Assembly (NCBI RefSeq): GCF_019924045.1
Contig: NZ_JAHXBN010000005.1
Location: 1-64,000 of the forward strand
Reading direction: 5' to 3'
DNA from: Dyadobacter fermentans
Lineage (GTDB): Bacteria > Bacteroidota > Bacteroidia > Cytophagales > Spirosomataceae
DNA length: 64,000 nt
How positions within the stretch are numbered: position 1 is the first letter of the stretch; each line of letters begins with the position of its first letter. The position numbers and the translations under genes were made by a program. Below are positions 1 through 64,000 of the stretch, in pieces. The notes under the pieces were generated by a model, which was not told the origin of the DNA, did not search any database, and saw only the letters and a program-made list of their open reading frames with translations.

Positions 1-1234
1 TGTTGGGGCGCGTGTTTTTGGTATTCGTGGCGTTCAGGTTGAAATCGAGCGTTACACGGTCTTCGAATAGCTTTTGAGAAAGGTTCACACGACCCGTATA
101 GCGGTTTTGCTGGCTGTTTTTCAGGATACCTTGTTGTTTCTGAGCTCCGAATGAGGCGTAGTAAGTCATTTTCTCACTGCCGCCGCCAACCGACACATTG
201 TGGTTATGCGTGGTAGCCGTCCGGAAAATTTCTTTTTGCCAGTCGGTATTCGCCTTGCCGTCGGTCACGGTAGCGCCCAGTTTGGCAGCTTCCGCGAGGA
301 ACTCCGGCCCTGACAACACATCCAGCGGGCGGGCGACGTTCGAGATGCCCAGGCTTCCTGAATAGGTAACGTTTGCCTGGCCTGTCTTACCTTTTTTAGT
401 GGTAATGAGGATCACGCCATTCGCGCCGCGTGCACCATAAATGGCTGTGGCAGAGGCGTCTTTCAGTACGTCGATCGACTCGATGTCCTGCGGGTTCAGG
501 AAGTTAAGCGGGTTTGCATCTCCTCCTGTACCGCTGTTGTCGAGTGCCATACCGTCCACGACGAACAATGGGGTACTACCTGTGCGTACGCCGCCCGGGC
601 CACGAACCGTGATGCTGGTTTTGCCGCCCGGCTCACCGGTTGCAGACGTGATGTTCACACCCGACACCTTTCCCTGTAGCAACTGCTCGGGGGAGTTGAT
701 GATACCCTGGTTGAACTCGGCGCTTTTGAGTGATTTCACCGAACCGGTAATATCTTTTTTCGTGGAGACACCATAACCAACTACTACCACCTCACTAAGG
801 TTGGATGCCGATTCTTTCAGCTTTACTTCAATGGAATTGGCGTTGCTTTCGGTTAGAAGAAAGTCTTTGATCGACTGCTTTTCAAAACCGATGTAGCTGA
901 ATTCCAGGTTGTATCGCTGGCCTGTTTGCAACTTTGCAAAACTGAAAGAGCCTGATTCATTGGTAGTTGCACCTTGCTTGTTATTGCCGTTGGCATCCGA
1001 GATCACCACGGTCACGCCGGGCAGACCTTCGGAAGAACCTTCGGTCGTCACTTTTCCGGTGAGGGTAACCTCCTGCAATTTGTTCATGTTGGTTTCAACA
1101 TGCTTTCTGGGCTGGCCTTCGGGAACGGGTATTTCAGCTGCGGCAATGGCATGGAGTCCGCACACGGCCGTTACTTGCATAAGGCAGTTTCTGAATATTC
1201 CGGTCCTGACTGATAGAGTCGAAGTCTTTCTCAT
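1..1234 (-). CDS. SusC/RagA-family TonB-linked outer-membrane receptor, N-terminal part (cut by window edge)
   Basis: Imports a large nutrient, usually an oligosaccharide, across the outer membrane with energy from TonB; normally partnered by a SusD lipoprotein, which would lie beyond the window. About 411 codons are visible on the minus strand. A basic, hydrophobic N-terminal export signal (residues 1-33) is followed by a CarboxypepD_reg-like domain (about 58-140), the TonB-box-like VVVVGYG (149-155), and the start of the plug with GVNITSATGEPGG, a TVRG segment and the PLFVVDG motif typical of SusC. The ATG is preceded in frame by a TAA stop, which fixes the start. The barrel is missing because the gene runs off position 1. 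The substrate cannot be told from this part. Two LacI-type palindromes lie about 150 bp upstream. Confidence 0.93.
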   Translation of the reverse strand, partial: MRKTSTLSVRTGIFRNCLMQVTAVCGLHAIAAAEIPVPEGQPRKHVETNMNKLQEVTLTGKVTTEGSSEGLPGVTVVISDANGNNKQGATTNESGSFSFAKLQTGQRYNLEFSYIGFEKQSIKDFLLTESNANSIEVKLKESASNLSEVVVVGYGVSTKKDITGSVKSLKSAEFNQGIINSPEQLLQGKVSGVNITSATGEPGGKTSITVRGPGGVRTGSTPLFVVDGMALDNSGTGGDANPLNFLNPQDIESIDVLKDASATAIYGARGANGVILITTKKGKTGQANVTYSGSLGISNVARPLDVLSGPEFLAEAAKLGATVTDGKANTDWQKEIFRTATTHNHNVSVGGGSEKMTYYASFGAQKQQGILKNSQQNRYTGRVNLSQKLFEDRVTLDFNLNATNTKNTRPN

Positions 1235-1696
1235 AGTCGTGGATTATTGGATTTTACAGTGAATAGAAAGTTGAGGCAAAAGAGATTTTTAGTCATAGAG
1301 GAAAATTTGAGGAGTAATGAATCGCAAGATTACAGATTGTATTATTAAGATAATTAATAGCAATAACTTAATAAGCAATGCAAACGTTTGAAATTCTGTG
1401 CAAACGTTTGAAAAAATATGAAGATTAAATTGGATGAAATTAATAATGCTTTTTGCGGTGTAGGAATAGTGATTTTAAATCACCCCAAAGTCTAATTGGG
1501 ATGAGAAAAGTTGCATTAAAGCATCATTTCGAGCCAAAATTGGCATTACGAGGAAGAATAAATGAAGGAATGGGTTTTAAGGAATTGTTAAATCGGCAGA
1601 TGGCGAAGCAACGCCGGATTGCGATGTGTGCAGGATCGGAGGAGTGGTCCGAAAGGAAAACGGGCTCGAAACGAGAAAAATAAAGTGCTTGGGCGG
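1235..1696. other. Non-coding gap upstream of susC
   Basis: AT-rich stretch between the susC start and the small gene ending at 1697. It holds the two LacI-type palindromes described separately. The only open frame (1453-1683, plus strand, 76 codons) has no recognisable domain and no good start context, so it is not called. No clear -33/-7 promoter pair was found. Confidence 0.6.
1380..1412 (-). promoter_or_regulatory. Tandem LacI-family operator-like palindromes upstream of susC
   Basis: The perfect 10-bp palindrome CAAACGTTTG occurs twice, at 1381-1390 and 1401-1410, exactly 20 bp apart and both inside the longer direct repeat TGCAAACGTTTGAAA. The central CG flanked by AAA/TTT is the hallmark of LacI/GalR/PurR-family operators. 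Two sites two helical turns apart favour cooperative binding on one DNA face. They lie 146-177 bp upstream of the susC ATG, so control of the susC promoter is the simplest reading. No lacI-type gene is in the window. Confidence 0.6.
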
Positions 1697-1930
1697 TCAC
1701 GCCACACTCTCTGCGGGCAAGAGTTTGATGGTTAGACCGTAGGTTTTTAGAAGTTCGTCCAGTTCTTGCTGATGTTCGGCCAGGAGTCGCTCATACTGAT
1801 TGATTATCGATGGAGTATCTCCAAGCTCACGGTGTAGTTGCAGGGTTCTGTTAGTAAGTGCTACCAGCTCGATGAGCCTGGCGACTTGCTCCCCCCATTC
1901 GTGTAGTTCTTCCAATATCTTCCTATCCAT
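1697..1930 (-). CDS. Small alpha-helical (coiled-coil) protein, partner of the upstream nucleotidyltransferase
   Basis: 77 residues of unknown function. The sequence is almost entirely predicted helix, rich in Leu and Glu with heptad-like spacing (LEELHEWGEQVARLIELVAL, then a second helix around ERLLAEHQQELDELLKTYG), suggesting a two-helix hairpin or coiled coil. No signal peptide or membrane segment. The ATG lies 3 nt after the stop of the nucleotidyltransferase-like gene, so the two are almost certainly cotranscribed and perhaps translationally coupled. It is too short for a HEPN domain and shows no Rx4-6H motif. It could be an antitoxin-like or adaptor subunit, but that rests only on gene order. 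Confidence 0.6.
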   Translation of the reverse strand: MDRKILEELHEWGEQVARLIELVALTNRTLQLHRELGDTPSIINQYERLLAEHQQELDELLKTYGLTIKLLPAESVA

Positions 1931-1933
1931 GAT

Positions 1934-2452
1934 CTAAAAGTTTAGTTGTATAAAGCCTTTTGATTTGCGGGCACGGGAAGTGGAGAATTCATTGCGCCAC
2001 TGAACTAGATCACTATAATAGAAGACGTGCTTTCGATGAGTTTCTGGATATTCTTTTACAAAGTACTCATCTACTCCCGTCTTGTGATCCCGTTGATAGG
2101 CCCGTAGAAAATCGATTTCCCTTTCATTGTTGTAATAGACATTAGCATTAACAAAAGTTACAACATCGATATCACGCGGATTGAGCTTCTTCGTAACAAA
2201 ACTTCCATCTATCCACTGATGAAATCCCGTACCAATAATCGGCATCAGCCTCTCTACATATTCCAAAAAGTTTCGAAAAATCACCTGCCTTGTGTCGGAT
2301 CGCGGAAAGGCATCTACAAACTCAGTCTTAAATGTCGACCAATCGGTATAGATAATATCGTAAGGCTTCAAGTTGCCCTGAATGTCAAATTCCAAACGTG
2401 TGCGTAGTTTAATTTTCAGTTTAAATATACCGAAAATTAAACACTTAAACAT
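1934..2452 (-). CDS. Minimal nucleotidyltransferase-fold protein (DUF6932-like)
   Basis: 172 residues. The core shows the nucleotidyltransferase signature: Gly83-Ser84, nine residues, then Asp94-x-Asp96 (GSF...NPRDIDVV), matching the hG[GS]x9-13DhD pattern of the polymerase-beta superfamily. No other domain is attached. The family resembles DUF6932, found in many bacteria and without a proven role. The ATG at 2452 overlaps the last 8 bases of the ABC permease gene; a later start is possible because conserved sequence seems to begin near residue 22 (FDIQGNLKPYD). It is followed after 3 nt by the 77-residue helical protein. The gene is visibly more AT-rich than the ABC genes, hinting at separate acquisition. 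Toxin-antitoxin or defence function is conjecture. Confidence 0.65.
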   Translation of the reverse strand: MFKCLIFGIFKLKIKLRTRLEFDIQGNLKPYDIIYTDWSTFKTEFVDAFPRSDTRQVIFRNFLEYVERLMPIIGTGFHQWIDGSFVTKKLNPRDIDVVTFVNANVYYNNEREIDFLRAYQRDHKTGVDEYFVKEYPETHRKHVFYYSDLVQWRNEFSTSRARKSKGFIQLNF

Positions 2453-4988
2453 CCTGCCGCAACACCTCCAAAGGCGGGCGGGACAAGATGCCGCGGCTGT
2501 TGAGCAGGCCGATGATGACGGTTAGCAAAGAGACAAAAAGGAATATCGATACCACGGGGCCGGGCTCCGGATTGAATTCGGATTCGAAGTTGAATCTGGC
2601 GAGGCAGAAGCTTCCGATAAGCGCGATGAGAATGCCGGTGAATGCCGCCAGCGCGCCCAGAAAGAAGTATTCCAGCGAGGTAATGACGAAGATTTGCTTA
2701 CGGCTCGCACCCAACGTGCGCAGGAGGACGCTTTCCCGAATGCGCTGGTATTTACTGATCATGACGGACGCAATGAGGACAATCAACCCTGTAAGTATGC
2801 TGAATCCGGCCATAAAGCGGATTACGAATCCGATTTTGTTAAAAATGTCGTCCAGCACACGCAGCACCAGTGCCAGATCGATGATCGAAATGTTGGGGTA
2901 TTGCCTTACCAATGCCTGCTGGAATCGTGCGGAGACGGTCGGGTTGGGCACGTGCGTGAGCATGGCGTGGAACTGCGGGGCGTCTTCGAGTACGCCGGTT
3001 GGGAATACGACCAGGAAGTTGGTACGGACTTCGCTCCAATTGACCTCGCGGAGGCTGGCAATGGTGGTGGACATGATCGTGCCCTGCACATTGAAAACGA
3101 GCGTGTCGCCCAGTTTCAGGCGGCTTCTTTCGACGAAACCTCCCTCGACGGATATGGGTATGAGTTCGGAAGATTTGTCGTATTTCCCCTGCCATTTCCC
3201 TTTGGTGATTTTCTCGGAAGAAGTAGTGGAATCCCGGAACGTGACGCGGTACTCACGGCCGAAAATGCGACGCGACTGCTCCGCGGTGGTATCACCTTCG
3301 AAGTCGGCGGCGGTTTTGCCATTCACTTCTTCCAAACGCATATTCACAATGGGAACGCTCTGGTTGATGGGCACATTTTGCGCCTTGGCAATCGCCAGAA
3401 CGCCGTCTTTCTGATGGCTTTGAATGTCGAAAAGCACCATATTGGGCTGGTTGCCGCTGCTCGATAGCTTCACACGCGTGAGCAGGATCGTTTGGATAAA
3501 AAAGAGCGTGCAGATCAGCGAAGTGCCGAGCCCCACAGATACGATCAGAATGGTGGTTTGGTTGTTAGGCCGGTACAGGTTGGCGAGCCCCTGGCGCCAG
3601 AGGTAGCTCCACGAAGTCGGAAAGAACTTACGCACAAGCCACATCAGCAAGCTGGCAATACCGAAAAGGATCAGGAAGGAAGCAAGAATGCTGGCAGTAA
3701 ATACCAGTGCCTGCACCCAGGTTTGCATTTGCAGGAATGAAAAACCGAAAATGAACAGGACGATCAGCCCGTACAATGCCCAGCTCACGGCGTCGCGTTC
3801 GGGATGGGAAGCATCGGAAGCAGAGCGCAGCACGTTCAGCGGCGATACTTTACGGATCGATACGAGTGGCGGCAATGCGAAAAGTATGGAAATAAGCACG
3901 CCGATGGCCAGGCCCTGCCCGATAGCAGGCCATGAAATGTCGGTAGTGAGGTCAAATGGAAGCAGGTCCTTCAATACCACAGGCAAAAACTGCTGGATGA
4001 CCGTACCCAGAAGGGTGCCGAGCACGGTGCCGATGAGCCCTATGCCTGCGATTTGAATCAGGTAGATCAGAAATGCCTGCGATGCTTTTACACCCAGGCA
4101 GCGGAGTATCGCAATGGAATTGAGTTTCTCCCGCACATATATATGTATGGCGCTCGCGACGCCTATGCACCCGAGCAGGAGCGCGACGAACCCTACCAGC
4201 GAGAGGAAGCGCGTGAGGTCACGAAAGGAGCGGCCGGTGTCTTCTTTCTGGCTTTGAACCGTATTAAAATCAAGGTCATACTTCTCGAATTTCGGTTCCA
4301 GCGTTTTGACCATCTTTTCGACATCCGTTTTAGCCGGATACTTGAAATAATACCTGTAACCCACGCGGCTGCCTTTTTGCATGAGGCCGGTCTGGTCCAG
4401 GAATCGCATCGGAATGTACACAACGGGCGCTACCGAGGCCGTTACACCGGTTGCACCGGGGGCTTTTTCGAGAACGCCGGCAATGGCAAAAGTCACTTCG
4501 CCGATCCGGATCGAATCACCGACCTGTGCGCGGTATTGGAGCATCAGGGTTTGATCCACCAATGCTTCCTGGCGGTTTCGAAATGTCTTTTCAGCAGACA
4601 CCGGAATGGTTTCGAGCTTTCCGTAATAGGGGAAATCGCCGGAGAGCGCCTTTACCTGCGTCAATCGGCTGCCGCCACCTTTATTGAAATACACCATCGA
4701 GGCAAATGCGCGTTCCTCGGAGCGCACCCTACCGAGCGAGTCGACGAAGGCCATCGCTTTTCCCTCGATTTTCTTACCACTATAGATGGATAAATCGGCG
4801 CCGATAAGCGTAGCTGCCTGGCTGTCGATATTGTCGCGTAGGTTGTCGCCGAGCGAGTAAATGGCTACCAGCGCGGCAATGCCGAGGATAATGGACGATA
4901 TGAACAGGGCCAGCCGGGCGCGGTTTCTACGGCTGTCGCGCCAGGCCATTTGCAATAACCACGAAAGGTTGAATGTATTGGGGTTCAT
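2445..4988 (-). CDS. ABC transporter permease, FtsX/MacB type (YbbP-like)
   Basis: 847-residue integral membrane protein with the duplicated architecture of YbbP/LolCE-type permeases: an N-terminal TM helix (about 24-46), a periplasmic MacB-like core domain, an FtsX helix bundle (about 250-375), further TM helices near 405-460, a second periplasmic domain and a C-terminal FtsX bundle (about 725-840) ending in the usual RPPLEVLR motif. Such permeases work with a LolD-like ATPase to move lipoproteins, lipids or other hydrophobic molecules, or act mechanically; the substrate is unknown. An upstream in-frame ATG at 5084 exists, but it lies inside the ATPase gene; the ATG at 4988 (MNPNTFNLSW) sits 13 nt after the ATPase stop and fits the family start. 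Confidence 0.88.
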   Translation of the reverse strand: MNPNTFNLSWLLQMAWRDSRRNRARLALFISSIILGIAALVAIYSLGDNLRDNIDSQAATLIGADLSIYSGKKIEGKAMAFVDSLGRVRSEERAFASMVYFNKGGGSRLTQVKALSGDFPYYGKLETIPVSAEKTFRNRQEALVDQTLMLQYRAQVGDSIRIGEVTFAIAGVLEKAPGATGVTASVAPVVYIPMRFLDQTGLMQKGSRVGYRYYFKYPAKTDVEKMVKTLEPKFEKYDLDFNTVQSQKEDTGRSFRDLTRFLSLVGFVALLLGCIGVASAIHIYVREKLNSIAILRCLGVKASQAFLIYLIQIAGIGLIGTVLGTLLGTVIQQFLPVVLKDLLPFDLTTDISWPAIGQGLAIGVLISILFALPPLVSIRKVSPLNVLRSASDASHPERDAVSWALYGLIVLFIFGFSFLQMQTWVQALVFTASILASFLILFGIASLLMWLVRKFFPTSWSYLWRQGLANLYRPNNQTTILIVSVGLGTSLICTLFFIQTILLTRVKLSSSGNQPNMVLFDIQSHQKDGVLAIAKAQNVPINQSVPIVNMRLEEVNGKTAADFEGDTTAEQSRRIFGREYRVTFRDSTTSSEKITKGKWQGKYDKSSELIPISVEGGFVERSRLKLGDTLVFNVQGTIMSTTIASLREVNWSEVRTNFLVVFPTGVLEDAPQFHAMLTHVPNPTVSARFQQALVRQYPNISIIDLALVLRVLDDIFNKIGFVIRFMAGFSILTGLIVLIASVMISKYQRIRESVLLRTLGASRKQIFVITSLEYFFLGALAAFTGILIALIGSFCLARFNFESEFNPEPGPVVSIFLFVSLLTVIIGLLNSRGILSRPPLEVLRQDV

Positions 4989-5001
4989 CGGAAATTCACG
5001 G

Positions 5002-5676
5002 TTAGCTGGCCTCCACAATTTTGCCGCCTTTGATGCGGATGATGCGCTGGGTCCTGGCAGCGAGTTCGAGGTCGTGGGTGACAACGACGAGCGTGGTACC
5101 CGCCTCGCGGTTGAGGTCGAAGAGCAGCTTCACCACTTTTTCGCTCGTTTCGGCGTCGAGGTTACCGGTCGGTTCGTCGGCAAACAGGATCTGCGGTTGA
5201 TTGGAGAATGCGCGTGCCAACGATACGCGCTGCTGCTCACCGCCGCTGAGTTGGGTAGGATAGTGGTGGCCACGTTCGGCCAGGCCTACTTTGTCGAGCA
5301 GGTCGAGGGCACGGGACTTTACATTCTTTTCACCACGGAGTTCCATGGGCACCATTACATTTTCCAATGCGGTGAGCGTAGGAAGGAGCTGGAAGTTCTG
5401 GAAAATGAAACCTACATATTGGTTACGAACAGCCGCCAGCTGGTCTTCGTTAAGGCCGTTCAGCCGGGTACCGTGTAGCTCTACGGTGCCCGCCGTGGAG
5501 CGATCGAGCCCTGCGCAGAGGCCCAGAAGTGTCGTTTTGCCGCTGCCCGACGGGCCTACGATCGAGACAGTGGAACCCGTTTCGATGGAAAAACTGATGT
5601 TGTCGAGGACTTTGAGGGTGCGGTCGCCGCTTTTATATATTTTACTGACGTCGTGCAGATCGAGTATGGTATTCAT
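5002..5676 (-). CDS. ABC transporter ATP-binding protein, LolD/YbbA type
   Basis: 224-residue ATPase energising the adjacent YbbP-like permease at the cytoplasmic face. Walker A is GPSGSGKTT, the signature is LSGGEQQRVSLARA, and Walker B is ILFADEPTGNLDAET, with the H-loop in VVVTHD. The spacing and the EPTGNLD motif are typical of the MacB/LolD/YbbA subgroup. The ATG at 5676 (MNTILDLHDVSKIYKSGD) is preferred over an in-frame ATG 54 nt upstream, which adds a charged non-conserved tail overlapping the intergenic repeat side. Forms an operon with the permease (13-nt gap). Confidence 0.93.
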   Translation of the reverse strand: MNTILDLHDVSKIYKSGDRTLKVLDNISFSIETGSTVSIVGPSGSGKTTLLGLCAGLDRSTAGTVELHGTRLNGLNEDQLAAVRNQYVGFIFQNFQLLPTLTALENVMVPMELRGEKNVKSRALDLLDKVGLAERGHHYPTQLSGGEQQRVSLARAFSNQPQILFADEPTGNLDAETSEKVVKLLFDLNREAGTTLVVVTHDLELAARTQRIIRIKGGKIVEAS

Positions 5677-5705
5677 CAATCGTTTTTCTTTTATGTTTGC
5701 GTGGT

Positions 5706-5775
5706 GTCCGGGACGCGTAGTCCGGGACACGGTGTCCTGGACGCGTAGTCCTGGACGCGTAGTCCGGGACGCGAA
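5706..5775. repeat. Heptad word array (10 units of 7 bp)
   Basis: Ten consecutive 7-bp units in exact register: GTCC[G/T]GG alternates with ACGCGTA-like words (GTCCGGG, ACGCGTA, GTCCGGG, ACACGGT, GTCCTGG, ACGCGTA and so on), so it can also be read as a 14-bp repeat with five copies. It lies about 30 bp upstream of the ABC ATPase start, in the divergent gap before the esterase gene. No second inverted arm was found here. It belongs to the same class as arrays at 12.3, 37.3, 38.3 and 55.4 kb. Confidence 0.85.
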
Positions 5776-5815
5776 AAACCTAATTTGGCTGTTTTCGGTT
5801 ATTGTTTCTCATAAA

Positions 5816-5875
5816 TATAGTTTAAACGGTTTTTATTTGAGAATGAATGGCCAGGGGGACACCCTTTAAACTATA
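5816..5875. repeat. 11-bp inverted repeat upstream of the TesA-like gene
   Basis: TATAGTTTAAA (5816-5826) is perfectly complementary to TTTAAACTATA (5865-5875), separated by 38 bp. The copy nearer the gene ends 27 bp before the ATG at 5902. It could form a leader hairpin or be a pair of operator half-sites; nothing decides between these. Confidence 0.45.
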
Positions 5876-5901
5876 AAATCCATTCCTTTTGAATACAGAT
5901 T

Positions 5902-6597
5902 ATGACTGATATGCGTCGTTTCAAGACATTTTTAGCATTATCGCTTCTCACCGCCGCGCTTTTTTCCTGTGGTGGAGACAAAAAAGCAGAATCAGAGCAA
6001 AAGGCCGATTCTGCTCCAACAACCACGAAGGCTCCCGCTGCTAAAAAGAAGATCATCGTGTTTTTCGGAAACAGTCTCACGGCAGGCTACGGCCTCGACG
6101 ATCCGTCGCAGGGTTTTGCGGGACTTATTCAGAAACGCATAGATTCGCTGGGCCTTCAATACAAAGTCGTGAACGCGGGTGTAAGCGGCGAGACTACTTC
6201 CGGGGGGAATAGCCGTATCGACTGGCTGCTCAAACAACCGCTCGACGTTTTCGTACTCGAACTCGGCGGTAACGATGGCTTGCGGGGCATTCCTGTTTCG
6301 GAAACCCGCAAGAACCTGCAAGAAATTCTTGATAAGGTGAAAGCCAAATACCCCGAGGCCAGGCGCGTGCTTGCCGGAATGCAGATCCCGCCGAATATGG
6401 GACAGAAATATGCGACCGAGTTCAAGGATGTATATGCCGATCTGGCAAAAAAGAATGACATAACGCTTATTCCTTTCCTGCTCGAAGGGGTAGGCGGGGA
6501 ATCGAAGCTGAATCAGGCCGACGGCATTCACCCCACAGCCGAAGGGCACAAGATTCTTGCCGAGAATGTGTGGATACGGATCAAGGATCTGTTATAA
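5902..6597 (+). CDS. TesA-like GDSL/SGNH arylesterase, lipoprotein
   Basis: 231 residues (228 if the second ATG at 5911 is used). A lipoprotein signal ends in LFSC-GG, predicting lipid attachment at the Cys. After an Ala/Lys-rich linker come the SGNH blocks: block I FFGNSLTAGYGL (nucleophile Ser in GNSLT), block III GGNDGLRG, and block V DGIHPTAEGH with the catalytic Asp/His. This is the TesA/arylesterase family, which hydrolyses short acyl esters or acyl thioesters; as a lipoprotein it should act at the periplasmic or outer face of the envelope. It stands alone, ending in a strong terminator shared with the convergent gene. Confidence 0.9.
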   Translation: MTDMRRFKTFLALSLLTAALFSCGGDKKAESEQKADSAPTTTKAPAAKKKIIVFFGNSLTAGYGLDDPSQGFAGLIQKRIDSLGLQYKVVNAGVSGETTSGGNSRIDWLLKQPLDVFVLELGGNDGLRGIPVSETRKNLQEILDKVKAKYPEARRVLAGMQIPPNMGQKYATEFKDVYADLAKKNDITLIPFLLEGVGGESKLNQADGIHPTAEGHKILAENVWIRIKDLL

Positions 6598-6634
6598 AAG
6601 CAACGAACCCGCCGTCGGGCGGGTTCGTTGCTTT
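6597..6634. terminator. Bidirectional terminator hairpin
   Basis: A perfect 17-bp stem, AAAGCAACGAACCCGCC paired with GGCGGGTTCGTTGCTTT around a 4-nt loop, overlaps the last base of the esterase stop codon and the first base of the convergent gene's stop region. A/T runs at both ends suit termination in both directions. Confidence 0.85.
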
Positions 6635-7185
6635 CAGGTATTGTAGGTTTCGTTACCATGAAGTTGCCGGGCGCCATAGCGGTTCCAGGCTTCTATGATT
6701 TCCATCCTGTCTTCGACCGTACGTGGCGTAAAGGAAATGACTACTCCGCCTGCACGGATACTGGATTCAAGTGCTTCGGCATGTTCTCTGGGCACGCCAC
6801 GATGGTGTAATGCCCCTACAATGCCGCCCGTGAGCCCGCCCGCACCTGCACCGGTGAGTGCTGCAAGCAAGGGACCTGCCACTGCGATCCCAAGGCCAGG
6901 AATTACCACTGTGGTACCGATGGCGATGAGCGCGCCGGCAATAGCCCCGGCCGTGCCGCCGATCGCAGAGCCAATGCCCGCATTCTCCATCGTCGAATGG
7001 GCGGGTTTTTCATCACCAACTTCTTCGTGATGTACCCGGTGCATCTCGTCGGAAATGATCACATTGATTTCCTCCGGCTTATAACCCCGGTAAATCAGCT
7101 CGTCGTAAGCTTTCTGTGCGTCCATGCGGTTGGAGAATGCCGCATTCACGAGCGAGGGGTAGTTGTATTCGATTGTGGTTTCCAT
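6634..7185 (-). CDS. General-stress-protein-17M-like protein with glycine-zipper membrane segment
   Basis: 183 residues. The N-terminal 60 residues (SLVNAAFSNRMDAQKAYDELIYRGYKPEEI, given here only in part as the YflT-like fold) resemble the general stress protein 17M/YflT domain. The middle is a long Gly/Ala stretch with GxxxG patterns (about 72-135), a glycine-zipper pair of membrane-inserting helices, and the C-terminus (REHAEALESSIRAGGVVIS) resembles the second half of the same stress domain. Its exact role is unknown; related proteins respond to general or osmotic stress. The ATG at 7185 (METTIEYNYPSL) is preferred to an upstream in-frame ATG. Confidence 0.7.
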   Translation of the reverse strand: METTIEYNYPSLVNAAFSNRMDAQKAYDELIYRGYKPEEINVIISDEMHRVHHEEVGDEKPAHSTMENAGIGSAIGGTAGAIAGALIAIGTTVVIPGLGIAVAGPLLAALTGAGAGGLTGGIVGALHHRGVPREHAEALESSIRAGGVVISFTPRTVEDRMEIIEAWNRYGARQLHGNETYNT

Positions 7186-7249
7186 GATATCGCGTTTTGG
7201 TTTAAACCTCGCGCGATCTGAAAACAATTATGCCAGAAATTGAACCAAG

Positions 7250-8389
7250 TTACTCTGCTTTCACGACTCTCAATTGTCTCGAAATTCCTTCCTTGTCCGT
7301 GAGTTTCAACAGGTAAGTTCCTGAGCGCCATTGCGAAGTGGTAATGCTTACCGGTAATTGACCTTGCGCCTGGTAAACCACTTTGCCGCGTATATCGGTG
7401 AGCTCCACTACTCCGGGAAGGCCGGCTTGGTTTGGCGACAGGAATAGCGATTCCGAAAAAGGGTTCGGATAGGCCGGTACCGGCGCCTCACGCACGTACA
7501 CGCTCCGTATGCGACTATACGAGTACGTAGCGTCGCGGTCGGCCATGCGAAGGCGGTAGAGGTTTTCGCCCGTAAAAGGGTAGTTATCCGAAAAGGAATA
7601 GGTTTCTTTTTGCAAACTTTCCCCCCTGGCCTGCAAGACCCCTGCTTTTTGCCACGCTCGTCCATCGCTGCTGCGCTCGATATCGAAGTGGGAAGCATTG
7701 GTCTCGCCCGTAGTTGCCCAGCTCAGGCGTACGGAAGATCCTTCACCGATTGCATCAAACTCGGTCAGAACCACCGGTAACGGCCCGTTGCACGCCGAAT
7801 AGAGCATCGCTTCGTTGAAACACATGCCCGCATTGCCGGATACATTCAGATAGGTACCGGCCGGATGCCCATGTTGATAGTTACAAATGGCCGGGGCGTT
7901 GCATGTTGACAGGATCGGGTTGTTGCGGATCGTAAGGTCCCCGCCAATCGTGAGGCTGGTGGCCAGCCCGGTGAGAGAGGTCAGTGACTCATTGCCGACG
8001 ATATTCACCGTTCCGGTGACCGTAGTGAGGGCGCTCAGAGCCCCCAAATTATTTAATGCCCCATTGAACGATATTTCGAGCATACCAGCGGTTTGGAGGC
8101 CGCCAAGGCCGTTCAGCGAGATGAGTGAATGATTCTCCGCAATGATGATGGCGCCCCCGACGCTGGTGATATTCTGAAGTGGTGCGAGGCTGGTAACCAC
8201 ATCGCTCGCGAGGCTGGTGATGTAAATATTGCCGGTAACCGTTTTCCATTGCGACTCCCAGGAATTCAGCGCACTCTGGCTGGTGAATTCGACATTCCCG
8301 ACGTATGTCTGTGCCAGCAAGCGGCCGGAAACAGCCGCCAACATGATCAGTAACAATAGCCTGCGGCTTTTGAGTAAAATCAACTGCAT
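7250..8389 (-). CDS. Secreted protein with receptor-L/LRR-like domain and T9SS sorting domain
   Basis: 379 residues. Signal peptide 1-26 ends in LLAQ-T. Residues about 30-190 are short repeats built on 'LTxVxGxxxIxxNxxLxSLxGL', the beta-solenoid of receptor L-domain/leucine-rich proteins. Next comes a domain that starts LPVVLTEFDA and contains WATTGETNASHFDIERSSDG, common in type IX cargo, and the last 80 residues form a Por-type sorting domain (YPNPF, GTYLLKL, QLRVVK). The product should cross the inner membrane by Sec and be exported by T9SS to the surface or medium. The same LPV...FDIERS module occurs in the gene at 25400. Function unknown, perhaps adhesion. Confidence 0.82.
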   Translation of the reverse strand: MQLILLKSRRLLLLIMLAAVSGRLLAQTYVGNVEFTSQSALNSWESQWKTVTGNIYITSLASDVVTSLAPLQNITSVGGAIIIAENHSLISLNGLGGLQTAGMLEISFNGALNNLGALSALTTVTGTVNIVGNESLTSLTGLATSLTIGGDLTIRNNPILSTCNAPAICNYQHGHPAGTYLNVSGNAGMCFNEAMLYSACNGPLPVVLTEFDAIGEGSSVRLSWATTGETNASHFDIERSSDGRAWQKAGVLQARGESLQKETYSFSDNYPFTGENLYRLRMADRDATYSYSRIRSVYVREAPVPAYPNPFSESLFLSPNQAGLPGVVELTDIRGKVVYQAQGQLPVSITTSQWRSGTYLLKLTDKEGISRQLRVVKAE

Positions 8390-8451
8390 AGAATAAGGGG
8401 TTATCGTGCAAAGGCGACCTCAAGGTAAGATTTTGTAACCAGACCGAGGCA

Positions 8452-8491
8452 AACAAAAGCCCGGAACGATTGAAAACTAACGTCCCGGGCT
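8452..8491 (-). terminator. Terminator for the small membrane protein gene
   Basis: Inverted repeat 8458-8468 / 8481-8491 (AGCCCGGAACG with CGTCCCGGGCT). Read on the minus strand the single mismatch becomes a G-U wobble and the stem is followed by TTTTGTTT, so it serves the gene ending at 8516. Confidence 0.7.
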
Positions 8492-8515
8492 GGTTGAGCT
8501 GAATGACTGTGGCCG

Positions 8516-8680
8516 CTAGACCACTCTGTCTCCGCGTATCAAACGCAGAATAATCGCTATTAGGGCGATCACCAGCAGAATATGAATGATGTTTCCTAGT
8601 CCAAAACTCGCAAAGCCGAAATAGCCGATCAGCCAAAGGATCACCAGGATCACGGCTATGGTATAAAGGAGATTTCCCAT
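8516..8680 (-). CDS. Small two-helix membrane protein, lmo0937/DUF5670-like
   Basis: 54 residues. The sequence MGNLLYTIAVILVILWLIGY starts an N-terminal TM helix; after GFASFGLGN a second hydrophobic helix (IHILLVIALIAIILRLI) runs to a short charged tail RGDRVV. This is the pattern of the lmo0937/DUF5670 family of tiny stress-associated membrane proteins. ATG at 8680, TAG at 8516, followed by its own terminator, so it is a one-gene unit. Role in the membrane is unknown. Confidence 0.8.
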   Translation of the reverse strand: MGNLLYTIAVILVILWLIGYFGFASFGLGNIIHILLVIALIAIILRLIRGDRVV

Positions 8681-8905
8681 TGTTATAAAATTTTGAGTTA
8701 GAGTTATTTTAGAGATACCTGGATTATATCAATTTAAATGCCAGCCACTTTCTCTCATGTCAAAACGGGATATTTCCCCGGTTTCTACAATATTTGCGGG
8801 GTTTAAGGCTTTTGCACTATGCAGTTGTAGAAAATTTTCTCAAAAACTTACGGTGGCAGCCTCTCCGTTATCGTCATTCTCTCAATTCCCTTTTAACTCT
8901 TTAAA

Positions 8906-9724
8906 ATGAAAAAAGCATTTCTATCACTCTTTGCATTTGTTCTGTTTGCATTGGGCCAGGTTAGCGCGGCACAGATCGACACCGTAGAGGTGAATAGCGC
9001 GGTGATGAAGAAGAACCTCAAAGTGGTCGTGGTACGGCCGACCGGTTATAATGCAGGCAAGGAGTTTCCCGTGGTGTACCTGCTGCATGGTTACAGCGGC
9101 AACCATTCCAACTGGATTACCAAGGCGCCCGGCATCCAGCAAGCCGCCGACCATTACAATATGATCATCGTGTGCCCCGACGGCGGTTTCAGCAGCTGGT
9201 ATTGGGACAGCCCGGTGGATCCGCAGTCGCAGTTTGAGACCTACGTTTCCAAAGAACTGGTTTCCTATGTCGACAAAAACTATAAAACCATCAAGGACCG
9301 GAAAGGCCGCGGCATTACCGGGCTGAGTATGGGCGGTCATGGAGCCCTGTACCTCGCATTGAAGCATCAGGATGTGTATGGCACCGCCGGAAGTATGAGC
9401 GGCGGCGTGGATATCCGTCCTTTTCCCAACAACTGGGATATGGCCAAGCGCCTGGGCAGTTACGCCGAACAGCCCGAAAGATGGGAGAAGAACACGGTGA
9501 TCAACATGCTCCATTTGCTAACTCCCAACTCCCTTTCACTTATTATCGATTGCGGTACCGAGGATTTCTTTTACGGGGTGAATGAAAACCTGCACAAGCA
9601 GCTCGAATACCGCAAAATCCCGCACGACTACATTTCCCGTCCCGGCGCGCACAACTGGCCGTATTGGGAAAATGCGGTGCAGCACCAGCTCCTTTTTATG
9701 AATTCTTATTTCAACAAAAAATAA
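8906..9724 (+). CDS. Secreted CE1/esterase-D-family esterase
   Basis: 272 residues with a Sec signal peptide (1-21, ending VSAA). The alpha/beta-hydrolase shows YLLHGYSGNHSNW (oxyanion region), nucleophile Ser141 in GLSMGG, a late acidic residue in IDCGTEDFF and the catalytic His in RPGAHNWPYW. The fold (Pfam 'putative esterase') includes feruloyl and acetylxylan esterases, so a role in removing acyl or feruloyl groups from hemicellulose is plausible given the CE15 enzyme 15 nt downstream. Substrate is not decided by sequence. First gene of a run 8906-12276 in one direction. Confidence 0.88.
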   Translation: MKKAFLSLFAFVLFALGQVSAAQIDTVEVNSAVMKKNLKVVVVRPTGYNAGKEFPVVYLLHGYSGNHSNWITKAPGIQQAADHYNMIIVCPDGGFSSWYWDSPVDPQSQFETYVSKELVSYVDKNYKTIKDRKGRGITGLSMGGHGALYLALKHQDVYGTAGSMSGGVDIRPFPNNWDMAKRLGSYAEQPERWEKNTVINMLHLLTPNSLSLIIDCGTEDFFYGVNENLHKQLEYRKIPHDYISRPGAHNWPYWENAVQHQLLFMNSYFNKK

Positions 9725-9739
9725 TAGAACCTGCTTAAC

Positions 9740-10987
9740 ATGAGGGTTTTTCTTCTCGCGCTGGCATTGTGCCTGATTGTTTTGCCAAAAATAATACGTG
9801 CCCAGGAGGGTAATCGGGCATTGCCTGATCCATTTACGTTTAACAACGGGAAAAAGGTGAAATCGGTGAAGGAGTGGGAGCGCAGGCGGAACGAAATTCT
9901 CGAAACGATGACGCACGAAATGTACGGCGTCGCCCCGGAAAGACCGAAAAATATGCGTTTCGAGGTGTTTGATCTGGATAAAAATGCATTGGGCGGCAAA
10001 GCGACGCGCAAGCAGGTGACGGTTCGCATTACCGAAAAAGGGAGGGAAGCACAGTTTGATCTGCTGATTTACATTCCCAATCACGCCAAACATCCGGTAC
10101 CTGCCATTATCGGGCTCAATTTCATCGGTAACCAGGCCATTCATGCCGACCCGGGCATTAAACTGACCACCGCCTGGGTAGAGAAGAGCGGAATGTTCCC
10201 TTGTTCGGCCGACGGGAAGGCCGGTGATGCCTGCCGGGGTGTGAATGCCTCGCAATGGGCGGTGGACAGCATTCTCGCACGCGGATACGCGCTTGTGACG
10301 CTCTACCGGGAAGAAATCGCTTCGGATCGGAAAGAGTTTGCATTTCAAACGGGAATGCACCCGTTATACCCGGAGTTGCAGCAGCGCGAAGATAATTTTG
10401 GTACGATTGCCGCCTGGGCCTGGGCACTGAGCCGCGGGCTGGATTACCTCGAAACCGACAAGGATATCGATGCCAAACGCGTGGCGGTGTTCGGTTTTTC
10501 GCGGTTGGGTAAGGCCGCGCTCTGGGCCGGTGCAACGGATCGGCGGTTTGCTGCCGTACTGAGTAATGAGTCGGGCGCGGGGGGCGGCAAGCAGTTCCGG
10601 CGCGGGATCGGAGAGGATATTAACCGGCTATGCACGGTCTTCCCGCATTGGTATGCGCGGAGTTTGGGTAAATACAAAGGGAAAGACACTGAGCTGCCGT
10701 TTGATCAGCATTTTGTCCTTTCGCTCATTGCCCCACGGCCGGTTTACCTGGCTACGGCCGAGGACGACAAGAATGCCGATCCGCAGGGTGAATTCGCCAC
10801 CGCACGGGCCGCAGATGCAGTGTACAGGTTTTTAGGGACAAGCGGTTTTCCGGATGTGCCATTTCCAGCCCTGAATCAGCCTGTATCGGGCCAAATCGGC
10901 TTTCACATCCGGCCGGGCGGGCACGACGTTAAAATGTTCGACTGGATACAGTTTTTAAATTTCTCTGATTTACATTTGCAAAAATAG
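9740..10987 (+). CDS. CE15-family 4-O-methyl-glucuronoyl methylesterase-like enzyme
   Basis: 415 residues, signal peptide 1-21 (IIRAQ). CE15 motifs are present: VPAIIGLNF near the N-terminus, the nucleophile Ser254 in VFGFSRLGKAA (family G-C/F-S-R-x-G-K), SNESGAGGG with the acidic/oxyanion residues, and His395 in GGHDVKMFDW. CE15 enzymes cleave the ester between glucuronic acid on xylan and lignin alcohols, acting outside the cytoplasm. It starts 15 nt after the CE1-like esterase, so the two are one operon for plant cell-wall de-esterification. Many bacterial CE15 members have broader or unknown specificity. Confidence 0.88.
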   Translation: MRVFLLALALCLIVLPKIIRAQEGNRALPDPFTFNNGKKVKSVKEWERRRNEILETMTHEMYGVAPERPKNMRFEVFDLDKNALGGKATRKQVTVRITEKGREAQFDLLIYIPNHAKHPVPAIIGLNFIGNQAIHADPGIKLTTAWVEKSGMFPCSADGKAGDACRGVNASQWAVDSILARGYALVTLYREEIASDRKEFAFQTGMHPLYPELQQREDNFGTIAAWAWALSRGLDYLETDKDIDAKRVAVFGFSRLGKAALWAGATDRRFAAVLSNESGAGGGKQFRRGIGEDINRLCTVFPHWYARSLGKYKGKDTELPFDQHFVLSLIAPRPVYLATAEDDKNADPQGEFATARAADAVYRFLGTSGFPDVPFPALNQPVSGQIGFHIRPGGHDVKMFDWIQFLNFSDLHLQK

Positions 10988-11022
10988 ACCGAACCTAATA
11001 TTTAATTTTACTATTCAGCTAA

Positions 11023-12276
11023 ATGAGCAACCATTCGTCTGTCGGCACCGTTCACGCCTCCCCGCCCAAGTTCACTGACAAAAAATACCTGGTTACCCTG
11101 ATCTTCGTTACATCCCTTTTTATGTTCTGGGGGATAGCGATTACGATGGGCGACGTGCTCAACAAGCACTTTCAGAAAGTACTCAGCCTGAGCAAGACGC
11201 AATCTGCATTCGTACAGTTCGCGATTTTCGGGGCGTATTTCATCATGGGTATTCCTGCGGGTCTGTTCATGAAACGGTTCGGTTATAAAAATGGCGTATT
11301 GCTGGGCCTGTCGCTGTTTGCTTTGGGCGCATTCCTGTTCGTTCCTGCGGCCAGCACCGCTTCTTTCCCTTTCTTCGGCATTGCGCTGTTTATCCTGGGT
11401 TGCGGTTTGGCAACGCTTGAAACCGTGGCTCACCCGTTTGTAGCGTCACTCGGTGACCAGCGTACGAGTGACCAGCGTATCAACTTTGCACAGGCATTCA
11501 ACGCTTTGGGGGCAATTCTCGGACCTGCGATCGGTGGTTATTTCCTTTTCCGTAACCACGTCGAAGGCAGCACGGACCTTACTTCCGTAAAAAATCTTTA
11601 CATCGCGATCGGTTCGGTCATTGCACTGATTGCCCTGGCTTTTTCGTTTGTAAAAGTTCCCGCGCTGATCGACCCGCACGCAGCGGATATTGATCCCGAT
11701 GCCGTAAATGTGGATTCGGAGCCCGGTAAATCATTGTTTCAGCACCGCCACTTCGTATGGGCTGTGGCTGCGCAATTCTTCAACGTGGCTGCACAAGGCG
11801 GTACCTGGGCGTTCTTCATCAACTATGGCCATGAGAAAATGGGTTTCTCCGACGCCGTGGCAGCCAACTACATGATTGGTTTTATGGCATTGATGCTCGC
11901 CGGACGTTTCGTAGGTACTTTTCTGATGCGTTTTATCGCACCAAATACGTTGTTGGCCATTTTTGCATTCAGTAACGTCGTGATGTGCCTCATCGTGGCG
12001 CAGGCATGGGGATGGCCGTCGTTCATTGCGCTCATGATGCTCAATTTCTTTTTCAGCATCATGTTCCCGACGATTTTCAGTCTTGGTCTGAAAAACCTCG
12101 GAGCGCATACGCAGCAAGGCTCTTCGTTCATCGCGATGGGCGTAGCAGGAGGGGCATTCTTCCCGTTCCTGATGGGGGCCGTGGCAGAAACCAACGTGGC
12201 GCACGCCTACTACCTGCCGATTATCTGCTACGCGGTGATCTTCCTGTTTGGGTATAAGTTTTACAAGTCGCATTAA
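11023..12276 (+). CDS. FucP-like sugar:proton symporter (MFS)
   Basis: 417 residues, 12 predicted TM helices, with the FucP-type signatures FGAYFIMGIPAGLFMKRFGYKNGVL (seen in part) and FILGCGLATLETVAHPF, QAFNALGAILGP. FucP-type carriers in Bacteroidota import fucose, glucose, galactose or fructose with protons across the inner membrane. It lies downstream of the two esterases and upstream of a ROK sugar kinase, suggesting uptake followed by phosphorylation of a hexose rather than fucose. The L-fucose-type pathway at 34-44 kb lacks its own permease, so a role there is also possible. Confidence 0.88.
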   Translation: MSNHSSVGTVHASPPKFTDKKYLVTLIFVTSLFMFWGIAITMGDVLNKHFQKVLSLSKTQSAFVQFAIFGAYFIMGIPAGLFMKRFGYKNGVLLGLSLFALGAFLFVPAASTASFPFFGIALFILGCGLATLETVAHPFVASLGDQRTSDQRINFAQAFNALGAILGPAIGGYFLFRNHVEGSTDLTSVKNLYIAIGSVIALIALAFSFVKVPALIDPHAADIDPDAVNVDSEPGKSLFQHRHFVWAVAAQFFNVAAQGGTWAFFINYGHEKMGFSDAVAANYMIGFMALMLAGRFVGTFLMRFIAPNTLLAIFAFSNVVMCLIVAQAWGWPSFIALMMLNFFFSIMFPTIFSLGLKNLGAHTQQGSSFIAMGVAGGAFFPFLMGAVAETNVAHAYYLPIICYAVIFLFGYKFYKSH

Positions 12277-12427
12277 GCCGCGTCGCGGCTGACCATGGAC
12301 TGCCGACCATAGACCATGGTTGATGGGATTTGTCAGAATAAATAATTAAATATTCACAAGTATGGGCTGGCCGTCTGCCGTCGGCTGCCAATAAAAGGCC
12401 ATGGTCGATGGTCCATCGTCCATGGTC
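12277..12427. repeat. Paired heptad word arrays in inverted orientation
   Basis: Directly after the transporter stop codon, seven 7-bp units run in register to 12325 (GCCGCGT, CGCGGCT, GACCATG, GACTGCC, GACCATA, GACCATG, GTTGATG). After about 40 bp of AT-rich sequence a second register (12365-12427) gives GGCTGGC, CGTCTGC, CGTCGGC, TGCCAAT, AAAAGGC, then CATGGTC, GATGGTC, CATCGTC, CATGGTC: the reverse complement of the first arm's word. The arms could pair as a long imperfect hairpin between the symporter and kinase genes. Confidence 0.85.
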
Positions 12428-12447
12428 ATTAACATTAAAACGCAACA

Positions 12448-13347
12448 ATGAAACTCTGGGGAATCGACTTAGGAGGTACTAAAATAGAATGTGCAGTGCT
12501 GGATCCCGAAAGGAATCTGGAAGTGGTGGTACGCATGCGTGTGCCGACGGAATCGGTGAATGGGTACGACCATATCCTGTCGCAGATCAAGAAACTGATC
12601 GACATGGTAGCAGACCAGGTAGGCGAGCGGCCGCGCAAAATCGGTTTCGCGACGCCGGGCGTGCTCGAACCGGATTCGCAATTGATGAAAAATTCCAATA
12701 CGACCTGCCTCAATGGAATGCCTTTGAAGGCCGATCTTGAAAAAATACTGGGCGTGCCGTGCGAGTTGGCCAACGATGCAAACTGTTTTGCATTGGCAGA
12801 AGCATTGATGGGTGCCGGTAAAGATTACCATGGTGCGGAGGTGGTGTTCGGCGTGATTATGGGAACCGGAGTAGGCGGTGGGTTGGTCGTGAATAACAAG
12901 ATCATCGGCGGGCATCACGGCATCGGCGGCGAATGGGGCCATAATATCCTCGAAGAAGGCGGCGACCCTTGCTATTGCGGTAAATCGGGCTGTGTGGAGC
13001 AGGTAATTGCCGGGCCTGCATTGGAGCGCCACTACGAAAGACTGAGCGGAGAGAAGGTATCCATGAAAACCGTGCTGGAAAGATACTACGCCGGTAACGA
13101 CGAGCACGCGAAAGCGACTATCGAACGTCTGCTAGAATACTACGGGCGGGCCATTTCTACGCTGATCAACGTGATCGACCCGAACCTGATCGTGATCGGT
13201 GGTGGCGTCGGCAATATCGATCTCCTTTATACCGCCGGATTCGAGCGCATCCGCAAGTATATTTTTAACAAAGGAATTGTAACAACGCCGATCGTGAAAC
13301 CTAAATTGGGTGACAGCGCGGGCGTTTTCGGAGCAGCATTGCTGTAA
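12448..13347 (+). CDS. ROK-family sugar kinase (fructokinase/glucokinase type)
   Basis: 299 residues, cytoplasmic. ATP-binding motif DLGGTKIECAVLD at the N-terminus, catalytic region ELANDANCFALAEA, and the ROK zinc site with GGEWGHN followed by Cys175-x-Cys177-G-x-x-G-Cys182. Length fits single-domain ROK kinases without a DNA-binding domain. Together with the FucP-like symporter just upstream it would phosphorylate an imported hexose, most likely fructose, mannose or glucose. Ends in a strong terminator. Confidence 0.88.
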   Translation: MKLWGIDLGGTKIECAVLDPERNLEVVVRMRVPTESVNGYDHILSQIKKLIDMVADQVGERPRKIGFATPGVLEPDSQLMKNSNTTCLNGMPLKADLEKILGVPCELANDANCFALAEALMGAGKDYHGAEVVFGVIMGTGVGGGLVVNNKIIGGHHGIGGEWGHNILEEGGDPCYCGKSGCVEQVIAGPALERHYERLSGEKVSMKTVLERYYAGNDEHAKATIERLLEYYGRAISTLINVIDPNLIVIGGGVGNIDLLYTAGFERIRKYIFNKGIVTTPIVKPKLGDSAGVFGAALL

Positions 13348-13367
13348 CCCGGATACCGCTTCTCCTA

Positions 13368-13412
13368 TCCCGGCATTGCTCAGCGTTTTGTTGCGCAATG
13401 CCGGGATTTTTG
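13368..13412 (+). terminator. Intrinsic terminator after the ROK kinase
   Basis: Perfect 12-bp stem TCCCGGCATTGC (13368-13379) with GCAATGCCGGGA (13395-13406), followed by TTTTTGTT. Confidence 0.88.
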
Positions 13413-13495
13413 TTGCCTTTTGTTGGAGGTATATAGGCAGTAAATCAGTAATTTATGTGGCTTCTTAGGTCAGTTGTCATCAACTCACATTAGTC

Positions 13496-14695
13496 ATGTA
13501 TACCACAGCCACCAGCACCCTCACCAACCGTATCCGGTCTATCGACACTGTTCGCGGCCTGATCATCATTATCATGGCCCTCGACCATGTGCGCGACTTT
13601 TTTCATATTGCCGGCGCCACCGGCGATCCTACCGACCTTGCTACCACTACGCCCGCATTGTTCTTCACCCGCTGGATCACGCATTACTGCGCGCCATCGT
13701 TCATGATGCTCTCGGGGCTATCGGCCTATTTGTCGGGCCTGAACAAGACAGCGGCTGAGAAATCGGCTTTCCTGATCAAACGTGGGTTCTGGCTTATTTT
13801 GGTGGAAATGGTGTTTATGACATTCGCATTTACATTTGATATTTATTACAAAACACTATTTTTTGCCGTGTTCTGGGCGCTGGGCGGGGCGATGATCGTG
13901 CTCGGTGTTGCCGTACGGTTTGCGTCACCGAAGACCGTTCTGATACTCGGGCTGGTGTTGGTGCTCGGGCATAATCTGCTGGATTATGTGAAGTTGCAGG
14001 AAAACTCTACGGCCGATATCCTGCTGCGCATATTCTTCACCGGTAGGGGCACATTCCTGCCCCGGCCCGACGGCGGTGCCATCGTATTCCTGTACGTGAT
14101 ATTCCCATGGGCTGGCATCATGATGTCGGGGTATGGGCTGGGTATGCTGTACAACCGCAATGCGGATCCCGCACGCCGCAGAAAACTGCTCATGCTGATC
14201 GGCGGGGTGCTAACGGTGTTGTTTGTTGTTTTGAGGCTGATTAACGGATACGGCGATCCGGCTCCCTGGTCGACGCAGGATACCGGTATCAAAACCTTCA
14301 TGTCTTTCCTGAATGTGACCAAATATCCGCCTTCGCTGTTTTTTACTTTCATGACGCAAGGGCCGATACTCATTCTGTTAGCCCTTACCGAGCAGACCGA
14401 CAATGCATTTAGCCGCATTTGCACGGTTTATGGCAGAGTGCCGTTCTTCTTTTTTTTGGTCCATTTTTACGTGATCCATATCATGACGATGGTGATTGTG
14501 TTCCTGTCGGGCTACACCTGGCAGCAGGCAACGGACGACAGCCTTTTCTTCAAGTTCCGACCCAACGAATTCGGGTACCCGCTCGGACAAACCTACCTGA
14601 TCTGGATATTAATCGTGGTAGCGCTGTACTGGCCTTGCAAATGGTACGGTGAGTACCGGGCACGGAAGCGGACATGGTGGCTGAGCTATTTGTAA
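13496..14695 (+). CDS. DUF1624 / heparan-acetyltransferase-like integral membrane protein
   Basis: 399 residues, about ten TM helices. The N-terminal RIRSIDTVRGLIIIIMALDH is the hallmark of the DUF1624/HGSNAT-catalytic and YeiB-like families, in which the DH..RD region is thought to take part in acyl transfer from acetyl-CoA to a sugar across the membrane. The C-terminal VPFFFFLVHFYVIH motif is also typical. Located between sugar-catabolic genes; the acceptor is unknown. The gene after it begins 29 nt downstream, so they may be cotranscribed. Confidence 0.8.
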   Translation: MYTTATSTLTNRIRSIDTVRGLIIIIMALDHVRDFFHIAGATGDPTDLATTTPALFFTRWITHYCAPSFMMLSGLSAYLSGLNKTAAEKSAFLIKRGFWLILVEMVFMTFAFTFDIYYKTLFFAVFWALGGAMIVLGVAVRFASPKTVLILGLVLVLGHNLLDYVKLQENSTADILLRIFFTGRGTFLPRPDGGAIVFLYVIFPWAGIMMSGYGLGMLYNRNADPARRRKLLMLIGGVLTVLFVVLRLINGYGDPAPWSTQDTGIKTFMSFLNVTKYPPSLFFTFMTQGPILILLALTEQTDNAFSRICTVYGRVPFFFFLVHFYVIHIMTMVIVFLSGYTWQQATDDSLFFKFRPNEFGYPLGQTYLIWILIVVALYWPCKWYGEYRARKRTWWLSYL

Positions 14696-14724
14696 ATGTT
14701 TTTTGAATTTAAATACACACCTGT

Positions 14725-16155
14725 ATGAAGCATCTTCTGCTCCTGTTCTGCTTTTTTACACCTTTTTGGACCAATGCCCAGGCCCCGGAGGAAAACTACC
14801 CGGTAGATCCCGCATCCGAAGAACATCCGGGTGTGCCAAAGGGTGAAGTTTTGAAATTTGTGTTTGATCAATCCAAAATATTCCCGGGCACGTGGCGCGA
14901 GTACTGGGTGTACGTGCCTGCGCAATACCAGGCAGACACCCCTGCGTGCGTATATGTAAACCAGGACGGTATTCAATGGAAGGCTCCGGCGGTGTTCGAT
15001 AACCTCATTCACCACAAGGAAATGCCGGTAACGATCGGCGTGTTTGTGATGCACGGGCGCGTGAAAGCCGCTGACCCTAATGCCGCCAACGACCGTTTTA
15101 ACCGCAGCTTTGAGTATGACGGCCTGGGCGACGCTTATGCACGGTTTATTCTCGAAGAAATCTTGCCGGAAGTTGAAAAGCAGAAAACAAGCGACGGCCA
15201 GCAAATCCGCCTTTCGAAAAAGGGGAATGACCGTGCGATCGGTGGTTCGAGTAGTGGTGCGGTGTGTGCGTTTACCGCCGCCTGGGAGCGGCCTGATGCA
15301 TTCTCGCGTGTGTTCAGCGCGATCGGTACATATGTGGGCCTGCGCGGCGCGGACCGTTACCCGACATTAGTTCGAAAAGTCGAGCCCAAGCCCATTCGCA
15401 TTTATATGCAGGATGGTGCCAACGACCTGAATATTTATGCCGGTGATTGGTGGATGGCCAATCAGACGATGCTGCGGGCGCTTACATTCGCTGGTTATGA
15501 GGTGAAACATCAATGGGGTGAGGGCGGCCATAATGGTAAGCAAGGAACGTCGCTGTTTCCGGAAGCAATGCGCTACTTGTGGAAAGGCTGGCCGGAGCCG
15601 GTCAAAAAAGGACACTCACAGAATGCATTCCTGTCCGCTTTGCTGATTCCGGGGGAGGATTGGACGGAGGTTGCCGATGCTTTTCCAATGAAAGGAAAAC
15701 CGACACCTTCCGGCGTAAATTCTTTGAAAACACTGAAAGCCGGTGCCGCGGCGCTTTCTCCCGACCAGACGTTGGTTTATACCGTCGATTCCACCTCGCA
15801 TTGGGTGTATTCCTATCAGGTCCAACCTACCCGGAAACTAGCATACAGGCAGCGATTTGGATGGCTGCACGTATCCGATGCCGAAAATAAAGCGGGAGCG
15901 TCCGGCATTGTTTGTGACCGTGATGGCCGCATTTATGTAGCTACGAATTCAGGTGTGCAAATCCTCGATCAGACCGGCCGCGTGAATGCTATTTTGCCTA
16001 CACCTCAGGGCAAAGCCAGCAAAATAACATTTGGCGGAGGCAATTCGGATGTACTGTATGTGAAAATCAACGGTGAAACTTATGGCCGCAGGCTGAAAAC
16101 CCGCGGCATAAATCCGGGGGAAGCGCCCAACAAGCCGGACGCTCCCAAATTGTAG
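14725..16155 (+). CDS. Secreted esterase fused to a short SMP-30/gluconolactonase-like propeller segment
   Basis: 476 residues with signal peptide 1-18 (WTNAQ). Residues about 40-290 are a CE1/esterase-D alpha/beta-hydrolase: nucleophile Ser176 in GGSSSGA, acidic YMQDGANDLN and His in GEGGHNGKQG. Residues about 310-455 match the strand pattern of SMP-30/gluconolactonase beta-propellers (ALSPDQTLVYTVDS, GIVCDRDGRIYVATNSGVQILD), but at about 150 residues this is only roughly half of a six-blade propeller. The combination suggests cleavage of an ester or lactone on a carbohydrate outside the cytoplasm. Both the substrate and whether the second domain is catalytic are unknown. Confidence 0.8.
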   Translation: MKHLLLLFCFFTPFWTNAQAPEENYPVDPASEEHPGVPKGEVLKFVFDQSKIFPGTWREYWVYVPAQYQADTPACVYVNQDGIQWKAPAVFDNLIHHKEMPVTIGVFVMHGRVKAADPNAANDRFNRSFEYDGLGDAYARFILEEILPEVEKQKTSDGQQIRLSKKGNDRAIGGSSSGAVCAFTAAWERPDAFSRVFSAIGTYVGLRGADRYPTLVRKVEPKPIRIYMQDGANDLNIYAGDWWMANQTMLRALTFAGYEVKHQWGEGGHNGKQGTSLFPEAMRYLWKGWPEPVKKGHSQNAFLSALLIPGEDWTEVADAFPMKGKPTPSGVNSLKTLKAGAAALSPDQTLVYTVDSTSHWVYSYQVQPTRKLAYRQRFGWLHVSDAENKAGASGIVCDRDGRIYVATNSGVQILDQTGRVNAILPTPQGKASKITFGGGNSDVLYVKINGETYGRRLKTRGINPGEAPNKPDAPKL

Positions 16156-16572
16156 TTAGCCGTTCAGAAAGATGGCCAGCACCACCAGGAGGCCCGCAGC
16201 CAGGCTGATGGAGCCCGCAAACGGGAAGAAATACACAAATTCAATAATTCCCATGGCAACGTAGCCTATCCCGATCGGTGTGAGTACGGTGCGGGCAATA
16301 TCGTGATTACTGTCGGCATACCGCGCGGCAGACAGGATGAGCATGATCGACATACCATATACGACGAACAAGATGAGGCCATAACCTTCAAAATAGTCGC
16401 CCATGCTCCGCATTGCGCCCATGAACTCGAATTTCGGCCCTGTCATTTGCCGGATCACCTCTTGCTTAACAGGATCAGGGGATTCTTTCCAGGTGAAATG
16501 GCCGAAAAAATGCCCGATCAGGTGAATGAGGATGCACAGCGCAGCAATGCGCAGGACGAGTCTTGGTTTCAT
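16156..16572 (-). CDS. Four-helix membrane protein, LIC_13387-like
   Basis: 138 residues with four predicted TM helices (about 7-24, 58-80, 92-112, 116-136) and no catalytic motif. The N-terminal HLIGHFFGHFTW segment and overall layout resemble the LIC_13387 family of unknown function seen in Bacteroidota and Leptospira. Its stop codon directly abuts the stop of the convergent esterase gene, with no room for a separate terminator. Function unknown. Confidence 0.65.
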   Translation of the reverse strand: MKPRLVLRIAALCILIHLIGHFFGHFTWKESPDPVKQEVIRQMTGPKFEFMGAMRSMGDYFEGYGLILFVVYGMSIMLILSAARYADSNHDIARTVLTPIGIGYVAMGIIEFVYFFPFAGSISLAAGLLVVLAIFLNG

Positions 16573-16592
16573 GGGGTAGCGTTTGATTTAGT

Positions 16593-18698
16593 TTACCATT
16601 CCATCACAATACTTTCGAACTCCGCGAGGCGTGCGAGCGAGAGACTGACCGTGCCGTCTTTCCAGGTAAAGTTTAAAGGTTTGTGATTTGTCAAAGTAAA
16701 CATTTTTTGCGGTTTTTTCGCCAACCTGATCCTGAATTGCAAATCGTTGACAGGCAGGGGTTCGAAATACGTATTTCCGCTGAAACCGGTTAGGTTAATT
16801 AAGTGTAAAATCTGTCCGTCAGGGGTGTTTTTCGATTGGTTTTCGGGGGTGTTGCGGGTGAATGCTTTCAGCACCGTTTCGACCCGTGCCGGCGCATTCG
16901 TCTGGAAATTTTGTGCGATTTCGGGTAGCATATGGCTGATCATATCCAGCAACAGGTTCTTGTGTTCCTGATAGCCATGCATGTAATATATCCGGCCGAG
17001 GCTGATCGGGAAAAGTGCTGCTTTACTATTTGGATGATTTTTAATACCCAATGCATAGTAACCGGTGGGATCGTGGCCGCCGATGATTTCGGGCGGGCCC
17101 GGGCGCCCTTTTGCCAAAACGGGAAGCAGTTTTTGATCCGCACCTGAGAGGTCGTACAGCCCGAGGTTGAATTTCCAGAAAAGCATGCCCTGCCCTTTGA
17201 AACTTTTGAAAATGCTTCTGTCGTCGGGTACCAGGTAGTTTCCAGCGCCATCGTTATCCTTCTTCTCGATTTTTGCGCCGAAAAGTGCTTGTAGTGTTTC
17301 GGGGCTGTCAAACAAAGTCCGATTGGTGGCGATCAGGTGGGTGCCTTGCCGGCTGGCTTCTTTCAGTATTCGAAGAGCTTCCGGTTTCAGGTAGGTGATT
17401 TCCGGCAGGATGATCAGTTTATAGCCCCTTACCCTCTGTTCCAGATTCGCGATCTGGCCGTCTTCCACGATATCGAAAGGAATATGCGCTTCGCGGAGCA
17501 TCAGCTGAATGCCACGGTATTCCTGCATCGGCTCGCCATTCGGCCAGGCGCCGGGAGCTACCACGGCTATCTGGGCTACCGACTGATATTTGCCGAAATA
17601 GGCCTTGTTCTTTTTGTGAAAACCATACACTTTCCTGAAAACGGGATAGTTTCGTTCGTCCTCGTACCCGCGCATGTCACCCATCATGCTCATGTCCAGG
17701 CCCGAGCCATTGGCGATATTCTCGTACAACCTGATCCGCGTTTCCTCCGGTTCTATGGCATTGTAGCGCGACTGGAAGGATATTTGCTGGATGCTCGCGT
17801 TGCTGATAATGTGGTCCGGAAACGAGTTGACTGCATTGCCGACGTTATCGGAGGCCGTGTAGGGCCAATACGGCAGGGTGGTCATGCTCTGCGACTCGTG
17901 GCGGATGATATCTACAAACTTGTCTGAATAAGTACAGATTGCAATCTGCTCATTTTTCGACTTCACCAGCTTATGCAGTCTTTCCGACCAATCCTCCACA
18001 GTCGCTTTTTTGAATTCGAGGTATTGCTGGAAAAGTGGGTCTGCCTTGTTTTCCTCGATAGGCAGCGCCTTGCCGCCGCTGAACTCCGCGAAGCGCTTTT
18101 GATCGTATGCATTCTGATCGATGCCGTGGTATTTGCCTTCATAAGGGTTATTAACCTGATAGCCGGGCATATTCAGGAAGATACCATCGATCGGGAAGTT
18201 GTCGATCACCTCTTCAATGATCTTGAATGCCTTTTCCTGCACATAGGGGGCATTAATGGACACCACATACATATCGGTATTGATGATCCGCTCGCCTTTA
18301 GGGGAAATGTAGCACCAATCGGGATGGGCTTTGAAAATACGCTCGTGTACCCGGCTGAAATCGAAGCGGACAATCACCTTAATGCTGTTAGTGCGGCATT
18401 TGCGCACAATATCGGCGAGGACATTATTGTCTTTCAAATAAGGGTTCCGATAGTGAAAATCCAGCTGGGAGGGGTAAAAAGCCATAATGCCTCCTGCGTT
18501 GATCAACAGCGTATTAGCCGAACAGGCGACGAGGTCGGCTACAATGGAATCGGCGTTAATCGTTGCGGCCTCGTAGGCGGGCAGGTTCATCTGAATAACC
18601 CTCAGATTATTTCTTTTCCACCAGAGGTCCGGCTTGTTTTGTGCCAGGAGGGAACTTGCATTTAAGAGAAAGTAAAGGAGTAGAATGTGGCTTTTCAT
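16593..18698 (-). CDS. Secreted glycosyl-hydrolase-like protein (GHL6 / beta-galactosidase-A4-like)
   Basis: 701 residues with signal peptide 1-19 (SSLLAQ). The first ~330 residues follow a TIM-barrel pattern (RVIQMNLPAYEA, DSIVADLVACSANTLLINAGG, VIVRFDFSRVH, IDGIFLNMPGYQ) like the hypothetical glycosyl hydrolase 6 family. Residues about 390-500 (VAVVAPGAWPNGEPMQEYRG region, then YKLIILPEI) resemble the beta-galactosidase trimerisation domain of GH42. The C-terminal 100 residues form a beta-rich cap. Probably hydrolyses an oligosaccharide in the periplasm or outside; the substrate and catalytic acids are not assigned. The ATG at 18698 is chosen because it begins the signal peptide. Confidence 0.72.
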   Translation of the reverse strand: MKSHILLLYFLLNASSLLAQNKPDLWWKRNNLRVIQMNLPAYEAATINADSIVADLVACSANTLLINAGGIMAFYPSQLDFHYRNPYLKDNNVLADIVRKCRTNSIKVIVRFDFSRVHERIFKAHPDWCYISPKGERIINTDMYVVSINAPYVQEKAFKIIEEVIDNFPIDGIFLNMPGYQVNNPYEGKYHGIDQNAYDQKRFAEFSGGKALPIEENKADPLFQQYLEFKKATVEDWSERLHKLVKSKNEQIAICTYSDKFVDIIRHESQSMTTLPYWPYTASDNVGNAVNSFPDHIISNASIQQISFQSRYNAIEPEETRIRLYENIANGSGLDMSMMGDMRGYEDERNYPVFRKVYGFHKKNKAYFGKYQSVAQIAVVAPGAWPNGEPMQEYRGIQLMLREAHIPFDIVEDGQIANLEQRVRGYKLIILPEITYLKPEALRILKEASRQGTHLIATNRTLFDSPETLQALFGAKIEKKDNDGAGNYLVPDDRSIFKSFKGQGMLFWKFNLGLYDLSGADQKLLPVLAKGRPGPPEIIGGHDPTGYYALGIKNHPNSKAALFPISLGRIYYMHGYQEHKNLLLDMISHMLPEIAQNFQTNAPARVETVLKAFTRNTPENQSKNTPDGQILHLINLTGFSGNTYFEPLPVNDLQFRIRLAKKPQKMFTLTNHKPLNFTWKDGTVSLSLARLAEFESIVMEW

Positions 18699-18778
18699 AC
18701 CAAAATGAATGATTTGGTGGAAAAGTGCCGGGCTGCATCGCATCTACTGAATGCAGGAAGATTGATTTACCCCGCATT

Positions 18779-19915
18779 CTATTCGCGGTGCTTATAACCG
18801 AATGCGACGAAAAAAAGGAGTATACCCACCAATCCGAGTGCCCAGGACAACGAAGTGATTTCGGCGAGCACGCCAATCAGTGCCGGACCGGCAAGCTGGC
18901 CGGAATAGCCCAATATGGTAACTGCCGACAATGCGATGGACGGCGGTACATTGGGAATGCGCCCGGCGGCAGTGAAGAATATCGGTACCACGTTGGCAGC
19001 GCCAAGTCCAACCATTACAAACCCCAGCAATGCGGCAATGGCGGAAGGGACGGTAACCGCTACAATGAATCCGGCGCCCGCAAGTAAGGTGCCGTAAAAT
19101 ACCACTTTTGCTGGACCCAGCCGATGGATAATGCTGTCGCCGGTGAGGCGCATGATGGCCATGGCCACCGAAAATGCGGCGTAGCCAAGTCCGGAGAACG
19201 ATGGGTCGAAACCCCGTGAGAATTGCAGGAAAACGGCGCTCCAATCGAGGAGGGAACCTTCGGCAAGGAAAAGAATGAAGCACATAATGCCCAGCACCAC
19301 CACAGGCCCCTTGGGCAATACGAAACTGGTACCATCCAGTTTGGCTTCTTCCGAATGGGGTAACAGGTACCGCGACTGGGTCACAGTAATGAAGACGAGC
19401 AACGCGGAAATAGCGACGGCTGCGTAAGTAGGCGAGAGCCCGGCTTTGATCAGAAAACCCAGTCCTATGGAGCCCATGAGCCCGCCAAGGCTGAACATTC
19501 CGTGGAAGGAGGACATAATATGGCTGCCGTGCCGTTCCTGAACCACGACGGCCTGCGCATTCATGGAAACATCGATGGAGCCGATTCCCGCACCAAACAC
19601 GAACAATGCTGCGGCAAGCTGGTAAGGAGAGCTGGCCATTAGCAGCAATGGAAGCAGAGAAGCAATTACCAATGCCGAAACGATAGCTACTGTCCGGCTG
19701 CCGTATTTATTAATGAGCAAACCGGTGAGCGGCATTGTGAGAATAGCCCCAGCGCCCAATGCGAGCAGGACCACACCTAAATCGGCATCGTTCAGGCCCA
19801 GTTTGATTTTGGCAAAAGGCACCATCGGCGCCCAGCTTGACAGGCCGATGCCGCATACTAGAAATATCAATAAGGTTGCTCTCCGGGCTGCGCTGATTCT
19901 CAGTTTCTCTTCCAT
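18779..19915 (-). CDS. MFS transporter, YbjJ-like
   Basis: 378 residues, about 12 TM helices; motifs LLALGAGAILTMPLTGLLINKYG, GAGIGSIDVSMNAQAV and SSFHGMFSLGGLMGS (each seen in full in the frame) are typical of the YbjJ/FucP-related MFS branch. Substrate unknown; family members carry sugars or export small molecules. The ATG at 19915 (MEEKLRISAARR) is preferred to an upstream in-frame ATG whose added residues are unrelated to the family. Transcribed alone, about 80 bp upstream of the glycosyl hydrolase gene on the same strand. Confidence 0.8.
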   Translation of the reverse strand: MEEKLRISAARRATLLIFLVCGIGLSSWAPMVPFAKIKLGLNDADLGVVLLALGAGAILTMPLTGLLINKYGSRTVAIVSALVIASLLPLLLMASSPYQLAAALFVFGAGIGSIDVSMNAQAVVVQERHGSHIMSSFHGMFSLGGLMGSIGLGFLIKAGLSPTYAAVAISALLVFITVTQSRYLLPHSEEAKLDGTSFVLPKGPVVVLGIMCFILFLAEGSLLDWSAVFLQFSRGFDPSFSGLGYAAFSVAMAIMRLTGDSIIHRLGPAKVVFYGTLLAGAGFIVAVTVPSAIAALLGFVMVGLGAANVVPIFFTAAGRIPNVPPSIALSAVTILGYSGQLAGPALIGVLAEITSLSWALGLVGILLFFVAFGYKHRE

Positions 19916-20017
19916 TAATGTAAGCTTGGATTTTCCACAAAGAAATATGATTTTGCAGAAAATTGCAAAATATTGCAAAAAATAGCAATTTTGGTATTGA
20001 ACTGCCTGAATTGGTAC

Positions 20018-20052
20018 TAAAAAAGAGGCCAGGTTTTTGCTACCTGGCCTCT
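20018..20052 (-). terminator. Terminator of the GMC oxidoreductase operon
   Basis: AGAGGCCAGGT (20024-20034) pairs with ACCTGGCCTCT (20042-20052); on the minus strand the stem is followed by TTTTTT. The stem lies 11 nt past the oxidoreductase stop. Confidence 0.85.
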
Positions 20053-20062
20053 GAACATTCCA

Positions 20063-21784
20063 TCAGATGTTTTTCTTTTTGGATTCTTTCACTGCGAAAT
20101 CCACCGCTCGCGCCGTAAGCGCCATATAGGTAAGCGACGGGTTCACACACGACGCGGATGTCATGGCGGCGCCGTCGGTAACGAAAACGTTTTTCACCGA
20201 GTGGAGCTGGTTGTTGCCATTCAAAACCGACGTTTTGGGATCGCGTCCCATGCGGGCGGTGCCCATTTCGTGGATCGCCATTCCCAGGTACGAACCGTTG
20301 TCATAAGTGCGTACGTTTTTGACACCCGATCTTTCGAGCATTTCGGCTGCGTCGTTCATCATGTCCTTACGCATTTTTTTCTCGTTCTCGCGAAGGTCAG
20401 CATCGAAAACAACCGCAGGAATACCGAATTTGTCTTTCTTATCCTTATTCAGGTACATCCGGTTTTCGTGGTATGGCAATGTTTCACCGAAGCCACCGAA
20501 GCCCATTGTCCAGTTTCCCGGAGTGGTAAGCTCTTCCTTGAAATCGGCGCCGAATGCCAGTTCGGCAATGTTACGCTGCCATCCCTGGCGGCCACCGCCA
20601 CCCTGGTAGCCGAATCCGCGCAGGTAGTCGCGTTTGTCGTTGCCGACGTTGCGGTAACGCGGTACATAGATACCGTTGGCGCGGCGACCGAAGTAATATT
20701 TGTCGAGGTCACCTTCCCAGGTACCACTAGCGCCCGTGCGGAAGTGGTGGTCCATGAGATTATGGCCCAGTTCGCCCGAGTCGTTACCCATTCCGTTCGG
20801 GAAGCGGTCGGACGTAGAGTTGAGAAGCAAAGCCGTAGACGCCATCGCACTTGCGCAAACGAAGATGATATTTGCGAAAAATTCCCGCTCCTGCAAGGTT
20901 ACCGTGTCGACGACGCGTACGCCGGTAGCACGGCCATTTTGTTTTTTACCATCATAAATAATCTCCCGCACCACCGAATCGGGACGGAGCGTCAAGCGGC
21001 CGGTTTTCATCGCCGGCGGCAATGTCGACGACTGGGTGCTGAAATACGCGCCATACGGGCAGCCATAGGAGCATCGGTTGCGATACTGGCATGGGCCGCG
21101 GCCCCCGTCGAGCTGGATCTTGGTCGGTTGCGAAAGGTTGGCAACACGTCCGATCGTCATCACCCGGCCCGGGAATTCTTTTTCGAGACGTTTGCGTACT
21201 TCTTTTTCGACGTGGTACATTTCCATCGGCGCAATGAAGTCGCTATCAGGCAACTGGGGCAAGCCTAGCTTCTCACCCGAAATACCGACGTGTTTTTCAA
21301 CGTATGAATACCATGGGGCAATGTCTTTGTAACGGATCGGCCAGTCGACAGCGATGCCGTCTTTCAGGTTGGCTTCGAAGTCGAGGTCGCTCAGGCGATA
21401 CGACTGCCGTCCCCACATGATGGATTTCCCGCCGACGATGTTCGGACGGAACCAGTCGAACCGCTTTTTCTCTTCGTAGGGCTGGTCCATATCGTTCATC
21501 CAGTACTTCTCGGTCATTTCGTTGTATGGATAATCACGCGAGAGGAATGGGTGTGTTTCCTTCTGTTTGACCGTCAAACGGCCGTTATATTGCGTCTCCC
21601 AGGGCGCTTTCAGTGCATTTTCATAGCCTGTCACGTGTTCCAGGTTCTTGCCTTTTTCGAGCATGAGCACTCTCAGGCCCTTTTCGGTCAGTTCTTTCGC
21701 CGCCCAGCCGCCGGAAACTCCGGAGCCAATCACGATGGCGTCGTAGGTGATGTCTTTTTTTGCGTCAATATTAAGATTCGCCAT
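20063..21784 (-). CDS. GMC-family sugar oxidoreductase (large subunit, FAD)
   Basis: 573 residues. N-terminal Rossmann FAD motif VIGSGVSGGWAAKEL with acidic end LEKG, a VGGKSIMWGRQS motif contacting FAD, a Cys-rich segment CQYRNRCSYGCPYGAY, and the C-terminal GMC motifs HEMGTARMG and SCVNPSLTYMALTARA holding the catalytic His/Asn. It matches large subunits of the gluconate 2-dehydrogenase/glucoside 3-dehydrogenase type, which oxidise sugars and pass electrons to cytochromes. The next gene upstream encodes the subunit-3 partner, which carries the export signal for the complex. The exact sugar is not determined. Confidence 0.9.
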   Translation of the reverse strand: MANLNIDAKKDITYDAIVIGSGVSGGWAAKELTEKGLRVLMLEKGKNLEHVTGYENALKAPWETQYNGRLTVKQKETHPFLSRDYPYNEMTEKYWMNDMDQPYEEKKRFDWFRPNIVGGKSIMWGRQSYRLSDLDFEANLKDGIAVDWPIRYKDIAPWYSYVEKHVGISGEKLGLPQLPDSDFIAPMEMYHVEKEVRKRLEKEFPGRVMTIGRVANLSQPTKIQLDGGRGPCQYRNRCSYGCPYGAYFSTQSSTLPPAMKTGRLTLRPDSVVREIIYDGKKQNGRATGVRVVDTVTLQEREFFANIIFVCASAMASTALLLNSTSDRFPNGMGNDSGELGHNLMDHHFRTGASGTWEGDLDKYYFGRRANGIYVPRYRNVGNDKRDYLRGFGYQGGGGRQGWQRNIAELAFGADFKEELTTPGNWTMGFGGFGETLPYHENRMYLNKDKKDKFGIPAVVFDADLRENEKKMRKDMMNDAAEMLERSGVKNVRTYDNGSYLGMAIHEMGTARMGRDPKTSVLNGNNQLHSVKNVFVTDGAAMTSASCVNPSLTYMALTARAVDFAVKESKKKNI

Positions 21785-21800
21785 TTTCTAATAGAGTTTG

Positions 21801-21830
21801 GAATGTCAGGAGTAGTCAGGAGGTCATGGA
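21801..21830. repeat. Short GTCAGG word repeat inside the GMC operon
   Basis: GTCAGG occurs at 10-bp spacing (21805, 21815), with a further GTCA at 21823. The two 10-mers GAATGTCAGG and AGTAGTCAGG closely match units of the decamer array at 38.3 kb, such as AATAGTCAGG, suggesting a small member or remnant of the same class. Confidence 0.5.
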
Positions 21831-21866
21831 GTGACTGCTGCTATGATCCTATTAATTGTTTCCGGA

Positions 21867-22397
21867 TTAAAGAGCCCAGCTTTTCTGTCCTTTGGGCATG
21901 GGCCAGCTACCTTCGAACCGGCCGGGGATCGGCAGGTAATCGAGAGCCTGCGTCGCACCGATTTCCGAAGTGAAATAGCCGGTTACGGTGAGCCCCTTCA
22001 TTTGCAGGAAAAAAGGCTTGTCGGAAACGGTGGTCTTTTTAATAATATCGTTTTTCTGGGGGGCGTCCAGCGCGGCGAAATCCTTGGAATAGGTTTCCCT
22101 GGCAAGCGCGTCTACTTTGGCAAGACCATCATAGAACTTTTTCTGCTCCTCCATCGGGTAGCAATCGCGCATAACGCGCACGATAAACTTCTCGGCTCCG
22201 GCGGCTTTGGCGCCCGGGGTGTCTGTGGTAGGGATGATCACATCCGCGACTTCCGCAAGCAGGGCTTCCTGCTGATCGGACACTTCAAGGGATGGGCCGA
22301 AATTCAGACGCTCGCCTGTGATACTGGCCATAAGCGGGGCTGAAATCGCGCCGCCCAACAGGAAGGTTATTCTTTGAACAGCTTCTCTACGGTTCAT
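21867..22397 (-). CDS. Gluconate 2-dehydrogenase subunit 3-like protein (Tat signal)
   Basis: 176 residues. The N-terminus MNRREAVQRITFLLGGAIS is a Tat-like signal with RR followed by a hydrophobic stretch. The body matches the gluconate_2-dh3 family (LLAEVADVIIPTTDTPGAKAAG, then IVRVMRDCYP). Subunit 3 commonly pairs with a GMC flavoprotein lacking its own signal and is thought to piggy-back it through the Tat system. It lies 82 nt upstream of the GMC gene on the same strand; the gap carries a short GTCAGG word repeat. Confidence 0.88.
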   Translation of the reverse strand: MNRREAVQRITFLLGGAISAPLMASITGERLNFGPSLEVSDQQEALLAEVADVIIPTTDTPGAKAAGAEKFIVRVMRDCYPMEEQKKFYDGLAKVDALARETYSKDFAALDAPQKNDIIKKTTVSDKPFFLQMKGLTVTGYFTSEIGATQALDYLPIPGRFEGSWPMPKGQKSWAL

Positions 22398-22446
22398 GGT
22401 TAGGTTATTAAGTCAGGAAATTCAAATAGCTATAAAAAATATCTTT

Positions 22447-22480
22447 TAAAGATAATAAGAAGGGCGTTTCGGGCATCAAA
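22447..22480 (-). promoter_or_regulatory. Probable promoter of the subunit 3/GMC operon
   Basis: On the minus strand TTTG (22480-22477) is followed after 22 nt by TATCTTTA (22454-22447), a 7/8 match to the Bacteroidota -7 box TAnnTTTG. The start codon is 50 nt downstream of the -7 box. Confidence 0.35.
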
Positions 22481-22559
22481 ACAGACCCTTTTTTCCGAAT
22501 ATTCATCCAAAAAGACCATTTGCACATCAAATTTCATGAGGTCCCGATTCTGTGATGAT

Positions 22560-22701
22560 ATTTGAATCGTAGTTACTGGACTAGGGGCTGAGGCAACAGC
22601 AGTTTAAGTATCCTGTTGAATCAGTTAAAGGTTAGGTAATAGAGGAACGTTGAGTAAATAATGTGAATATCTTCCCTGAGGTTCAGGGAAGATATTTTTT
22701 T
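22560..22701 (+). ncRNA. Candidate small RNA ending in a strong terminator
   Basis: A perfect 13-bp stem ATATCTTCCCTGA (22667-22679) with TCAGGGAAGATAT (22683-22695) and a 6-T run forms a textbook terminator, yet no plus-strand gene precedes it; the nearest gene is divergent. The 5' end given here is a guess. No match to a known RNA family was recognised by eye. Confidence 0.35.
22667..22701 (+). terminator. Orphan terminator 1
   Basis: 13-bp perfect stem, 3-nt loop, then TTTTTT. See the candidate small RNA above it. Confidence 0.8.
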
Positions 22702-22825
22702 GAAAGCATTAAAAAGGGACATGCGTAATGACATAGTTATATAGCCAACCTAACTAAACGAACAGCCGAAGTTGCAGTGGTCATGTGAAACTGGCGGATC
22801 CATGATTGTACGACGGAGGCAAAAG

Positions 22826-22848
22826 GCCGGACGTGTCCGGCTTTTTTT
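22826..22848 (+). terminator. Orphan terminator 2
   Basis: GCCGGA-CGTG-TCCGGC followed by seven T residues. It ends a possible second short transcript that begins after the first orphan terminator at about 22.70 kb. Confidence 0.75.
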
Positions 22849-22915
22849 GTGCCCTAATGCGCATAAAGGGGCTCTTTGACTTGATGTTTGAAGATTTTAT
22901 CCCTTAATTCGGCGC

Positions 22916-22953
22916 GGCCGATGCGCCGCGTAGGTCGTGCTACGCAGTCGGCC
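22916..22953. repeat. GC-rich bipartite hairpin before the aldo/keto reductase
   Basis: GGCCGA (22916-22921) pairs with TCGGCC (22948-22953), and inside it CGTAG (22929-22933) with CTACG (22940-22944). It ends 26 bp before the ATG at 22980, so it would sit in the 5' leader and could affect translation. Confidence 0.5.
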
Positions 22954-22979
22954 CTTTACTCATTTTAACATCAACGCAA

Positions 22980-24032
22980 ATGGAATTCAGACAACTGGGA
23001 GGATCGGGCTTGAAAGTACCGGTACTTAGCTTTGGTACCGGCACTTTTGGCGGTACCGGTGATTTCTTCAAGGCATGGGGCAATACACAGGTCGATGAAG
23101 CAACGAAGCTGGTGGGGCTGTGTATGGATGCAGGGCTCAATTTTTTCGATACAGCTAATGTCTATTCGCAAGGTTTGTCCGAGGAAATCCTCGGCAAAGC
23201 GATTATCGGTCTGCGTGACAAGATTATTCTCTCTACAAAAGCAACGTTCAGAATGGGGACCCAGCCGAACCAGTCGGGCTCAGGGCGTTTTCACCTGATC
23301 AAGGCGTGCGAGGACAGTTTACGCAGGCTGCAAACGGATTACATTGACATCTACCATATGCACGGTTTCGATGGCACCACGCCTGTGGAGGAAACGCTCA
23401 GCGCATTGGACGATCTGATCCGCGCCGGAAAAGTACGCTACATTGCCTGCTCCAACTTCTCGGGCTGGCATCTGATGAAATCGCTCTCTGTTTCAGAACG
23501 GTATGGTTGGGCGAAGTATATCGCACACCAGGCGCATTATTCATTGCTAAGCAGGGAACTGGAGTGGGAACTGATGCCGCTCGGAGTCGACCAGAAGATT
23601 GGTACGATCGTGTGGAGTCCGTTGTCGGCAGGGCGCCTGGGAGGGAAATACCGCCGGAACCAGCCTCTTCCGCCGGAAGGGCGTATTGCCCAGGGAGGAG
23701 GCGAAGGGCCTGCCATACCGGAAGACTTTTTCTTTAACCTGATCGATGTACTCGACGAAGTAGCCGCGGAAACGGAAAAAACCGTTGCACAAGTGGCACT
23801 GAACTGGCTGTTGCAGCGTCCGACTGTCAGCAATATCGTAATCGGTGCACGGAATGAGGAGCAATTGAAGCAAAACCTCGGAGCTGTGGGCTGGAACCTT
23901 ACGCTGGAACAGGTGAAGCGCCTGGATGCCGCGAGCGAAAAGTCGCCGATATATCCTTACTGGCATCAGAGGAAGAATACCGCATTGAATCCCCTTCCTG
24001 ACTTTTACGGCCATCTTACAGCCCGACAATAA
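22980..24032 (+). CDS. Aldo/keto reductase
   Basis: 350-residue cytoplasmic NAD(P)H-dependent oxidoreductase. The catalytic tetrad is visible: Asp57 (FFDTAN), Tyr62 (NVYSQG), Lys87 (STKATF) and His128 (YHMHGFD). The C-terminal NADP-binding region has IGARNEEQLKQNLGAVGW. It resembles the YghZ/YajO-like AKR branch acting on sugars and aldehydes. Neighbouring divergent genes encode a sugar-type GMC dehydrogenase, so a link to sugar oxidation is possible but unproven. Confidence 0.88.
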   Translation: MEFRQLGGSGLKVPVLSFGTGTFGGTGDFFKAWGNTQVDEATKLVGLCMDAGLNFFDTANVYSQGLSEEILGKAIIGLRDKIILSTKATFRMGTQPNQSGSGRFHLIKACEDSLRRLQTDYIDIYHMHGFDGTTPVEETLSALDDLIRAGKVRYIACSNFSGWHLMKSLSVSERYGWAKYIAHQAHYSLLSRELEWELMPLGVDQKIGTIVWSPLSAGRLGGKYRRNQPLPPEGRIAQGGGEGPAIPEDFFFNLIDVLDEVAAETEKTVAQVALNWLLQRPTVSNIVIGARNEEQLKQNLGAVGWNLTLEQVKRLDAASEKSPIYPYWHQRKNTALNPLPDFYGHLTARQ

Positions 24033-24041
24033 ATAAAGCAA

Positions 24042-24096
24042 CCGGAGGCCGGGCTTGCAGTTCTTGCAGTTCTTCGCCTTGCTACCTGGCCTCCGG
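24042..24096. terminator. Hairpin between the convergent reductase and response regulator genes
   Basis: CCGGAGGCC (24042-24050) pairs perfectly with GGCCTCCGG (24088-24096); the 37-nt loop contains the direct repeat TTGCAGTTC twice. No T run follows, and the right arm overlaps the end of the response regulator gene, so termination is only probable. Confidence 0.45.
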
Positions 24097-24720
24097 GATA
24101 TACAACCCGTGCTGCATGGCATACACGATGAGGTCGGTGGTGCGGCGTACTTTCAGCTTATCCATGACGCTCCGATGGTAGTATTGCACCGTATGGGCAC
24201 TCAGTTTCAGCTCATAGGCAATTTCCTTAATCGTGTGCCCGCCGCAGACTTTCTGAAGTACTTCTTTTTCCCTGGGGGAAAGATGCATAACCACTTCTTC
24301 TTCCGTAAATACACTGTTGATCAGCGTGTCGCGGATGGTTTTCCCAATGTACTGCTTGCCTGCATGCACCTGGAAAATTGATTCCCTGAATTCCTCGAAA
24401 AGTGTCGATTTCGACAAAAAACTGTTCGCTCCGCGGCGGATCGTGTATTTGACGGTCTGAGCATCTGTGACCGTCGACAGCACTATTACCTTCATTTCCT
24501 TCGGTAACGTCGATCGGCAAACGTCGAGTAATTCGAGGCCATTCTGGCTGTTGAGGGCGAGGTCCATAACCAGGATGTCGGGAGGCGTGCCGCTTCTTTC
24601 CGTCAGGAAATCTTTACCGTCCGTGTATGCTTCCACCGTTTCCACCTCCGGTATCAGCTTCAACAGATTTTGAAGGGCATCAGCAAGAAGAAGGTGTTCA
24701 TCTACCAAGACTATATTCAT
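24082..24720 (-). CDS. NarL/FixJ-family response regulator
   Basis: 212 residues. Receiver domain 1-125 with the acidic pair Asp7-Glu8, phospho-acceptor Asp53 (ILVMDLAL), Ser82/Thr83 and Lys104 (FLSKST). C-terminal LuxR-type helix-turn-helix about 145-205 (LSPREKEVLQKVCGGHTIKE region, then LSAHTVQYYHRSVMDKL). A transcription factor activated by a histidine kinase that is not adjacent. The neighbour upstream is a large gap and then a T9SS cargo gene facing away, a possible target. Confidence 0.9.
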   Translation of the reverse strand: MNIVLVDEHLLLADALQNLLKLIPEVETVEAYTDGKDFLTERSGTPPDILVMDLALNSQNGLELLDVCRSTLPKEMKVIVLSTVTDAQTVKYTIRRGANSFLSKSTLFEEFRESIFQVHAGKQYIGKTIRDTLINSVFTEEEVVMHLSPREKEVLQKVCGGHTIKEIAYELKLSAHTVQYYHRSVMDKLKVRRTTDLIVYAMQHGLYIPEAR

Positions 24721-25399
24721 AGAATTACTTTTAAGTATTATTAGACCTAATTTGATGCCCCGATTTTGTACAATTTGATCATTTGATATTTATAGGCCTA
24801 AGTGGAAATGCTGCGAAATCGCTGCCGATTTTTTATATAATCAATTCAGCTACACAAAATACGCGAATATAAAGCAAAGTGACCATCCATTAGAGTGTAG
24901 TAGTTATTTGCTAAAAGTAACTTTCGGTGAATTTCTAACGAATGAGTAGATAAAATTAGTTCTATACCCCCAGTTTTTTGGGGGCGCAATCATACTAAAA
25001 ATATGTGGGTTTGTTTTGATTCATTTATAAATACATTTGCAAATAAGTACTATGTAATTTGAGAATATAGTATAACTAAATTGACGTACTTGATTTCACC
25101 CGTATTCTTAAAGTCATCAACACTTAAACCATTCCATAGTACAATTACAAAACTTATTGGCTCATCTCTCTTGACCGGCACTCCGGTTATTCGTTAGGCG
25201 ACACCTTCACAAGAAAGACTATCAGACGCCCGCGCGTATAGAAATCAGCGTGCACTTACAGATGGGGCATTCACATAGGATCTGACCATGCTACCGGTTT
25301 TGCCGGGATCAGGTTTCTATTATTTAATTATTTGATTTTCAAGAATTTATATTCAATTAATCACATAACGGTTTATTTCTATTCTAAATTTCTATCACT
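24721..25399. other. 679-bp non-coding gap with promoter and long leader
   Basis: AT-rich region between divergent response regulator and T9SS cargo gene. No ORF with coding character. It contains a small C5/G5 hairpin near 24966-24985, a good promoter at 25010-25039 and, downstream of it, about 350 nt of probable untranslated leader with a CCGG/CCGG hairpin near 25175-25190 and another structured stretch at 25280-25315. Confidence 0.6.
25010..25039 (+). promoter_or_regulatory. Bacteroidota-type promoter for the T9SS cargo gene
   Basis: TTTG (25010-25013) followed after 18 nt by TACATTTG (25032-25039), an exact match to the TAnnTTTG -7 box at nearly the usual spacing from the -33 TTTG. Transcription would start near 25045, leaving a leader of about 350 nt before the ATG at 25400. 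Confidence 0.55.
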
Positions 25400-27397
25400 A
25401 TGAAAAGTTCTATCGGTCATTTGATTAAGCAGTTGGCGCCAACGCGGTTCCATCGCGGAACGGCGATGGCAGCCCTGGTTGCTTCGGCATTTTCTGTGAA
25501 TGTGCATGCGCAGGAATACGCAACCAGTCAAACGAGTTCTACGACGACGGGAAAGTTGCTGGTTGTTGAGGCACCTGGCACGATCACCGGTGCAGCGAAT
25601 GCAACCGGGGCACCTGATAATAATTATGCTACTCTGACGTCATCCGGTATCGTCGTAACGGCCATATCGGTAACTGGTAGCGCCACCTTGAACCTGAACA
25701 TGCCAACGGCAATTCCAGCCAACAAAAGAGCTTTTGTAAAGATTCAGACCCCGACAGTTACCGGCCTTAGCCTGGACCTGGGTAATTTGGTGAACCTTCT
25801 CGGATTGCTGTCATCGAACGCAATTCAGGTGACTACCGACGCTGGCACTGCGCAAAGCACGCTTGTAAAAGATGGAGCAAACAACCTCTATATCGCCGTT
25901 ACTTCATCCGCGGCGTTTAGCACAATATCACTTAAAGTTGATCTGGCCAACTACACAGGTACACTTGGTCTATCACTGGGTTATCTCTCGTTGAATGTCG
26001 ACGGTGTCGTTTCGTACGAAAATGCGCCTATCGGTGCTTGTGACCTGATCTCCTACGGTTATTCCGGTATCGATCCCAATTCAACGGGCGTGCTCGGGGT
26101 AACATTGACCCAGTCTTTGCAAAACCCTCAAAACGCGGTTGACGGCATTATCAGCCCTACCAACTTCTCATTGCTGCAAAATGGTGCGGTATCGGTTGTT
26201 ACATCTGTATCGGAGACATTCTACCTCGCCAAAGCGTCAGCATCCAATAATGAGCTGGTGGCGATTATTTCCAGACCTCCTGCATTGGCGAATTTGGCGG
26301 TTCTCGATAACATCTCATTCCAGGCATATCTGGGTAATACGCCGGTAGGTGCCCCGCAATCCATCACGAGCTTGTTGTCGCTCGATCTGCTCGGCTTGTT
26401 CCAAAGCGACGCGCTGACCCCTGTGAAATTTACCCCAGGCGGGAGCTTCGACAGAGTTGTAGTTACATCTACCACTGGCGTGAATGCGAATTTGTTTACA
26501 GGCTTGCGCATACATGAGCTGGCTTCGCGCCCGCCGGTAACTTTCACAGGCGGTACCGTGGCATCCAGCCGTGTTGGCGACGCGACCAACTCGAATCTCT
26601 TTGGTGCACAAACCGGCGGTTCGGGAAGTTTCAGCATTCAATGCGGTTTGCCTACCGACTACACTTATGCATTGTATCAGGTAACGGCGCCGGGGGCTCG
26701 CACATTGGCAGGAACGCTGCCAAGTACTATTACTCTTAACCCGGATGGTACTTTCTCTGGGACTCCTGCAAACGGACAGGACGGTACTTATACGTTCGAT
26801 GTACAAGCCACAAACCAATTCGGTCAGACAGGCATCACTAGCTTCACCATGGTCGTAGAAAACGCCTTGCCTGTAACATTAGTTAGCTTCAAAGCCCTGA
26901 GCGAAGGGCAGACAGCTGCATTGGCCTGGGCTACATCTGAGGAAACCAACAGCGATCGTTTCGATATCGAGCGTAGCCACAATGGCAAAAACTGGGTGAA
27001 GATCGGTACTTTGGCTTCACACAAGGAAAGCAAGGTGAACCAGTATTATTCTTTCGAGGACGCAGCTCCTTTGAGAGGTAGCAATTACTACCGTCTGAAA
27101 ATGGTTGATCGTGACCAGACGTTCGCATACAGCCATATCGAGCATTTGAATTTCGATGGTGTTGCATTGGTATATCCTAACCCGGTAAGTGCTTCGCAAA
27201 ACCTGACATTCAATGTAGGGGATTGGAGCAAAGTAAGCCGGGTGAAGGTGGTGAATACCGCCGGAAAGGTAGTTTTCGAAGCTTCGAACGCATTGCTTTC
27301 TGGACTCAATGCACATAATCTTGTAGCAGGTGCATATGTGGTACAGGTAACCCATACCGACGGCACTGTAAGCTCACAGCGATTTGTAAGACAGTAA
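25400..27397 (+). CDS. Large secreted protein with putative-Ig fold and T9SS sorting domain
   Basis: 665 residues with an extended N-terminal signal (about 1-38, ending VHAQ). Residues 40-430 are Ser/Thr/Gly/Val-rich beta structure without a recognised catalytic motif. About 435-510 is a He_PIG-like immunoglobulin repeat (TLNPDGTFSGTPANGQDGTY). Then comes the LPVTLVSFKAL...FDIERSHNGKNW module shared with the protein encoded at 7250-8389, and the last 80 residues are a type IX sorting domain (VYPNPV, VVNTAGKVVF, AYVVQVTH). Expected to be exported by T9SS and attached to the surface; an adhesin-like or matrix role is a guess. Long leader and strong terminator make it a one-gene unit. Confidence 0.82.
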   Translation: MKSSIGHLIKQLAPTRFHRGTAMAALVASAFSVNVHAQEYATSQTSSTTTGKLLVVEAPGTITGAANATGAPDNNYATLTSSGIVVTAISVTGSATLNLNMPTAIPANKRAFVKIQTPTVTGLSLDLGNLVNLLGLLSSNAIQVTTDAGTAQSTLVKDGANNLYIAVTSSAAFSTISLKVDLANYTGTLGLSLGYLSLNVDGVVSYENAPIGACDLISYGYSGIDPNSTGVLGVTLTQSLQNPQNAVDGIISPTNFSLLQNGAVSVVTSVSETFYLAKASASNNELVAIISRPPALANLAVLDNISFQAYLGNTPVGAPQSITSLLSLDLLGLFQSDALTPVKFTPGGSFDRVVVTSTTGVNANLFTGLRIHELASRPPVTFTGGTVASSRVGDATNSNLFGAQTGGSGSFSIQCGLPTDYTYALYQVTAPGARTLAGTLPSTITLNPDGTFSGTPANGQDGTYTFDVQATNQFGQTGITSFTMVVENALPVTLVSFKALSEGQTAALAWATSEETNSDRFDIERSHNGKNWVKIGTLASHKESKVNQYYSFEDAAPLRGSNYYRLKMVDRDQTFAYSHIEHLNFDGVALVYPNPVSASQNLTFNVGDWSKVSRVKVVNTAGKVVFEASNALLSGLNAHNLVAGAYVVQVTHTDGTVSSQRFVRQ

Positions 27398-27420
27398 CTG
27401 TCCTGTCTCACACGATACAC

Positions 27421-27457
27421 AAACAAACCGCTGACTAAGGTCAGCGGTTTGTTTTTT
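27421..27457 (+). terminator. Terminator after the T9SS cargo gene
   Basis: Perfect 13-bp stem ACAAACCGCTGAC (27423-27435) with GTCAGCGGTTTGT (27440-27452), 4-nt loop, T run. Confidence 0.9.
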
Positions 27458-27512
27458 ATAAGCCTGATTCCAAAAAGGGGAGACTACTACTTTTTTTGAA
27501 ACGGCAGAGCGG

Positions 27513-27520
27513 TATATTTG
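27513..27520 (+). promoter_or_regulatory. Possible -7 promoter box
   Basis: TATATTTG matches TAnnTTTG exactly, 36 nt before the ATG at 27557. A TTTG sits upstream at somewhat short spacing (about 14 nt), so only the -7 element is convincing. Confidence 0.35.
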
Positions 27521-27556
27521 AGCTTTGAAGTACCCCAATTATCAACGTTAGTTAAT

Positions 27557-28054
27557 ATGCCTAGCAAAAGAGGTAAAAAAAGCAAGTTCAAAAAGGTCCT
27601 GATTCCGGTGTTGAAATGGGCCAGCGCGATTATCCCGGTTTGTGCCTTCATTTATATTCTATACTACTACAAGCAACTCGATTTTCTGAAACCGAAGGAG
27701 CAGGTTAAAACCGAAACCAAAGTGCTGGCGTCCGGCGACTCGTTGCTGGCCGGTATGGGCAGATCGGATGAGCTTGCTGCTCAAATACACGTTACGAACA
27801 ACGAATGGCACCAGGTAGGAGGGCTTGCCATCCATAATGTATTGATTGAAAACACATCGTCCACTCCGGTAAAAAGTGTGGAAGTGGAGTTTAAATACCT
27901 CAACGACGTACAGGCTGTGGTGACGTCCAAAATTATCACTATCAAAACGCCGGTTCCCGCGAAAAAATCTGCAAAAGTAGCAGGACTGAGCGTCGGATAT
28001 GTCAACAATTCGGTGGTAGGATGTGACGTAAAAGTGCTCAGTGCGAGAATGTAG
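27557..28054 (+). CDS. Membrane-anchored hypothetical protein
   Basis: 165 residues. A very basic N-terminus (MPSKRGKKSKFKKV) precedes one TM helix (about 20-38), then a ~120-residue non-cytoplasmic beta-rich domain (HNVLIENTSSTPVKSVEVEF, VGCDVKVLSARM) resembling an Ig-like or FxLYD-type fold. The ATG at 27557 is chosen over a TTG 39 nt upstream. No catalytic motif. Function not recognised. Confidence 0.65.
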   Translation: MPSKRGKKSKFKKVLIPVLKWASAIIPVCAFIYILYYYKQLDFLKPKEQVKTETKVLASGDSLLAGMGRSDELAAQIHVTNNEWHQVGGLAIHNVLIENTSSTPVKSVEVEFKYLNDVQAVVTSKIITIKTPVPAKKSAKVAGLSVGYVNNSVVGCDVKVLSARM

Positions 28055-28125
28055 CACTTGGGGTGAAAACTGGCGTGGTACGATTATTTAGGTTTATCCG
28101 CTAAACCTGACTAACAGCGGATACC

Positions 28126-28320
28126 ATGGCACAGTTACTTCAAAACCTCTATAATCTTGCACCGATCCTGGCGATGATCGCCCTTGCAGGTGCAGCAGCG
28201 GGTGGGTTCTGGCTGGTCGTTGAGCTGAAAAAGCGAAGCGCCTATACCCATTACTCTCAGAGCGACCGTTTGTACCTCAAACGCAATGCCAACCGGCTTC
28301 GTAAAATGCAGCTACATTAA
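28126..28320 (+). CDS. Small membrane protein
   Basis: 64 residues: one TM helix (about 12-33, LAPILAMIALAGAAAGGFWLV in the frame) followed by a basic cytoplasmic-type tail rich in Lys/Arg/Tyr. ATG at 28126; closed by a terminator. It lies 71 nt after the previous membrane protein and may be cotranscribed with it. Function unknown. Confidence 0.55.
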   Translation: MAQLLQNLYNLAPILAMIALAGAAAGGFWLVVELKKRSAYTHYSQSDRLYLKRNANRLRKMQLH

Positions 28321-28336
28321 GAAAGGGATATAAAGA

Positions 28337-28375
28337 AAACATCCCAATTACAAAGTAACCGGGATGTTTGATTTT
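28337..28375 (+). terminator. Terminator after the small membrane protein
   Basis: AAACATCCC (28337-28345) pairs with GGGATGTTT (28361-28369), followed by GATTTT. Confidence 0.7.
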
Positions 28376-28520
28376 ACTCAACGTTATTGAAAACCTTTTG
28401 ACGGGTTTTCGATACAAACTTAATGATTTCTTTATTCAAAACATTGTTTTTTGTTTACGAAATAATATTTTTTGTAGCCATTGATCGTCATGTATTTACT
28501 GAACGGTTTGGGGGTGCGGA

Positions 28521-29084
28521 TCATGCCTGAGTATCAAGTACTATCATTTTGACCTGGTCGATGAATTTCTGCAAATCCACGACAGAATATTGCTCCTTTT
28601 GCGCATTTTCGTAGTCGAAATACACCGAAAGCATGCGGTTGTATTTGATCAGTGAGTTGCTTTTATGCGACTTCAATTCACGGCCTTTGTACTCACCGTG
28701 TTCATCCATACGGTCAACCAGATACGACATCATGTAGTAATGCATGCCGCTGTCCTGATCAAACCCTTCAAATTCCAATGACGCCAGATCGAGCGCTTCC
28801 TTATCGGCTTCCGACAGCAATCGTATGGAATCGTTGATGCGGCTATACATCTTCATGATGTCGGAAATTTCGTTGTAGACACTCAGTGGTACTTCTTCGT
28901 ACAAGTTGTTGAATACCTTTGGATACAGGCCGGTGTAGCCCTTTTCAAGTATTTCAATCCTTTTTTCGTACAATTCTCGCTCTTTTTCGTTTGCAATAGC
29001 GGAGAGGATTCTGCATTGATTGATCAGCAGTTGTCTGTCAATCAGGGAAATGCTTTCGGGGATCATATAAAGCTGGTTCGACAT
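28521..29084 (-). CDS. YfbU-family protein
   Basis: 187 residues matching the YfbU family: EKGYTGLYPKVFNNLYEEVP (cf. the IIERGYG region), a DIMKMYSRINDS helix, FEGFDQDSGMHYYMMSYLVD, and C-terminal IKYNRMLSVYFDYENAQ plus a Tyr-Ser-x-x-x-Leu helix. The E. coli member is 164 residues; no biochemical activity is established, though a link to cell death/stress has been discussed for the family. The ATG at 29084 (MSNQLYMIPESISL) is preferred over one 51 nt upstream. Confidence 0.75.
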   Translation of the reverse strand: MSNQLYMIPESISLIDRQLLINQCRILSAIANEKERELYEKRIEILEKGYTGLYPKVFNNLYEEVPLSVYNEISDIMKMYSRINDSIRLLSEADKEALDLASLEFEGFDQDSGMHYYMMSYLVDRMDEHGEYKGRELKSHKSNSLIKYNRMLSVYFDYENAQKEQYSVVDLQKFIDQVKMIVLDTQA

Positions 29085-29219
29085 TTTTGGCAAGTTAATG
29101 GTAATAGGTACATTTTGTGCCTGCTTTACTTGCAATGTTCCGGAAAGTTTGCTCCTTTACAATTACATTGTTCAGTTATCCTGTACATAAGCTGGCCAAT
29201 ATTCATTTCGACTCAACAT

Positions 29220-29486
29220 ATGGACCAAAGACACCCCGAATCAACCAGCCCCGATGCTCAAAACAAGGGGAACGAGGAGTCGCTTGCGGATTACGTGAAG
29301 CGCATGGAAACCGAGGAAAACCTCAGAAAGCTTGCACAAAAGCTGGAAAGCGACCTGAAAAATCCGCGTAAGCCGGACTCGTCCACCGCGGACGTATCCA
29401 CGCGGGACGTTTCCACGCCGGACGTTTCCACGCCGGACTTATCTTTTGAGAAGTTTGATGCTAAACGCAAACGGCGTGGTCAGTAG
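29220..29486 (+). CDS. Small charged protein with pentapeptide tandem repeat
   Basis: 88 residues, highly charged, predicted helix in the first half (ESLADYVKRMETEENLRKLA). Residues 55-74 are four copies of a 5-residue unit: STADV, STRDV, STPDV, STPDL, encoded by four 15-bp repeats at 29382-29441. A basic C-terminus (KRKRRGQ) follows. The ATG at 29220 is chosen; a longer frame upstream looks non-coding. The 3' end overlaps the rarA stop by 7 bp in convergent orientation. Function unknown. Confidence 0.5.
   Translation: MDQRHPESTSPDAQNKGNEESLADYVKRMETEENLRKLAQKLESDLKNPRKPDSSTADVSTRDVSTPDVSTPDLSFEKFDAKRKRRGQ
29382..29441 (+). repeat. 15-bp tandem repeat within a coding region
   Basis: Four in-frame 15-bp units of the form TCCACGC[C/G]GGACGTT. 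Being a multiple of three, copy-number change would alter length without breaking the frame. Confidence 0.8.
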
Positions 29487-30751
29487 CCATACCAGTCGCC
29501 CCACCAGTGTTGCAATTTTTTCCTGATTTCTTCTTCACGCGCGTTTCTCCCAGGCTCGAAGAACTTAGTCCCCTTCAACTCGTCGGGCAGGAAATCCTGT
29601 TTCGCGAAGTTCCCCTCAAAATCGTGCGAATATTTGTAGTCTTTTCCGTAGCCGATCTGTTTCATCAGCTTCGTGGGCGCATTACGCAGGTGCAGGGGCA
29701 CAGGCAGGTGCGCAGTGCGCGTGGCGGCCTCTATCGCCTCACCGATTGCCATGTAGCTCGCATTGCTTTTCGGCGAAGTGGCGAGGTAAACCGCCGTTTG
29801 GGAAAGTATAATGCGGCATTCGGGATAGCCGATCACATTCACGGCCTGCATGCATGCATTGGCCATAATCATTGCGGTCGGGTTGGCATTCCCGATGTCC
29901 TCTGAGGCCATTATGAGCATCCTGCGGGCAATGAATGACGGGTCTTCGCCTGCCACGATCATCCGGGCCATCCAGTAAACCGCTCCGTTTGGGTCGCTGC
30001 CACGGAGCGACTTGATGAACGCCGAGATAATATCATAATGCTGCTCGCCGGACTTGTCGTAACGGGCGATGTTCTGCTGTGCCACTTCGGTGACCCATTC
30101 ATCGGTGATTTCGATCTTTTTGGCGTCTCCCTTACCGAGTACCACCAATTCCAGCAGGTTCAGTAGCTTGCGGCCGTCGCCGCCGGAAAGACGCATTAAC
30201 GCGTCATATGACTTGAATTTGATATTCTTTTCTTTCAGCCATGGATCTTTCTCCAGGGCACGTGCGATGAGATCCTTCAATTCTTTTTCACCGAATGCTT
30301 CCAGAATGTAAACCTGGCAGCGGGAGAGCAATGCGGAATTGATTTCAAACGAGGGATTTTCGGTGGTGGCGCCGATTAGTGTAACCTGACCTTTTTCCAC
30401 CGCTCCGAGCAATGCGTCCTGCTGACTCTTATTGTACCGGTGAATTTCGTCTATAAAAAGAATCGCGGGGAAAAGACCTGATGGCCGCGACAGTACTTCG
30501 CGCAGGTCTTTTACACCGGAGCTAATCGCACTGAGATTATAAAACTGCCGTTTGGTGGTTTCCGCAATGAGCAATGCGAGGGTAGTTTTCCCCACACCGG
30601 GAGGTCCCCAGAATATCATCGAGGGAATGGCATTCTGTAAAATGGCGCGCCGTAGCGGTCCTTTCGGGCCGAGGAGCTTTTCCTGCCCCACGAAATCGTC
30701 TAACGTCCGCGGGCGGAGGCGTTCGGCGAGGGGCGTGGTAATCGTGTTCAT
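29480..30751 (-). CDS. rarA: Replication-associated recombination protein RarA (MgsA)
   Basis: 423-residue AAA+ ATPase of the clamp-loader type that acts at stalled replication forks with SSB. Walker A GPPGVGKTT, Walker B FIDEIHR, sensor TTENPSFE, followed by the RarA C-terminal tetramerisation region (GSDPNGAVYWMARMI, MASEDIGNANP, YLPDEL-like KQDFLPDELKG). The ATG at 30751 (MNTITTPLAERLRP) fits the conserved family start; an in-frame ATG 48 nt upstream would extend into the terminator region. Confidence 0.95.
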   Translation of the reverse strand: MNTITTPLAERLRPRTLDDFVGQEKLLGPKGPLRRAILQNAIPSMIFWGPPGVGKTTLALLIAETTKRQFYNLSAISSGVKDLREVLSRPSGLFPAILFIDEIHRYNKSQQDALLGAVEKGQVTLIGATTENPSFEINSALLSRCQVYILEAFGEKELKDLIARALEKDPWLKEKNIKFKSYDALMRLSGGDGRKLLNLLELVVLGKGDAKKIEITDEWVTEVAQQNIARYDKSGEQHYDIISAFIKSLRGSDPNGAVYWMARMIVAGEDPSFIARRMLIMASEDIGNANPTAMIMANACMQAVNVIGYPECRIILSQTAVYLATSPKSNASYMAIGEAIEAATRTAHLPVPLHLRNAPTKLMKQIGYGKDYKYSHDFEGNFAKQDFLPDELKGTKFFEPGRNAREEEIRKKLQHWWGDWYGY

Positions 30752-30798
30752 GAGTGAAGTGTCCGGAATTAGCTTGTTAATGTAAGGTAAATTTAACA

Positions 30799-30830
30799 CA
30801 AAAAAAGCGCGGCATAGTCCGCCACGCTTT
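30799..30830 (-). terminator. Terminator after the ECF sigma gene
   Basis: On the minus strand AAAGCGTGGC and GCCGCGCTTT form a 10-bp stem (one G-U) followed by seven T, between the sigma factor stop and the rarA start. Confidence 0.75.
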
Positions 30831-30865
30831 CTGAGAATGTATTTAAACGTTTAAACAGGCTGCTA

Positions 30866-31447
30866 TCAAAAAGTCAGTCTGTCGAGTGTCATCTGCTTTT
30901 TCAGGTTACCCAATGCGCCAAAAACCAGGTTATAAACTGATTGTATATTTATCTTCATCAAATCTGCGATCTCGTGATTGTTCAGGTTCATGTAGAATTT
31001 GAGGAAGATAGCTTCGCGCTGGCGGCGTGGCAGGCCGTTGATGGCCACATTCAGGTGCTGGTTGGTCGATTCGAACTCTTCCTCAGAAATCAGTTGGTTC
31101 TCGTGTGACGGGGTGTTGATATGCCAGTATTCAACCGGGATATCCTCGTTGCTGGTATGCTTTTGTTGTGCATTCAAATGGCGTACCAATTTGCGTTTAA
31201 TGGACGCCATCAGGTAAAAGCGAACCGAAGTAGTGTCACCGAGCGTCATGCGGTTTCTCCATAATTCTACAAACAAATCGTGGATACAATCCTTGATAAG
31301 AGGCTTGTCGATAGTGAATTGCGAACAGTACTGGTAAAGAATGTGAACGTAAGAGCGGTAGAGGCATGCGTAGGCATTTTCATCGCCTTTTCTGAACTGA
31401 TCCCAAAAACAGAGTTCTTCTTCTTGCTTGTAGCGTAGGTGAGCCAT
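30866..31447 (-). CDS. ECF-type RNA polymerase sigma factor
   Basis: 193 residues with sigma-70 region 2 (about 20-90; LYRSYVHILYQYCSQF, DCIHDLFVELWRNR) and region 4 (about 130-185; LPRRQREAIFLKFYMNLNNH region then helix-turn-helix HEIADLMKINIQSVYNLVFGAL). Bacteroidota ECF factors of this type usually regulate SusC/SusD loci with a FecR anti-sigma; here no FecR gene follows and a terminator closes the transcript, so it appears monocistronic. Confidence 0.88.
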   Translation of the reverse strand: MAHLRYKQEEELCFWDQFRKGDENAYACLYRSYVHILYQYCSQFTIDKPLIKDCIHDLFVELWRNRMTLGDTTSVRFYLMASIKRKLVRHLNAQQKHTSNEDIPVEYWHINTPSHENQLISEEEFESTNQHLNVAINGLPRRQREAIFLKFYMNLNNHEIADLMKINIQSVYNLVFGALGNLKKQMTLDRLTF

Positions 31448-31606
31448 TGTTTGGACAGGATTTGGAATTGGGGTTAGGAATGATTGTGAATAATGTCATT
31501 ATTACACTTGTAAATATATTTATAAAAAAACATATTTTAAAAATATTTTCATCATAAAATTATATTTCAAAGGTTAATGATACTATTTCCTGAAAATCGC
31601 TGCTTT

Positions 31607-33235
31607 TTATAAACTTAGCGCGGTAAACTTGAAATTTTCTCCGTCAAAAAGGCCCTTATCGCTTAGTTTCAGCGAGGGGATCACCAGTAATGCCATGAAT
31701 GACAGTGACATAAACGGCGATTTTAAGGTCGATCCGAGCGTGTCTTTGACAAAACGATCGATGTTTGTGTAACTTTCGGCGACTTCATATCCATCCCGGT
31801 CGGTCATTAATCCGGCGATCGGGAGGCCGATCAAATGCCCGGATCCTGCCCCCACAGCCGATAGTCCGCCCCTTGCTTCCACCACCAGGTTCACTGCCCG
31901 CGCAATACTTTCATCATCACATCCTATACATATTATATTGTGCGAATCATGGGCAACCGACGAGGCCAATGCTCCCTGCTTCAAGCCAAAGTTGCGGATA
32001 AATGCGATGGCCGGAGGCGCGGGCCTATAGCGGTTCACGACCACCACCTTCAATACGTCCTTTTCCAGATCGGGGACTATTGCACCGTCGATAATTTTTG
32101 CCTGCGTTATCCACTCATTTGTAACCAATTGACCATCCAAAGCCTCGATTACCCTGATCTGCGCTTCGGAATTATTTGCAGGGTATAGGAATTCAGCCGC
32201 AGTCTTCGGTCGGCATTCAAAAAAATTGGGATGCCCGCTGCGCAAATCGGCAATTAACGACGTACCATTTTGGGCAACGAGCTCGCCGTCGATCCAGGTT
32301 TCGAGGATATTAAATGCTTGCGGGTTGTCAATCAGAATAAAATCGGCGGCATCGCCCACGCGCAGCAATCCGGCATTCAGACTGTAATGCATTACGGGAT
32401 TAATGCAAGCGGCTTGCAGCACATTCCAGAGATCGTACCCGAGCGCGAGGGCCCGTTTGACGAGCACATTAATGTGTCCTTCTACGAGATTGTCAGGATG
32501 TTTGTCATCGGAGCAGAACATAATGCGGTCAGGAAAGTCGGCGATAAGAGGGATCAGCGCATCGAAATTCCGAGCGGCACTACCTTCACGGATCAGGATT
32601 TTTATGCCGTAATCGATCTTCTCGCGCGCCTCCGCATACGTGAAGCACTCATGATCTGTACTAATGCCGTAACCCGCATATCGTTTCGCCGCTTCGCCGC
32701 GCAGGCCGGGCGCGTGGCCGTCTATTACTTTATTATAATGTTTGGCCCAATTGATTTTGGCCATCATATCGGGATCTTCATTCAAAACCCCTGGGAAATT
32801 CATAACCTCCGCCAGATAACCTATATCCTCGCTGGCCAGCAGCTCACCCACTTGTTCCGCATCTACAAAGGCCCCGGCCGTTTCAAAAGCCGTCGCGGGG
32901 ACACACGAAGGCGCACCGAAGCAGAATTTAAACGGGACACGCCTGCCGTCTTCGATCATGAAATGCACTCCTTCCACACCCAGCACGTTGGCAATTTCGT
33001 GCGGGTCGGATACGGTCGCGATCGTCCCATGTACGACAGCCAGCCTCGCAAATTGCGCGGGCGTGAGCATGGAGCTCTCCACATGTACGTGCGCATCGGT
33101 GAAGCCGGGCAACACATAAGGTAGGGAAGGGTTTTCGGGGCCAAGAATTTCGATTCGGGAAATATGCTTCCCGGAAATGCTGAGCCTGGCTTCCAGGATG
33201 GTCTTTTCGAAGATGTTGATCAGGTTAACTTTCAT
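31607..33235 (-). CDS. ade: Adenine deaminase
   Basis: 542 residues. Deaminates adenine to hypoxanthine for purine salvage. The amidohydrolase metal-site motif is DAHVHVESSMLTP, with further ligands in VSDPHEIANVLG, VIDGHAPG, STDHECFT and MFCSDDKHPDNL; the C-terminal adenine-deaminase domain includes SSVAHDSHNIICIGCDD and GGLSAVGAGSGHLIGLPIAG (in frame). Length matches Ade. Its ATG overlaps the TGA stop of the AraC gene (ATGA), so the two are translationally coupled. Confidence 0.95.
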   Translation of the reverse strand: MKVNLINIFEKTILEARLSISGKHISRIEILGPENPSLPYVLPGFTDAHVHVESSMLTPAQFARLAVVHGTIATVSDPHEIANVLGVEGVHFMIEDGRRVPFKFCFGAPSCVPATAFETAGAFVDAEQVGELLASEDIGYLAEVMNFPGVLNEDPDMMAKINWAKHYNKVIDGHAPGLRGEAAKRYAGYGISTDHECFTYAEAREKIDYGIKILIREGSAARNFDALIPLIADFPDRIMFCSDDKHPDNLVEGHINVLVKRALALGYDLWNVLQAACINPVMHYSLNAGLLRVGDAADFILIDNPQAFNILETWIDGELVAQNGTSLIADLRSGHPNFFECRPKTAAEFLYPANNSEAQIRVIEALDGQLVTNEWITQAKIIDGAIVPDLEKDVLKVVVVNRYRPAPPAIAFIRNFGLKQGALASSVAHDSHNIICIGCDDESIARAVNLVVEARGGLSAVGAGSGHLIGLPIAGLMTDRDGYEVAESYTNIDRFVKDTLGSTLKSPFMSLSFMALLVIPSLKLSDKGLFDGENFKFTALSL

Positions 33236-34140
33236 AATGTTGTGTTAAAAGCAGGTAAATGACCGGAAATGGGAATCTTGCGGAATTCCTTCTGGTATTG
33301 CATGGGGCTTTTGCCGGTGTGGAGTTTAAAATATTTGTTGAAGTTGGCGAAGTTATTGAAACCGCTTTCAAAGCAAACCTGCGCCACGGGGATGCGGCTT
33401 TCAGAAAGGAGCTTGCAGGCATGGCCGATCCGGAGTTCGAGCAGGAACTGTGAATAGGTCTTGCGGCTGCGGCTTTTGAAATACCGGCAAAACGAATGCG
33501 GGCTGATGTTGGCCACTTCCGCAATCTCCTCGATGGATATCTTCTTCTGGAAGTTGGAGATAGAATATTGGTAAATGTGGTTAATGCGGTCGGTATCGTA
33601 TTGGTCGTACTCGTTCTGGTACTGTGTGTTGGAAAGGACGTTGATTTCCTCGCAATGGGCCAGGGTTTCGAGTATTTGCATTAAAGAAATAATCGGGTTG
33701 CCGTTGGTCTGGTTGAGGAGCTCGTGCAAAAGCGTCTTTACTTTATCGGTGCCTTCGCCGAGTATCTTCATCCCCAGGCGGGCTTTCACGAGCAAATCGT
33801 GGATCGACTTGTTTTCGGGCAGTGCCAGGAAATTTTTGCCAAAAATTTCTTCCGAAAAATGGACGACGGTCGCCTGTGCGTAAAGCTCGCTGCCGCGCTG
33901 GAAGTACTTTTCGTCGCAACGCCAGTAATGTGGGAGGTTCGGGCCGATCAGCAGCAGGTCGCCGCTTTGGAAACTGCGGATATTATCGCCCACGAACTGT
34001 GTGCCGGAACCCTGTTCGATGTGAATGAGCTCTAACTCAGGGTGGTAATGCCAGCGGTTGTAGAAGTAGAGCACCACGTCGCGCCGGATGCTGAATGATT
34101 TTTGTAAGCCTCTCGGGACTTTAAGTAGCTGCGGTTTCAC
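33232..34140 (-). CDS. AraC-family transcriptional regulator
   Basis: 302 residues. N-terminal cupin-type sensor (about 15-110; YHPELELIHIEQGSGTQFVGD in the frame), linker, then the AraC DNA-binding domain (about 190-290) with two helix-turn-helix units: SIEEIAEVANISPHSFCRYF and VAQVCFESGFNNFANFNKYF, ending in the family motif KSPMQYQKEFR. The likely start is GTG at 34140. It diverges from the dehydratase gene across a 175-bp gap, which suggests control of the deoxyhexose pathway; the coupled adenine deaminase is an odd companion. Confidence 0.88.
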   Translation of the reverse strand: MKPQLLKVPRGLQKSFSIRRDVVLYFYNRWHYHPELELIHIEQGSGTQFVGDNIRSFQSGDLLLIGPNLPHYWRCDEKYFQRGSELYAQATVVHFSEEIFGKNFLALPENKSIHDLLVKARLGMKILGEGTDKVKTLLHELLNQTNGNPIISLMQILETLAHCEEINVLSNTQYQNEYDQYDTDRINHIYQYSISNFQKKISIEEIAEVANISPHSFCRYFKSRSRKTYSQFLLELRIGHACKLLSESRIPVAQVCFESGFNNFANFNKYFKLHTGKSPMQYQKEFRKIPISGHLPAFNTTL

Positions 34141-34315
34141 AAATAATTACATGATTAAAACCGTTAAAGAGAAATATATGCCAATATAGTTGAAAAATTT
34201 GCTAATGTCTGAGTTCATTGTATTCAAATAATTCTGTTGTTTTGCTGATATATTCTATTTGGCATCACTGAGAACCAGTGGAATATACCAGATTACCATT
34301 CACCTGAACATTAAT

Positions 34316-35968
34316 ATGGCGTCCCAATTCCTGAAAGTTCACCCTTCCGATAATGTAATCGTGGCATTGCGCGACCAGCCCGCGGGCTCGGACGTGACCT
34401 ACGAGGGGAACATTTACAACCTTCAATACGGCGTTTCTGCCAAGCACAAATTTGTCACCGAGGATATCGAAACCGGCGGCGCCATTATTATGTACGGTGT
34501 GCTCGTAGGCCGGGCTACCCAGCCGATCAAAAGAGGCGAGCCGATCACGACATTCAACCTGAAGCACGACGCGCACGACTACAGTACGGCTAATCGCCAG
34601 CCATATTCTTACACGCAGCCTGACGTAAGTCACTGGCAAAACCGGACTTTCAAAGGTTACCACCGTGAAGACGGCCGAGTAGGAACTTACAACTACTGGC
34701 TCGTAGTACCATTGGTATTCTGCGAAAACCGCAACGTGCTGATCATGAAGGACGCATTCGAGCGTGAGCTCGGATACGCGCAAACCGACATGTACCGCGA
34801 GCAGGTACGCGAGTTCCTGCATTTGTACCAGCAGGGCGATATGCGCACCATCAAAAACCTGGAAACTTTTGTAGACGCACCGGCTGCTAAAAAGAAACCG
34901 GAACGCCCGTTCAAAAATGTGGATGGTGTTAAATTCCTCACGCACGAGGGCGGCTGCGGCGGCACGCGCCTGGATGCGAACACATTATGTTCGCTCTTCG
35001 CGGCTTACGCAGTGCATCCCAATGTGGCGGGTATCACGGTACTAAGCCTGGGTTGCCAGAACTCCGAGTTGAAAACACTCGAAGACGAAATCCGAAAGCG
35101 CGATCCGCATTTCAACAAGCCATTCTTTGCATTTGAGCATCAGAAAGGCACTGAGTACTCGCTCATGTCGGGTGCAATCAAGGAGACTTTCATGGGGTTA
35201 ACCAAAATCAATGAGTTTGAGCGCTCCGATGCACCGTTGTCAAAACTTTCGGTAGGGCTGAAATGCGGTGGGTCGGATGGCTTCTCCGGTATTTCTGCAA
35301 ACCCGGTATTGGGGCATTTGTCTGATCTGGTTGTAGGATTGGGCGGACAAACACTTCTGGCAGAATTCCCTGAATTGAACGGGGTAGAGCAGGAGCTGCT
35401 CAACCGCTGCGTAACCGAAGAAAAGGCAGCCAAATTCGAGAAACTCATGCGCGACTACGCGGGCAAAGCCGAAGCCGTAGGTTCCGCATTTGCATTCAAC
35501 CCATCACCTGGTAATATCAAAGACGGGCTCATCACGGACGCGATCAAATCGGCCGGAGCGGCTAAAAAAGGCGGTAATGCATACGTTTCCGACGTTTTGA
35601 ACTACACCGAACGCGCAACGGAGTCAGGTTTGCACCTCGTTTGCACGCCAGGTAACGATGTGGAAGCGACCACCGGCCAAACCGCCGCAGGTGCGAACAT
35701 TATCCTTTTCACCACCGGCCTCGGCACCCCAACGGGTAACCCGATCTGCCCGGTTGCAAAAGTAGCGACCAACTCCGCACTCGCCCAGCGCATGCCCGAC
35801 GTGATCGATTTCGACTGTGGACCTGTCGTGGATGGCACGCAATCAATCGAACAGAATGCCGAAGCATTGCTGGAATACGTGATCAAAGTTGCCAGCGGCG
35901 AGCTCACCAAAGCGCAGCAACTCGGCCAGGATGATTTTATTCCGTGGAAAAGGGGCGTTTCATTATAA
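34316..35968 (+). CDS. UxaA-family sugar-acid dehydratase (likely L-fuconate/L-rhamnonate dehydratase)
   Basis: 550 residues. N-terminal SAF domain (about 1-80; FLKVHPSDNVIVALRD, TFNLKHDAHDYS), then UxaA catalytic core with GYHREDGRVGTYNYWLVVP, THEGGCGGTR, SLGCQNSE, GLKCGGSDGFSGISANP and VCTPGNDVEATTGQTAAGAN (each seen). The family includes altronate and galactarate dehydratases and the UxaA proteins of the Campylobacter L-fucose locus. With a lactonase, mutarotase and FAH hydrolase downstream, dehydration of a 6-deoxy-aldonate to its 2-keto-3-deoxy form is the best call. The ATG at 34316 is preferred to a TTG 57 nt upstream. Confidence 0.82.
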   Translation: MASQFLKVHPSDNVIVALRDQPAGSDVTYEGNIYNLQYGVSAKHKFVTEDIETGGAIIMYGVLVGRATQPIKRGEPITTFNLKHDAHDYSTANRQPYSYTQPDVSHWQNRTFKGYHREDGRVGTYNYWLVVPLVFCENRNVLIMKDAFERELGYAQTDMYREQVREFLHLYQQGDMRTIKNLETFVDAPAAKKKPERPFKNVDGVKFLTHEGGCGGTRLDANTLCSLFAAYAVHPNVAGITVLSLGCQNSELKTLEDEIRKRDPHFNKPFFAFEHQKGTEYSLMSGAIKETFMGLTKINEFERSDAPLSKLSVGLKCGGSDGFSGISANPVLGHLSDLVVGLGGQTLLAEFPELNGVEQELLNRCVTEEKAAKFEKLMRDYAGKAEAVGSAFAFNPSPGNIKDGLITDAIKSAGAAKKGGNAYVSDVLNYTERATESGLHLVCTPGNDVEATTGQTAAGANIILFTTGLGTPTGNPICPVAKVATNSALAQRMPDVIDFDCGPVVDGTQSIEQNAEALLEYVIKVASGELTKAQQLGQDDFIPWKRGVSL

Positions 35969-36470
35969 ACCGCTTAATCCGTTCAATTAAGTTGCGTTGT
36001 TAGTCCTTCTCCGTCGGTTAAAACCGACGGTATTAGATTGAAATGTTAGCAGAGAAAATCTATTGCCGGGGGCTTTATCCCCCGGATCGGTAATAGATTG
36101 AAATTTTAGCAGAGAAGCAAATCTATTGCCGGGGGCTCTATCCCCGGATCGGTATTAGATTGAAATTTTAGCAAAGAAGCAAGATCTATTGCCGGGGGCT
36201 TTATCCCCCGGATTGGTAATAGATTGAAATTTTAGCAGAGAAGCAAATCTATTGCCGGGGGCTTTATCCCCCGGATCCAAAGCAAAGGAATTGCAAAGGA
36301 AAAGGATTGCAGATTAAAAAGATTTCAATCAAATGAATTGCAGAGCAACAGAACTGCATTGCAATAGCAAGGCAATAACGATAACAAGGCAAAAGCACAG
36401 CTTTTGCCCAAGACCAACAGACAAGTATCATTAACTCAGGGCTTCGGCCTTGGGCCTAGACCAACTATCT
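35969..36470. other. 502-bp non-coding gap with hairpin array
   Basis: No ORF. The first half holds the 63-bp hairpin array described separately; the second half (about 36278-36400) is low-complexity with repeated GCAA/TTGCA words and ends in two short inverted repeats (GGCAAAAGCACAGCTTTTGCC and GGGCTTCGGCCTTGGGCC-like). It interrupts the dehydratase-SDR gene run. Confidence 0.7.
36011..36277. repeat. Array of five REP-like hairpins, 63-bp period
   Basis: Four hairpins of the form CCGGGGGCTTTATCCCCCGG, each inside an outer stem ATCTATT...AATAGAT and separated by a conserved spacer (TGAAATTTTAGCAGAGAAGCA), start exactly 63 bp apart (reference base 36060, 36123, 36186, 36249). A fifth at 36011-36030 has a different stem, CCGTCGGTTAAAACCGACGG, but the same spacer. 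Stem sequence differs while pairing is kept. Confidence 0.9.
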
Positions 36471-37244
36471 ATGTTTAATCTAACAGGAAAAACAGCACTG
36501 GTAACGGGTGGAGCGAGCGGGATCGGATTGGCGATCTCTAAAACTTTCGCGAAGCAGGGAGCCTATGTGCACATTCTGGAACTCAATATTGATCTGGCTA
36601 ACCAGGTGGTGAGCGAAATCACTGCGGAAGGCGGACAAGCGGAGGCACACGCACTGGACATCTCCAAACAGGCGGATGTCGTGAACATTATCAATAGTAT
36701 TGCCGCACAGCACCCGATCAATATTTTGGTCAATAATGCAGGTATCGCACATATCGGCAAGGCGGATACTACGGCCGAAATCGATTTTGACAGGGTGATT
36801 AATATCAATGTCAAAGGCGTCTACAACTGCCTGATGGCTACGATTCCGCATTTGAAATCCAATGGCGGAGGGGTGATTTTGAACATGGCTTCCATTGCCG
36901 CAACAGTAGGAATACCCGACCGCTTTGCTTATTCTACTGCAAAAGGTGCGGTTTACTCCATGACATTGTCGGTAGCCCGCGATTATCTGGCGGACGGTAT
37001 CCGTTGCAACAGCATTTCGCCGGCGCGCGTGCATACACCGTTCGTGGATGGTTTTATTTCGAAAAACTATCCGGGCAAGGAACAGGAAATGTTTGAAAAA
37101 CTGTCCAAAACCCAGCCGATCGGACGGATGGCGAAGCCCGAGGAGATCGGTGCATTGGCCTTGTATCTCTGCTCGGACGAAGCAGGTTTTATCACCGGTT
37201 GCGATTATTTGATTGACGGGGGATTTGAGAAGCTAAATAATTAG
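36471..37244 (+). CDS. SDR-family dehydrogenase (deoxyhexose or 2-keto-3-deoxy-sugar-acid dehydrogenase)
   Basis: 257 residues, classical short-chain dehydrogenase: TGGASGIG cofactor motif (12-19), NNAG, active-site Tyr154-x-x-x-Lys158 (YSTAK), and C-terminal GCDYLIDGGF. Within the cluster it could oxidise L-fucose (to the lactone) or the 2-keto-3-deoxy acid at C4; the latter is required to make the substrate of the FAH hydrolase next door. Only one SDR is present, so one of the two oxidation steps is unassigned. The ATG at 36471 is chosen over a TTG 21 nt upstream. Confidence 0.85.
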   Translation: MFNLTGKTALVTGGASGIGLAISKTFAKQGAYVHILELNIDLANQVVSEITAEGGQAEAHALDISKQADVVNIINSIAAQHPINILVNNAGIAHIGKADTTAEIDFDRVININVKGVYNCLMATIPHLKSNGGGVILNMASIAATVGIPDRFAYSTAKGAVYSMTLSVARDYLADGIRCNSISPARVHTPFVDGFISKNYPGKEQEMFEKLSKTQPIGRMAKPEEIGALALYLCSDEAGFITGCDYLIDGGFEKLNN

Positions 37245-37250
37245 GTGAAA

Positions 37251-37385
37251 AGCTGTAAGCCATAGGCTATAAGCTATAAGCCCGAACCTTGTTGACACTT
37301 TGGTAAAATTTAAAACACATTAAACATCAAGACGCGGAAGTAATCTCATAGAGCTTACAGCTTATAGCCTATCGCTTAAAGCTTT
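37251..37385. repeat. Paired heptad word arrays in inverted orientation
   Basis: Arm 1 (37251-37285): AGCTGTA, AGCCATA, GGCTATA, AGCTATA, AGCCCGA, exact 7-bp register. Arm 2 (37351-37385): GAGCTTA, CAGCTTA, TAGCCTA, TCGCTTA, AAGCTTT, the complementary word in the same period. The arms are 65 bp apart, filling the gap between the SDR and FAH genes. Confidence 0.85.
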
Positions 37386-37407
37386 CCCGTCCCAAATATC
37401 CTTTTCC

Positions 37408-38274
37408 ATGAAACTCTTTCGATTTGGTGCATTTGAAAATGAAAAGCCGGGCGTAGAATTGGCCGACGGTACGAAGCTGGATGTCTCGGCATTTGGTGAA
37501 GATTATAATGAGAAATTCTTTGCGACCGACGGCATCGCGCGTTTGTCGACCTGGCTGGAAACCAATGCGGCGTCTGCGCCGAAAGTGGTGGAAGGCTTCC
37601 GTTACGGTTCCTGCGTGGCGCGTCCTTCGAAAATCGTCTGCATTGGTATGAACTATGCCAAACATGCTTATGAATCAGGAGCGACGGAGCTTCCGAAAGA
37701 GCCGATCATTTTCTTCAAATCGACCACTGCATTGTGCGGGCCGTTTGACCAGGTGATTATCCCGAGAAACTCGGAGAAAACCGACTGGGAAGTAGAGCTG
37801 GCCGTGGTAATCGGTAAGAAAGCAAGCTACGTCGATGAAGCCAATGCATTGGATTACGTGGCCGGTTACGCAGTTCACAACGATTATTCGGAACGGGCGT
37901 TCCAAATGGAGCGCGGTGGGCAATGGGTGAAAGGTAAAAGCAATGATACCTTCGCGCCGCTGGGCCCATATATGGTCACTTCCGACGAAGTAGGCAATGC
38001 TAATGACCTCGATTTGTGGCTGAGCCTGAACGGCAAGAAAATCCAGGATAGCAATACATCCGATATGATTTTCCAGATCCCGTTCCTGGTAAGCTACCTT
38101 AGCCAATTCATGACGCTGCTTCCGGGAGATGTGATTACGACCGGCACACCAGCGGGCGTGGGCTTGGGCATGAAGCCTCCGGTTTACCTCAAAGCAGGTG
38201 ACGTAGTAGAATTGGGTATTGAAAAACTGGGTTCACAAAAACAGGAAGCGATTGCCTGGAAGGCGACGGTATAA
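37408..38274 (+). CDS. FAH-family 2,4-diketo-3-deoxy-sugar-acid hydrolase
   Basis: 288 residues. The fumarylacetoacetate-hydrolase fold is shown by KIVCIGMNYAKHAYESG, metal ligands Glu128/Glu130 (DWEVELAVVIG) and Asp159 (VHNDYSERAFQ), and the C-terminal GDVITTGTPAGVGLGM. In the non-phosphorylative fucose and rhamnose pathways this family cleaves 2,4-diketo-3-deoxy-L-fuconate (or -rhamnonate) to pyruvate and L-lactate. The presence of LutABC in the same run supports that reaction here. Confidence 0.85.
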   Translation: MKLFRFGAFENEKPGVELADGTKLDVSAFGEDYNEKFFATDGIARLSTWLETNAASAPKVVEGFRYGSCVARPSKIVCIGMNYAKHAYESGATELPKEPIIFFKSTTALCGPFDQVIIPRNSEKTDWEVELAVVIGKKASYVDEANALDYVAGYAVHNDYSERAFQMERGGQWVKGKSNDTFAPLGPYMVTSDEVGNANDLDLWLSLNGKKIQDSNTSDMIFQIPFLVSYLSQFMTLLPGDVITTGTPAGVGLGMKPPVYLKAGDVVELGIEKLGSQKQEAIAWKATV

Positions 38275-38290
38275 GGGAGTTTGCCACGTT

Positions 38291-38480
38291 CGTGGTCATA
38301 AATAGTCAGGGATGATCAGGTATAGTCATTAATAGTCAGGTGTGGTCATGTTCTGTCAAGTGTAGTCACTGATAGTCAAGCCTTGACAATGAATGACAAT
38401 ACCTGACAACACCTGACCACACTTGACAACGAATGACCACAAATGACAATGGATGACAACACATGACCATACTTGACAGC
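38291..38480. repeat. Decamer word array with strand switch (GTCA then TGAC)
   Basis: Nineteen 10-bp units in exact register. Nine units centred on GTCA (CGTGGTCATA, AATAGTCAGG, TATAGTCATT, TGTGGTCATG and so on; one has ATCA) cover 38291-38380; ten units centred on TGAC (GAATGACAAT, ACCTGACAAC, ACTTGACAAC and so on) cover 38381-38480. The second half is the reverse-complement word, so the whole 190 bp can fold on itself. It fills the gap between the FAH and lactonase genes. Confidence 0.9.
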
Positions 38481-38511
38481 CGAACCAAGTTACCAGCACA
38501 GTAAAGAAGTT

Positions 38512-39342
38512 ATGACGATAGACGCTCACCAGCATTTCTGGATATTCGACGAGGAACGTGATTCGTGGATCACACCCGACATGCAGGTTATCCGGCGGAA
38601 TTTTCTACCGGAGGACCTCTGGCCGGTCCTCAAAGCCAATAAAATAGATGGCTGCGTGGCGGTGCAGGCGTCACAGAACGATGCCGAAACGGAGTTTTTG
38701 CTGCATTTGGCCGAAGCCAATGACTTTGTGAGAGGTGTGGTAGGATGGGTAGATCTCAAAGCGGTGAATTTGTATGATCAGCTCGAAAGATACTCGCAGT
38801 TTGAGAAATTGAAAGGCTTCCGCCACGTGGCGCAGGGGCAGCCGGAAGGCTTTCTGCTGCAACCGGAGTTTATCCGGGGCGTGGGTACGCTGGTCGCATT
38901 CGATTTTACCTACGACATTCTCATTTACCAAAACCAGTTGAAGGAAGCATTCAATTTCGCGGTGAAGCTGCCGAATGTGCATTTCGTGCTGGACCATATT
39001 GCCAAGCCGCTCATCAAAGCACAGGAGTTGCAACCTTGGGCCGATGACATTCGCCGGCTCGCCGAATTACCGAATGTGCATTGCAAGGTATCTGGTATGG
39101 TGACCGAAGCCAACTGGATGCATTGGGAAAAAGCCGACTTCCGGCCTTATCTCGACGTGGTTTTCGAAGCATTCGGTACGGAACGCATTATGTATGGCTC
39201 CGACTGGCCGGTATGCCTGGTGGCGGGTGAGTATGAGGGCGCGAAGGGAATCCTCACCGACTACCTGAGCATGTTCTCCGACGACGAAGTACGTGACGTA
39301 ATGGGCAATAACGCGAGACGCTTTTATAACCTCGATATTTAA
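38512..39342 (+). CDS. Amidohydrolase-2 sugar lactonase (L-fuconolactonase-like)
   Basis: 276 residues, TIM-barrel amidohydrolase-2: metal-binding His6-x-His8 (DAHQHFW), VVGWVDLKA, HVVQ-type FRHVAQGQPEGFL, VLDHIAKP and the C-terminal MYGSDWPVCL holding the last Asp. COG3618 members hydrolyse L-fuconolactone, rhamnonolactone or related sugar lactones. Position between the FAH hydrolase and the mutarotase gene supports opening of the lactone made from a 6-deoxyhexose. The ATG at 38512 is preferred to a TTG 39 nt upstream. Confidence 0.87.
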   Translation: MTIDAHQHFWIFDEERDSWITPDMQVIRRNFLPEDLWPVLKANKIDGCVAVQASQNDAETEFLLHLAEANDFVRGVVGWVDLKAVNLYDQLERYSQFEKLKGFRHVAQGQPEGFLLQPEFIRGVGTLVAFDFTYDILIYQNQLKEAFNFAVKLPNVHFVLDHIAKPLIKAQELQPWADDIRRLAELPNVHCKVSGMVTEANWMHWEKADFRPYLDVVFEAFGTERIMYGSDWPVCLVAGEYEGAKGILTDYLSMFSDDEVRDVMGNNARRFYNLDI

Positions 39343-39350
39343 ATAGTATT

Positions 39351-39680
39351 ATGAAAAGATATTGTCTTGCGGTGGACCTGGTCGACGACCCGCAAATGAT
39401 TGCGGAGTACGAAGGTTATCACAAACAAATCCAGCCGGAAATCCATAAAAGCATTACCGATGCCGGTATTACGGTGATGGACATTTACCGGGTCGGTAAC
39501 CGCCTGTTCATGATCATGGAGACAGAAGACAATTTTAGTTTTGAAACAAAAGCCCAGATGGACGCCGACAATCCGAAAGTACAGGAATGGGAGCAGCTCA
39601 TGTGGAAATACCAACAGGCATTGCCCACTGCCAAACCCGGCGAAAAGTGGGTATTAATGGAACAGATATTTGCCCTCTGA
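39351..39680 (+). CDS. DUF718 / L-rhamnose (L-fucose) mutarotase-like protein
   Basis: 109 residues, close to RhaM length. Family features: N-terminal YCLAVDLVDDPQMIAEYEGYH with the conserved Tyr/His, central ITVMDIYRVGNRLFMIMETE, and the Trp-rich C-terminus WEQLMWKYQQALP. These enzymes interconvert the alpha and beta anomers of L-rhamnose or L-fucose, speeding entry to the dehydrogenase. Begins 8 nt after the lactonase stop, so part of the same operon. Confidence 0.85.
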   Translation: MKRYCLAVDLVDDPQMIAEYEGYHKQIQPEIHKSITDAGITVMDIYRVGNRLFMIMETEDNFSFETKAQMDADNPKVQEWEQLMWKYQQALPTAKPGEKWVLMEQIFAL

Positions 39681-39717
39681 GAATAAAGGTCGTAGTATGA
39701 ACTAGCATTCGAACAGG

Positions 39718-40500
39718 TTGAGTAAACTATTTTACGCATTATCCATCCTTATTTTATCATTTGCATTGCTTTCATCTCAGCCCCGCCAGGCTGTGGAAGT
39801 GAAGTTGATGAGTTTCAACATCCGGCATGGGCTGAATAACCAGGAGGAGTCGAACCTGAGGGATATTTTAAGGATAATCAAGGAAAATGACCCGGACCTT
39901 GTGGCATTGCAGGCTGTCGACAGCCTGATGGACAAAGGGAAGGTGCAGTTCCAACTGAGGCAGATCGCCACGCAGACGGGAATGTATTATGCGTACGCCG
40001 TGGCCGATACCAATGAAAACGGGACGCAGGGGGTAGGAATCCTTTCGAACTGGCCGTTTGAGAAAACTCAGGTGATCAATCTGCCCAAAACAGCTGGGGC
40101 CGACCCGAAAGTGCTGCAATGCGGATTGATCCGGCTGTCGAGATCGGTTACCTTCCGGTTTTGTAACTCCCGGCTCGAATATGCTTCGGTAATGGACCGC
40201 GCCTTGCAGGCGGCTTATATTAACCAAATGCTCGTCAACAGCGTCCAGCCTGTGCTCTTAGGCATGGATATGGGCGCCAGACCGAACGAGCAACCTTACT
40301 TTTCGTTCCGAAGAAACTGGCAGGACGCTGCCCGCGGATCACAGATGCAGACCTGGAACGAAGGTTTACCGGGCGACCGGCTCGATTACATTTTTGCCTT
40401 GCTCAACAACAAGGTCCGCATTAAAAACTACAAGGTGATCCGAAATTATCCGGACGTTTCTGATCACTATCCCATTCAGGCCACCATCGAATTTTGGTAG
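39718..40500 (+). CDS. Exported endonuclease/exonuclease/phosphatase-fold protein, probably catalytically degenerate
   Basis: 260 residues from a TTG start (an in-frame ATG upstream runs into a stop). Residues 1-20 form a signal peptide (FYALSILILSFALLSSQ). The EEP fold is clear: Asn34 (MSFNIRHG), DRLDYIF, and Asp249-His250 (SDHYPI). Key catalytic residues differ: the usual Glu of LQEVD is Ala66 (LQAVD), the THL His is Arg152 (NSRLE), and the GDFN Asn is Gly186 (GMDMGA). It may bind rather than cleave a sugar phosphate or nucleic acid. Sits between the mutarotase and lutA, 3 nt before the latter. Confidence 0.75.
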   Translation: MSKLFYALSILILSFALLSSQPRQAVEVKLMSFNIRHGLNNQEESNLRDILRIIKENDPDLVALQAVDSLMDKGKVQFQLRQIATQTGMYYAYAVADTNENGTQGVGILSNWPFEKTQVINLPKTAGADPKVLQCGLIRLSRSVTFRFCNSRLEYASVMDRALQAAYINQMLVNSVQPVLLGMDMGARPNEQPYFSFRRNWQDAARGSQMQTWNEGLPGDRLDYIFALLNNKVRIKNYKVIRNYPDVSDHYPIQATIEFW

Positions 40501-40503
40501 AAA

Positions 40504-41283
40504 ATGAATTACTCAAATTGGAAGATCGGATTATTTATTCCCTGCTATGTTGATCAGTTTTATCCACAAGTAGGGATCGCAACACTCGAATTACTTGAAA
40601 AACTCGGCTGTACAGTTACATTTCCTTTGAACCAGACCTGCTGCGGTCAGCCGATGGCCAACTCCGGATTCGAACATTTGTCACGCTCGTGCGACAATCT
40701 CTTTTATGACATTTTCAAAGATTGCGACTACGTGGTATCGCCATCGGGGAGCTGTGTGCTGCATATTAAGGACCATTTGAAGGCCGATAACAAAGCCGAC
40801 GAATCAAAAGTACTGCGCAAGAAAGTGTACGAACTCGTCGAATTTATAACCGACATTTTGAAAATAGACACCATCGAAGCGGAGTTTCCGCATCGGGTAG
40901 GTTTGCATCAGGGATGCCACGGTCAGCGCGGGCTGCATTTATCACAAATGTCGGAGCTGAATGCGGCGCCGTTTTCGAAGCCGGTATCGCTTTTGAAACA
41001 AGTGAAGGGTATCGAGCTGGTCGACCTCGACCGCACGGACGAATGCTGCGGCTTCGGCGGGACGTTCTGTGTTAGCGAAGAAGCAGTGTCGGTGAAAATG
41101 GGCAAGGACCGCGTGGCGGATCACATTCGCCACAATGCGGAGTACATTACCGGCTCGGATATGAGTTGCCTGATGCATTTGGGAGGTATTCTCAAACGCG
41201 GCAATTCGAATGTGCAGGTGATGCACATCGCCGAGATTCTGAATGCAGGGATCAAAAAACAAAAACCGGAGCCCGTACATTGA
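40504..41283 (+). CDS. lutA: L-lactate oxidation protein LutA, Fe-S (CCG-domain) subunit
   Basis: 259 residues, two cysteine-rich CCG domains: NQTCCGQPMANSG and CVLHIKDHL in the first, GCHGQRGLH and DECCGFGGTFC with C-terminal DMSCLMHLGG in the second. Together with LutB and LutC it forms the L-lactate dehydrogenase complex that yields pyruvate. It follows the EEP gene by 3 nt and so belongs to the deoxyhexose operon; its partner genes start 690 bp further on, past a reverse-oriented gene. Confidence 0.93.
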   Translation: MNYSNWKIGLFIPCYVDQFYPQVGIATLELLEKLGCTVTFPLNQTCCGQPMANSGFEHLSRSCDNLFYDIFKDCDYVVSPSGSCVLHIKDHLKADNKADESKVLRKKVYELVEFITDILKIDTIEAEFPHRVGLHQGCHGQRGLHLSQMSELNAAPFSKPVSLLKQVKGIELVDLDRTDECCGFGGTFCVSEEAVSVKMGKDRVADHIRHNAEYITGSDMSCLMHLGGILKRGNSNVQVMHIAEILNAGIKKQKPEPVH

Positions 41284-41339
41284 GCCCCGGTGTATACAAA
41301 GTTTATGCGCTGGGATGGAATCTGAGAAGCGCCCCGTTA

Positions 41340-41735
41340 TTAGTTGATTGAAGAAACAACGCGGCTGGTTGTAGTCAAAATATCAAACGATTGTGCAGTC
41401 TTCTCTTTACCATCCGTGATTTCGAACGTGTAGGTACCGTCCATCAAGGTTGATAAATCGAAGTATTTCAGGTAGTTGTTTTCAACTTTACGGTTTTCTG
41501 AGAAAAGCACATTCTTTTCGTTATCCAGAATACGTACGACTACATTCTTCGAAATTGGATTATTATAAGAAACGCGGAATTGCAATGGTTTAACCTGCAG
41601 AACGGTCAGCTTGGTAGAAGCGTTTTCAGTTTTGTCTGCGGTAGCGAACTTGTCTTGGGCATTAGCTGCGAATGCCGATCCTGATAAAAGCAAACCGGTA
41701 ACGGCTGCGATAATAAGAGTGTTTTTGGTTTTCAT
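41340..41735 (-). CDS. Small secreted protein of unknown function
   Basis: 131 residues with a clear signal peptide (1-26, ending ANAQ). The mature part is beta-rich (LQVKPLQFRVSYNNP, VVVRILDNEKNVLF, LMDGTYTFEITDGKEKTAQSF), resembling DUF3244/CARDB-like Ig folds or a shortened T9SS sorting-domain-like strand order. It is transcribed against lutA and lutB, which it separates. An exact 15-bp palindrome lies in its leader. Function not known. Confidence 0.65.
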   Translation of the reverse strand: MKTKNTLIIAAVTGLLLSGSAFAANAQDKFATADKTENASTKLTVLQVKPLQFRVSYNNPISKNVVVRILDNEKNVLFSENRKVENNYLKYFDLSTLMDGTYTFEITDGKEKTAQSFDILTTTSRVVSSIN

Positions 41736-41769
41736 AGGAGTTAATATTTAATGTCTAAAAAAAGTTAAA

Positions 41770-41784
41770 CTGAACTTAGTTCAG
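41770..41784 (-). promoter_or_regulatory. Perfect 15-bp palindrome in the leader of the secreted-protein gene
   Basis: CTGAACTTAGTTCAG, centred about 42 bp before the ATG at 41735 and downstream of the predicted promoter. Dimeric-repressor site or leader hairpin. Confidence 0.45.
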
Positions 41785-41818
41785 ACTCCGATGCCCCGAT
41801 CGAAAAACTTTGTTGATT

Positions 41819-41826
41819 CAAAAGTA
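41819..41826 (-). promoter_or_regulatory. -7 promoter box for the secreted-protein gene
   Basis: On the minus strand TACTTTTG matches TAnnTTTG exactly, giving a leader of about 75 nt. A -33 element is not convincing. Confidence 0.35.
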
Positions 41827-41975
41827 TAAGATATTGCAATACAAGAAAATAGCATTTTTTCGATTTGTAAAAAGTTGTTTATTAAACAAACAGCAAACTT
41901 GAAATAGTGCAATGAATGTGAAAAGTATAAATCTTATTCTTCTTTAAATACCATTATCTAATTGTTAAGGCAGCT

Positions 41976-43352
41976 ATGTCCAAAACAGTAATGGAGCACG
42001 CGGAGGCTTCCGAAGTGTTCAACAGAGACGAACCTTACGTAAACTGGCATGACGAAACCCTGTGGTTCGTCCGCCAGAAGCGCGATAAATCATCCAAACA
42101 ATTGCCCGAGTGGGAGCAGCTCCGCGAAGCCGCATCGGGTATCAAGCATTATGTGCTCTCACATCTCGACGAACTGCTGATTTCTTTCGAACAAAAAGCA
42201 AAGGAAAACGGGGTGCAGGTGCATTGGGCCGCGAATGCGGCAGAGCATAACGAGATCGTACTCGGGCTTTTGAAGAAGCATAAGATCGACAAGATGGTCA
42301 AAAGCAAGTCGATGCTCACCGAGGAATGCCATATGAACGAGTTCCTGCAAAAGAACGGCATTGAAGTCATCGATACCGACCTGGGCGAACGCATTGTGCA
42401 GCTCCGCAACGAGCCACCGAGCCATATTGTACTCCCGGCTATCCACCTGAAAAAGAAGGATATCGGCGATCTTTTCCACGAGCATTTAGGCACCGACGCC
42501 GGGGCCACCGACCCGCAATACCTCACCGAAGCCGCCCGCCAGCATTTGCGCGACAAATTTCTGACGCGCAGGGCTGCGTTGACAGGCGTCAATTTCGCAG
42601 TGGCGGAAACAGGTAGTTTTGTAGTTTCGACCAACGAAGGTAATGCCGATATGGGCGCCCATTTGGCCGACATTCACATTGCCTGCATGGGTTTTGAGAA
42701 GATTATTCCCAAACAGGAGCACCTGGGCGTATTCCTGCGCCTGCTCGCACGAAGCGCCACCGGTCAGCCGATTACCACTTACAGCAGCCATTTTAAAAAG
42801 CCGCGCGAGGGGCAGGAAATGCACATTGTGATTGTTGATAATGGGCGGAGTACCCAGCTTGGGAGGAAGGATTTCAGAAATTCCTTGAAATGCATCCGCT
42901 GCGGGGCTTGTATGAATACCTGCCCGGTTTACCGCAGGAGCGGCGGGCATAGCTATCATAATGCCGTTGCCGGGCCGATCGGTTCTATTCTCGCGCCGAA
43001 CTTGGATATGACTAAGAATGCCGACTTGCCTTTTGCAAGTACATTATGCGGAAGCTGCTCGAATGTATGCCCGGTGAAAATCGACATTCACGACCAGTTG
43101 TATAAATGGCGGCAGGTGCTTGTGAAAGAAGGCCATGTGCATAAGAGCAAGGAAATAGGCATCCGGGCCATGTCGACGGTGCTGGCTGCGCCACGGTTTT
43201 ACCAATGGTCGGGCAGGCTGGGGCGGACGGTGATGCGCGCTATGCCATTCATGGTCAACAATGCATTGAACCCGTGGTACAAACAACGTGACATGCCCGA
43301 GCCACCCAAAGAAAGCTTCCGCGACTGGTATATCCGTAACAGAAAGAATTGA
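41976..43352 (+). CDS. lutB: Lactate utilisation iron-sulfur protein LutB
   Basis: 458 residues. N-terminal LUD domain (about 60-290; GVNFAVAETGSFVVSTNEGNAD in frame) and two 4Fe-4S clusters: Cys306-Cys309-Cys312-Cys316 (CIRCGACMNTCP) and Cys358-Cys361-Cys365 (CGSCSNVCP). Core subunit of the L-lactate oxidising complex. Followed by lutC after one nucleotide. Confidence 0.94.
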   Translation: MSKTVMEHAEASEVFNRDEPYVNWHDETLWFVRQKRDKSSKQLPEWEQLREAASGIKHYVLSHLDELLISFEQKAKENGVQVHWAANAAEHNEIVLGLLKKHKIDKMVKSKSMLTEECHMNEFLQKNGIEVIDTDLGERIVQLRNEPPSHIVLPAIHLKKKDIGDLFHEHLGTDAGATDPQYLTEAARQHLRDKFLTRRAALTGVNFAVAETGSFVVSTNEGNADMGAHLADIHIACMGFEKIIPKQEHLGVFLRLLARSATGQPITTYSSHFKKPREGQEMHIVIVDNGRSTQLGRKDFRNSLKCIRCGACMNTCPVYRRSGGHSYHNAVAGPIGSILAPNLDMTKNADLPFASTLCGSCSNVCPVKIDIHDQLYKWRQVLVKEGHVHKSKEIGIRAMSTVLAAPRFYQWSGRLGRTVMRAMPFMVNNALNPWYKQRDMPEPPKESFRDWYIRNRKN

Positions 43353-43353
43353 T

Positions 43354-43941
43354 ATGAGCTCACGAGATAGAATTTTAAGCCAGATCAGGCAGAACAAACC
43401 TGAGGAAGTGGCGCTGCCGTCGGTAACCACTTTTGTCAGCCATTTTGAAAATACGGAAGATAAATTCCGCGAAATGCTCAGCCTGATTTACACCGAGGTG
43501 ATCGTGGTGAAAAACCTGGAAGAGCTCGCGGTGAAGGCCGAGGAACTTTACGCGGGCGTCGTGAACCGCGCTACGACCATTCCCGCATTAAGCGCCTGGG
43601 CGGATTTCAGCCTCAATGTGTCCGACCCGCACGAGCTCGAAACCGTGGAAATAGCCATTGTACAAGCTGAATTTGGTGTGGCGGAAAACGGGGCGGTATG
43701 GATATCGGACCAATATTTGCCGCATCGGGTATTGCCATTTATTACCCAAAATCTCGCATTCGTGATCCCGCGTAACGCGCTCGTGGACAATATGCATGAG
43801 GCGTATGTGCGCTTGCAGGACACGCTGGGCTGGGGCTGCTTTATTGCAGGTCCGTCAAAAACTGCTGATATTGAGCAATCGCTGGTCATCGGCGCGCACG
43901 GAGCGCGCAGTATGGTGATCTTCCTGCTCGAAGGCGAATAG
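43354..43941 (+). CDS. lutC: Lactate utilisation protein LutC
   Basis: 195 residues, LUD (DUF162) domain with VQAEFGVAENGAVWISD and FIAGPSKTADIEQSLVIGAHG, which are the signature segments of the third Lut subunit. Starts one nucleotide after lutB (TGATATG), so cotranscribed; a longer frame beginning inside lutB is not used because the conserved start is MSSRDRILSQIRQNK. Completes L-lactate to pyruvate conversion. Confidence 0.93.
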   Translation: MSSRDRILSQIRQNKPEEVALPSVTTFVSHFENTEDKFREMLSLIYTEVIVVKNLEELAVKAEELYAGVVNRATTIPALSAWADFSLNVSDPHELETVEIAIVQAEFGVAENGAVWISDQYLPHRVLPFITQNLAFVIPRNALVDNMHEAYVRLQDTLGWGCFIAGPSKTADIEQSLVIGAHGARSMVIFLLEGE

Positions 43942-43947
43942 TTTTGT

Positions 43948-44463
43948 ATGGACCAACAGGTAACACTCAGACCGTTCACAAGAAATATTGCCGAAAGGCT
44001 GGCCCAACTGGCCAATAACAAAAATGTAGTAGCGCAGGTGAGGGACAATTTTCCCTCGCCCTACACGCTCTCCGACGCTCATTACTGGATCGACTTCTGC
44101 AATGCCCGACACAGTGGCGAGAGCTTTCACCGCGCGATCTATTATAAGGAGGAATTTGTAGGCGGGATAGGTGTGTTGCGTCAGGAAGATATTCATCGCA
44201 ACAATGCCGAGATCGGCTACTGGCTCGGCGAACCCTACTGGGGGCTTAACATTACCACCGCCGCAGTAATGCAAATGACCGACTGGATTTTTGCCAATAC
44301 CACCATCACAAGGCTCTTTGCAGGGGTATTTCAAACCAACCCAGCTTCGATGCGCGTGCTGGAAAAAGCCGGTTACAAACTGGAAGCGATTCACCGCAAG
44401 GCCATTATCAAAAACAACCAGGTCCTGGACGAACATTTGTTTGTGAAGCTAGCCGGTGAATGA
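43948..44463 (+). CDS. GNAT acetyltransferase, RimJ/RimL type
   Basis: 171 residues with the GNAT fold: LRPFTRNIAERLAQLANNKN at the N-terminus, EIGYWLGEPYWGLNITTAAV acetyl-CoA motif region and FQTNPASMRVLEKAGYKLE near the C-terminus. RimJ/RimL-type enzymes acetylate protein N-termini or small amines; the acceptor is unknown. Six nucleotides after lutC, so it may share the transcript. Confidence 0.87.
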   Translation: MDQQVTLRPFTRNIAERLAQLANNKNVVAQVRDNFPSPYTLSDAHYWIDFCNARHSGESFHRAIYYKEEFVGGIGVLRQEDIHRNNAEIGYWLGEPYWGLNITTAAVMQMTDWIFANTTITRLFAGVFQTNPASMRVLEKAGYKLEAIHRKAIIKNNQVLDEHLFVKLAGE

Positions 44464-44509
44464 GCTTTAAAAATGTATTTTTACGCTCTGTAAAATTACA
44501 CTTTCCAAT

Positions 44510-45220
44510 ATGCCCAAGATTATCGTTGCGATCGACGGTTATTCGAGTTGTGGGAAATCCACGACGGCGAAACTGGTTGCCAAGCAATTGAATTACCCTT
44601 ACATCGACACCGGTGCGATGTACAGGGCTGTTACACTGTATTTTATCCAAAACCATATCAGTCTTACCAACCCGAAGGAAGTGGAAAACGCACTTTCCAA
44701 GGTACACATTTCCTTCCGTCGCCACCCTGAGCTTGGGCGCAACGATACGTATCTGAACGGTTTGAATGTCGAGGACGAGATCCGGAAAATGTATGTTTCC
44801 GAACGGGTAAGTGAGGTGAGTGCTATCGCCGAAGTGCGGCATGCATTGGTGGCGCAGCAGCAGAGAATGGGTAAAACGAAAGGCATAGTAATGGACGGCC
44901 GCGACATCGGTACAGTCGTATTTCCGCAGGCCGAGTTGAAAATTTTCATGACGGCCGATCCGATGATCCGTGCACATCGCCGCCAATTGGAATTAATGGA
45001 AAAAGGCGACATTGTGGATCTGGGAGAAATCCTGGAAAACCTTAAAACCCGCGATTACATTGATACGACTCGCACCGAAAGCCCGCTCCGCCAGGCCGAG
45101 GATGCCATTTATATTGATAACTCATTCATGACCCTCGACGAGCAGGTGGAAGTGGTGGTGCGCCTTGCCGATGAGCAGATCGGGCTGTCGCTCAGACGCC
45201 GCGCCGCCGACAATAGCTGA
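44510..45220 (+). CDS. cmk: Cytidylate kinase
   Basis: 236 residues. Phosphorylates CMP/dCMP. P-loop GYSSCGKST (residues ~8-16), CMP-binding DTGAMYRAVTLYF, MDGRDIGTVVFP and the lid region TADPMIRAHRRQLE. Length is normal for bacterial Cmk. One nucleotide separates it from the next gene. Confidence 0.95.
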   Translation: MPKIIVAIDGYSSCGKSTTAKLVAKQLNYPYIDTGAMYRAVTLYFIQNHISLTNPKEVENALSKVHISFRRHPELGRNDTYLNGLNVEDEIRKMYVSERVSEVSAIAEVRHALVAQQQRMGKTKGIVMDGRDIGTVVFPQAELKIFMTADPMIRAHRRQLELMEKGDIVDLGEILENLKTRDYIDTTRTESPLRQAEDAIYIDNSFMTLDEQVEVVVRLADEQIGLSLRRRAADNS

Positions 45221-45221
45221 T

Positions 45222-46292
45222 ATGCCCTCATTCGACTACGATTACCTTATTATAGGGCAGGGGATAGCGGGCACGTCCGTGGCCTGGCATCTGCACGATT
45301 TGGGAATGAGCTTTCAAATCGTTGGTGACGCTTCAATGCCCTCTTCCTCACGCGTTGCAGCAGGTATTTTCAATCCGTTGACAGGCAAAAAGCTGGTCAA
45401 GACCTGGCTGGCCGATGATCTTTTCCCTTACGCAAGAACATTTTACGGAAACCTGGAAGCAAAACTGGACCGTAAAATAATGCACCTTACCCCAATATAC
45501 CGGCCTTTCCGGTCAATCGAGGAGCAAAATACCTACCTCGCCCAAACGGCTGACCCGGGCATTAGTCCTTATGTAGCCCAAACCCCCGACCCCGGAGCAG
45601 AAATGCCTTATGTAAATGCGGATTTCGGTGGTTTGGAGGTGGTGCAGTCGGGCTGGATCGATCTGCCGGCATTGCTGGACGGCAGCCGCTCGTATTTTCA
45701 GGAACGACATTTATATGTAGAAGCCGCATTCAACGCCGCCGATCTTACGAGGACCGAGGAGGGTGTTGAATGGCGGGACAAGCGGTTCAAAACGGTCATT
45801 TTTTGCCAGGGTTTTTTTGCGTTGGAAAACAGCTGGTTCAACTGGCTGCCGTTTACGCCCGTAAAAGGACAAATCCTGGAAATTGCCACGGACGTTCCGG
45901 TGAAACCGTACATCATCAATCAGGGAATATTCGCATTACCGGTGGCTGAAAATAGGATGAAAGTGGGGGCGACATACTCGTGGAACCCGCTCGACTGGGA
46001 GGTTACGGAAGCCGCGACAGAGGAACTGGAAGCGAAATTGCGCGGCCCGCTTAGCACCGGTTACACACTAATGGGCGCTCAGGCGGGTATACGCCCATCC
46101 GTGCGTGATCGCCGGCCGCTGATCGGTATCCATCCGGAGTTTCCTAATGTGTGTATTTTCAATGGGTTAGGCACAAAGGGCGTTACGCTTGCTCCATTTC
46201 TCGCGAAAGAGTTTTGTAACCACCTGATTTACGGCAAAGAATTGAACCCGCTAGTGAATATAAAAAGGTATTTTTCGTTATATTTCCGTTGA
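45222..46292 (+). CDS. FAD-dependent oxidoreductase, DAO family
   Basis: 356 residues. N-terminal FAD Rossmann motif YLIIGQGIAGTSVAWHL, substrate/FAD region SSRVAAGIFNPLTGKKLVKTW, and C-terminal GAQAGIRPSVRDRRPLIGIH plus FNGLGTKGVTLAPFLA, as in glycine-oxidase/ThiO- and MnmC-like proteins. Probably oxidises an amino acid or amine; substrate unknown. ATG at 45222 follows the cmk stop by one base. Confidence 0.83.
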   Translation: MPSFDYDYLIIGQGIAGTSVAWHLHDLGMSFQIVGDASMPSSSRVAAGIFNPLTGKKLVKTWLADDLFPYARTFYGNLEAKLDRKIMHLTPIYRPFRSIEEQNTYLAQTADPGISPYVAQTPDPGAEMPYVNADFGGLEVVQSGWIDLPALLDGSRSYFQERHLYVEAAFNAADLTRTEEGVEWRDKRFKTVIFCQGFFALENSWFNWLPFTPVKGQILEIATDVPVKPYIINQGIFALPVAENRMKVGATYSWNPLDWEVTEAATEELEAKLRGPLSTGYTLMGAQAGIRPSVRDRRPLIGIHPEFPNVCIFNGLGTKGVTLAPFLAKEFCNHLIYGKELNPLVNIKRYFSLYFR

Positions 46293-46308
46293 CGTCAGCC
46301 TAAGCAAT

Positions 46309-49300
46309 ATGAGCAGAAGATATATTTACACATTAACCTTTTCGATCGGTCTTTTAGCAGTTTTTGGATTATTCAACGACTCAATAGCACAGCGCTATCC
46401 TTCACAGGAGACTTTTGGAAAGAACCGGGTCCAGTATAAGAAGTTCAACTGGAAGATTTTCCGGACCACCAATTTCGAAATATACCATTACCAGGGCGGG
46501 ACCAATCTCGCAAAGCTGACGGCTCAGTATGCGGAGAGCGAGTTCGATAAAATCACCGATGTGCTCGGCTGGACGCCCTATAACCGCGTAAAAATATTCC
46601 TGTACAACTCACCCGCTGAGCTCGAACAGAGCAACATGGGGCTTTCGGTGCTGGATAACCTTTCGGACCAGAAACTGAACCTCTCGCAGTCGCGCGTGGA
46701 AGTTGCATATACAGGCGACCAGATTGGTTTCCGTAAAAAACTCGTACGGGATATCAGCCTTCTTTTCGTATACGACATGCTGTATGGCGGCAATATGAAA
46801 GAGGCGCTGCAAAGTTCACTCCTGCTTACATTGCCGGAATGGTTTATGTCAGGAACAGCCGCTTATATTGCAGAAGGCTGGTCGCCGGAGCTGAACGATT
46901 ATATGCGTGATTTCTTCAAAAACCGCAATATCCGCAAGCCGACGCTCATGACAGGCGATGACGCAACGCTGATCGGACATTCGATCTGGAACTATATCGC
47001 GGAACGTTACGGAAAGGATAAGATTTCCGACATTCTCAACCTCACCCGCATTATCCGCACCGAGCAAACCAGCATCACCAGTACCCTCGGCGTGCAATCG
47101 TACAACCGTTTCCTCCGTGACTGGCGGGCTTATTACCTGAACCAGACGAAGAACGCAGAGCAGTTCTATGCAGATCCCAGCCCGACCTGGAAGTATAAAC
47201 TGAACGAATTCAACGTGACCGATGCGAGTGCGGTGATCAAAGTATCGCCTGACAAGAAATTTACGGCGGTGAGCGAGATCAAAAATGGTCGTTACCGCGT
47301 GTATTTGTTTGATAGTGAGTCGGGGTCGAAAAAGGTGGTGCGCCAAGGCAAATTGGACATTATCGGCGGTCGGATGAAAACACAGCCACCGCTTTTGGGT
47401 TGGTCGAGAAACAATGAACTGACGATTCTGGCCAATGAAAACGATAAGAAGAACCTGTACCGATACGAAAATGTAGGTACCAAGAAAATCAGGATTAAAA
47501 CAAAACGTAACATCCGCGGCCTGGACCAGATTGTAGATATGGATGTGTCGCACGACGGTTCGATGCTCGCCGTGAGCGCGGACAAGGCCGGTCAGAACGA
47601 TATTTTCCTCATCAGCGTAGCGCGGGCTTCCGCATTGCCACTCACCAGTGACCTTTACGACGACCTTTCACCGCGCTTTATCCAGGGTTCTTCCCGACGG
47701 GTTGTTTTTTCTTCCAACAGACCGGTGGATTCGTTGGGTAGGGGAGATAAAGGAAATTTCAAATCCATTGCACCTTCTTATACACTTTTTGAGCACGACG
47801 GAACGCCGCGTTCGGAAAACATCGTGAAGTTGGTGGAGTCGGAAGGAAAGACCAAGCTGACACCGGTGTATGCCGACGAAAATGATGTAGTTTATCTTTC
47901 TAATGGAAAAGGTGTCAATAATCTTTATAAGTACAACCGCGCTTCACAGACCAGCTCGCAGCTGACCAACTACATTCAAAACATCCGTAACGCGGACGTG
48001 AACCTGAAAGCGCCGGGCGGGGCGTTGGCTTATACGTATTTGAACGACGGCTACTACACCGCCGCATTCAAGAACGGATTTGATATCAATGCTACGGTCA
48101 ATCCGCCGTCATTGAGTGTTGCCAGCGCGGGAAATGCGGGCAACGGTACTGCGAACGCAGTAAAAGCGGATTCAACTACCAAAGCAACGCAAGCCGATCA
48201 GCCGAAAAAGCTGGCTTTGAAAGAGGGCGAGGTCGATACCGATAATTATGAGTTCGACGAAGATGTTTTGAAAGCATTTGAATCGAGAAGAAACCGCGGA
48301 AACTTCCCTACAACGCCTGGCGTGGCCTCCCGCACGAAGGCAGTTCGTGAGAATATCGCCATCAAAGGGCCATATAACTACAAAGGACTGTTTATTACCA
48401 ATGACGCAAGTTCCGATTGGCGCATTGATCCTATTCGTGGATTCGGCTATGCACAGTCGATTTCGATGAATGACCTGCTCGAAAACCATGTCATTAAGGC
48501 CGGTCTTTTCATTTCATCTAATTTCCGGAACAGTGATTTGTTTGCTGAATACAACAACAATACCTACCGCGTCGACTTCGGCCTGCGCGTAGACAGAAGG
48601 ACATTATACAACGATTCGGAGGGGCTGATTCAGAAATACCGCTTCAACCAATTGATGTTCACGGCGTCGTACCCATTCTCAACCACCAGCCGTTTCTCGG
48701 TGTCGCCGATGTTCACATCTACAAGAATGATCGATGTGCTGCTGCCTAATCCGGACTTGTCTTCGAATTACGGAGGCGTGCGCAGTGAATTTGTATTCGA
48801 TAACACCCGCGTGAATGGTATGAATATGATGGAAGGGACGCGTTTCAAGCTGCGTTACGACCTGTACCAGGGTTTGACTAATGGAAATGAAAGCTTCAAC
48901 CGTGTGAGCCTCGACTTCCGTCACTACCAGAAAATCCACCGTGACCTGATCCTCGCAGTGCGTGCAGCGGCCAGCCACTCGGGCGGACGCGCACCTAAGC
49001 AGAATATCCTTGGTGGTATGGAAAACTGGCTCGGTAACCGCAAGGAGAACCGCACCGGAGACAACCCGCTGAACTTCCAGCGCGATAACCGCGACATTTT
49101 CTTCGCTGATTTTGCGACTAACCTGAGAGGTTTTAAACTCAACAGGCTGTCGGGAACAAGTTATATGTTGCTGAATGCGGAACTGAGAATTCCGCTGGTG
49201 AAATACCTTTACCGCGGCGCGATTACGTCGAGCTTCCTGCGCAACTTCCAGATTGTCGGTTTCGGTGATATTGGTACGGCCTGGACGGGTAAGGGGCCAT

Positions 49301-49521
49301 TCAGTGAAAACAACAGCCTGAATACGCAAATCATCACGGACCCGAGCGGGACGTTCCGCGCGACGGTTACCAATTATAAAAACCCTTACCTGATGGGTTA
49401 CGGTGCCGGTGTGAGAACGACGTTGTTCGGTTTCTATGCCAAATTTGATTACGCCTGGGGAGTTGATAACGGCTACACCAACAAGCCAATTCCTTACGTA
49501 ACACTGGGTTACGATTTTTGA
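46309..49521 (+). CDS. TolB-like beta-propeller outer-membrane protein with degenerate peptidase-MA-like N-terminus
   Basis: 1070 residues, signal peptide 1-27 (SIAQ). Residues ~45-195 resemble a peptidase-MA (gluzincin) domain, with LPEWFMSGTAAYIAEG at 175-190, but the zinc-binding HExxH position reads RDISL (about 147) and the third ligand Glu is Ser, so it is unlikely to be active. Residues ~290-620 contain PD40/TolB-type blades (SPDKKFTAVSEIKNGRYRVYLF, SHDGSMLAVSADKAGQNDIFLI, seen in frame). The C-terminal ~380 residues form an outer-membrane barrel ending YVTLGYDF. Likely an envelope scaffold or assembly protein. Confidence 0.72.
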   Translation: MSRRYIYTLTFSIGLLAVFGLFNDSIAQRYPSQETFGKNRVQYKKFNWKIFRTTNFEIYHYQGGTNLAKLTAQYAESEFDKITDVLGWTPYNRVKIFLYNSPAELEQSNMGLSVLDNLSDQKLNLSQSRVEVAYTGDQIGFRKKLVRDISLLFVYDMLYGGNMKEALQSSLLLTLPEWFMSGTAAYIAEGWSPELNDYMRDFFKNRNIRKPTLMTGDDATLIGHSIWNYIAERYGKDKISDILNLTRIIRTEQTSITSTLGVQSYNRFLRDWRAYYLNQTKNAEQFYADPSPTWKYKLNEFNVTDASAVIKVSPDKKFTAVSEIKNGRYRVYLFDSESGSKKVVRQGKLDIIGGRMKTQPPLLGWSRNNELTILANENDKKNLYRYENVGTKKIRIKTKRNIRGLDQIVDMDVSHDGSMLAVSADKAGQNDIFLISVARASALPLTSDLYDDLSPRFIQGSSRRVVFSSNRPVDSLGRGDKGNFKSIAPSYTLFEHDGTPRSENIVKLVESEGKTKLTPVYADENDVVYLSNGKGVNNLYKYNRASQTSSQLTNYIQNIRNADVNLKAPGGALAYTYLNDGYYTAAFKNGFDINATVNPPSLSVASAGNAGNGTANAVKADSTTKATQADQPKKLALKEGEVDTDNYEFDEDVLKAFESRRNRGNFPTTPGVASRTKAVRENIAIKGPYNYKGLFITNDASSDWRIDPIRGFGYAQSISMNDLLENHVIKAGLFISSNFRNSDLFAEYNNNTYRVDFGLRVDRRTLYNDSEGLIQKYRFNQLMFTASYPFSTTSRFSVSPMFTSTRMIDVLLPNPDLSSNYGGVRSEFVFDNTRVNGMNMMEGTRFKLRYDLYQGLTNGNESFNRVSLDFRHYQKIHRDLILAVRAAASHSGGRAPKQNILGGMENWLGNRKENRTGDNPLNFQRDNRDIFFADFATNLRGFKLNRLSGTSYMLLNAELRIPLVKYLYRGAITSSFLRNFQIVGFGDIGTAWTGKGPFSENNSLNTQIITDPSGTFRATVTNYKNPYLMGYGAGVRTTLFGFYAKFDYAWGVDNGYTNKPIPYVTLGYDF

Positions 49522-49563
49522 TCTGATTCAGCAGTAAAAAAGTAATATTCAAGAGTTATTAAG

Positions 49564-49597
49564 ATGGCAGGGACTCACTCTCCTGCCATTTTTGTTT
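49564..49597 (+). terminator. Terminator after the TolB-like gene
   Basis: ATGGCAGG (49564-49571) pairs with CCTGCCAT (49582-49589), then TTTTGTTT. Confidence 0.8.
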
Positions 49598-49618
49598 AAA
49601 GTAACCCATTTAAGTGCT

Positions 49619-50548
49619 ATGTTTTTGAAGAACACACATCACTATTCGAGAAGGATTTTTCTGGTGGGGACATTGTTGGTCGCGAGCCTTGGTGCTGCTA
49701 AGGCGCAGCGGGAGGTGCTTTACGAGCAATACGTCCAGAATCCGATGTCGATCAACCCCGGCTTTACGGGCGTGCGAGAGGATTTTAATATGACCGCGAT
49801 TTTTCGCAGGAAATGGTTCAACATTCCCAATTCCCCCACCAGCCAAACCTTTGCTGCCGACGGTACCATCGCTGATGGCAAGTTCGGGATAGGCTTCCAG
49901 GCGTTGAACGACCAGACCAGTTATTTCACGACTACGGGCTTTGTGGGTTCATTTGCATTTCATCTTGGCTTGTCCGATACCTGGAAGCTAGGCCTTGGTG
50001 CCCAGGGGGGAATCAATGTGCTGCCGGTTACGGATGGAACTACTATCGGTAACAACCGTGCATTGGGCAGTTTCGGGCTGGGTGCCTGGCTGCGGTCGGA
50101 TCAATTGTATTTCGGGATTTCGAAGCCGGAAGTGCTTTCGCAAAAGTTCGGCGACCAGATCGTGGGCAGCTTTTACCGCCGGCCGCTGTACATCACCGCT
50201 GGCGGAAGTCACGAGTTGAGCGAGGATGTTATGATGCTGCCGCATGTGCTGGTGGTCCAGGAAAAGGATCATAAACTGAGAGTTGATTTCGGATCCCGAT
50301 TCTGGTTCAGGGAGAAGGTTGGATTGGGCGCGTCGTACCGGGTAGGAGGCGGGTACAATTCCTTTTCGGCAAAAGTGGATTATTTGCAGTTAACGGCTGA
50401 GGTTCAGCTGGGAAGAAACGTACGGCTGGGGTATTTTTACAGCACGCGACAGGTGGAACAGATCTACGCGTCCTATTCAGGGCCGAAGGGAATCCACGAG
50501 CTCATGCTGAAATTTATTCCGAATCCCAAAGGATTTCAGAAATTCTGA
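49619..50548 (+). CDS. PorP/SprF-family type IX secretion membrane protein
   Basis: 309 residues. Signal peptide about 1-28 (AAKAQ), then the family hallmark YEQYVQNPMSINPGFTGVRED, and a 12-14-stranded outer-membrane barrel pattern ending in ELMLKFIPNPKGFQKF. PorP/SprF proteins link T9SS cargo such as gliding adhesins to the outer membrane. No adhesin gene is adjacent. ATG at 49619 is used; a TTG 27 nt upstream lies in the terminator T run. Confidence 0.88.
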   Translation: MFLKNTHHYSRRIFLVGTLLVASLGAAKAQREVLYEQYVQNPMSINPGFTGVREDFNMTAIFRRKWFNIPNSPTSQTFAADGTIADGKFGIGFQALNDQTSYFTTTGFVGSFAFHLGLSDTWKLGLGAQGGINVLPVTDGTTIGNNRALGSFGLGAWLRSDQLYFGISKPEVLSQKFGDQIVGSFYRRPLYITAGGSHELSEDVMMLPHVLVVQEKDHKLRVDFGSRFWFREKVGLGASYRVGGGYNSFSAKVDYLQLTAEVQLGRNVRLGYFYSTRQVEQIYASYSGPKGIHELMLKFIPNPKGFQKF

Positions 50549-50661
50549 TGTCAAGAACCATTCCAAATCGTCTTTCGCGTTAAGTTAAAAGGATATTTTT
50601 ATTCGTAATCTTTACATAAGTCTCGTACCTTTGTGCCGTAAATGAAATACTCACTTTTGTG

Positions 50662-53424
50662 ATGGATAAATACACTTATATAGCAAATTCCGACGCCGCT
50701 TATATCGATGAATTGTACAATTCCTATAAGCAAGACCCAGCTTCCGTAGATGAAGGCTGGCAGAAGTTTTTTGAAGGTTATGATTTTTACCAAAAATTCC
50801 CTGCTACCGGTAACGGACATACCAATGGTGCTGCGAACGGCAAAGAGGCTGCGGTAGTTGGAAAAACGGATCCTGCACGCATTCGCAAAGAAATGGAAGT
50901 GGTGCATTTGATACGTGGATATAGGTCGAGGGGGCACCTTCTGGCGACTACGAACCCGATCCAGAAAAGGAAAGACCGTCGCCCGCAATTGGATATTGCT
51001 GATTTTAATCTTGGACCCGAAGACCTCGATACCGTTTTTGAAGCAGGTGTTGAGGTCTTTGATCGTCCGGCCACCTTGCGCGAGATCGTAGATGCATTGC
51101 AGACGATCTACGCAAGAAATATCGGTTTCGAATACCTGTACATCCGCGACCGCGAGCAGAAAAGCTGGTTGCGTAAAAAAATCGAGAAGGAAGCTCTGAC
51201 AATGACTTTCTCGATTGATGAGAAAAAACACATTCTTTCAAAACTGAACGAGGCGGTTGTTTTTGAAAACTTCCTGCACACCAAATACCTCGGTCAGAAA
51301 CGATTCTCGCTGGAAGGCGGCGAAACGACGATCCCCGCGCTGGACGCGATGATCAACAAAGCAGCCGAAATGGGCGTGGTAGAAGTGATGATCGGTATGG
51401 CGCACCGCGGTCGCCTGAACGTGCTGGCGAACATCATGCAGAAAACTTACGGACAGATCTTTAACGAGTTTGAAGGTAATCTGCCCGACCAGGTTTGGGG
51501 CGATGGGGACGTGAAATACCACATGGGTTTTGCGAGCCAGATCACTACCAAAGATGGCAATAATGTACACCTGAAACTCGCACCGAACCCATCTCACCTC
51601 GAAGCGGTAAATCCGGTGGTTGAAGGCTACATCCGCGCCCGCGCCGATGGCATGTACGATAGCGATTACGACCGTGTATTGCCGGTACTGATCCATGGCG
51701 ATGCCGCGGTGGCAGGACAGGGTATTGTTTATGAAGTTACCCAGATGTCTGCACTGAATGGCTATTACACCGGCGGTACCATCCATTTTGTGATCAACAA
51801 CCAGGTTGGTTTTACAACCGACTTCACCGACGCCCGTTCGTCGATCTACTGTACGGACATCGCGAAAATCGTAGATGCACCTGTACTGCACGTTAATGGT
51901 GACGATCCGGAGGCGGTAGTATACTGTATGCGCCTTGCGGTGGAATACCGTCAGAAATTCAATAAGGATATTTTCATTGATATGGTTTGCTACCGTCGTC
52001 ACGGACATAACGAGGCGGACGAACCCAAATTTACGCAGCCGGTTCTTTATAAATCCATTGAGAACCATCAGAACCCACGCGAAATCTACCAGAAAACACT
52101 GGCGGAACGTGGCGATGTGGATGCGCAGCTGGCGGCTAACATGGATAAGGAGTTCAAGCAGTTGTTGCAGGAACGTCTTGATATGGTGAAGCAGAAGGCA
52201 TTACCATACACCATGCCGAAGCTGGAACAGGAATGGCATACCCTGCGTAAATCAAAACCAGAAGATTTTGAGAAATCACCGGAAACCGGTGTACCTCTGG
52301 AAGTACTTGAAAAGATCGGTAAAGCGCTGATCACCACTCCGGAGAGCTTCAACAGACTGAAACAGATCGACAAATTGCTCAAAGACCGTGAGCAAATGAT
52401 CTTTGATAAAAAGGAAGTAAACTGGGCTACTGCCGAGTTGCTAGCGTACGGTTCGATCCTTACGGAAGGTAATATCGTCCGTTTGAGTGGGCAGGACGTG
52501 CAGCGCGGTACATTCTCACACCGCCATGCGGTGTTGCGCGATGTGGAAACCAATGCGTCGTACAACAGTTTGCAGCACATTCAGGAGGGCCAGGGCCAGT
52601 TCATGATCTACAACTCGTTACTTTCGGAGTATGGGGTTTTAGGTTTTGAATTCGGTTACTCAATGGCTAACCCGAATGCATTGGTAATCTGGGAAGCGCA
52701 GTTTGGTGACTTTGCCAACGGCACGCAGGTAATCATCGACCAGTTCGTAACATCCAGCGAAACCAAGTGGGACCGTTGGACAGGTCTGGTGATGTTGCTG
52801 CCACACGGCTATGAAGGCCAGGGACCAGAGCACTCCAATGCGCGTCCGGAGCGTTACCTGCAACTTTCGGCAAACTATAACATTATTGTAGCGAACGTAA
52901 CTACGCCGGCTAACTTCTTCCACTTGCTCCGCAGGCAGTTGAAGTTCCCGTTCCGGAAGCCGTTGATCGTCATGTCGCCGAAATCGATGCTGCGTCACCC
53001 GCTTTGCGTTTCGCCAATCGACAGCCTGGTGAGCGGTTCATTCCAGGAAACCATCGGTGATACTTATGCAGATCCGAAGAAGGTGAAAAAAGTGTTGCTG
53101 TGTACTGGTAAGCTATATTACGAACTGTACGAAAGACAGCAAGCCGACAAACGCGACGATGTAGCGATCATTCGTCTGGAACAAATGCATCCGTTCCCGC
53201 AGATGCAGATCGACGCGCACCTGGCCCAGTACGAAAACGCTGCTGTTTACTGGGTACAGGAAGAACCTTTCAACATGGGTGGCTGGACATTCATGCTCCG
53301 CATGTACAAAGGCGTGAAGCCATTGCAGGTAATCGCGCGTGAACCGAGCGCGTCGCCGTCGACAGGGTTCTCTAAAATCCATACGAAGGAGCAGGCGGAG
53401 ATCATCAACAGAGCTTTTGAATGA
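50662..53424 (+). CDS. sucA: 2-oxoglutarate dehydrogenase E1 component
   Basis: 920 residues. Thiamine-diphosphate enzyme decarboxylating 2-oxoglutarate in the TCA cycle. N-terminal E2-binding segment (NSDAAYIDELYNSYKQDPAS), catalytic region GMAHRGRLNVLANIMQK, TPP-binding GDAAVAGQGIVYE...NNQVGFTT, MVCYRRHGHNEADEP, and C-terminal LLPHGYEGQGPEHSNARPERYL. Length is typical. ATG at 50662 directly follows a GTG. Operon with sucB, 47 nt downstream. Confidence 0.97.
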   Translation: MDKYTYIANSDAAYIDELYNSYKQDPASVDEGWQKFFEGYDFYQKFPATGNGHTNGAANGKEAAVVGKTDPARIRKEMEVVHLIRGYRSRGHLLATTNPIQKRKDRRPQLDIADFNLGPEDLDTVFEAGVEVFDRPATLREIVDALQTIYARNIGFEYLYIRDREQKSWLRKKIEKEALTMTFSIDEKKHILSKLNEAVVFENFLHTKYLGQKRFSLEGGETTIPALDAMINKAAEMGVVEVMIGMAHRGRLNVLANIMQKTYGQIFNEFEGNLPDQVWGDGDVKYHMGFASQITTKDGNNVHLKLAPNPSHLEAVNPVVEGYIRARADGMYDSDYDRVLPVLIHGDAAVAGQGIVYEVTQMSALNGYYTGGTIHFVINNQVGFTTDFTDARSSIYCTDIAKIVDAPVLHVNGDDPEAVVYCMRLAVEYRQKFNKDIFIDMVCYRRHGHNEADEPKFTQPVLYKSIENHQNPREIYQKTLAERGDVDAQLAANMDKEFKQLLQERLDMVKQKALPYTMPKLEQEWHTLRKSKPEDFEKSPETGVPLEVLEKIGKALITTPESFNRLKQIDKLLKDREQMIFDKKEVNWATAELLAYGSILTEGNIVRLSGQDVQRGTFSHRHAVLRDVETNASYNSLQHIQEGQGQFMIYNSLLSEYGVLGFEFGYSMANPNALVIWEAQFGDFANGTQVIIDQFVTSSETKWDRWTGLVMLLPHGYEGQGPEHSNARPERYLQLSANYNIIVANVTTPANFFHLLRRQLKFPFRKPLIVMSPKSMLRHPLCVSPIDSLVSGSFQETIGDTYADPKKVKKVLLCTGKLYYELYERQQADKRDDVAIIRLEQMHPFPQMQIDAHLAQYENAAVYWVQEEPFNMGGWTFMLRMYKGVKPLQVIAREPSASPSTGFSKIHTKEQAEIINRAFE

Positions 53425-53471
53425 TATTCCTATAATTTTTGACTTAATTCGATAACAAGATTGCACATAAA

Positions 53472-55040
53472 ATGGCTGAAATTGAAATAAAAGTACCGCC
53501 CGTTGGCGAGTCGATTACCGAGGTTACGATAGGAAACTGGTTCAAAAATGATGGCGATTTTGTGAAGATGGACGAAGTGATCTGTGGGTTGGATTCGGAC
53601 AAAGCGACATTTGAACTTACCGCGGAAGCAGAAGGGATATTACATATTAAGGCACAGGAAGGCGATACGCTCAATATCGGCGACCTGATAGCAACCATCG
53701 AAGCGGCAAATGGTGTTGCTCCGAAAGAAACGGCTCCGAAAGCGGAGGCGGCTGCACCAGCAGCTCCTGTTGCAGCAGAACCTGTAAAAGCCGAAGCTCC
53801 GGCAGCAGCTGCACCAGCTGCAACCGGCCAGGTTTATGAAATGAAAGTTCCTGCGGTGGGAGAGTCTATCAGCGAGGTAACCATCGCTTCTTGGAGCAAA
53901 AAAGATGGTGACTACGTGGCTGTCGACGAAATCCTTTGCGAGCTGGAATCTGATAAGGCAACATTTGAATTGCCTGCGGAAGCAGCTGGTATCCTTACCA
54001 TCGTAGGAAAGGAAGGCGATACATTGGCTATCGGTGCGGTTATTTGCACGATCGCTGTAACTACTGGTGCTCCTGTGGCCGCGCCTGCGCAAACAAGCGC
54101 TCCCGCCGCTCCTGCACCTGCTGCAGATAAAGCTTACAGCGAGAAACATGCTTCCCCAGTGGCCGCGAAAATCCTGGCTGAAAAAGGAATCGATCCTAAG
54201 GATGTAAACGGTTCCGGTTCAGGAGGCAAAATCATGAAAGACGATGCGTTGAAAGCTGAGAAAGCGGCACCGTCAGCAGCTCCTGCTGCGGCTAAGCCTG
54301 CTGCTCCGGCTCCTGCGGCAGCCCCTGCTGTGGCCGGCGCACGTGCCTCCCGTCGTGAGAAAATGTCGTCGTTGCGTAAAACCATCGCACGTCGTTTGGT
54401 AGCGGTGAAAAATGAGACGGCTATGTTGACCACTTTCAACGAGGTGGATATGAAGCCGGTAATGGATTTGCGCGCCAAATTCAAGGATAAATTCAAAGAA
54501 AAACACGAAGTAGGCCTTGGCTTTATGTCGTTCTTTGTGAAGGCGGTAACCGTTGCCTTGAAAGATTTCCCGGTTATCAATGCCCAAATTGATGGCGAAG
54601 AGCTGGTATACAACGATTTTGCTGATATCTCGGTGGCTGTTTCAACACCGCGCGGACTGGTAGTGCCGGTTATCCGCAATGCTGAGACACTTTCGTTTGC
54701 AGCGATTGAAAAAGAAATCGTTCGTTTGGCGGTTCGTGCACGTGACGGTAAACTGGGCCTTGACGAAATGTCGGGCGGTACCTTCACAATCACTAACGGC
54801 GGTACATTCGGATCGATGCTTTCGACCCCTATCATCAATGCGCCACAATCTGCGATCCTCGGTATGCACAATATCGTAGAGCGTCCGGTAGTGGTGGATG
54901 GTCAGATCGTCGTTCGTCCGATCATGTATGTAGCGCTGTCGTACGACCACCGCACAATAGACGGCAAGGATTCGGTAAGCTTCCTGGTTCGCGTGAAGCA
55001 ATTGCTCGAAGATCCGATGCGTCTGTTACTGGATATGTAA
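53472..55040 (+). CDS. sucB: 2-oxoglutarate dehydrogenase E2 (dihydrolipoyl succinyltransferase) with two lipoyl domains
   Basis: 522 residues. Two lipoyl domains at about 1-77 and 120-195, lipoylated at Lys44 ([10 protein letters not shown]) and Lys162 ([10 protein letters not shown]), separated by Ala/Pro-rich linkers; peripheral subunit-binding domain about 225-260 ([20 protein letters not shown]); catalytic domain 290-522 with [11 protein letters not shown]. Sequence is SucB-like in the catalytic part, but most SucB proteins carry one lipoyl domain. Transfers succinyl groups to CoA. Confidence 0.95.
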
Positions 55041-55062
55041 TATTATCATTTCGGAAAAATAG

Positions 55063-55102
55063 ATAACAGAGCAGGCCCGGATTTCCGGGCTTGTTCTGTT
55101 AT
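55063..55102 (+). terminator. Hairpin terminator after sucB
   Basis: An 18-bp stem (55063-55080 with 55085-55102) that is fully paired on the plus-strand RNA if two G-U pairs are allowed. It lacks a T run but lies between convergent genes. Confidence 0.6.
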
Positions 55103-55105
55103 AGA

Positions 55106-55432
55106 CTAGTGCAATTTCTCGTTCTGCTTGTGGCGGTCCTTATCGCGGTCTGTTTTCTTAGCCATGTTCCTTTCAAATGCCTCGGTAAGATTAATACCGG
55201 TCTGGTTGGCAAGGCAGATGAGCACCCAAAGTACATCGGCCATTTCATCGCCGAGATCTTTTCCCAAATCCGATTTCTTGAACGACTGGTCGCCGTAAGT
55301 ACGCGCCATAATGCGGGCGAGCTCACCCACTTCCTCGGTCAGGATTGCCATATTGGTCAGTTCTGAAAAATACCGTACACCGTAAGTTTTGATCCATTGA
55401 TCGACTTGTTCCTGTGCTTCCTGGATGGTCAT
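55106..55432 (-). CDS. MazG-like nucleotide pyrophosphohydrolase
   Basis: 108 residues. All-alpha NTP-PPase fold with the metal motif EEVGELARIMAR and later GDEMADVLWVLICLANQTGIN (ExxD). Hydrolyses nucleoside triphosphates to monophosphates, a house-cleaning role. The ATG at 55432 (MTIQEAQEQVDQW) is preferred; upstream in-frame sequence runs through an intergenic octad repeat. Downstream of dtd on the same strand. Confidence 0.85.
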   Translation of the reverse strand: MTIQEAQEQVDQWIKTYGVRYFSELTNMAILTEEVGELARIMARTYGDQSFKKSDLGKDLGDEMADVLWVLICLANQTGINLTEAFERNMAKKTDRDKDRHKQNEKLH

Positions 55433-55441
55433 GTTTATTTT

Positions 55442-55481
55442 TGAATGAGTGAATGACAGAATGATTGAATGAACGAATAGC
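55442..55481. repeat. Octad word array (5 units of 8 bp)
   Basis: TGAATGAG, TGAATGAC, AGAATGAT, TGAATGAA, CGAATAGC in exact 8-bp register, filling most of the 67-bp gap between dtd and the MazG-like gene. A TTGAATGAATG word also occurs near 56037, upstream of dtd. Confidence 0.75.
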
Positions 55482-55499
55482 GCCTTTGGGAGGTCAGTT

Positions 55500-55952
55500 T
55501 CAGATTCTGTTTTTTGAATCAATAACAATGGTGACCGGGCCGTCATTGAGCAACGAAACCTTCATATCGGCACCGAATTCACCTGTCTGAATAGGCTTCC
55601 CCAGCTCAGCTCCCAGGAAGTCAATCATTTTTTCGTACATCGGGATGGCAATGTTAGGTTTTGCGGCTTCTATGAACGACGGCCGGTTACCTTTTTTAGT
55701 ACTTGCATGCAATGTAAACTGGCTGATCAGCAAAATATCCCCATTGACGGTTTTTAGGTCCAGATTCATCTTCCCTTCTTCGTCATTAAACACCCGCAGC
55801 CCGACGATTTTCTTTCCCAACCACTCGATATCTTCCGGCAGATCGGCATGGGTAATGCCCAGAAGTACCATAAAGCCCGTTTTGATTTCACCTTTTACTT
55901 CTCCCTCGATGGTCACCGAAGCGCTGCTCACACGTTGGATTACTGCAATCAT
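55500..55952 (-). CDS. dtd: D-aminoacyl-tRNA deacylase
   Basis: 150 residues, the normal length. Family motifs: MIAVIQRVSSASVTIEGE at the N-terminus, active-site SQFTLHASTKKGNRPSF and the cross-subunit Gly-Pro motif NDGPVTIVID at the C-terminus. Removes D-amino acids mischarged on tRNA. Followed by the octad array and the MazG-like gene. Confidence 0.96.
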   Translation of the reverse strand: MIAVIQRVSSASVTIEGEVKGEIKTGFMVLLGITHADLPEDIEWLGKKIVGLRVFNDEEGKMNLDLKTVNGDILLISQFTLHASTKKGNRPSFIEAAKPNIAIPMYEKMIDFLGAELGKPIQTGEFGADMKVSLLNDGPVTIVIDSKNRI

Positions 55953-56137
55953 ATGTTATGTATTGGTTCTTCGTATGTGCGCAAAAGTACGGGGTAATCT
56001 TTGAAAAGGCTTAAACGGCACGTGAAAAGCCGATGGTTGAATGAATGTGACCGGTTGCATTTTTGGTTGGGTAAATTTCATTAGCTGCGGCCTAGTGAAG
56101 TAAGACATTTCATTCTGGCACAGACCTTCAACGTCCT

Positions 56138-56593
56138 ATGGATAGACCGCACTATGAATTCGAATTTTCTTATCCATACGAAATTTACTCATTCATAAGT
56201 GAAGGAAGGAATGGCCACGTAAGGAAAAGGGTTCGGTTCGATTTCATGCGTAGTAACATATTCAATCTTGGATTTGGGGATTGGAAAGAAGACGACTCAG
56301 ACTTAGATGATTTGGTAGTTACCGACAATGGAGATATGGAAATGGTACTTTCTACGGTTATCAGGATCACTATCCACTTTCTCTCTACAAATCCTGGCAT
56401 CACAGTGCATTTTACGGGCAGTACAGCAGCGCGAACAAGACTATATCGGAGTATTTTAAGTACCAATTACGATGTAATAATCAGGGACTTCATCGTGTTA
56501 GGGCTGATTGATGGGAAATGGCTTGATTATGAAAAAAATGTGAATTATGAAGCATTCTTGGTTCAAAATCGTTATAACTTTAAGAAATTATGA
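56138..56593 (+). CDS. DUF6934-like protein
   Basis: 151 residues. The sequence follows a family common in Bacteroidota: FISEGRNGHVRKRVRFD, NIFNLGFGDW, LDDLVVTDNGDMEMVLSTV, FTGSTAARTRLYRS and YEAFLVQN (each conserved block seen). No catalytic motif is obvious; the GSTxARTRLYR segment is the best-kept and could bind nucleic acid or phosphate. Clearly more AT-rich than neighbours. It is followed within 7 nt by a 57-codon gene on the same strand, a recurring two-gene arrangement as far as I recall. Function unknown. Confidence 0.7.
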   Translation: MDRPHYEFEFSYPYEIYSFISEGRNGHVRKRVRFDFMRSNIFNLGFGDWKEDDSDLDDLVVTDNGDMEMVLSTVIRITIHFLSTNPGITVHFTGSTAARTRLYRSILSTNYDVIIRDFIVLGLIDGKWLDYEKNVNYEAFLVQNRYNFKKL

Positions 56594-56599
56594 AAAAAT

Positions 56600-56773
56600 A
56601 TGAAAGAGAAATCGACTGACGAAAAGGCATCTCACAAATCGATGGGGAGGTACAATCCGGAACTCGACAAATTTGTTGGAATCGATCTTTTTCCGGAAAA
56701 AACCGCCAAAGCGAGAACCATTCTTGAAAAATACCCCGTGCCTGAGCACCTGCTGAAACGCTCTTCCAAATAA
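56600..56773 (+). CDS. 57-residue protein, partner of the DUF6934-like gene
   Basis: Small, highly charged protein starting MKEKSTDEKASHK, with a core RYNPELDKFVGIDLFPEKTA and a helical C-terminus ILEKYPVPEHLLKR. ATG at 56600, TAA at 56771-56773, starting 7 nt after the DUF6934-like stop. No signal peptide or TM. Coding character is supported by its position and codon use, not by any known domain. May be an antitoxin-like or regulatory partner; that is inference only. Confidence 0.5.
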   Translation: MKEKSTDEKASHKSMGRYNPELDKFVGIDLFPEKTAKARTILEKYPVPEHLLKRSSK

Positions 56774-56801
56774 GCTCTAATAGCGCCTGCATTCCAACTT
56801 T

Positions 56802-58229
56802 ATGACCTCAGAACGTATTTCTGTTTTTGACATTTTTAAGATAGGCATTGGCCCATCGAGTTCTCATACATTAGGGCCTTGGCGGGCTGCACAACAGTTT
56901 TTAGGAGCTGTGAAAGAGCGCGGCGTGCTGAATAACGTCGAAAAAGTGACGGTACATCTCTACGGCTCACTCGCTAAAACGGGTAAGGGGCACGGTACAG
57001 ATATCGCCGTTATCCTCGGTTTGAGTGGATATGATCCGGTAACGATCGAGACCAGTTCCATCGACCGCATTCTGGCAGATATAGCCGTCAGCGAATCGAT
57101 TCGCCTTCATGGGGAAATGCAAATTCATTTCAACCCCAAAACGGATGTGGTATTTCATAAAACGGAATCGCTTCCGTTTCATCCGAATGGAGTCGCTTTC
57201 ACGGCTGTGTGTACTGATGGGTGCGTGTTTGAAGAGACCTATTATTCGATAGGCGGTGGTTTTGTGATCCAGGAGGGCAGGGAAGCCGCGGCCGGGGCTG
57301 CATTATCGGAAATCCCATATCCGGTTGACCAAGCATCGGATTTGCTGGAATGGCATCGTGTCACAGGCAAGGCTATTTGGGAACTGGTGCTGGACAATGA
57401 GCGTGTCTGGCGAGACGATGCTGCGATCCGGAAAGACTTGTTGAATATCTGGCGGGTAATGCAAGACAGCATTTTCCTGGGTTGCCAGCACAGAGGCGTG
57501 CTGCCGGGTGGCCTGAATGTACAGCGCAGAGCCGCCGAATTGAACCAGAAGCTATTAAAAGGGCACGCCTGTGCAGGCTGCGACGAATGGATCGAACAAA
57601 TCCCTAAGGGCGGTTCCGGCTTCAATTATACCCTCGACTGGGTGAGTTGCTTCGCATTGGCCGTGAATGAGCAAAACGCCTCTTACAGCCGCGTTGTTAC
57701 GGCGCCAACCAATGGTGCGGCGGGCGTAATACCTGCAGTGCTGCAATTCCATGTGACATTTTGCGGTGGTACAGAGGAGGATGTTTTCAGGTTTCTGCTC
57801 ACGGCGGGTGAAATCGGGAGTATTTTCAAAAAAGGTGCGACGATTTCGGCGGCGATGGGAGGGTGCCAGGCGGAGATCGGAGTGTCGTCGGCGATGGCGG
57901 CGGCCGGGCTTGCACAGGTTTCCGGCGGAACAGTGGAGCAATGCCTGATGGCTGCGGAAATTGCGATGGAACACCACCTCGGGCTTACGTGCGATCCGGT
58001 GGCGGGATTAGTACAAATTCCCTGCATCGAACGGAATACGATGGGTGCGATCAAGGCGATTACGGCTTCCCAGCTTGCATTGCAAAGCAACCCCGAGAAT
58101 GCCAAAGTTTCGCTCGATAACGTGGTCAAAACCATGTGGCAAACCGCGTTGGATATGAACAACCGGTACAAGGAAACTTCCGAAGGGGGGCTTGCGGTGA
58201 ATATTCCGATCAGTCTGAGTGAATGCTAG
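56802..58229 (+). CDS. sdaA: L-serine ammonia-lyase (single-chain, Fe-S)
   Basis: 475 residues. Deaminates L-serine to pyruvate and ammonia. N-terminal beta domain with [19 protein letters not shown] and C-terminal alpha domain with cluster-binding cysteines in [36 protein letters not shown]. Fused beta-alpha chain as in E. coli SdaA. Not obviously coupled to the small gene upstream. Confidence 0.95.
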
Positions 58230-58241
58230 AGTGGCTCGGCA

Positions 58242-59594
58242 CTACAATTTGAGCAACAAATGTGCAAGACCGAAATAAACGCCGTAACCGATCAGGTCAT
58301 TGGCGGTGGTGATAAATGGCCCGGACGCTACGGCCGGGTTAATACCAATCTTTTCGAGTAAAATCGGAGTTAATGTGCCCATAAACGAAGCAAGGAACAC
58401 CACCGACATCAACGCGGTGGAAACAACCAATGCCAGTTGCAAGTCATTCCCGATCAGCATATTGAATCCGAAAACGATAGCGCTGATAATGAGTCCATTG
58501 ATAAACGCCACAGCGAACATCCTGATCAGCCGCTGACCCAATGTGGTGTCGATACCCGTCTTGTCCGCGAGGCCTTGGAGGATAATGGAAGACGTCTGAA
58601 TCCCCACATTACCACCTGTTGAACCGATAATAGGAATGAATGCAGCCATTGCGGGAATGATTTTGAGATCGCCTTCAAAAAAGCTGATAAACTTTGCGGC
58701 CAGGATTCCCCCCATCATTCCAACGAGCAGCCACGGCAAGCGGGCCTTGGTTTGTTGCCAGATGCTGTCGTCTTCCTCCACATCTCCGGTAATACCCGCC
58801 ATAGCCAGGGTATCGGAGCTTGCCTGGTCGGTAATTACGTCCACGATATCATCGATGGTAATGCGGCCGAGAAGCTTCCCCTGCACATTCACGACGGGCA
58901 AGGCATCGAGGTCGTAGCGCCGCATGAGTTCGGCCACTTCCTCGGCGGGGCGGTAAGTTTCGACGAAAATAACGTCCTTATCATACAGGCTCTCGATTTT
59001 CGTGTTCTTATGCGCAAGCACGATCCTTTTCAGAGAGAGAATGCCCAGCAGTTTTCCAAAATCATCCACCACATACACCGCATATACCTTCTCCACATCC
59101 TCAGCCTGCGTACGGAGCTCTTCGATGCACTGGTTCACCGTCCAGTTTTCGTTCGCTTTCACAAGCTCCTTCTGCATCAAGCCACCGGCCACGTCCTCAT
59201 CGTAATGCAGCAGATCGAGGATAAACCGGGCTTGTTCGCGGTCTTCAAGTAATGCGATTACTTCTTCGCGCACACGAATGGGTTGCTCGTTCAGCAAATC
59301 CACGGCGTCATCGGAGTCGAACAGGTTGACGAATTTGGATATTTCCTCCGACGTAAAGGCCTTTAGAAAGTCCCGGCGTTCGCCCCGGTCCATATCGGCC
59401 AGAATCGCAGCACCGGTTTCGATATTCAGCTGATTGACCAGGAATTTCGCGCTTTCGGTTTCCAGCTCGGATAGCAGGCTGGTAATATCCGCCGCAAAGA
59501 GGTTCTCCATTTCCGACCGGATGGCCGCAGAGTCTTCTTTTTCAATCAGTTCCTGAATGTGGTCTACGTATAGCTGGGTTAATTCGAACGTCAT
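58242..59594 (-). CDS. mgtE: Magnesium transporter MgtE
   Basis: 450 residues. N-terminal MgtE_N superhelix (about 20-130), two CBS domains (about 135-255; DLDALPVVNVQGKLLGRITID), and five TM helices (285-450) with the conserved pore segment PIIGSTGGNVGIQTSSI and FLGTLTP-like ASFMGTLTPILLEKIGINPA. A Mg2+ channel gated by cytosolic magnesium. Convergent with sdaA, 12 nt apart. Confidence 0.95.
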   Translation of the reverse strand: MTFELTQLYVDHIQELIEKEDSAAIRSEMENLFAADITSLLSELETESAKFLVNQLNIETGAAILADMDRGERRDFLKAFTSEEISKFVNLFDSDDAVDLLNEQPIRVREEVIALLEDREQARFILDLLHYDEDVAGGLMQKELVKANENWTVNQCIEELRTQAEDVEKVYAVYVVDDFGKLLGILSLKRIVLAHKNTKIESLYDKDVIFVETYRPAEEVAELMRRYDLDALPVVNVQGKLLGRITIDDIVDVITDQASSDTLAMAGITGDVEEDDSIWQQTKARLPWLLVGMMGGILAAKFISFFEGDLKIIPAMAAFIPIIGSTGGNVGIQTSSIILQGLADKTGIDTTLGQRLIRMFAVAFINGLIISAIVFGFNMLIGNDLQLALVVSTALMSVVFLASFMGTLTPILLEKIGINPAVASGPFITTANDLIGYGVYFGLAHLLLKL

Positions 59595-59660
59595 CGTAAT
59601 GAGCTTTTAGCGATTGGCGAAATGCTTTTAGCTTATTGAATATACTGTCTCAGAGAAGGT

Positions 59661-60461
59661 TTAGTTCGTTGCCTGTATATTTTGGGCAAGTAACGTCAAC
59701 GTAACGAAGTCCTGAACACTCAATTGTTCGGCCCGTTTGTTGAGCAAAGGATGGTCCGGTATTTCGCCTACCGGTTTCAGCGCATTGCGCAGGGTTTTGC
59801 GCCGCTGATTGAATGCCGTTTTCACCACCCTGAAAAACAGTTTTTCATCGCATTCGAGCGCCGCTACTGCATTCCGGCGTAGCCTTATCACGCCGGATTG
59901 TACTTTCGGCGGAGGATCGAACGCGCCGGGAGGTACCGACACCAGGTAATCGATATCATAAAATGCCTGCAACAGCACGCTCAGAATGCCGTAATCCTTG
60001 TTTCCAGGAGGTGATGCGATGCGCTGCGCTACTTCCTTTTGAAGCATACAAACAATCTCCGGAATACGGTCACGGATTTCGAGGGCGCGGAAAAATATCT
60101 GCGACGAGATGTTGTACGGGAAATTTCCGATGATCGCGAACTTGTCGGCAAAGTAGTCGCCCGGATTGAATTTCAGGAAATCACCCGCGATAATGCGTGG
60201 CGAAAGGTCCGGATAATGTTTTTCAAGATAGGCTACCGATTCGGTGTCGATCTCGATGACATGGGTTGTAAAATTGGTTTTGGGTAAAAGAAATTGGGTA
60301 AGAACGCCCATACCCGGTCCGATTTCGAGGACGCGGTCGTAACCACCGTGGCCGGACAGTCCGTCGACGATGCGTTGGGCAATATTCAAATCTTTCAGAA
60401 AGTGCTGGCCCAGATGCTTTTTGGCCCGCACTTTGGAATCATCCGGTTTTTTATAATTCAT
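59661..60461 (-). CDS. rsmA: 16S rRNA (adenine1518/1519-N6)-dimethyltransferase
   Basis: 266 residues (KsgA). SAM-binding [34 protein letters not shown], active-site [14 protein letters not shown] and the C-terminal [13 protein letters not shown]. Dimethylates two adjacent adenines near the 3' end of 16S rRNA. The ATG at 60461 is preferred; a GTG two codons upstream is possible. Confidence 0.96.
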
Positions 60462-60549
60462 TTTCACAAGCCAAAATTACGTCTTAATTCGTAGATTTAT
60501 CGAATAAAGAATTGGAAGGAAACTTAAAAGTGCGATTGTACCGGGACCC

Positions 60550-63500
60550 ATGGAACTGATTTTATCCCAAACCGACTGGCAGACTATTCACCACACACTT
60601 CAGCATTTAAACCTGATCGGAATCACCTTTTCACCCGATTTTACGATTCGCAGCGTAAGCCCGCACGCCTTGATGAAAACAGGCTGGCACGAGTCGGACC
60701 TGGTGGGTTTCAGCATATTCGATAAGCTGATACCCAAGGAAGAGGAGCACGAGGTGCGGCAGATGCTCGAAGAGGGTATCCAGGGAAAACGTAAACTCGA
60801 ACAACGGGAAGTGCCTTTCCTCGCTCAGAAGGGGACGCTGCGTACCTTCTCGATCAATTCGGTGCTGATGCACCAGGAAAATGATGAGGTAGAATGCATA
60901 ACGCTGGTGGGCGATGATATTACCCGACGCAGGAGAATGGAATCGGCTATTGCTAAATCCAATTCGCAGTTGCAGGATCTGGTGGATAATACCAGCGATC
61001 TGATCCAGCTCGTCGCGATCGACGGTAAATTCATATTTGTAAACAAGGCCTGGCGCGAAGTACTGGGTTACGGGCTGGACGAAATCGCTTCCATGCGGAT
61101 GGAGGACATTCTGCACCCGCAGCATAAGGAAGAAGCGCTGGAACAGCTTAAACGGATCGAGCAAGGCATTGCCAATCCGAGTTTCGAGGCGGTCTTTATG
61201 AACCGTGACGGCAAAAAGGTATTTGTGGCTGGTAGTGTGAATTGTCGATTCGACAACGGCAAACCGACGGCATTCCGCTGTATTTTAAATGATTTTACTG
61301 AAAAAATAAGGGCTGAAAAAGCGCAGAACCTGTATTACAGCATTGCCAACTGGACGGTCAACACGCAAAATCTCGACGAATTTTACCACGGTATTCACGA
61401 CGAGTTGGGCAAGATCATTGATGTCAGGAACTTCTTTATCGCATTATACGACCCCAGCAAGAGCTACATTTACTTCCCGTACTATGTAGATCAATATTTC
61501 AAAGGCAATGTCCGGTTTACCAAACGGAAGCTAGGCAATGGTCTGACGGAATATGCGATTGCTTCTAACAAGCCGCTGTTCCTTTCGGACAAAGACATTG
61601 AAGAGCTCGCCAAAACGAACAGCTTGTATTTGTACGGCGTCACGCCGAAAGTTCTCCTGTGCGTACCCTTGCGTATAGGCGACCGGGTGACCGGGATTAT
61701 CGGTGTGAAATCCTACGATGATCCTAATGTGTTCGATACACGCGACCTTGAATTGCTGGAATTCATTTCCGGCCAGGTGGCGATGGCGATCGCGCGTAAG
61801 CAAAGCGAAGAGGAACTGAGCAAATACCTGGCGCGTCTGAATGCAATTTTCGATAGCAGCTCGCATTTGATCTGGTCGGTCAACAAATCGCTGCAACTCA
61901 CTTCATTCAATAGGAATTATGCCGATTTGATTCATAACCAACTCGGTGTAAGGCCTTCACTGCAATCCAGCGCCGAGAAGTTCGGATGGCGGATGGTAGG
62001 CAACAGTAACCGGCGGACGCTCGAAACCAAATACCGTCAGGCGTTACGCGGTGAGCCGCAGTATTTCGAATTCAAAATCGATCGGAAAGATGCGGGTGAA
62101 ATGTGGCTGGAATTTTACCTGAACCCGATCCATTATGCCGACGGCGTGATCGAAGAGGTGTCGGGTATTGCCCGAGACATTACGCGGCGGAAGGAGGCCG
62201 AGCTTTCCTTAAGACATAGTGAAGAACTTTTCAGGGGCATTTTTGAAAACTTGCAGGATATTTATTGCCGGATCAACCGCATGGGCGAGATCACGATGAT
62301 CAGTCAATCGGTGCTGAAACGGCTGGGGTATTTGCCGGAAGAAGTGATCGGGCACAAGGTTACCGAGTTTTTTGCAGACAAGAAACGCATTCATTCTGCA
62401 TTGATACGGCTTCGGAAAACCAAAAGTCTGCGAAATTTTGAGATTACAATGTACCGCAAGGACGGAACGGAGCGTCAGTTTATGATCAATATGCTGATGT
62501 TTACGAATGACAAAGGTAAACCGACCGAAGTAGCCGTACTCGCCCGCGATATTACCGAGCTGAAACGCAATGAGCTCGAACTGCTGAAAGCCAAGGAGCA
62601 CGCCGAACGTTCATTGAAGGTGAAAGAGGGGTTCCTGGCGAACATGAGCCACGAGATCCGCACGCCGATGAACGGGGTGATCGGGATGATTGATCTTTTG
62701 GGTGAGACTCCACTCAATACCGAGCAAAAAGATTATGTACTGACTATCAAACGGTCGTCGGAAACGCTCCTGAACATTTTGAACGATATTCTGGATCTTT
62801 CGAAAATCGAAGCGGGCAAAATGGAGCTGCATGAGGCTCCGATAGCGGTGGAGGAATTGCTGCTCAAACTGGTTTCACTTTTCGGGCAGACCGCCAAAAG
62901 CAAAGGCAATACGCTCACTTACCACATCGGGCCCGATATTCCGAAATTCATCATTGCGGACCAGACCAGGTTGTTGCAGATTATGTCCAATCTGACATCC
63001 AACGCATTGAAATTCACCGAGAACGGATCTGTGAAGGTGTTTCTCACATTGCAGAAAAAAGAAGGTTTATTCCACAAAATCAAAGTAGAAGTGCAGGACT
63101 CGGGGATCGGTATCAGTGCTACCGACAAGCAGATTCTGTTTACCTCATTTACCCAGCTCGACAATTCCTCGCGCAAATCGTTCGGCGGCACCGGGCTTGG
63201 CCTGGCCATCTCCAAACAGCTTTGCGCTTTGATGAACGGAGAAATCGGCGTGGAATCGACGCTCGGAGAGGGGAGCACTTTCTGGTTTACTTTTGAAACG
63301 AAGGAAACCTCGATTGCGCAGGTGAGTACGATCATCCAGCAGGAGGATACACCAATTGAGGATGTATTCAACGATTATCACCCACTGATCCTGCTCGTCG
63401 ATGACAACGCGGTGAACCGGAAAGTGGCGAATGAAATCCTCAAAAAATCGGGTTGTGAAACCGACCTGGCCGAAAGTGGGTTCAAGGCCATCGAAATGGT

Positions 63501-64000
63501 AGAGAAAAGGTACCATTCTGATGAGAAAGGCTATGATATCATTTTTATGGATATCCAAATGCCGGATATGGATGGGGTAGAGACGACTCAGGAGCTGAAA
63601 AAGCGGTTCTCAAAAGGCTTACCGCCGATTGTGGCCATGACAGCGTACTCGATGAAAGAGGACCGTGACCGGTTTATGAGCCAGGGAATGGACGATTACA
63701 TCGCCAAGCCCATACGCGCGCAGACGCTGGTGCAGAAGGTAAAGGAATTGATGGGCAATTTGGAAAACCGCAAACTCGAACAAAAGCAGAAGGAGATTGC
63801 TCAGGAAGCGATGGTACCGGTGCTCGATAAAGAAATCATTGACCAGCTAGCCGGAATAGGCGGCGCTGAGCTGGTGTGGTCGGTGTTCGAGGATTTTGTG
63901 GGCGAATCCGATGAGCTGGTCGCAGGTGCATTGGAGGCCTACAAAAATGGGGATATCAAAACCGTGAAGAGCAATCTGCATACATTAAAAGGTAGTGGTG
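60550..64000 (+). CDS. Hybrid sensor histidine kinase with PAS, GAF, receiver and Hpt domains (cut by window edge)
   Basis: About 1150 codons visible. Order: N-terminal PAS (1-130), second PAS (140-255), GAF (265-415), PAS (425-545), PAS (555-675), histidine kinase with phospho-accepting His701 (NMSHEIRTPMNG), ATP-binding N, G1 (VQDSGIGIS) and G2 (GGTGLGLAIS) boxes, receiver with Asp1001 (FMDIQMPDMDG) and Lys in IAKPIRA, then the start of an Hpt domain with His1144 (HTLKGSG). A complete phosphorelay in one soluble protein; no TM segment, so it senses cytoplasmic signals. The output regulator is not in the window. Confidence 0.93.
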   Translation, partial: MELILSQTDWQTIHHTLQHLNLIGITFSPDFTIRSVSPHALMKTGWHESDLVGFSIFDKLIPKEEEHEVRQMLEEGIQGKRKLEQREVPFLAQKGTLRTFSINSVLMHQENDEVECITLVGDDITRRRRMESAIAKSNSQLQDLVDNTSDLIQLVAIDGKFIFVNKAWREVLGYGLDEIASMRMEDILHPQHKEEALEQLKRIEQGIANPSFEAVFMNRDGKKVFVAGSVNCRFDNGKPTAFRCILNDFTEKIRAEKAQNLYYSIANWTVNTQNLDEFYHGIHDELGKIIDVRNFFIALYDPSKSYIYFPYYVDQYFKGNVRFTKRKLGNGLTEYAIASNKPLFLSDKDIEELAKTNSLYLYGVTPKVLLCVPLRIGDRVTGIIGVKSYDDPNVFDTRDLELLEFISGQVAMAIARKQSEEELSKYLARLNAIFDSSSHLIWSVNKSLQLTSFNRNYADLIHNQLGVRPSLQSSAEKFGWRMVGNSNRRTLETKYRQALRGEPQYFEFKIDRKDAGEMWLEFYLNPIHYADGVIEEVSGIARDITRRKEAELSLRHSEELFRGIFENLQDIYCRINRMGEITMISQSVLKRLGYLPEEVIGHKVTEFFADKKRIHSALIRLRKTKSLRNFEITMYRKDGTERQFMINMLMFTNDKGKPTEVAVLARDITELKRNELELLKAKEHAERSLKVKEGFLANMSHEIRTPMNGVIGMIDLLGETPLNTEQKDYVLTIKRSSETLLNILNDILDLSKIEAGKMELHEAPIAVEELLLKLVSLFGQTAKSKGNTLTYHIGPDIPKFIIADQTRLLQIMSNLTSNALKFTENGSVKVFLTLQKKEGLFHKIKVEVQDSGIGISATDKQILFTSFTQLDNSSRKSFGGTGLGLAISKQLCALMNGEIGVESTLGEGSTFWFTFETKETSIAQVSTIIQQEDTPIEDVFNDYHPLILLVDDNAVNRKVANEILKKSGCETDLAESGFKAIEMVEKRYHSDEKGYDIIFMDIQMPDMDGVETTQELKKRFSKGLPPIVAMTAYSMKEDRDRFMSQGMDDYIAKPIRAQTLVQKVKELMGNLENRKLEQKQKEIAQEAMVPVLDKEIIDQLAGIGGAELVWSVFEDFVGESDELVAGALEAYKNGDIKTVKSNLHTLKGSG

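Follow-up and report, generated by a model that had tools for sequence, protein, structure and literature searches.

What is a 190 bp array of decamers, which reverses strand midway, and what does it represent in the gap between two protein-coding genes of Dyadobacter fermentans? The array is situated at positions 38291-38480 of the window, i.e. the whole 64-kb stretch of DNA that was analysed, which derives from a genome of 8.0 Mb (designated G000; other G numbers denote comparison genomes, and L numbers denote loci). As described in the first-pass annotation, nine GTCA decamers are followed by ten TGAC decamers. The left arm (38291-38380, + strand) is composed of units of the word GTCADKDRTD, the third of which reads ATCA, and the right arm (38381-38480, - strand) of opposite-strand copies of that word. 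The GTCA core occupies unit positions 5-8 in the left arm, and the TGAC core positions 4-7 in the right arm. The exact register attributed to the array holds for the 10 bp steps within both arms, but not for the arm junction, where the lattice is offset by one base and the distance from core to core is 9 bp.

The upstream neighbour (37408-38274, + strand) is, to judge from its sequence, probably fumarylacetoacetate-hydrolase-like, and the downstream neighbour (38512-39342, + strand) is presumably amidohydrolase-like. The array fills the gap between these co-directional ORFs, 16 bases after the stop codon of the first (left flank, 38275-38290) and 31 bases before the ATG of the second (right flank, 38481-38511). 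In G016, G031 and G043 the left flank is retained along with the array and the right flank is well conserved. The array itself carries no ORF, and no Rfam matches were found within the 64-kb window at gathering thresholds. Its phasing score is 54.6 at lag 10; no lag-10 segments scoring 11 or more were observed in two dinucleotide-preserving shuffles of a 464 kb sample of G000 (the window and 20 further stretches, each of 20 kb).

The array had been proposed to be one of a family of intergenic arrays that are built of phased words and have the second arm inverted. Such a family exists, well above the level of shuffled sequence: 25 phased segments scoring at least 13, with lags of 5, 7, 8, 10, 11, 13 and 14, were present in the 464 kb, compared with 0.5 per shuffle. 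The refuting outcome named in the first-pass annotation, counts no higher than in shuffled sequence, was thus not obtained in this sample. Part of these segments lie inside called ORFs, and several are two-armed by eye (AGTTTAG, GGAGGAAG and TGAATGAN). The accompanying proposal that each locus has its own word was not upheld, as the words form genome-wide families. A lattice of four GTCA cores, with at most one mismatch, gave 438 forward and 429 reverse matches in G000, overlapping windows of one array each being counted, and the reversed pattern gave none genome-wide. Similarly, the heptamer ARGCYRT (the TARGC family) gave 74 and 79 matches and its control none.

Sister families are represented in the window itself. 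A TARGC-heptamer array has its left arm at 37250-37281 (+ strand) and its partner arm at 37352-37384 (- strand), and shares its word with an IVP (PF05635/S23) gene on contig C50 of G000. A period-7 array with opposed arms and a GACCATR-like word lies between co-directional ORFs at 12290-12430, and one arm of an octamer array of TGAATGAN, a word that also frames IVP genes in 11 relatives, lies at 55442-55478. The TARGC heptamer arms are ordered + then - and begin at stop codons. Arms of five units make up 11 of 21 on the left and 7 of 21 on the right, numbers that are limited by the search expression, and could be a hint of a pentamer. Several array words contain stop triplets, namely TAR for the heptamer and TGA for both the octamer and the right decamer arm; these recur in steps that visit all reading frames. 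Two other repeats were noted in the window. One, at 5700-5775, is a tandem repeat of 14 bp units with the palindromic core GTCCGGGAC, inside a called ORF that is possibly not a gene; the other, between ORFs at 36028-36277, consists of four tandem units of 63 bp that are nearly identical (91% match), each of which holds a GC-rich hairpin motif, CCGGGGGCTTTATCCCCCGG.

The array-centre pattern of the GTCA family occurs at 25 places per strand in G000 (control, 0). A five-core pattern is present in 34 of 48 Dyadobacter species and, family-wide, in 50 of 222 genomes and 4 of 36 genera, with the reversed control at zero throughout. Among the matches listed, the eleven arrays used from named records are all from Dyadobacter, and most other taxa have one arm only. 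In 44 paired arrays (562 units) the consensus is GTCA-D-K-D-R-T-D in both arms, on opposite strands. The bases between the cores, most of which had been described as variable, are in fact constrained: T is found at position 9 in 97-98% of units and C in no more than 6% at any spacer position, equally on both arms. Because the bias is on opposite strands in two arms that lie tens of bases apart, a simple mutational preference for one strand would not be expected to produce this word. The spacer rule recurs in three further genera with local dialects, e.g. GTCATTNNTD in G109.

The order of the arms is GTCA then TGAC in 34 of 40 loci, which were picked because they hold cores; opposite-order pairs were observed in none of the 40, and one arm of at least four units in six. 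One-armed arrays likewise account for 4 of the first 10 loci on contig C9, and locus L208 has an extra lone TGAC arm approximately 900 bp before its pair. Arms are up to 33 units long. Core-to-core steps within arms are of 10 bp in 562 cases, 20 bp in 29, 9 bp in 13 and 11 bp in 16, with few others. Higher-order units were seen, among the matches listed, in the array at C17:317 kb.

With respect to gene context, 27 of 43 arrays lie between co-directional genes, 15 between convergent genes and one between divergent genes (from 44 arrays, with one at a record edge left out and one locus counted twice, using a simple ORF caller). The corresponding numbers for background gaps of at least 60 bp in the 464 kb of G000 are 121, 28 and 49. 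Divergent gaps are thus under-represented (Fisher test, p 3e-4) and convergent gaps over-represented (p 0.003) relative to a background drawn from G000 alone, 17 of the 43 arrays being from other genomes. At co-directional loci (n=26) the array is nearer to the stop codon (median 17.5 bp) than to the start codon (44.5 bp; p 0.007). The GTCA arrays are, then, placed behind stop codons and avoid divergent gaps. A strand-specific RNA element was rejected, as the 5′ arms at 26 co-directional loci contain 203 units and the 3′ arms 209 (p 0.79). Rho loading and ribosome-stop arrays were considered, and set aside, as other readings of the word arrays.

Positive supercoils accumulate behind genes, and this placement, together with the two-fold symmetry and the 10 bp period, would suit sites for a gyrase-type DNA-wrapping or nucleoid protein, helix-phased and symmetric about the gap. 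The E. coli gyrase motif (taken here together with BIME-2) is an extended, two-fold symmetric site with periodic arms about a central part, according to the portion of the report available (PMC6379681). Its period is, however, 10.75 bp and is one of GC content, whereas the arrays have a period of 10.0 bp and repeat an exact 10 bp word; moreover, arms reach 33 units, the sister families have periods of 7 and 8, and G109 mixes in steps of 14-19 bp. Such a wrapping protein is considered very improbable. The same periods and steps, and the steps of ±1 bp within arms, render doubtful the suggestion in the first-pass annotation that 10 bp serves to place each core on one face of the helix, and strict helical phasing is not required.

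The position of the arrays at 3′ ends also raises the possibility of transcribed hairpins, in which the arms would pair in the transcript without regard to register, each unit being able to pair with any other, and would thereby protect transcripts or keep them apart; the word would be frozen because a changed unit loses every pairing partner, and IVP genes would simply settle in such hairpins. Placement at stop codons and the near absence of divergent sites are in keeping with this, as are strong predicted folds (z -4.0 and z -6.0). In-register matching of the arms was found in G109 (genus g9), with z values of 3.4 (unit order) and 4.6 (arm swap) for 13 of 15 loci, and units of unusual length (10-16 bases) are mirrored in both arms. 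Since the test gives a signal there, it is able to detect pairing, but no in-register match was found for 44 arrays from several species (z -0.5), for 25 arrays of G000 (z -0.8 in register and -2.1 by arm swap) or for 21 arrays of the heptamer family (z 0.45 and -0.58). The real unit order folds like permuted spacers (mean z 0.01 ± 0.18 for the 39 of 44 arrays that were short enough). The in-register hairpin was therefore rejected for G000 by unit order, arm swap and folding alike. Eight named Dyadobacter loci gave z values of 1.65 and 2.26 in the in-register test.

Further points against hairpins are the existence of one-armed arrays and the failure of this explanation to account for one word per IVP group. 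A run of at least five T was found on 1 of 55 downstream sides (controls, 0 of 25), so the arrays are not intrinsic terminators. Pairing is not what is kept in the G000 arrays, and hairpins are an unlikely explanation of them; those found elsewhere may be an older or younger state. At G109 loci L331-L345, GTCATT arrays are interleaved with small palindromic units, e.g. GCCTTCGGC, which are mirrored in both arms of several loci, like two nested word systems.

To follow the array between species, the amidohydrolase gene, which was found in 48 of 48 genus genomes, was used to locate the same junction. The junction was read in the best 30 of these 48. Nine alleles have the array, 18 have eight bases or fewer between the genes, and three have 43-107 array-free bases; array-bearing and empty alleles are scattered over the amidohydrolase gene tree. 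Two sets of genomes share flanks (G000, G016, G031 and G043; G018, G029, G033 and G007). For 12 pairs within these sets, identity is 0.86-1.00 in the cores, 0.48-0.68 in the spacers and 0.31-0.57 at fourfold sites of the neighbouring gene, the chance value for spacers being approximately 0.48 as calculated from the unit frequencies of the 44 paired arrays. Because the alignment is biased in favour of cores, what can safely be drawn from this result is that the lattice persists in place past synonymous saturation. To judge from these alignments, the lattice is kept between species while the spacers are at or near chance similarity, which bears out the earlier statement that the cores are conserved.

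The conservation of register had been ascribed to either recent slippage or selection. Slippage explains some arrays with higher-order units, such as that at C17:317 kb, but not those that have persisted between species whose synonymous sites are saturated. A wholly neutral origin, in which tolerant 3′ flanks accumulate the products of slippage and of fold-back copying and the arrays have neither function nor protein partner, would draw on those higher-order duplications, on the presence or absence of the array at one junction in close relatives (9/30 species) and on the occurrence of core changes and ±1 bp steps. It is nevertheless rated as improbable, given the difference between cores and both spacers and fourfold sites (subject to the bias of the alignment), the recurrence at many loci of one word, found in 34 of 48 species as well as in three further genera, and the link to IVP genes, which is described below.

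Two arrays with long gaps were found to contain, between their arms, an ORF matching PF05635 and TIGR02436. G000 has three PF05635 genes (135, 116 and 101 bits, cut-off 33.8), and the G016 protein scores 98.4 bits against TIGR02436 (cut-off 24). All three G000 genes lie outside the 64-kb window, and all three are framed by inverted arms of dispersed words, a different one in each case: the GTCA decamer at L356 on contig C124, the TARGC heptamer at L354 on contig C50 and the GGAGGAAG octamer at L355. We take the neighbours of L356 to be lpdA-like and prfB-like. PF05635 is present in 41 of 48 genus genomes and in none of 14 control genomes.

Framing was measured by comparison of the 5′ flank with the reverse complement of the 3′ flank at 92 IVP loci in 40 genomes, the match rows left out being mostly weaker or fragmentary. 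The median inverted similarity is 21 at IVP loci and 10 at 122 control genes of G000, and 84 of the 92 loci exceed the control maximum of 14, which was used as the mark. Phased words on both sides (score of at least 11) were found at 46 of 92 IVP loci as against 0 of 122 controls. Many of the 92 loci are orthologous, so the p-value overstates the independent evidence. For IVP loci from seven further genera of this family, the number above the same mark is 27 of 30. A phylum-wide draw gave 25 of 30 best-scoring loci above it, mostly with periods of 7 or 8, compared with 7.7% of mismatched pairs; in direct orientation the number was only 3 of 30. The mark is not specific, because 2 of 3 Y1-transposase loci exceed 14 without phased words. 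These observations leave us highly confident of two points: the inverted words that frame IVP genes are cognate to those genes, and the word of the GTCA array is one of them.

The IVP genes are under purifying selection, with dN/dS of about 0.05-0.14 in 8 of 9 estimable pairs; one near-identical pair has a value of 0.35. In the GTCA element the arms diverge faster than the gene. The median net charge of the proteins is near zero, which is neutral as to nucleic acid binding. A PDB search with the G016 protein gave matches over most of its length to 2gsc (E 0.0012) and 2rld (E 0.0024), while the top rows were engineered TPR proteins without a passing stretch. PF05635/S23 was found in 157 of 198 Bacteroidota genomes sampled, with up to 16 copies per genome; G259, G411, G348, G256 and others have 14-16 each. 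The GTCA-framed gene is 98-99% identical between L356 and L416 (G000 and G016), with dS of 0.05; in the same two genomes, identity at fourfold sites is only 56% for the amidohydrolase gene, which suggests a recent segment exchange. Two segments of 100 bp, approximately 200-400 bp upstream of the IVP match at L356 and within the first part of the lpdA-like gene, have 98-100% identity between G000 and four further species, more than the remainder of the flanks.

The words were compared with the phylogeny of the genes that they frame. On a tree of 90 IVPs, 15 words, the labels of which had been assigned by eye before the tree was built, require 14 changes, the minimum possible; 200 shuffles required at least 55. 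Loci framed by GTCA and GTTCGG form one clade (SH-aLRT 100), in which the GTTCGG genes branch from within the GTCA ones and occupy the same locus; TARGC and TCGGC are sister clades with common neighbours. All 18 GTCA-framed loci are flanked by genes for the same two proteins, one lpdA-like and one prfB-like. Each of the 15 words corresponds in essence to one inherited locus in the genus, except AAGGGTTAA, which has two. The shared neighbours in nearly every word group, the fit of words to the tree and the single locus per word argue for inheritance of the IVP genes in place rather than repeated joint transposition. Tree and loci together show that a word remains at its locus and changes by drift in place (from GTCA to GTTCGG; TCGGC and TARGC in one shared neighbourhood).

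Array abundance was then compared with gene content. In the 18 genomes with a GTCA-framed IVP, including G012 (broken frame) and G013 (fragment only), GTCA counts range from 5 to 665 (median 77) and none is zero. In genomes without one, a group that includes some with further IVP fragments (e.g. G017, G036, G038 and G047), counts range from 0 to 355 (median 3), with 14 of 30 at zero. The difference has p = 3e-6 with shared ancestry ignored. Of seven PF05635-free genomes, five have zero GTCA matches, and G009 and G020 have 9 and 19. Exceptions were seen in both directions. G026 (107 matches) and G044 (355) are GTCA-rich and have no GTCA-framed IVP, and arrays are still present in G012 and G013. 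Dispersed GTTCGG arrays had been predicted for G035, which has GTTCGG- and TGAATGA-framed IVPs; this prediction failed, as no dispersed array of either word, or of GTCA, was found in 400 kb. The IVP gene is neither strictly needed for the persistence of arrays nor enough for their abundance.

On balance, the reading that we favour, with moderate confidence, is that 38291-38480 is a gene-less, IVP-cognate array, and that the IVP protein acts on the word with a logic like that of REP and RAYT. The gene-bearing IVP element consists of tandem words, a PF05635 gene and the same words inverted; gene-less arrays would be copies of its cis-acting part. A separate word goes with each IVP group of the genus, and in G000 dozens of two-armed gene-less arrays, 38291-38480 among them, are situated at gene 3′ ends. 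IVP/S23 proteins are four-helix bundles, ring-shaped where solved, and to our knowledge no catalytic activity has been ascribed to them. As to the function of the pairing, we infer that the IVP protein itself may recognize its word, perhaps one word per ring subunit, and that this recognition could spread, homogenize or keep the arrays, by analogy with what is thought for RAYT and REP. A broader reading, which we put forward only tentatively and regard as rather doubtful, is that the Bacteroidota harbour a novel class of protein-directed interspersed repeats, in which IVPs read tandem words of 7-10 bp, possibly one per subunit, and each lineage maintains a private 3′-end word; S23-coding rRNA intervening sequences (IVS) would be its rRNA-dwelling branch.

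Several known systems were considered. CRISPR arrays have repeats of about 21-48 bp, separated by spacers of comparable length, next to cas genes; this candidate was rejected on the structure of the repeat, the present array having a 4 bp core in 10 bp units and opposed arms. STRRs and TAACTGA heptamers, described from Cyanobacteria, Beggiatoaceae and five Bacteroidetes, are likewise intergenic, short-period tandem words found across the genome, and form long arrays in some Bacteroidetes (PMC4679880). TAACTGA units are exact and for the most part in forward orientation, and most lie immediately upstream of start codons; in the part of that report available, an inverted second arm is not the rule and no linked gene is reported (PMC4679880). 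The decamer array, with degenerate 10 bp units and two opposed arms, was not assigned to them.

In the 23S rRNA IVS, the element that contains the S23 ORF is delimited by complementary sequences in inverted orientation, as stated in the available part of PMC4990558. The protein family is the same, and the bordering of the ORF by inverted repeats is shared by the gene-bearing elements. The IVS, however, reside within rRNA genes and have a plain stem, whereas IVP elements lie between protein genes, the Dyadobacter arms are tandem words and most copies are ORF-free. Membership was rejected, since the array in the window is situated between protein-coding ORFs and L356 between the lpdA-like and prfB-like genes.

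RAYT genes are flanked by inverted copies of a repeat that is also dispersed gene-free, and REP repeats are extragenic, are often behind genes and correlate in number with the cognate gene, according to the portions available of two reports (PMC2817692, PMC1525189). The IVP genes resemble them in being framed by an inverted repeat that is also dispersed without the gene, and the dispersed extragenic copies are more numerous where the cognate gene is present, with G026, G044 and the G035 sample as exceptions. They differ in that the framed gene is PF05635 and not a Y1 tyrosine transposase, and in that the repeat is made up of tandem degenerate words of 7-10 bp. A Y1 transposase was rejected as the partner: beside the three PF01797 matches in G000 there are no phased arrays, i.e. 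no GTCA/TGAC lattice of at least three cores and no phased score above 8.0.

In the open-access literature, no paper was found on Dyadobacter word arrays or on repeats that frame IVP genes, and each known class differs from them in one or more defining features; within that literature the pairing of IVP gene and word is new. Its closest relatives are RAYT/REP in logic and the rRNA intervening sequences in protein. S23/PF05635 proteins are described as having no known function in the available part of PMC4990558, and the cognate DNA or RNA word beside each IVP gene provides a direct candidate ligand. The IVP words also provide a named source for repeat arrays in many intergenic gaps of Bacteroidota. 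If the proteins do direct the arrays, this would be a second partnership of a gene and a dispersed repeat, after RAYT and REP, and one unrelated to transposases.
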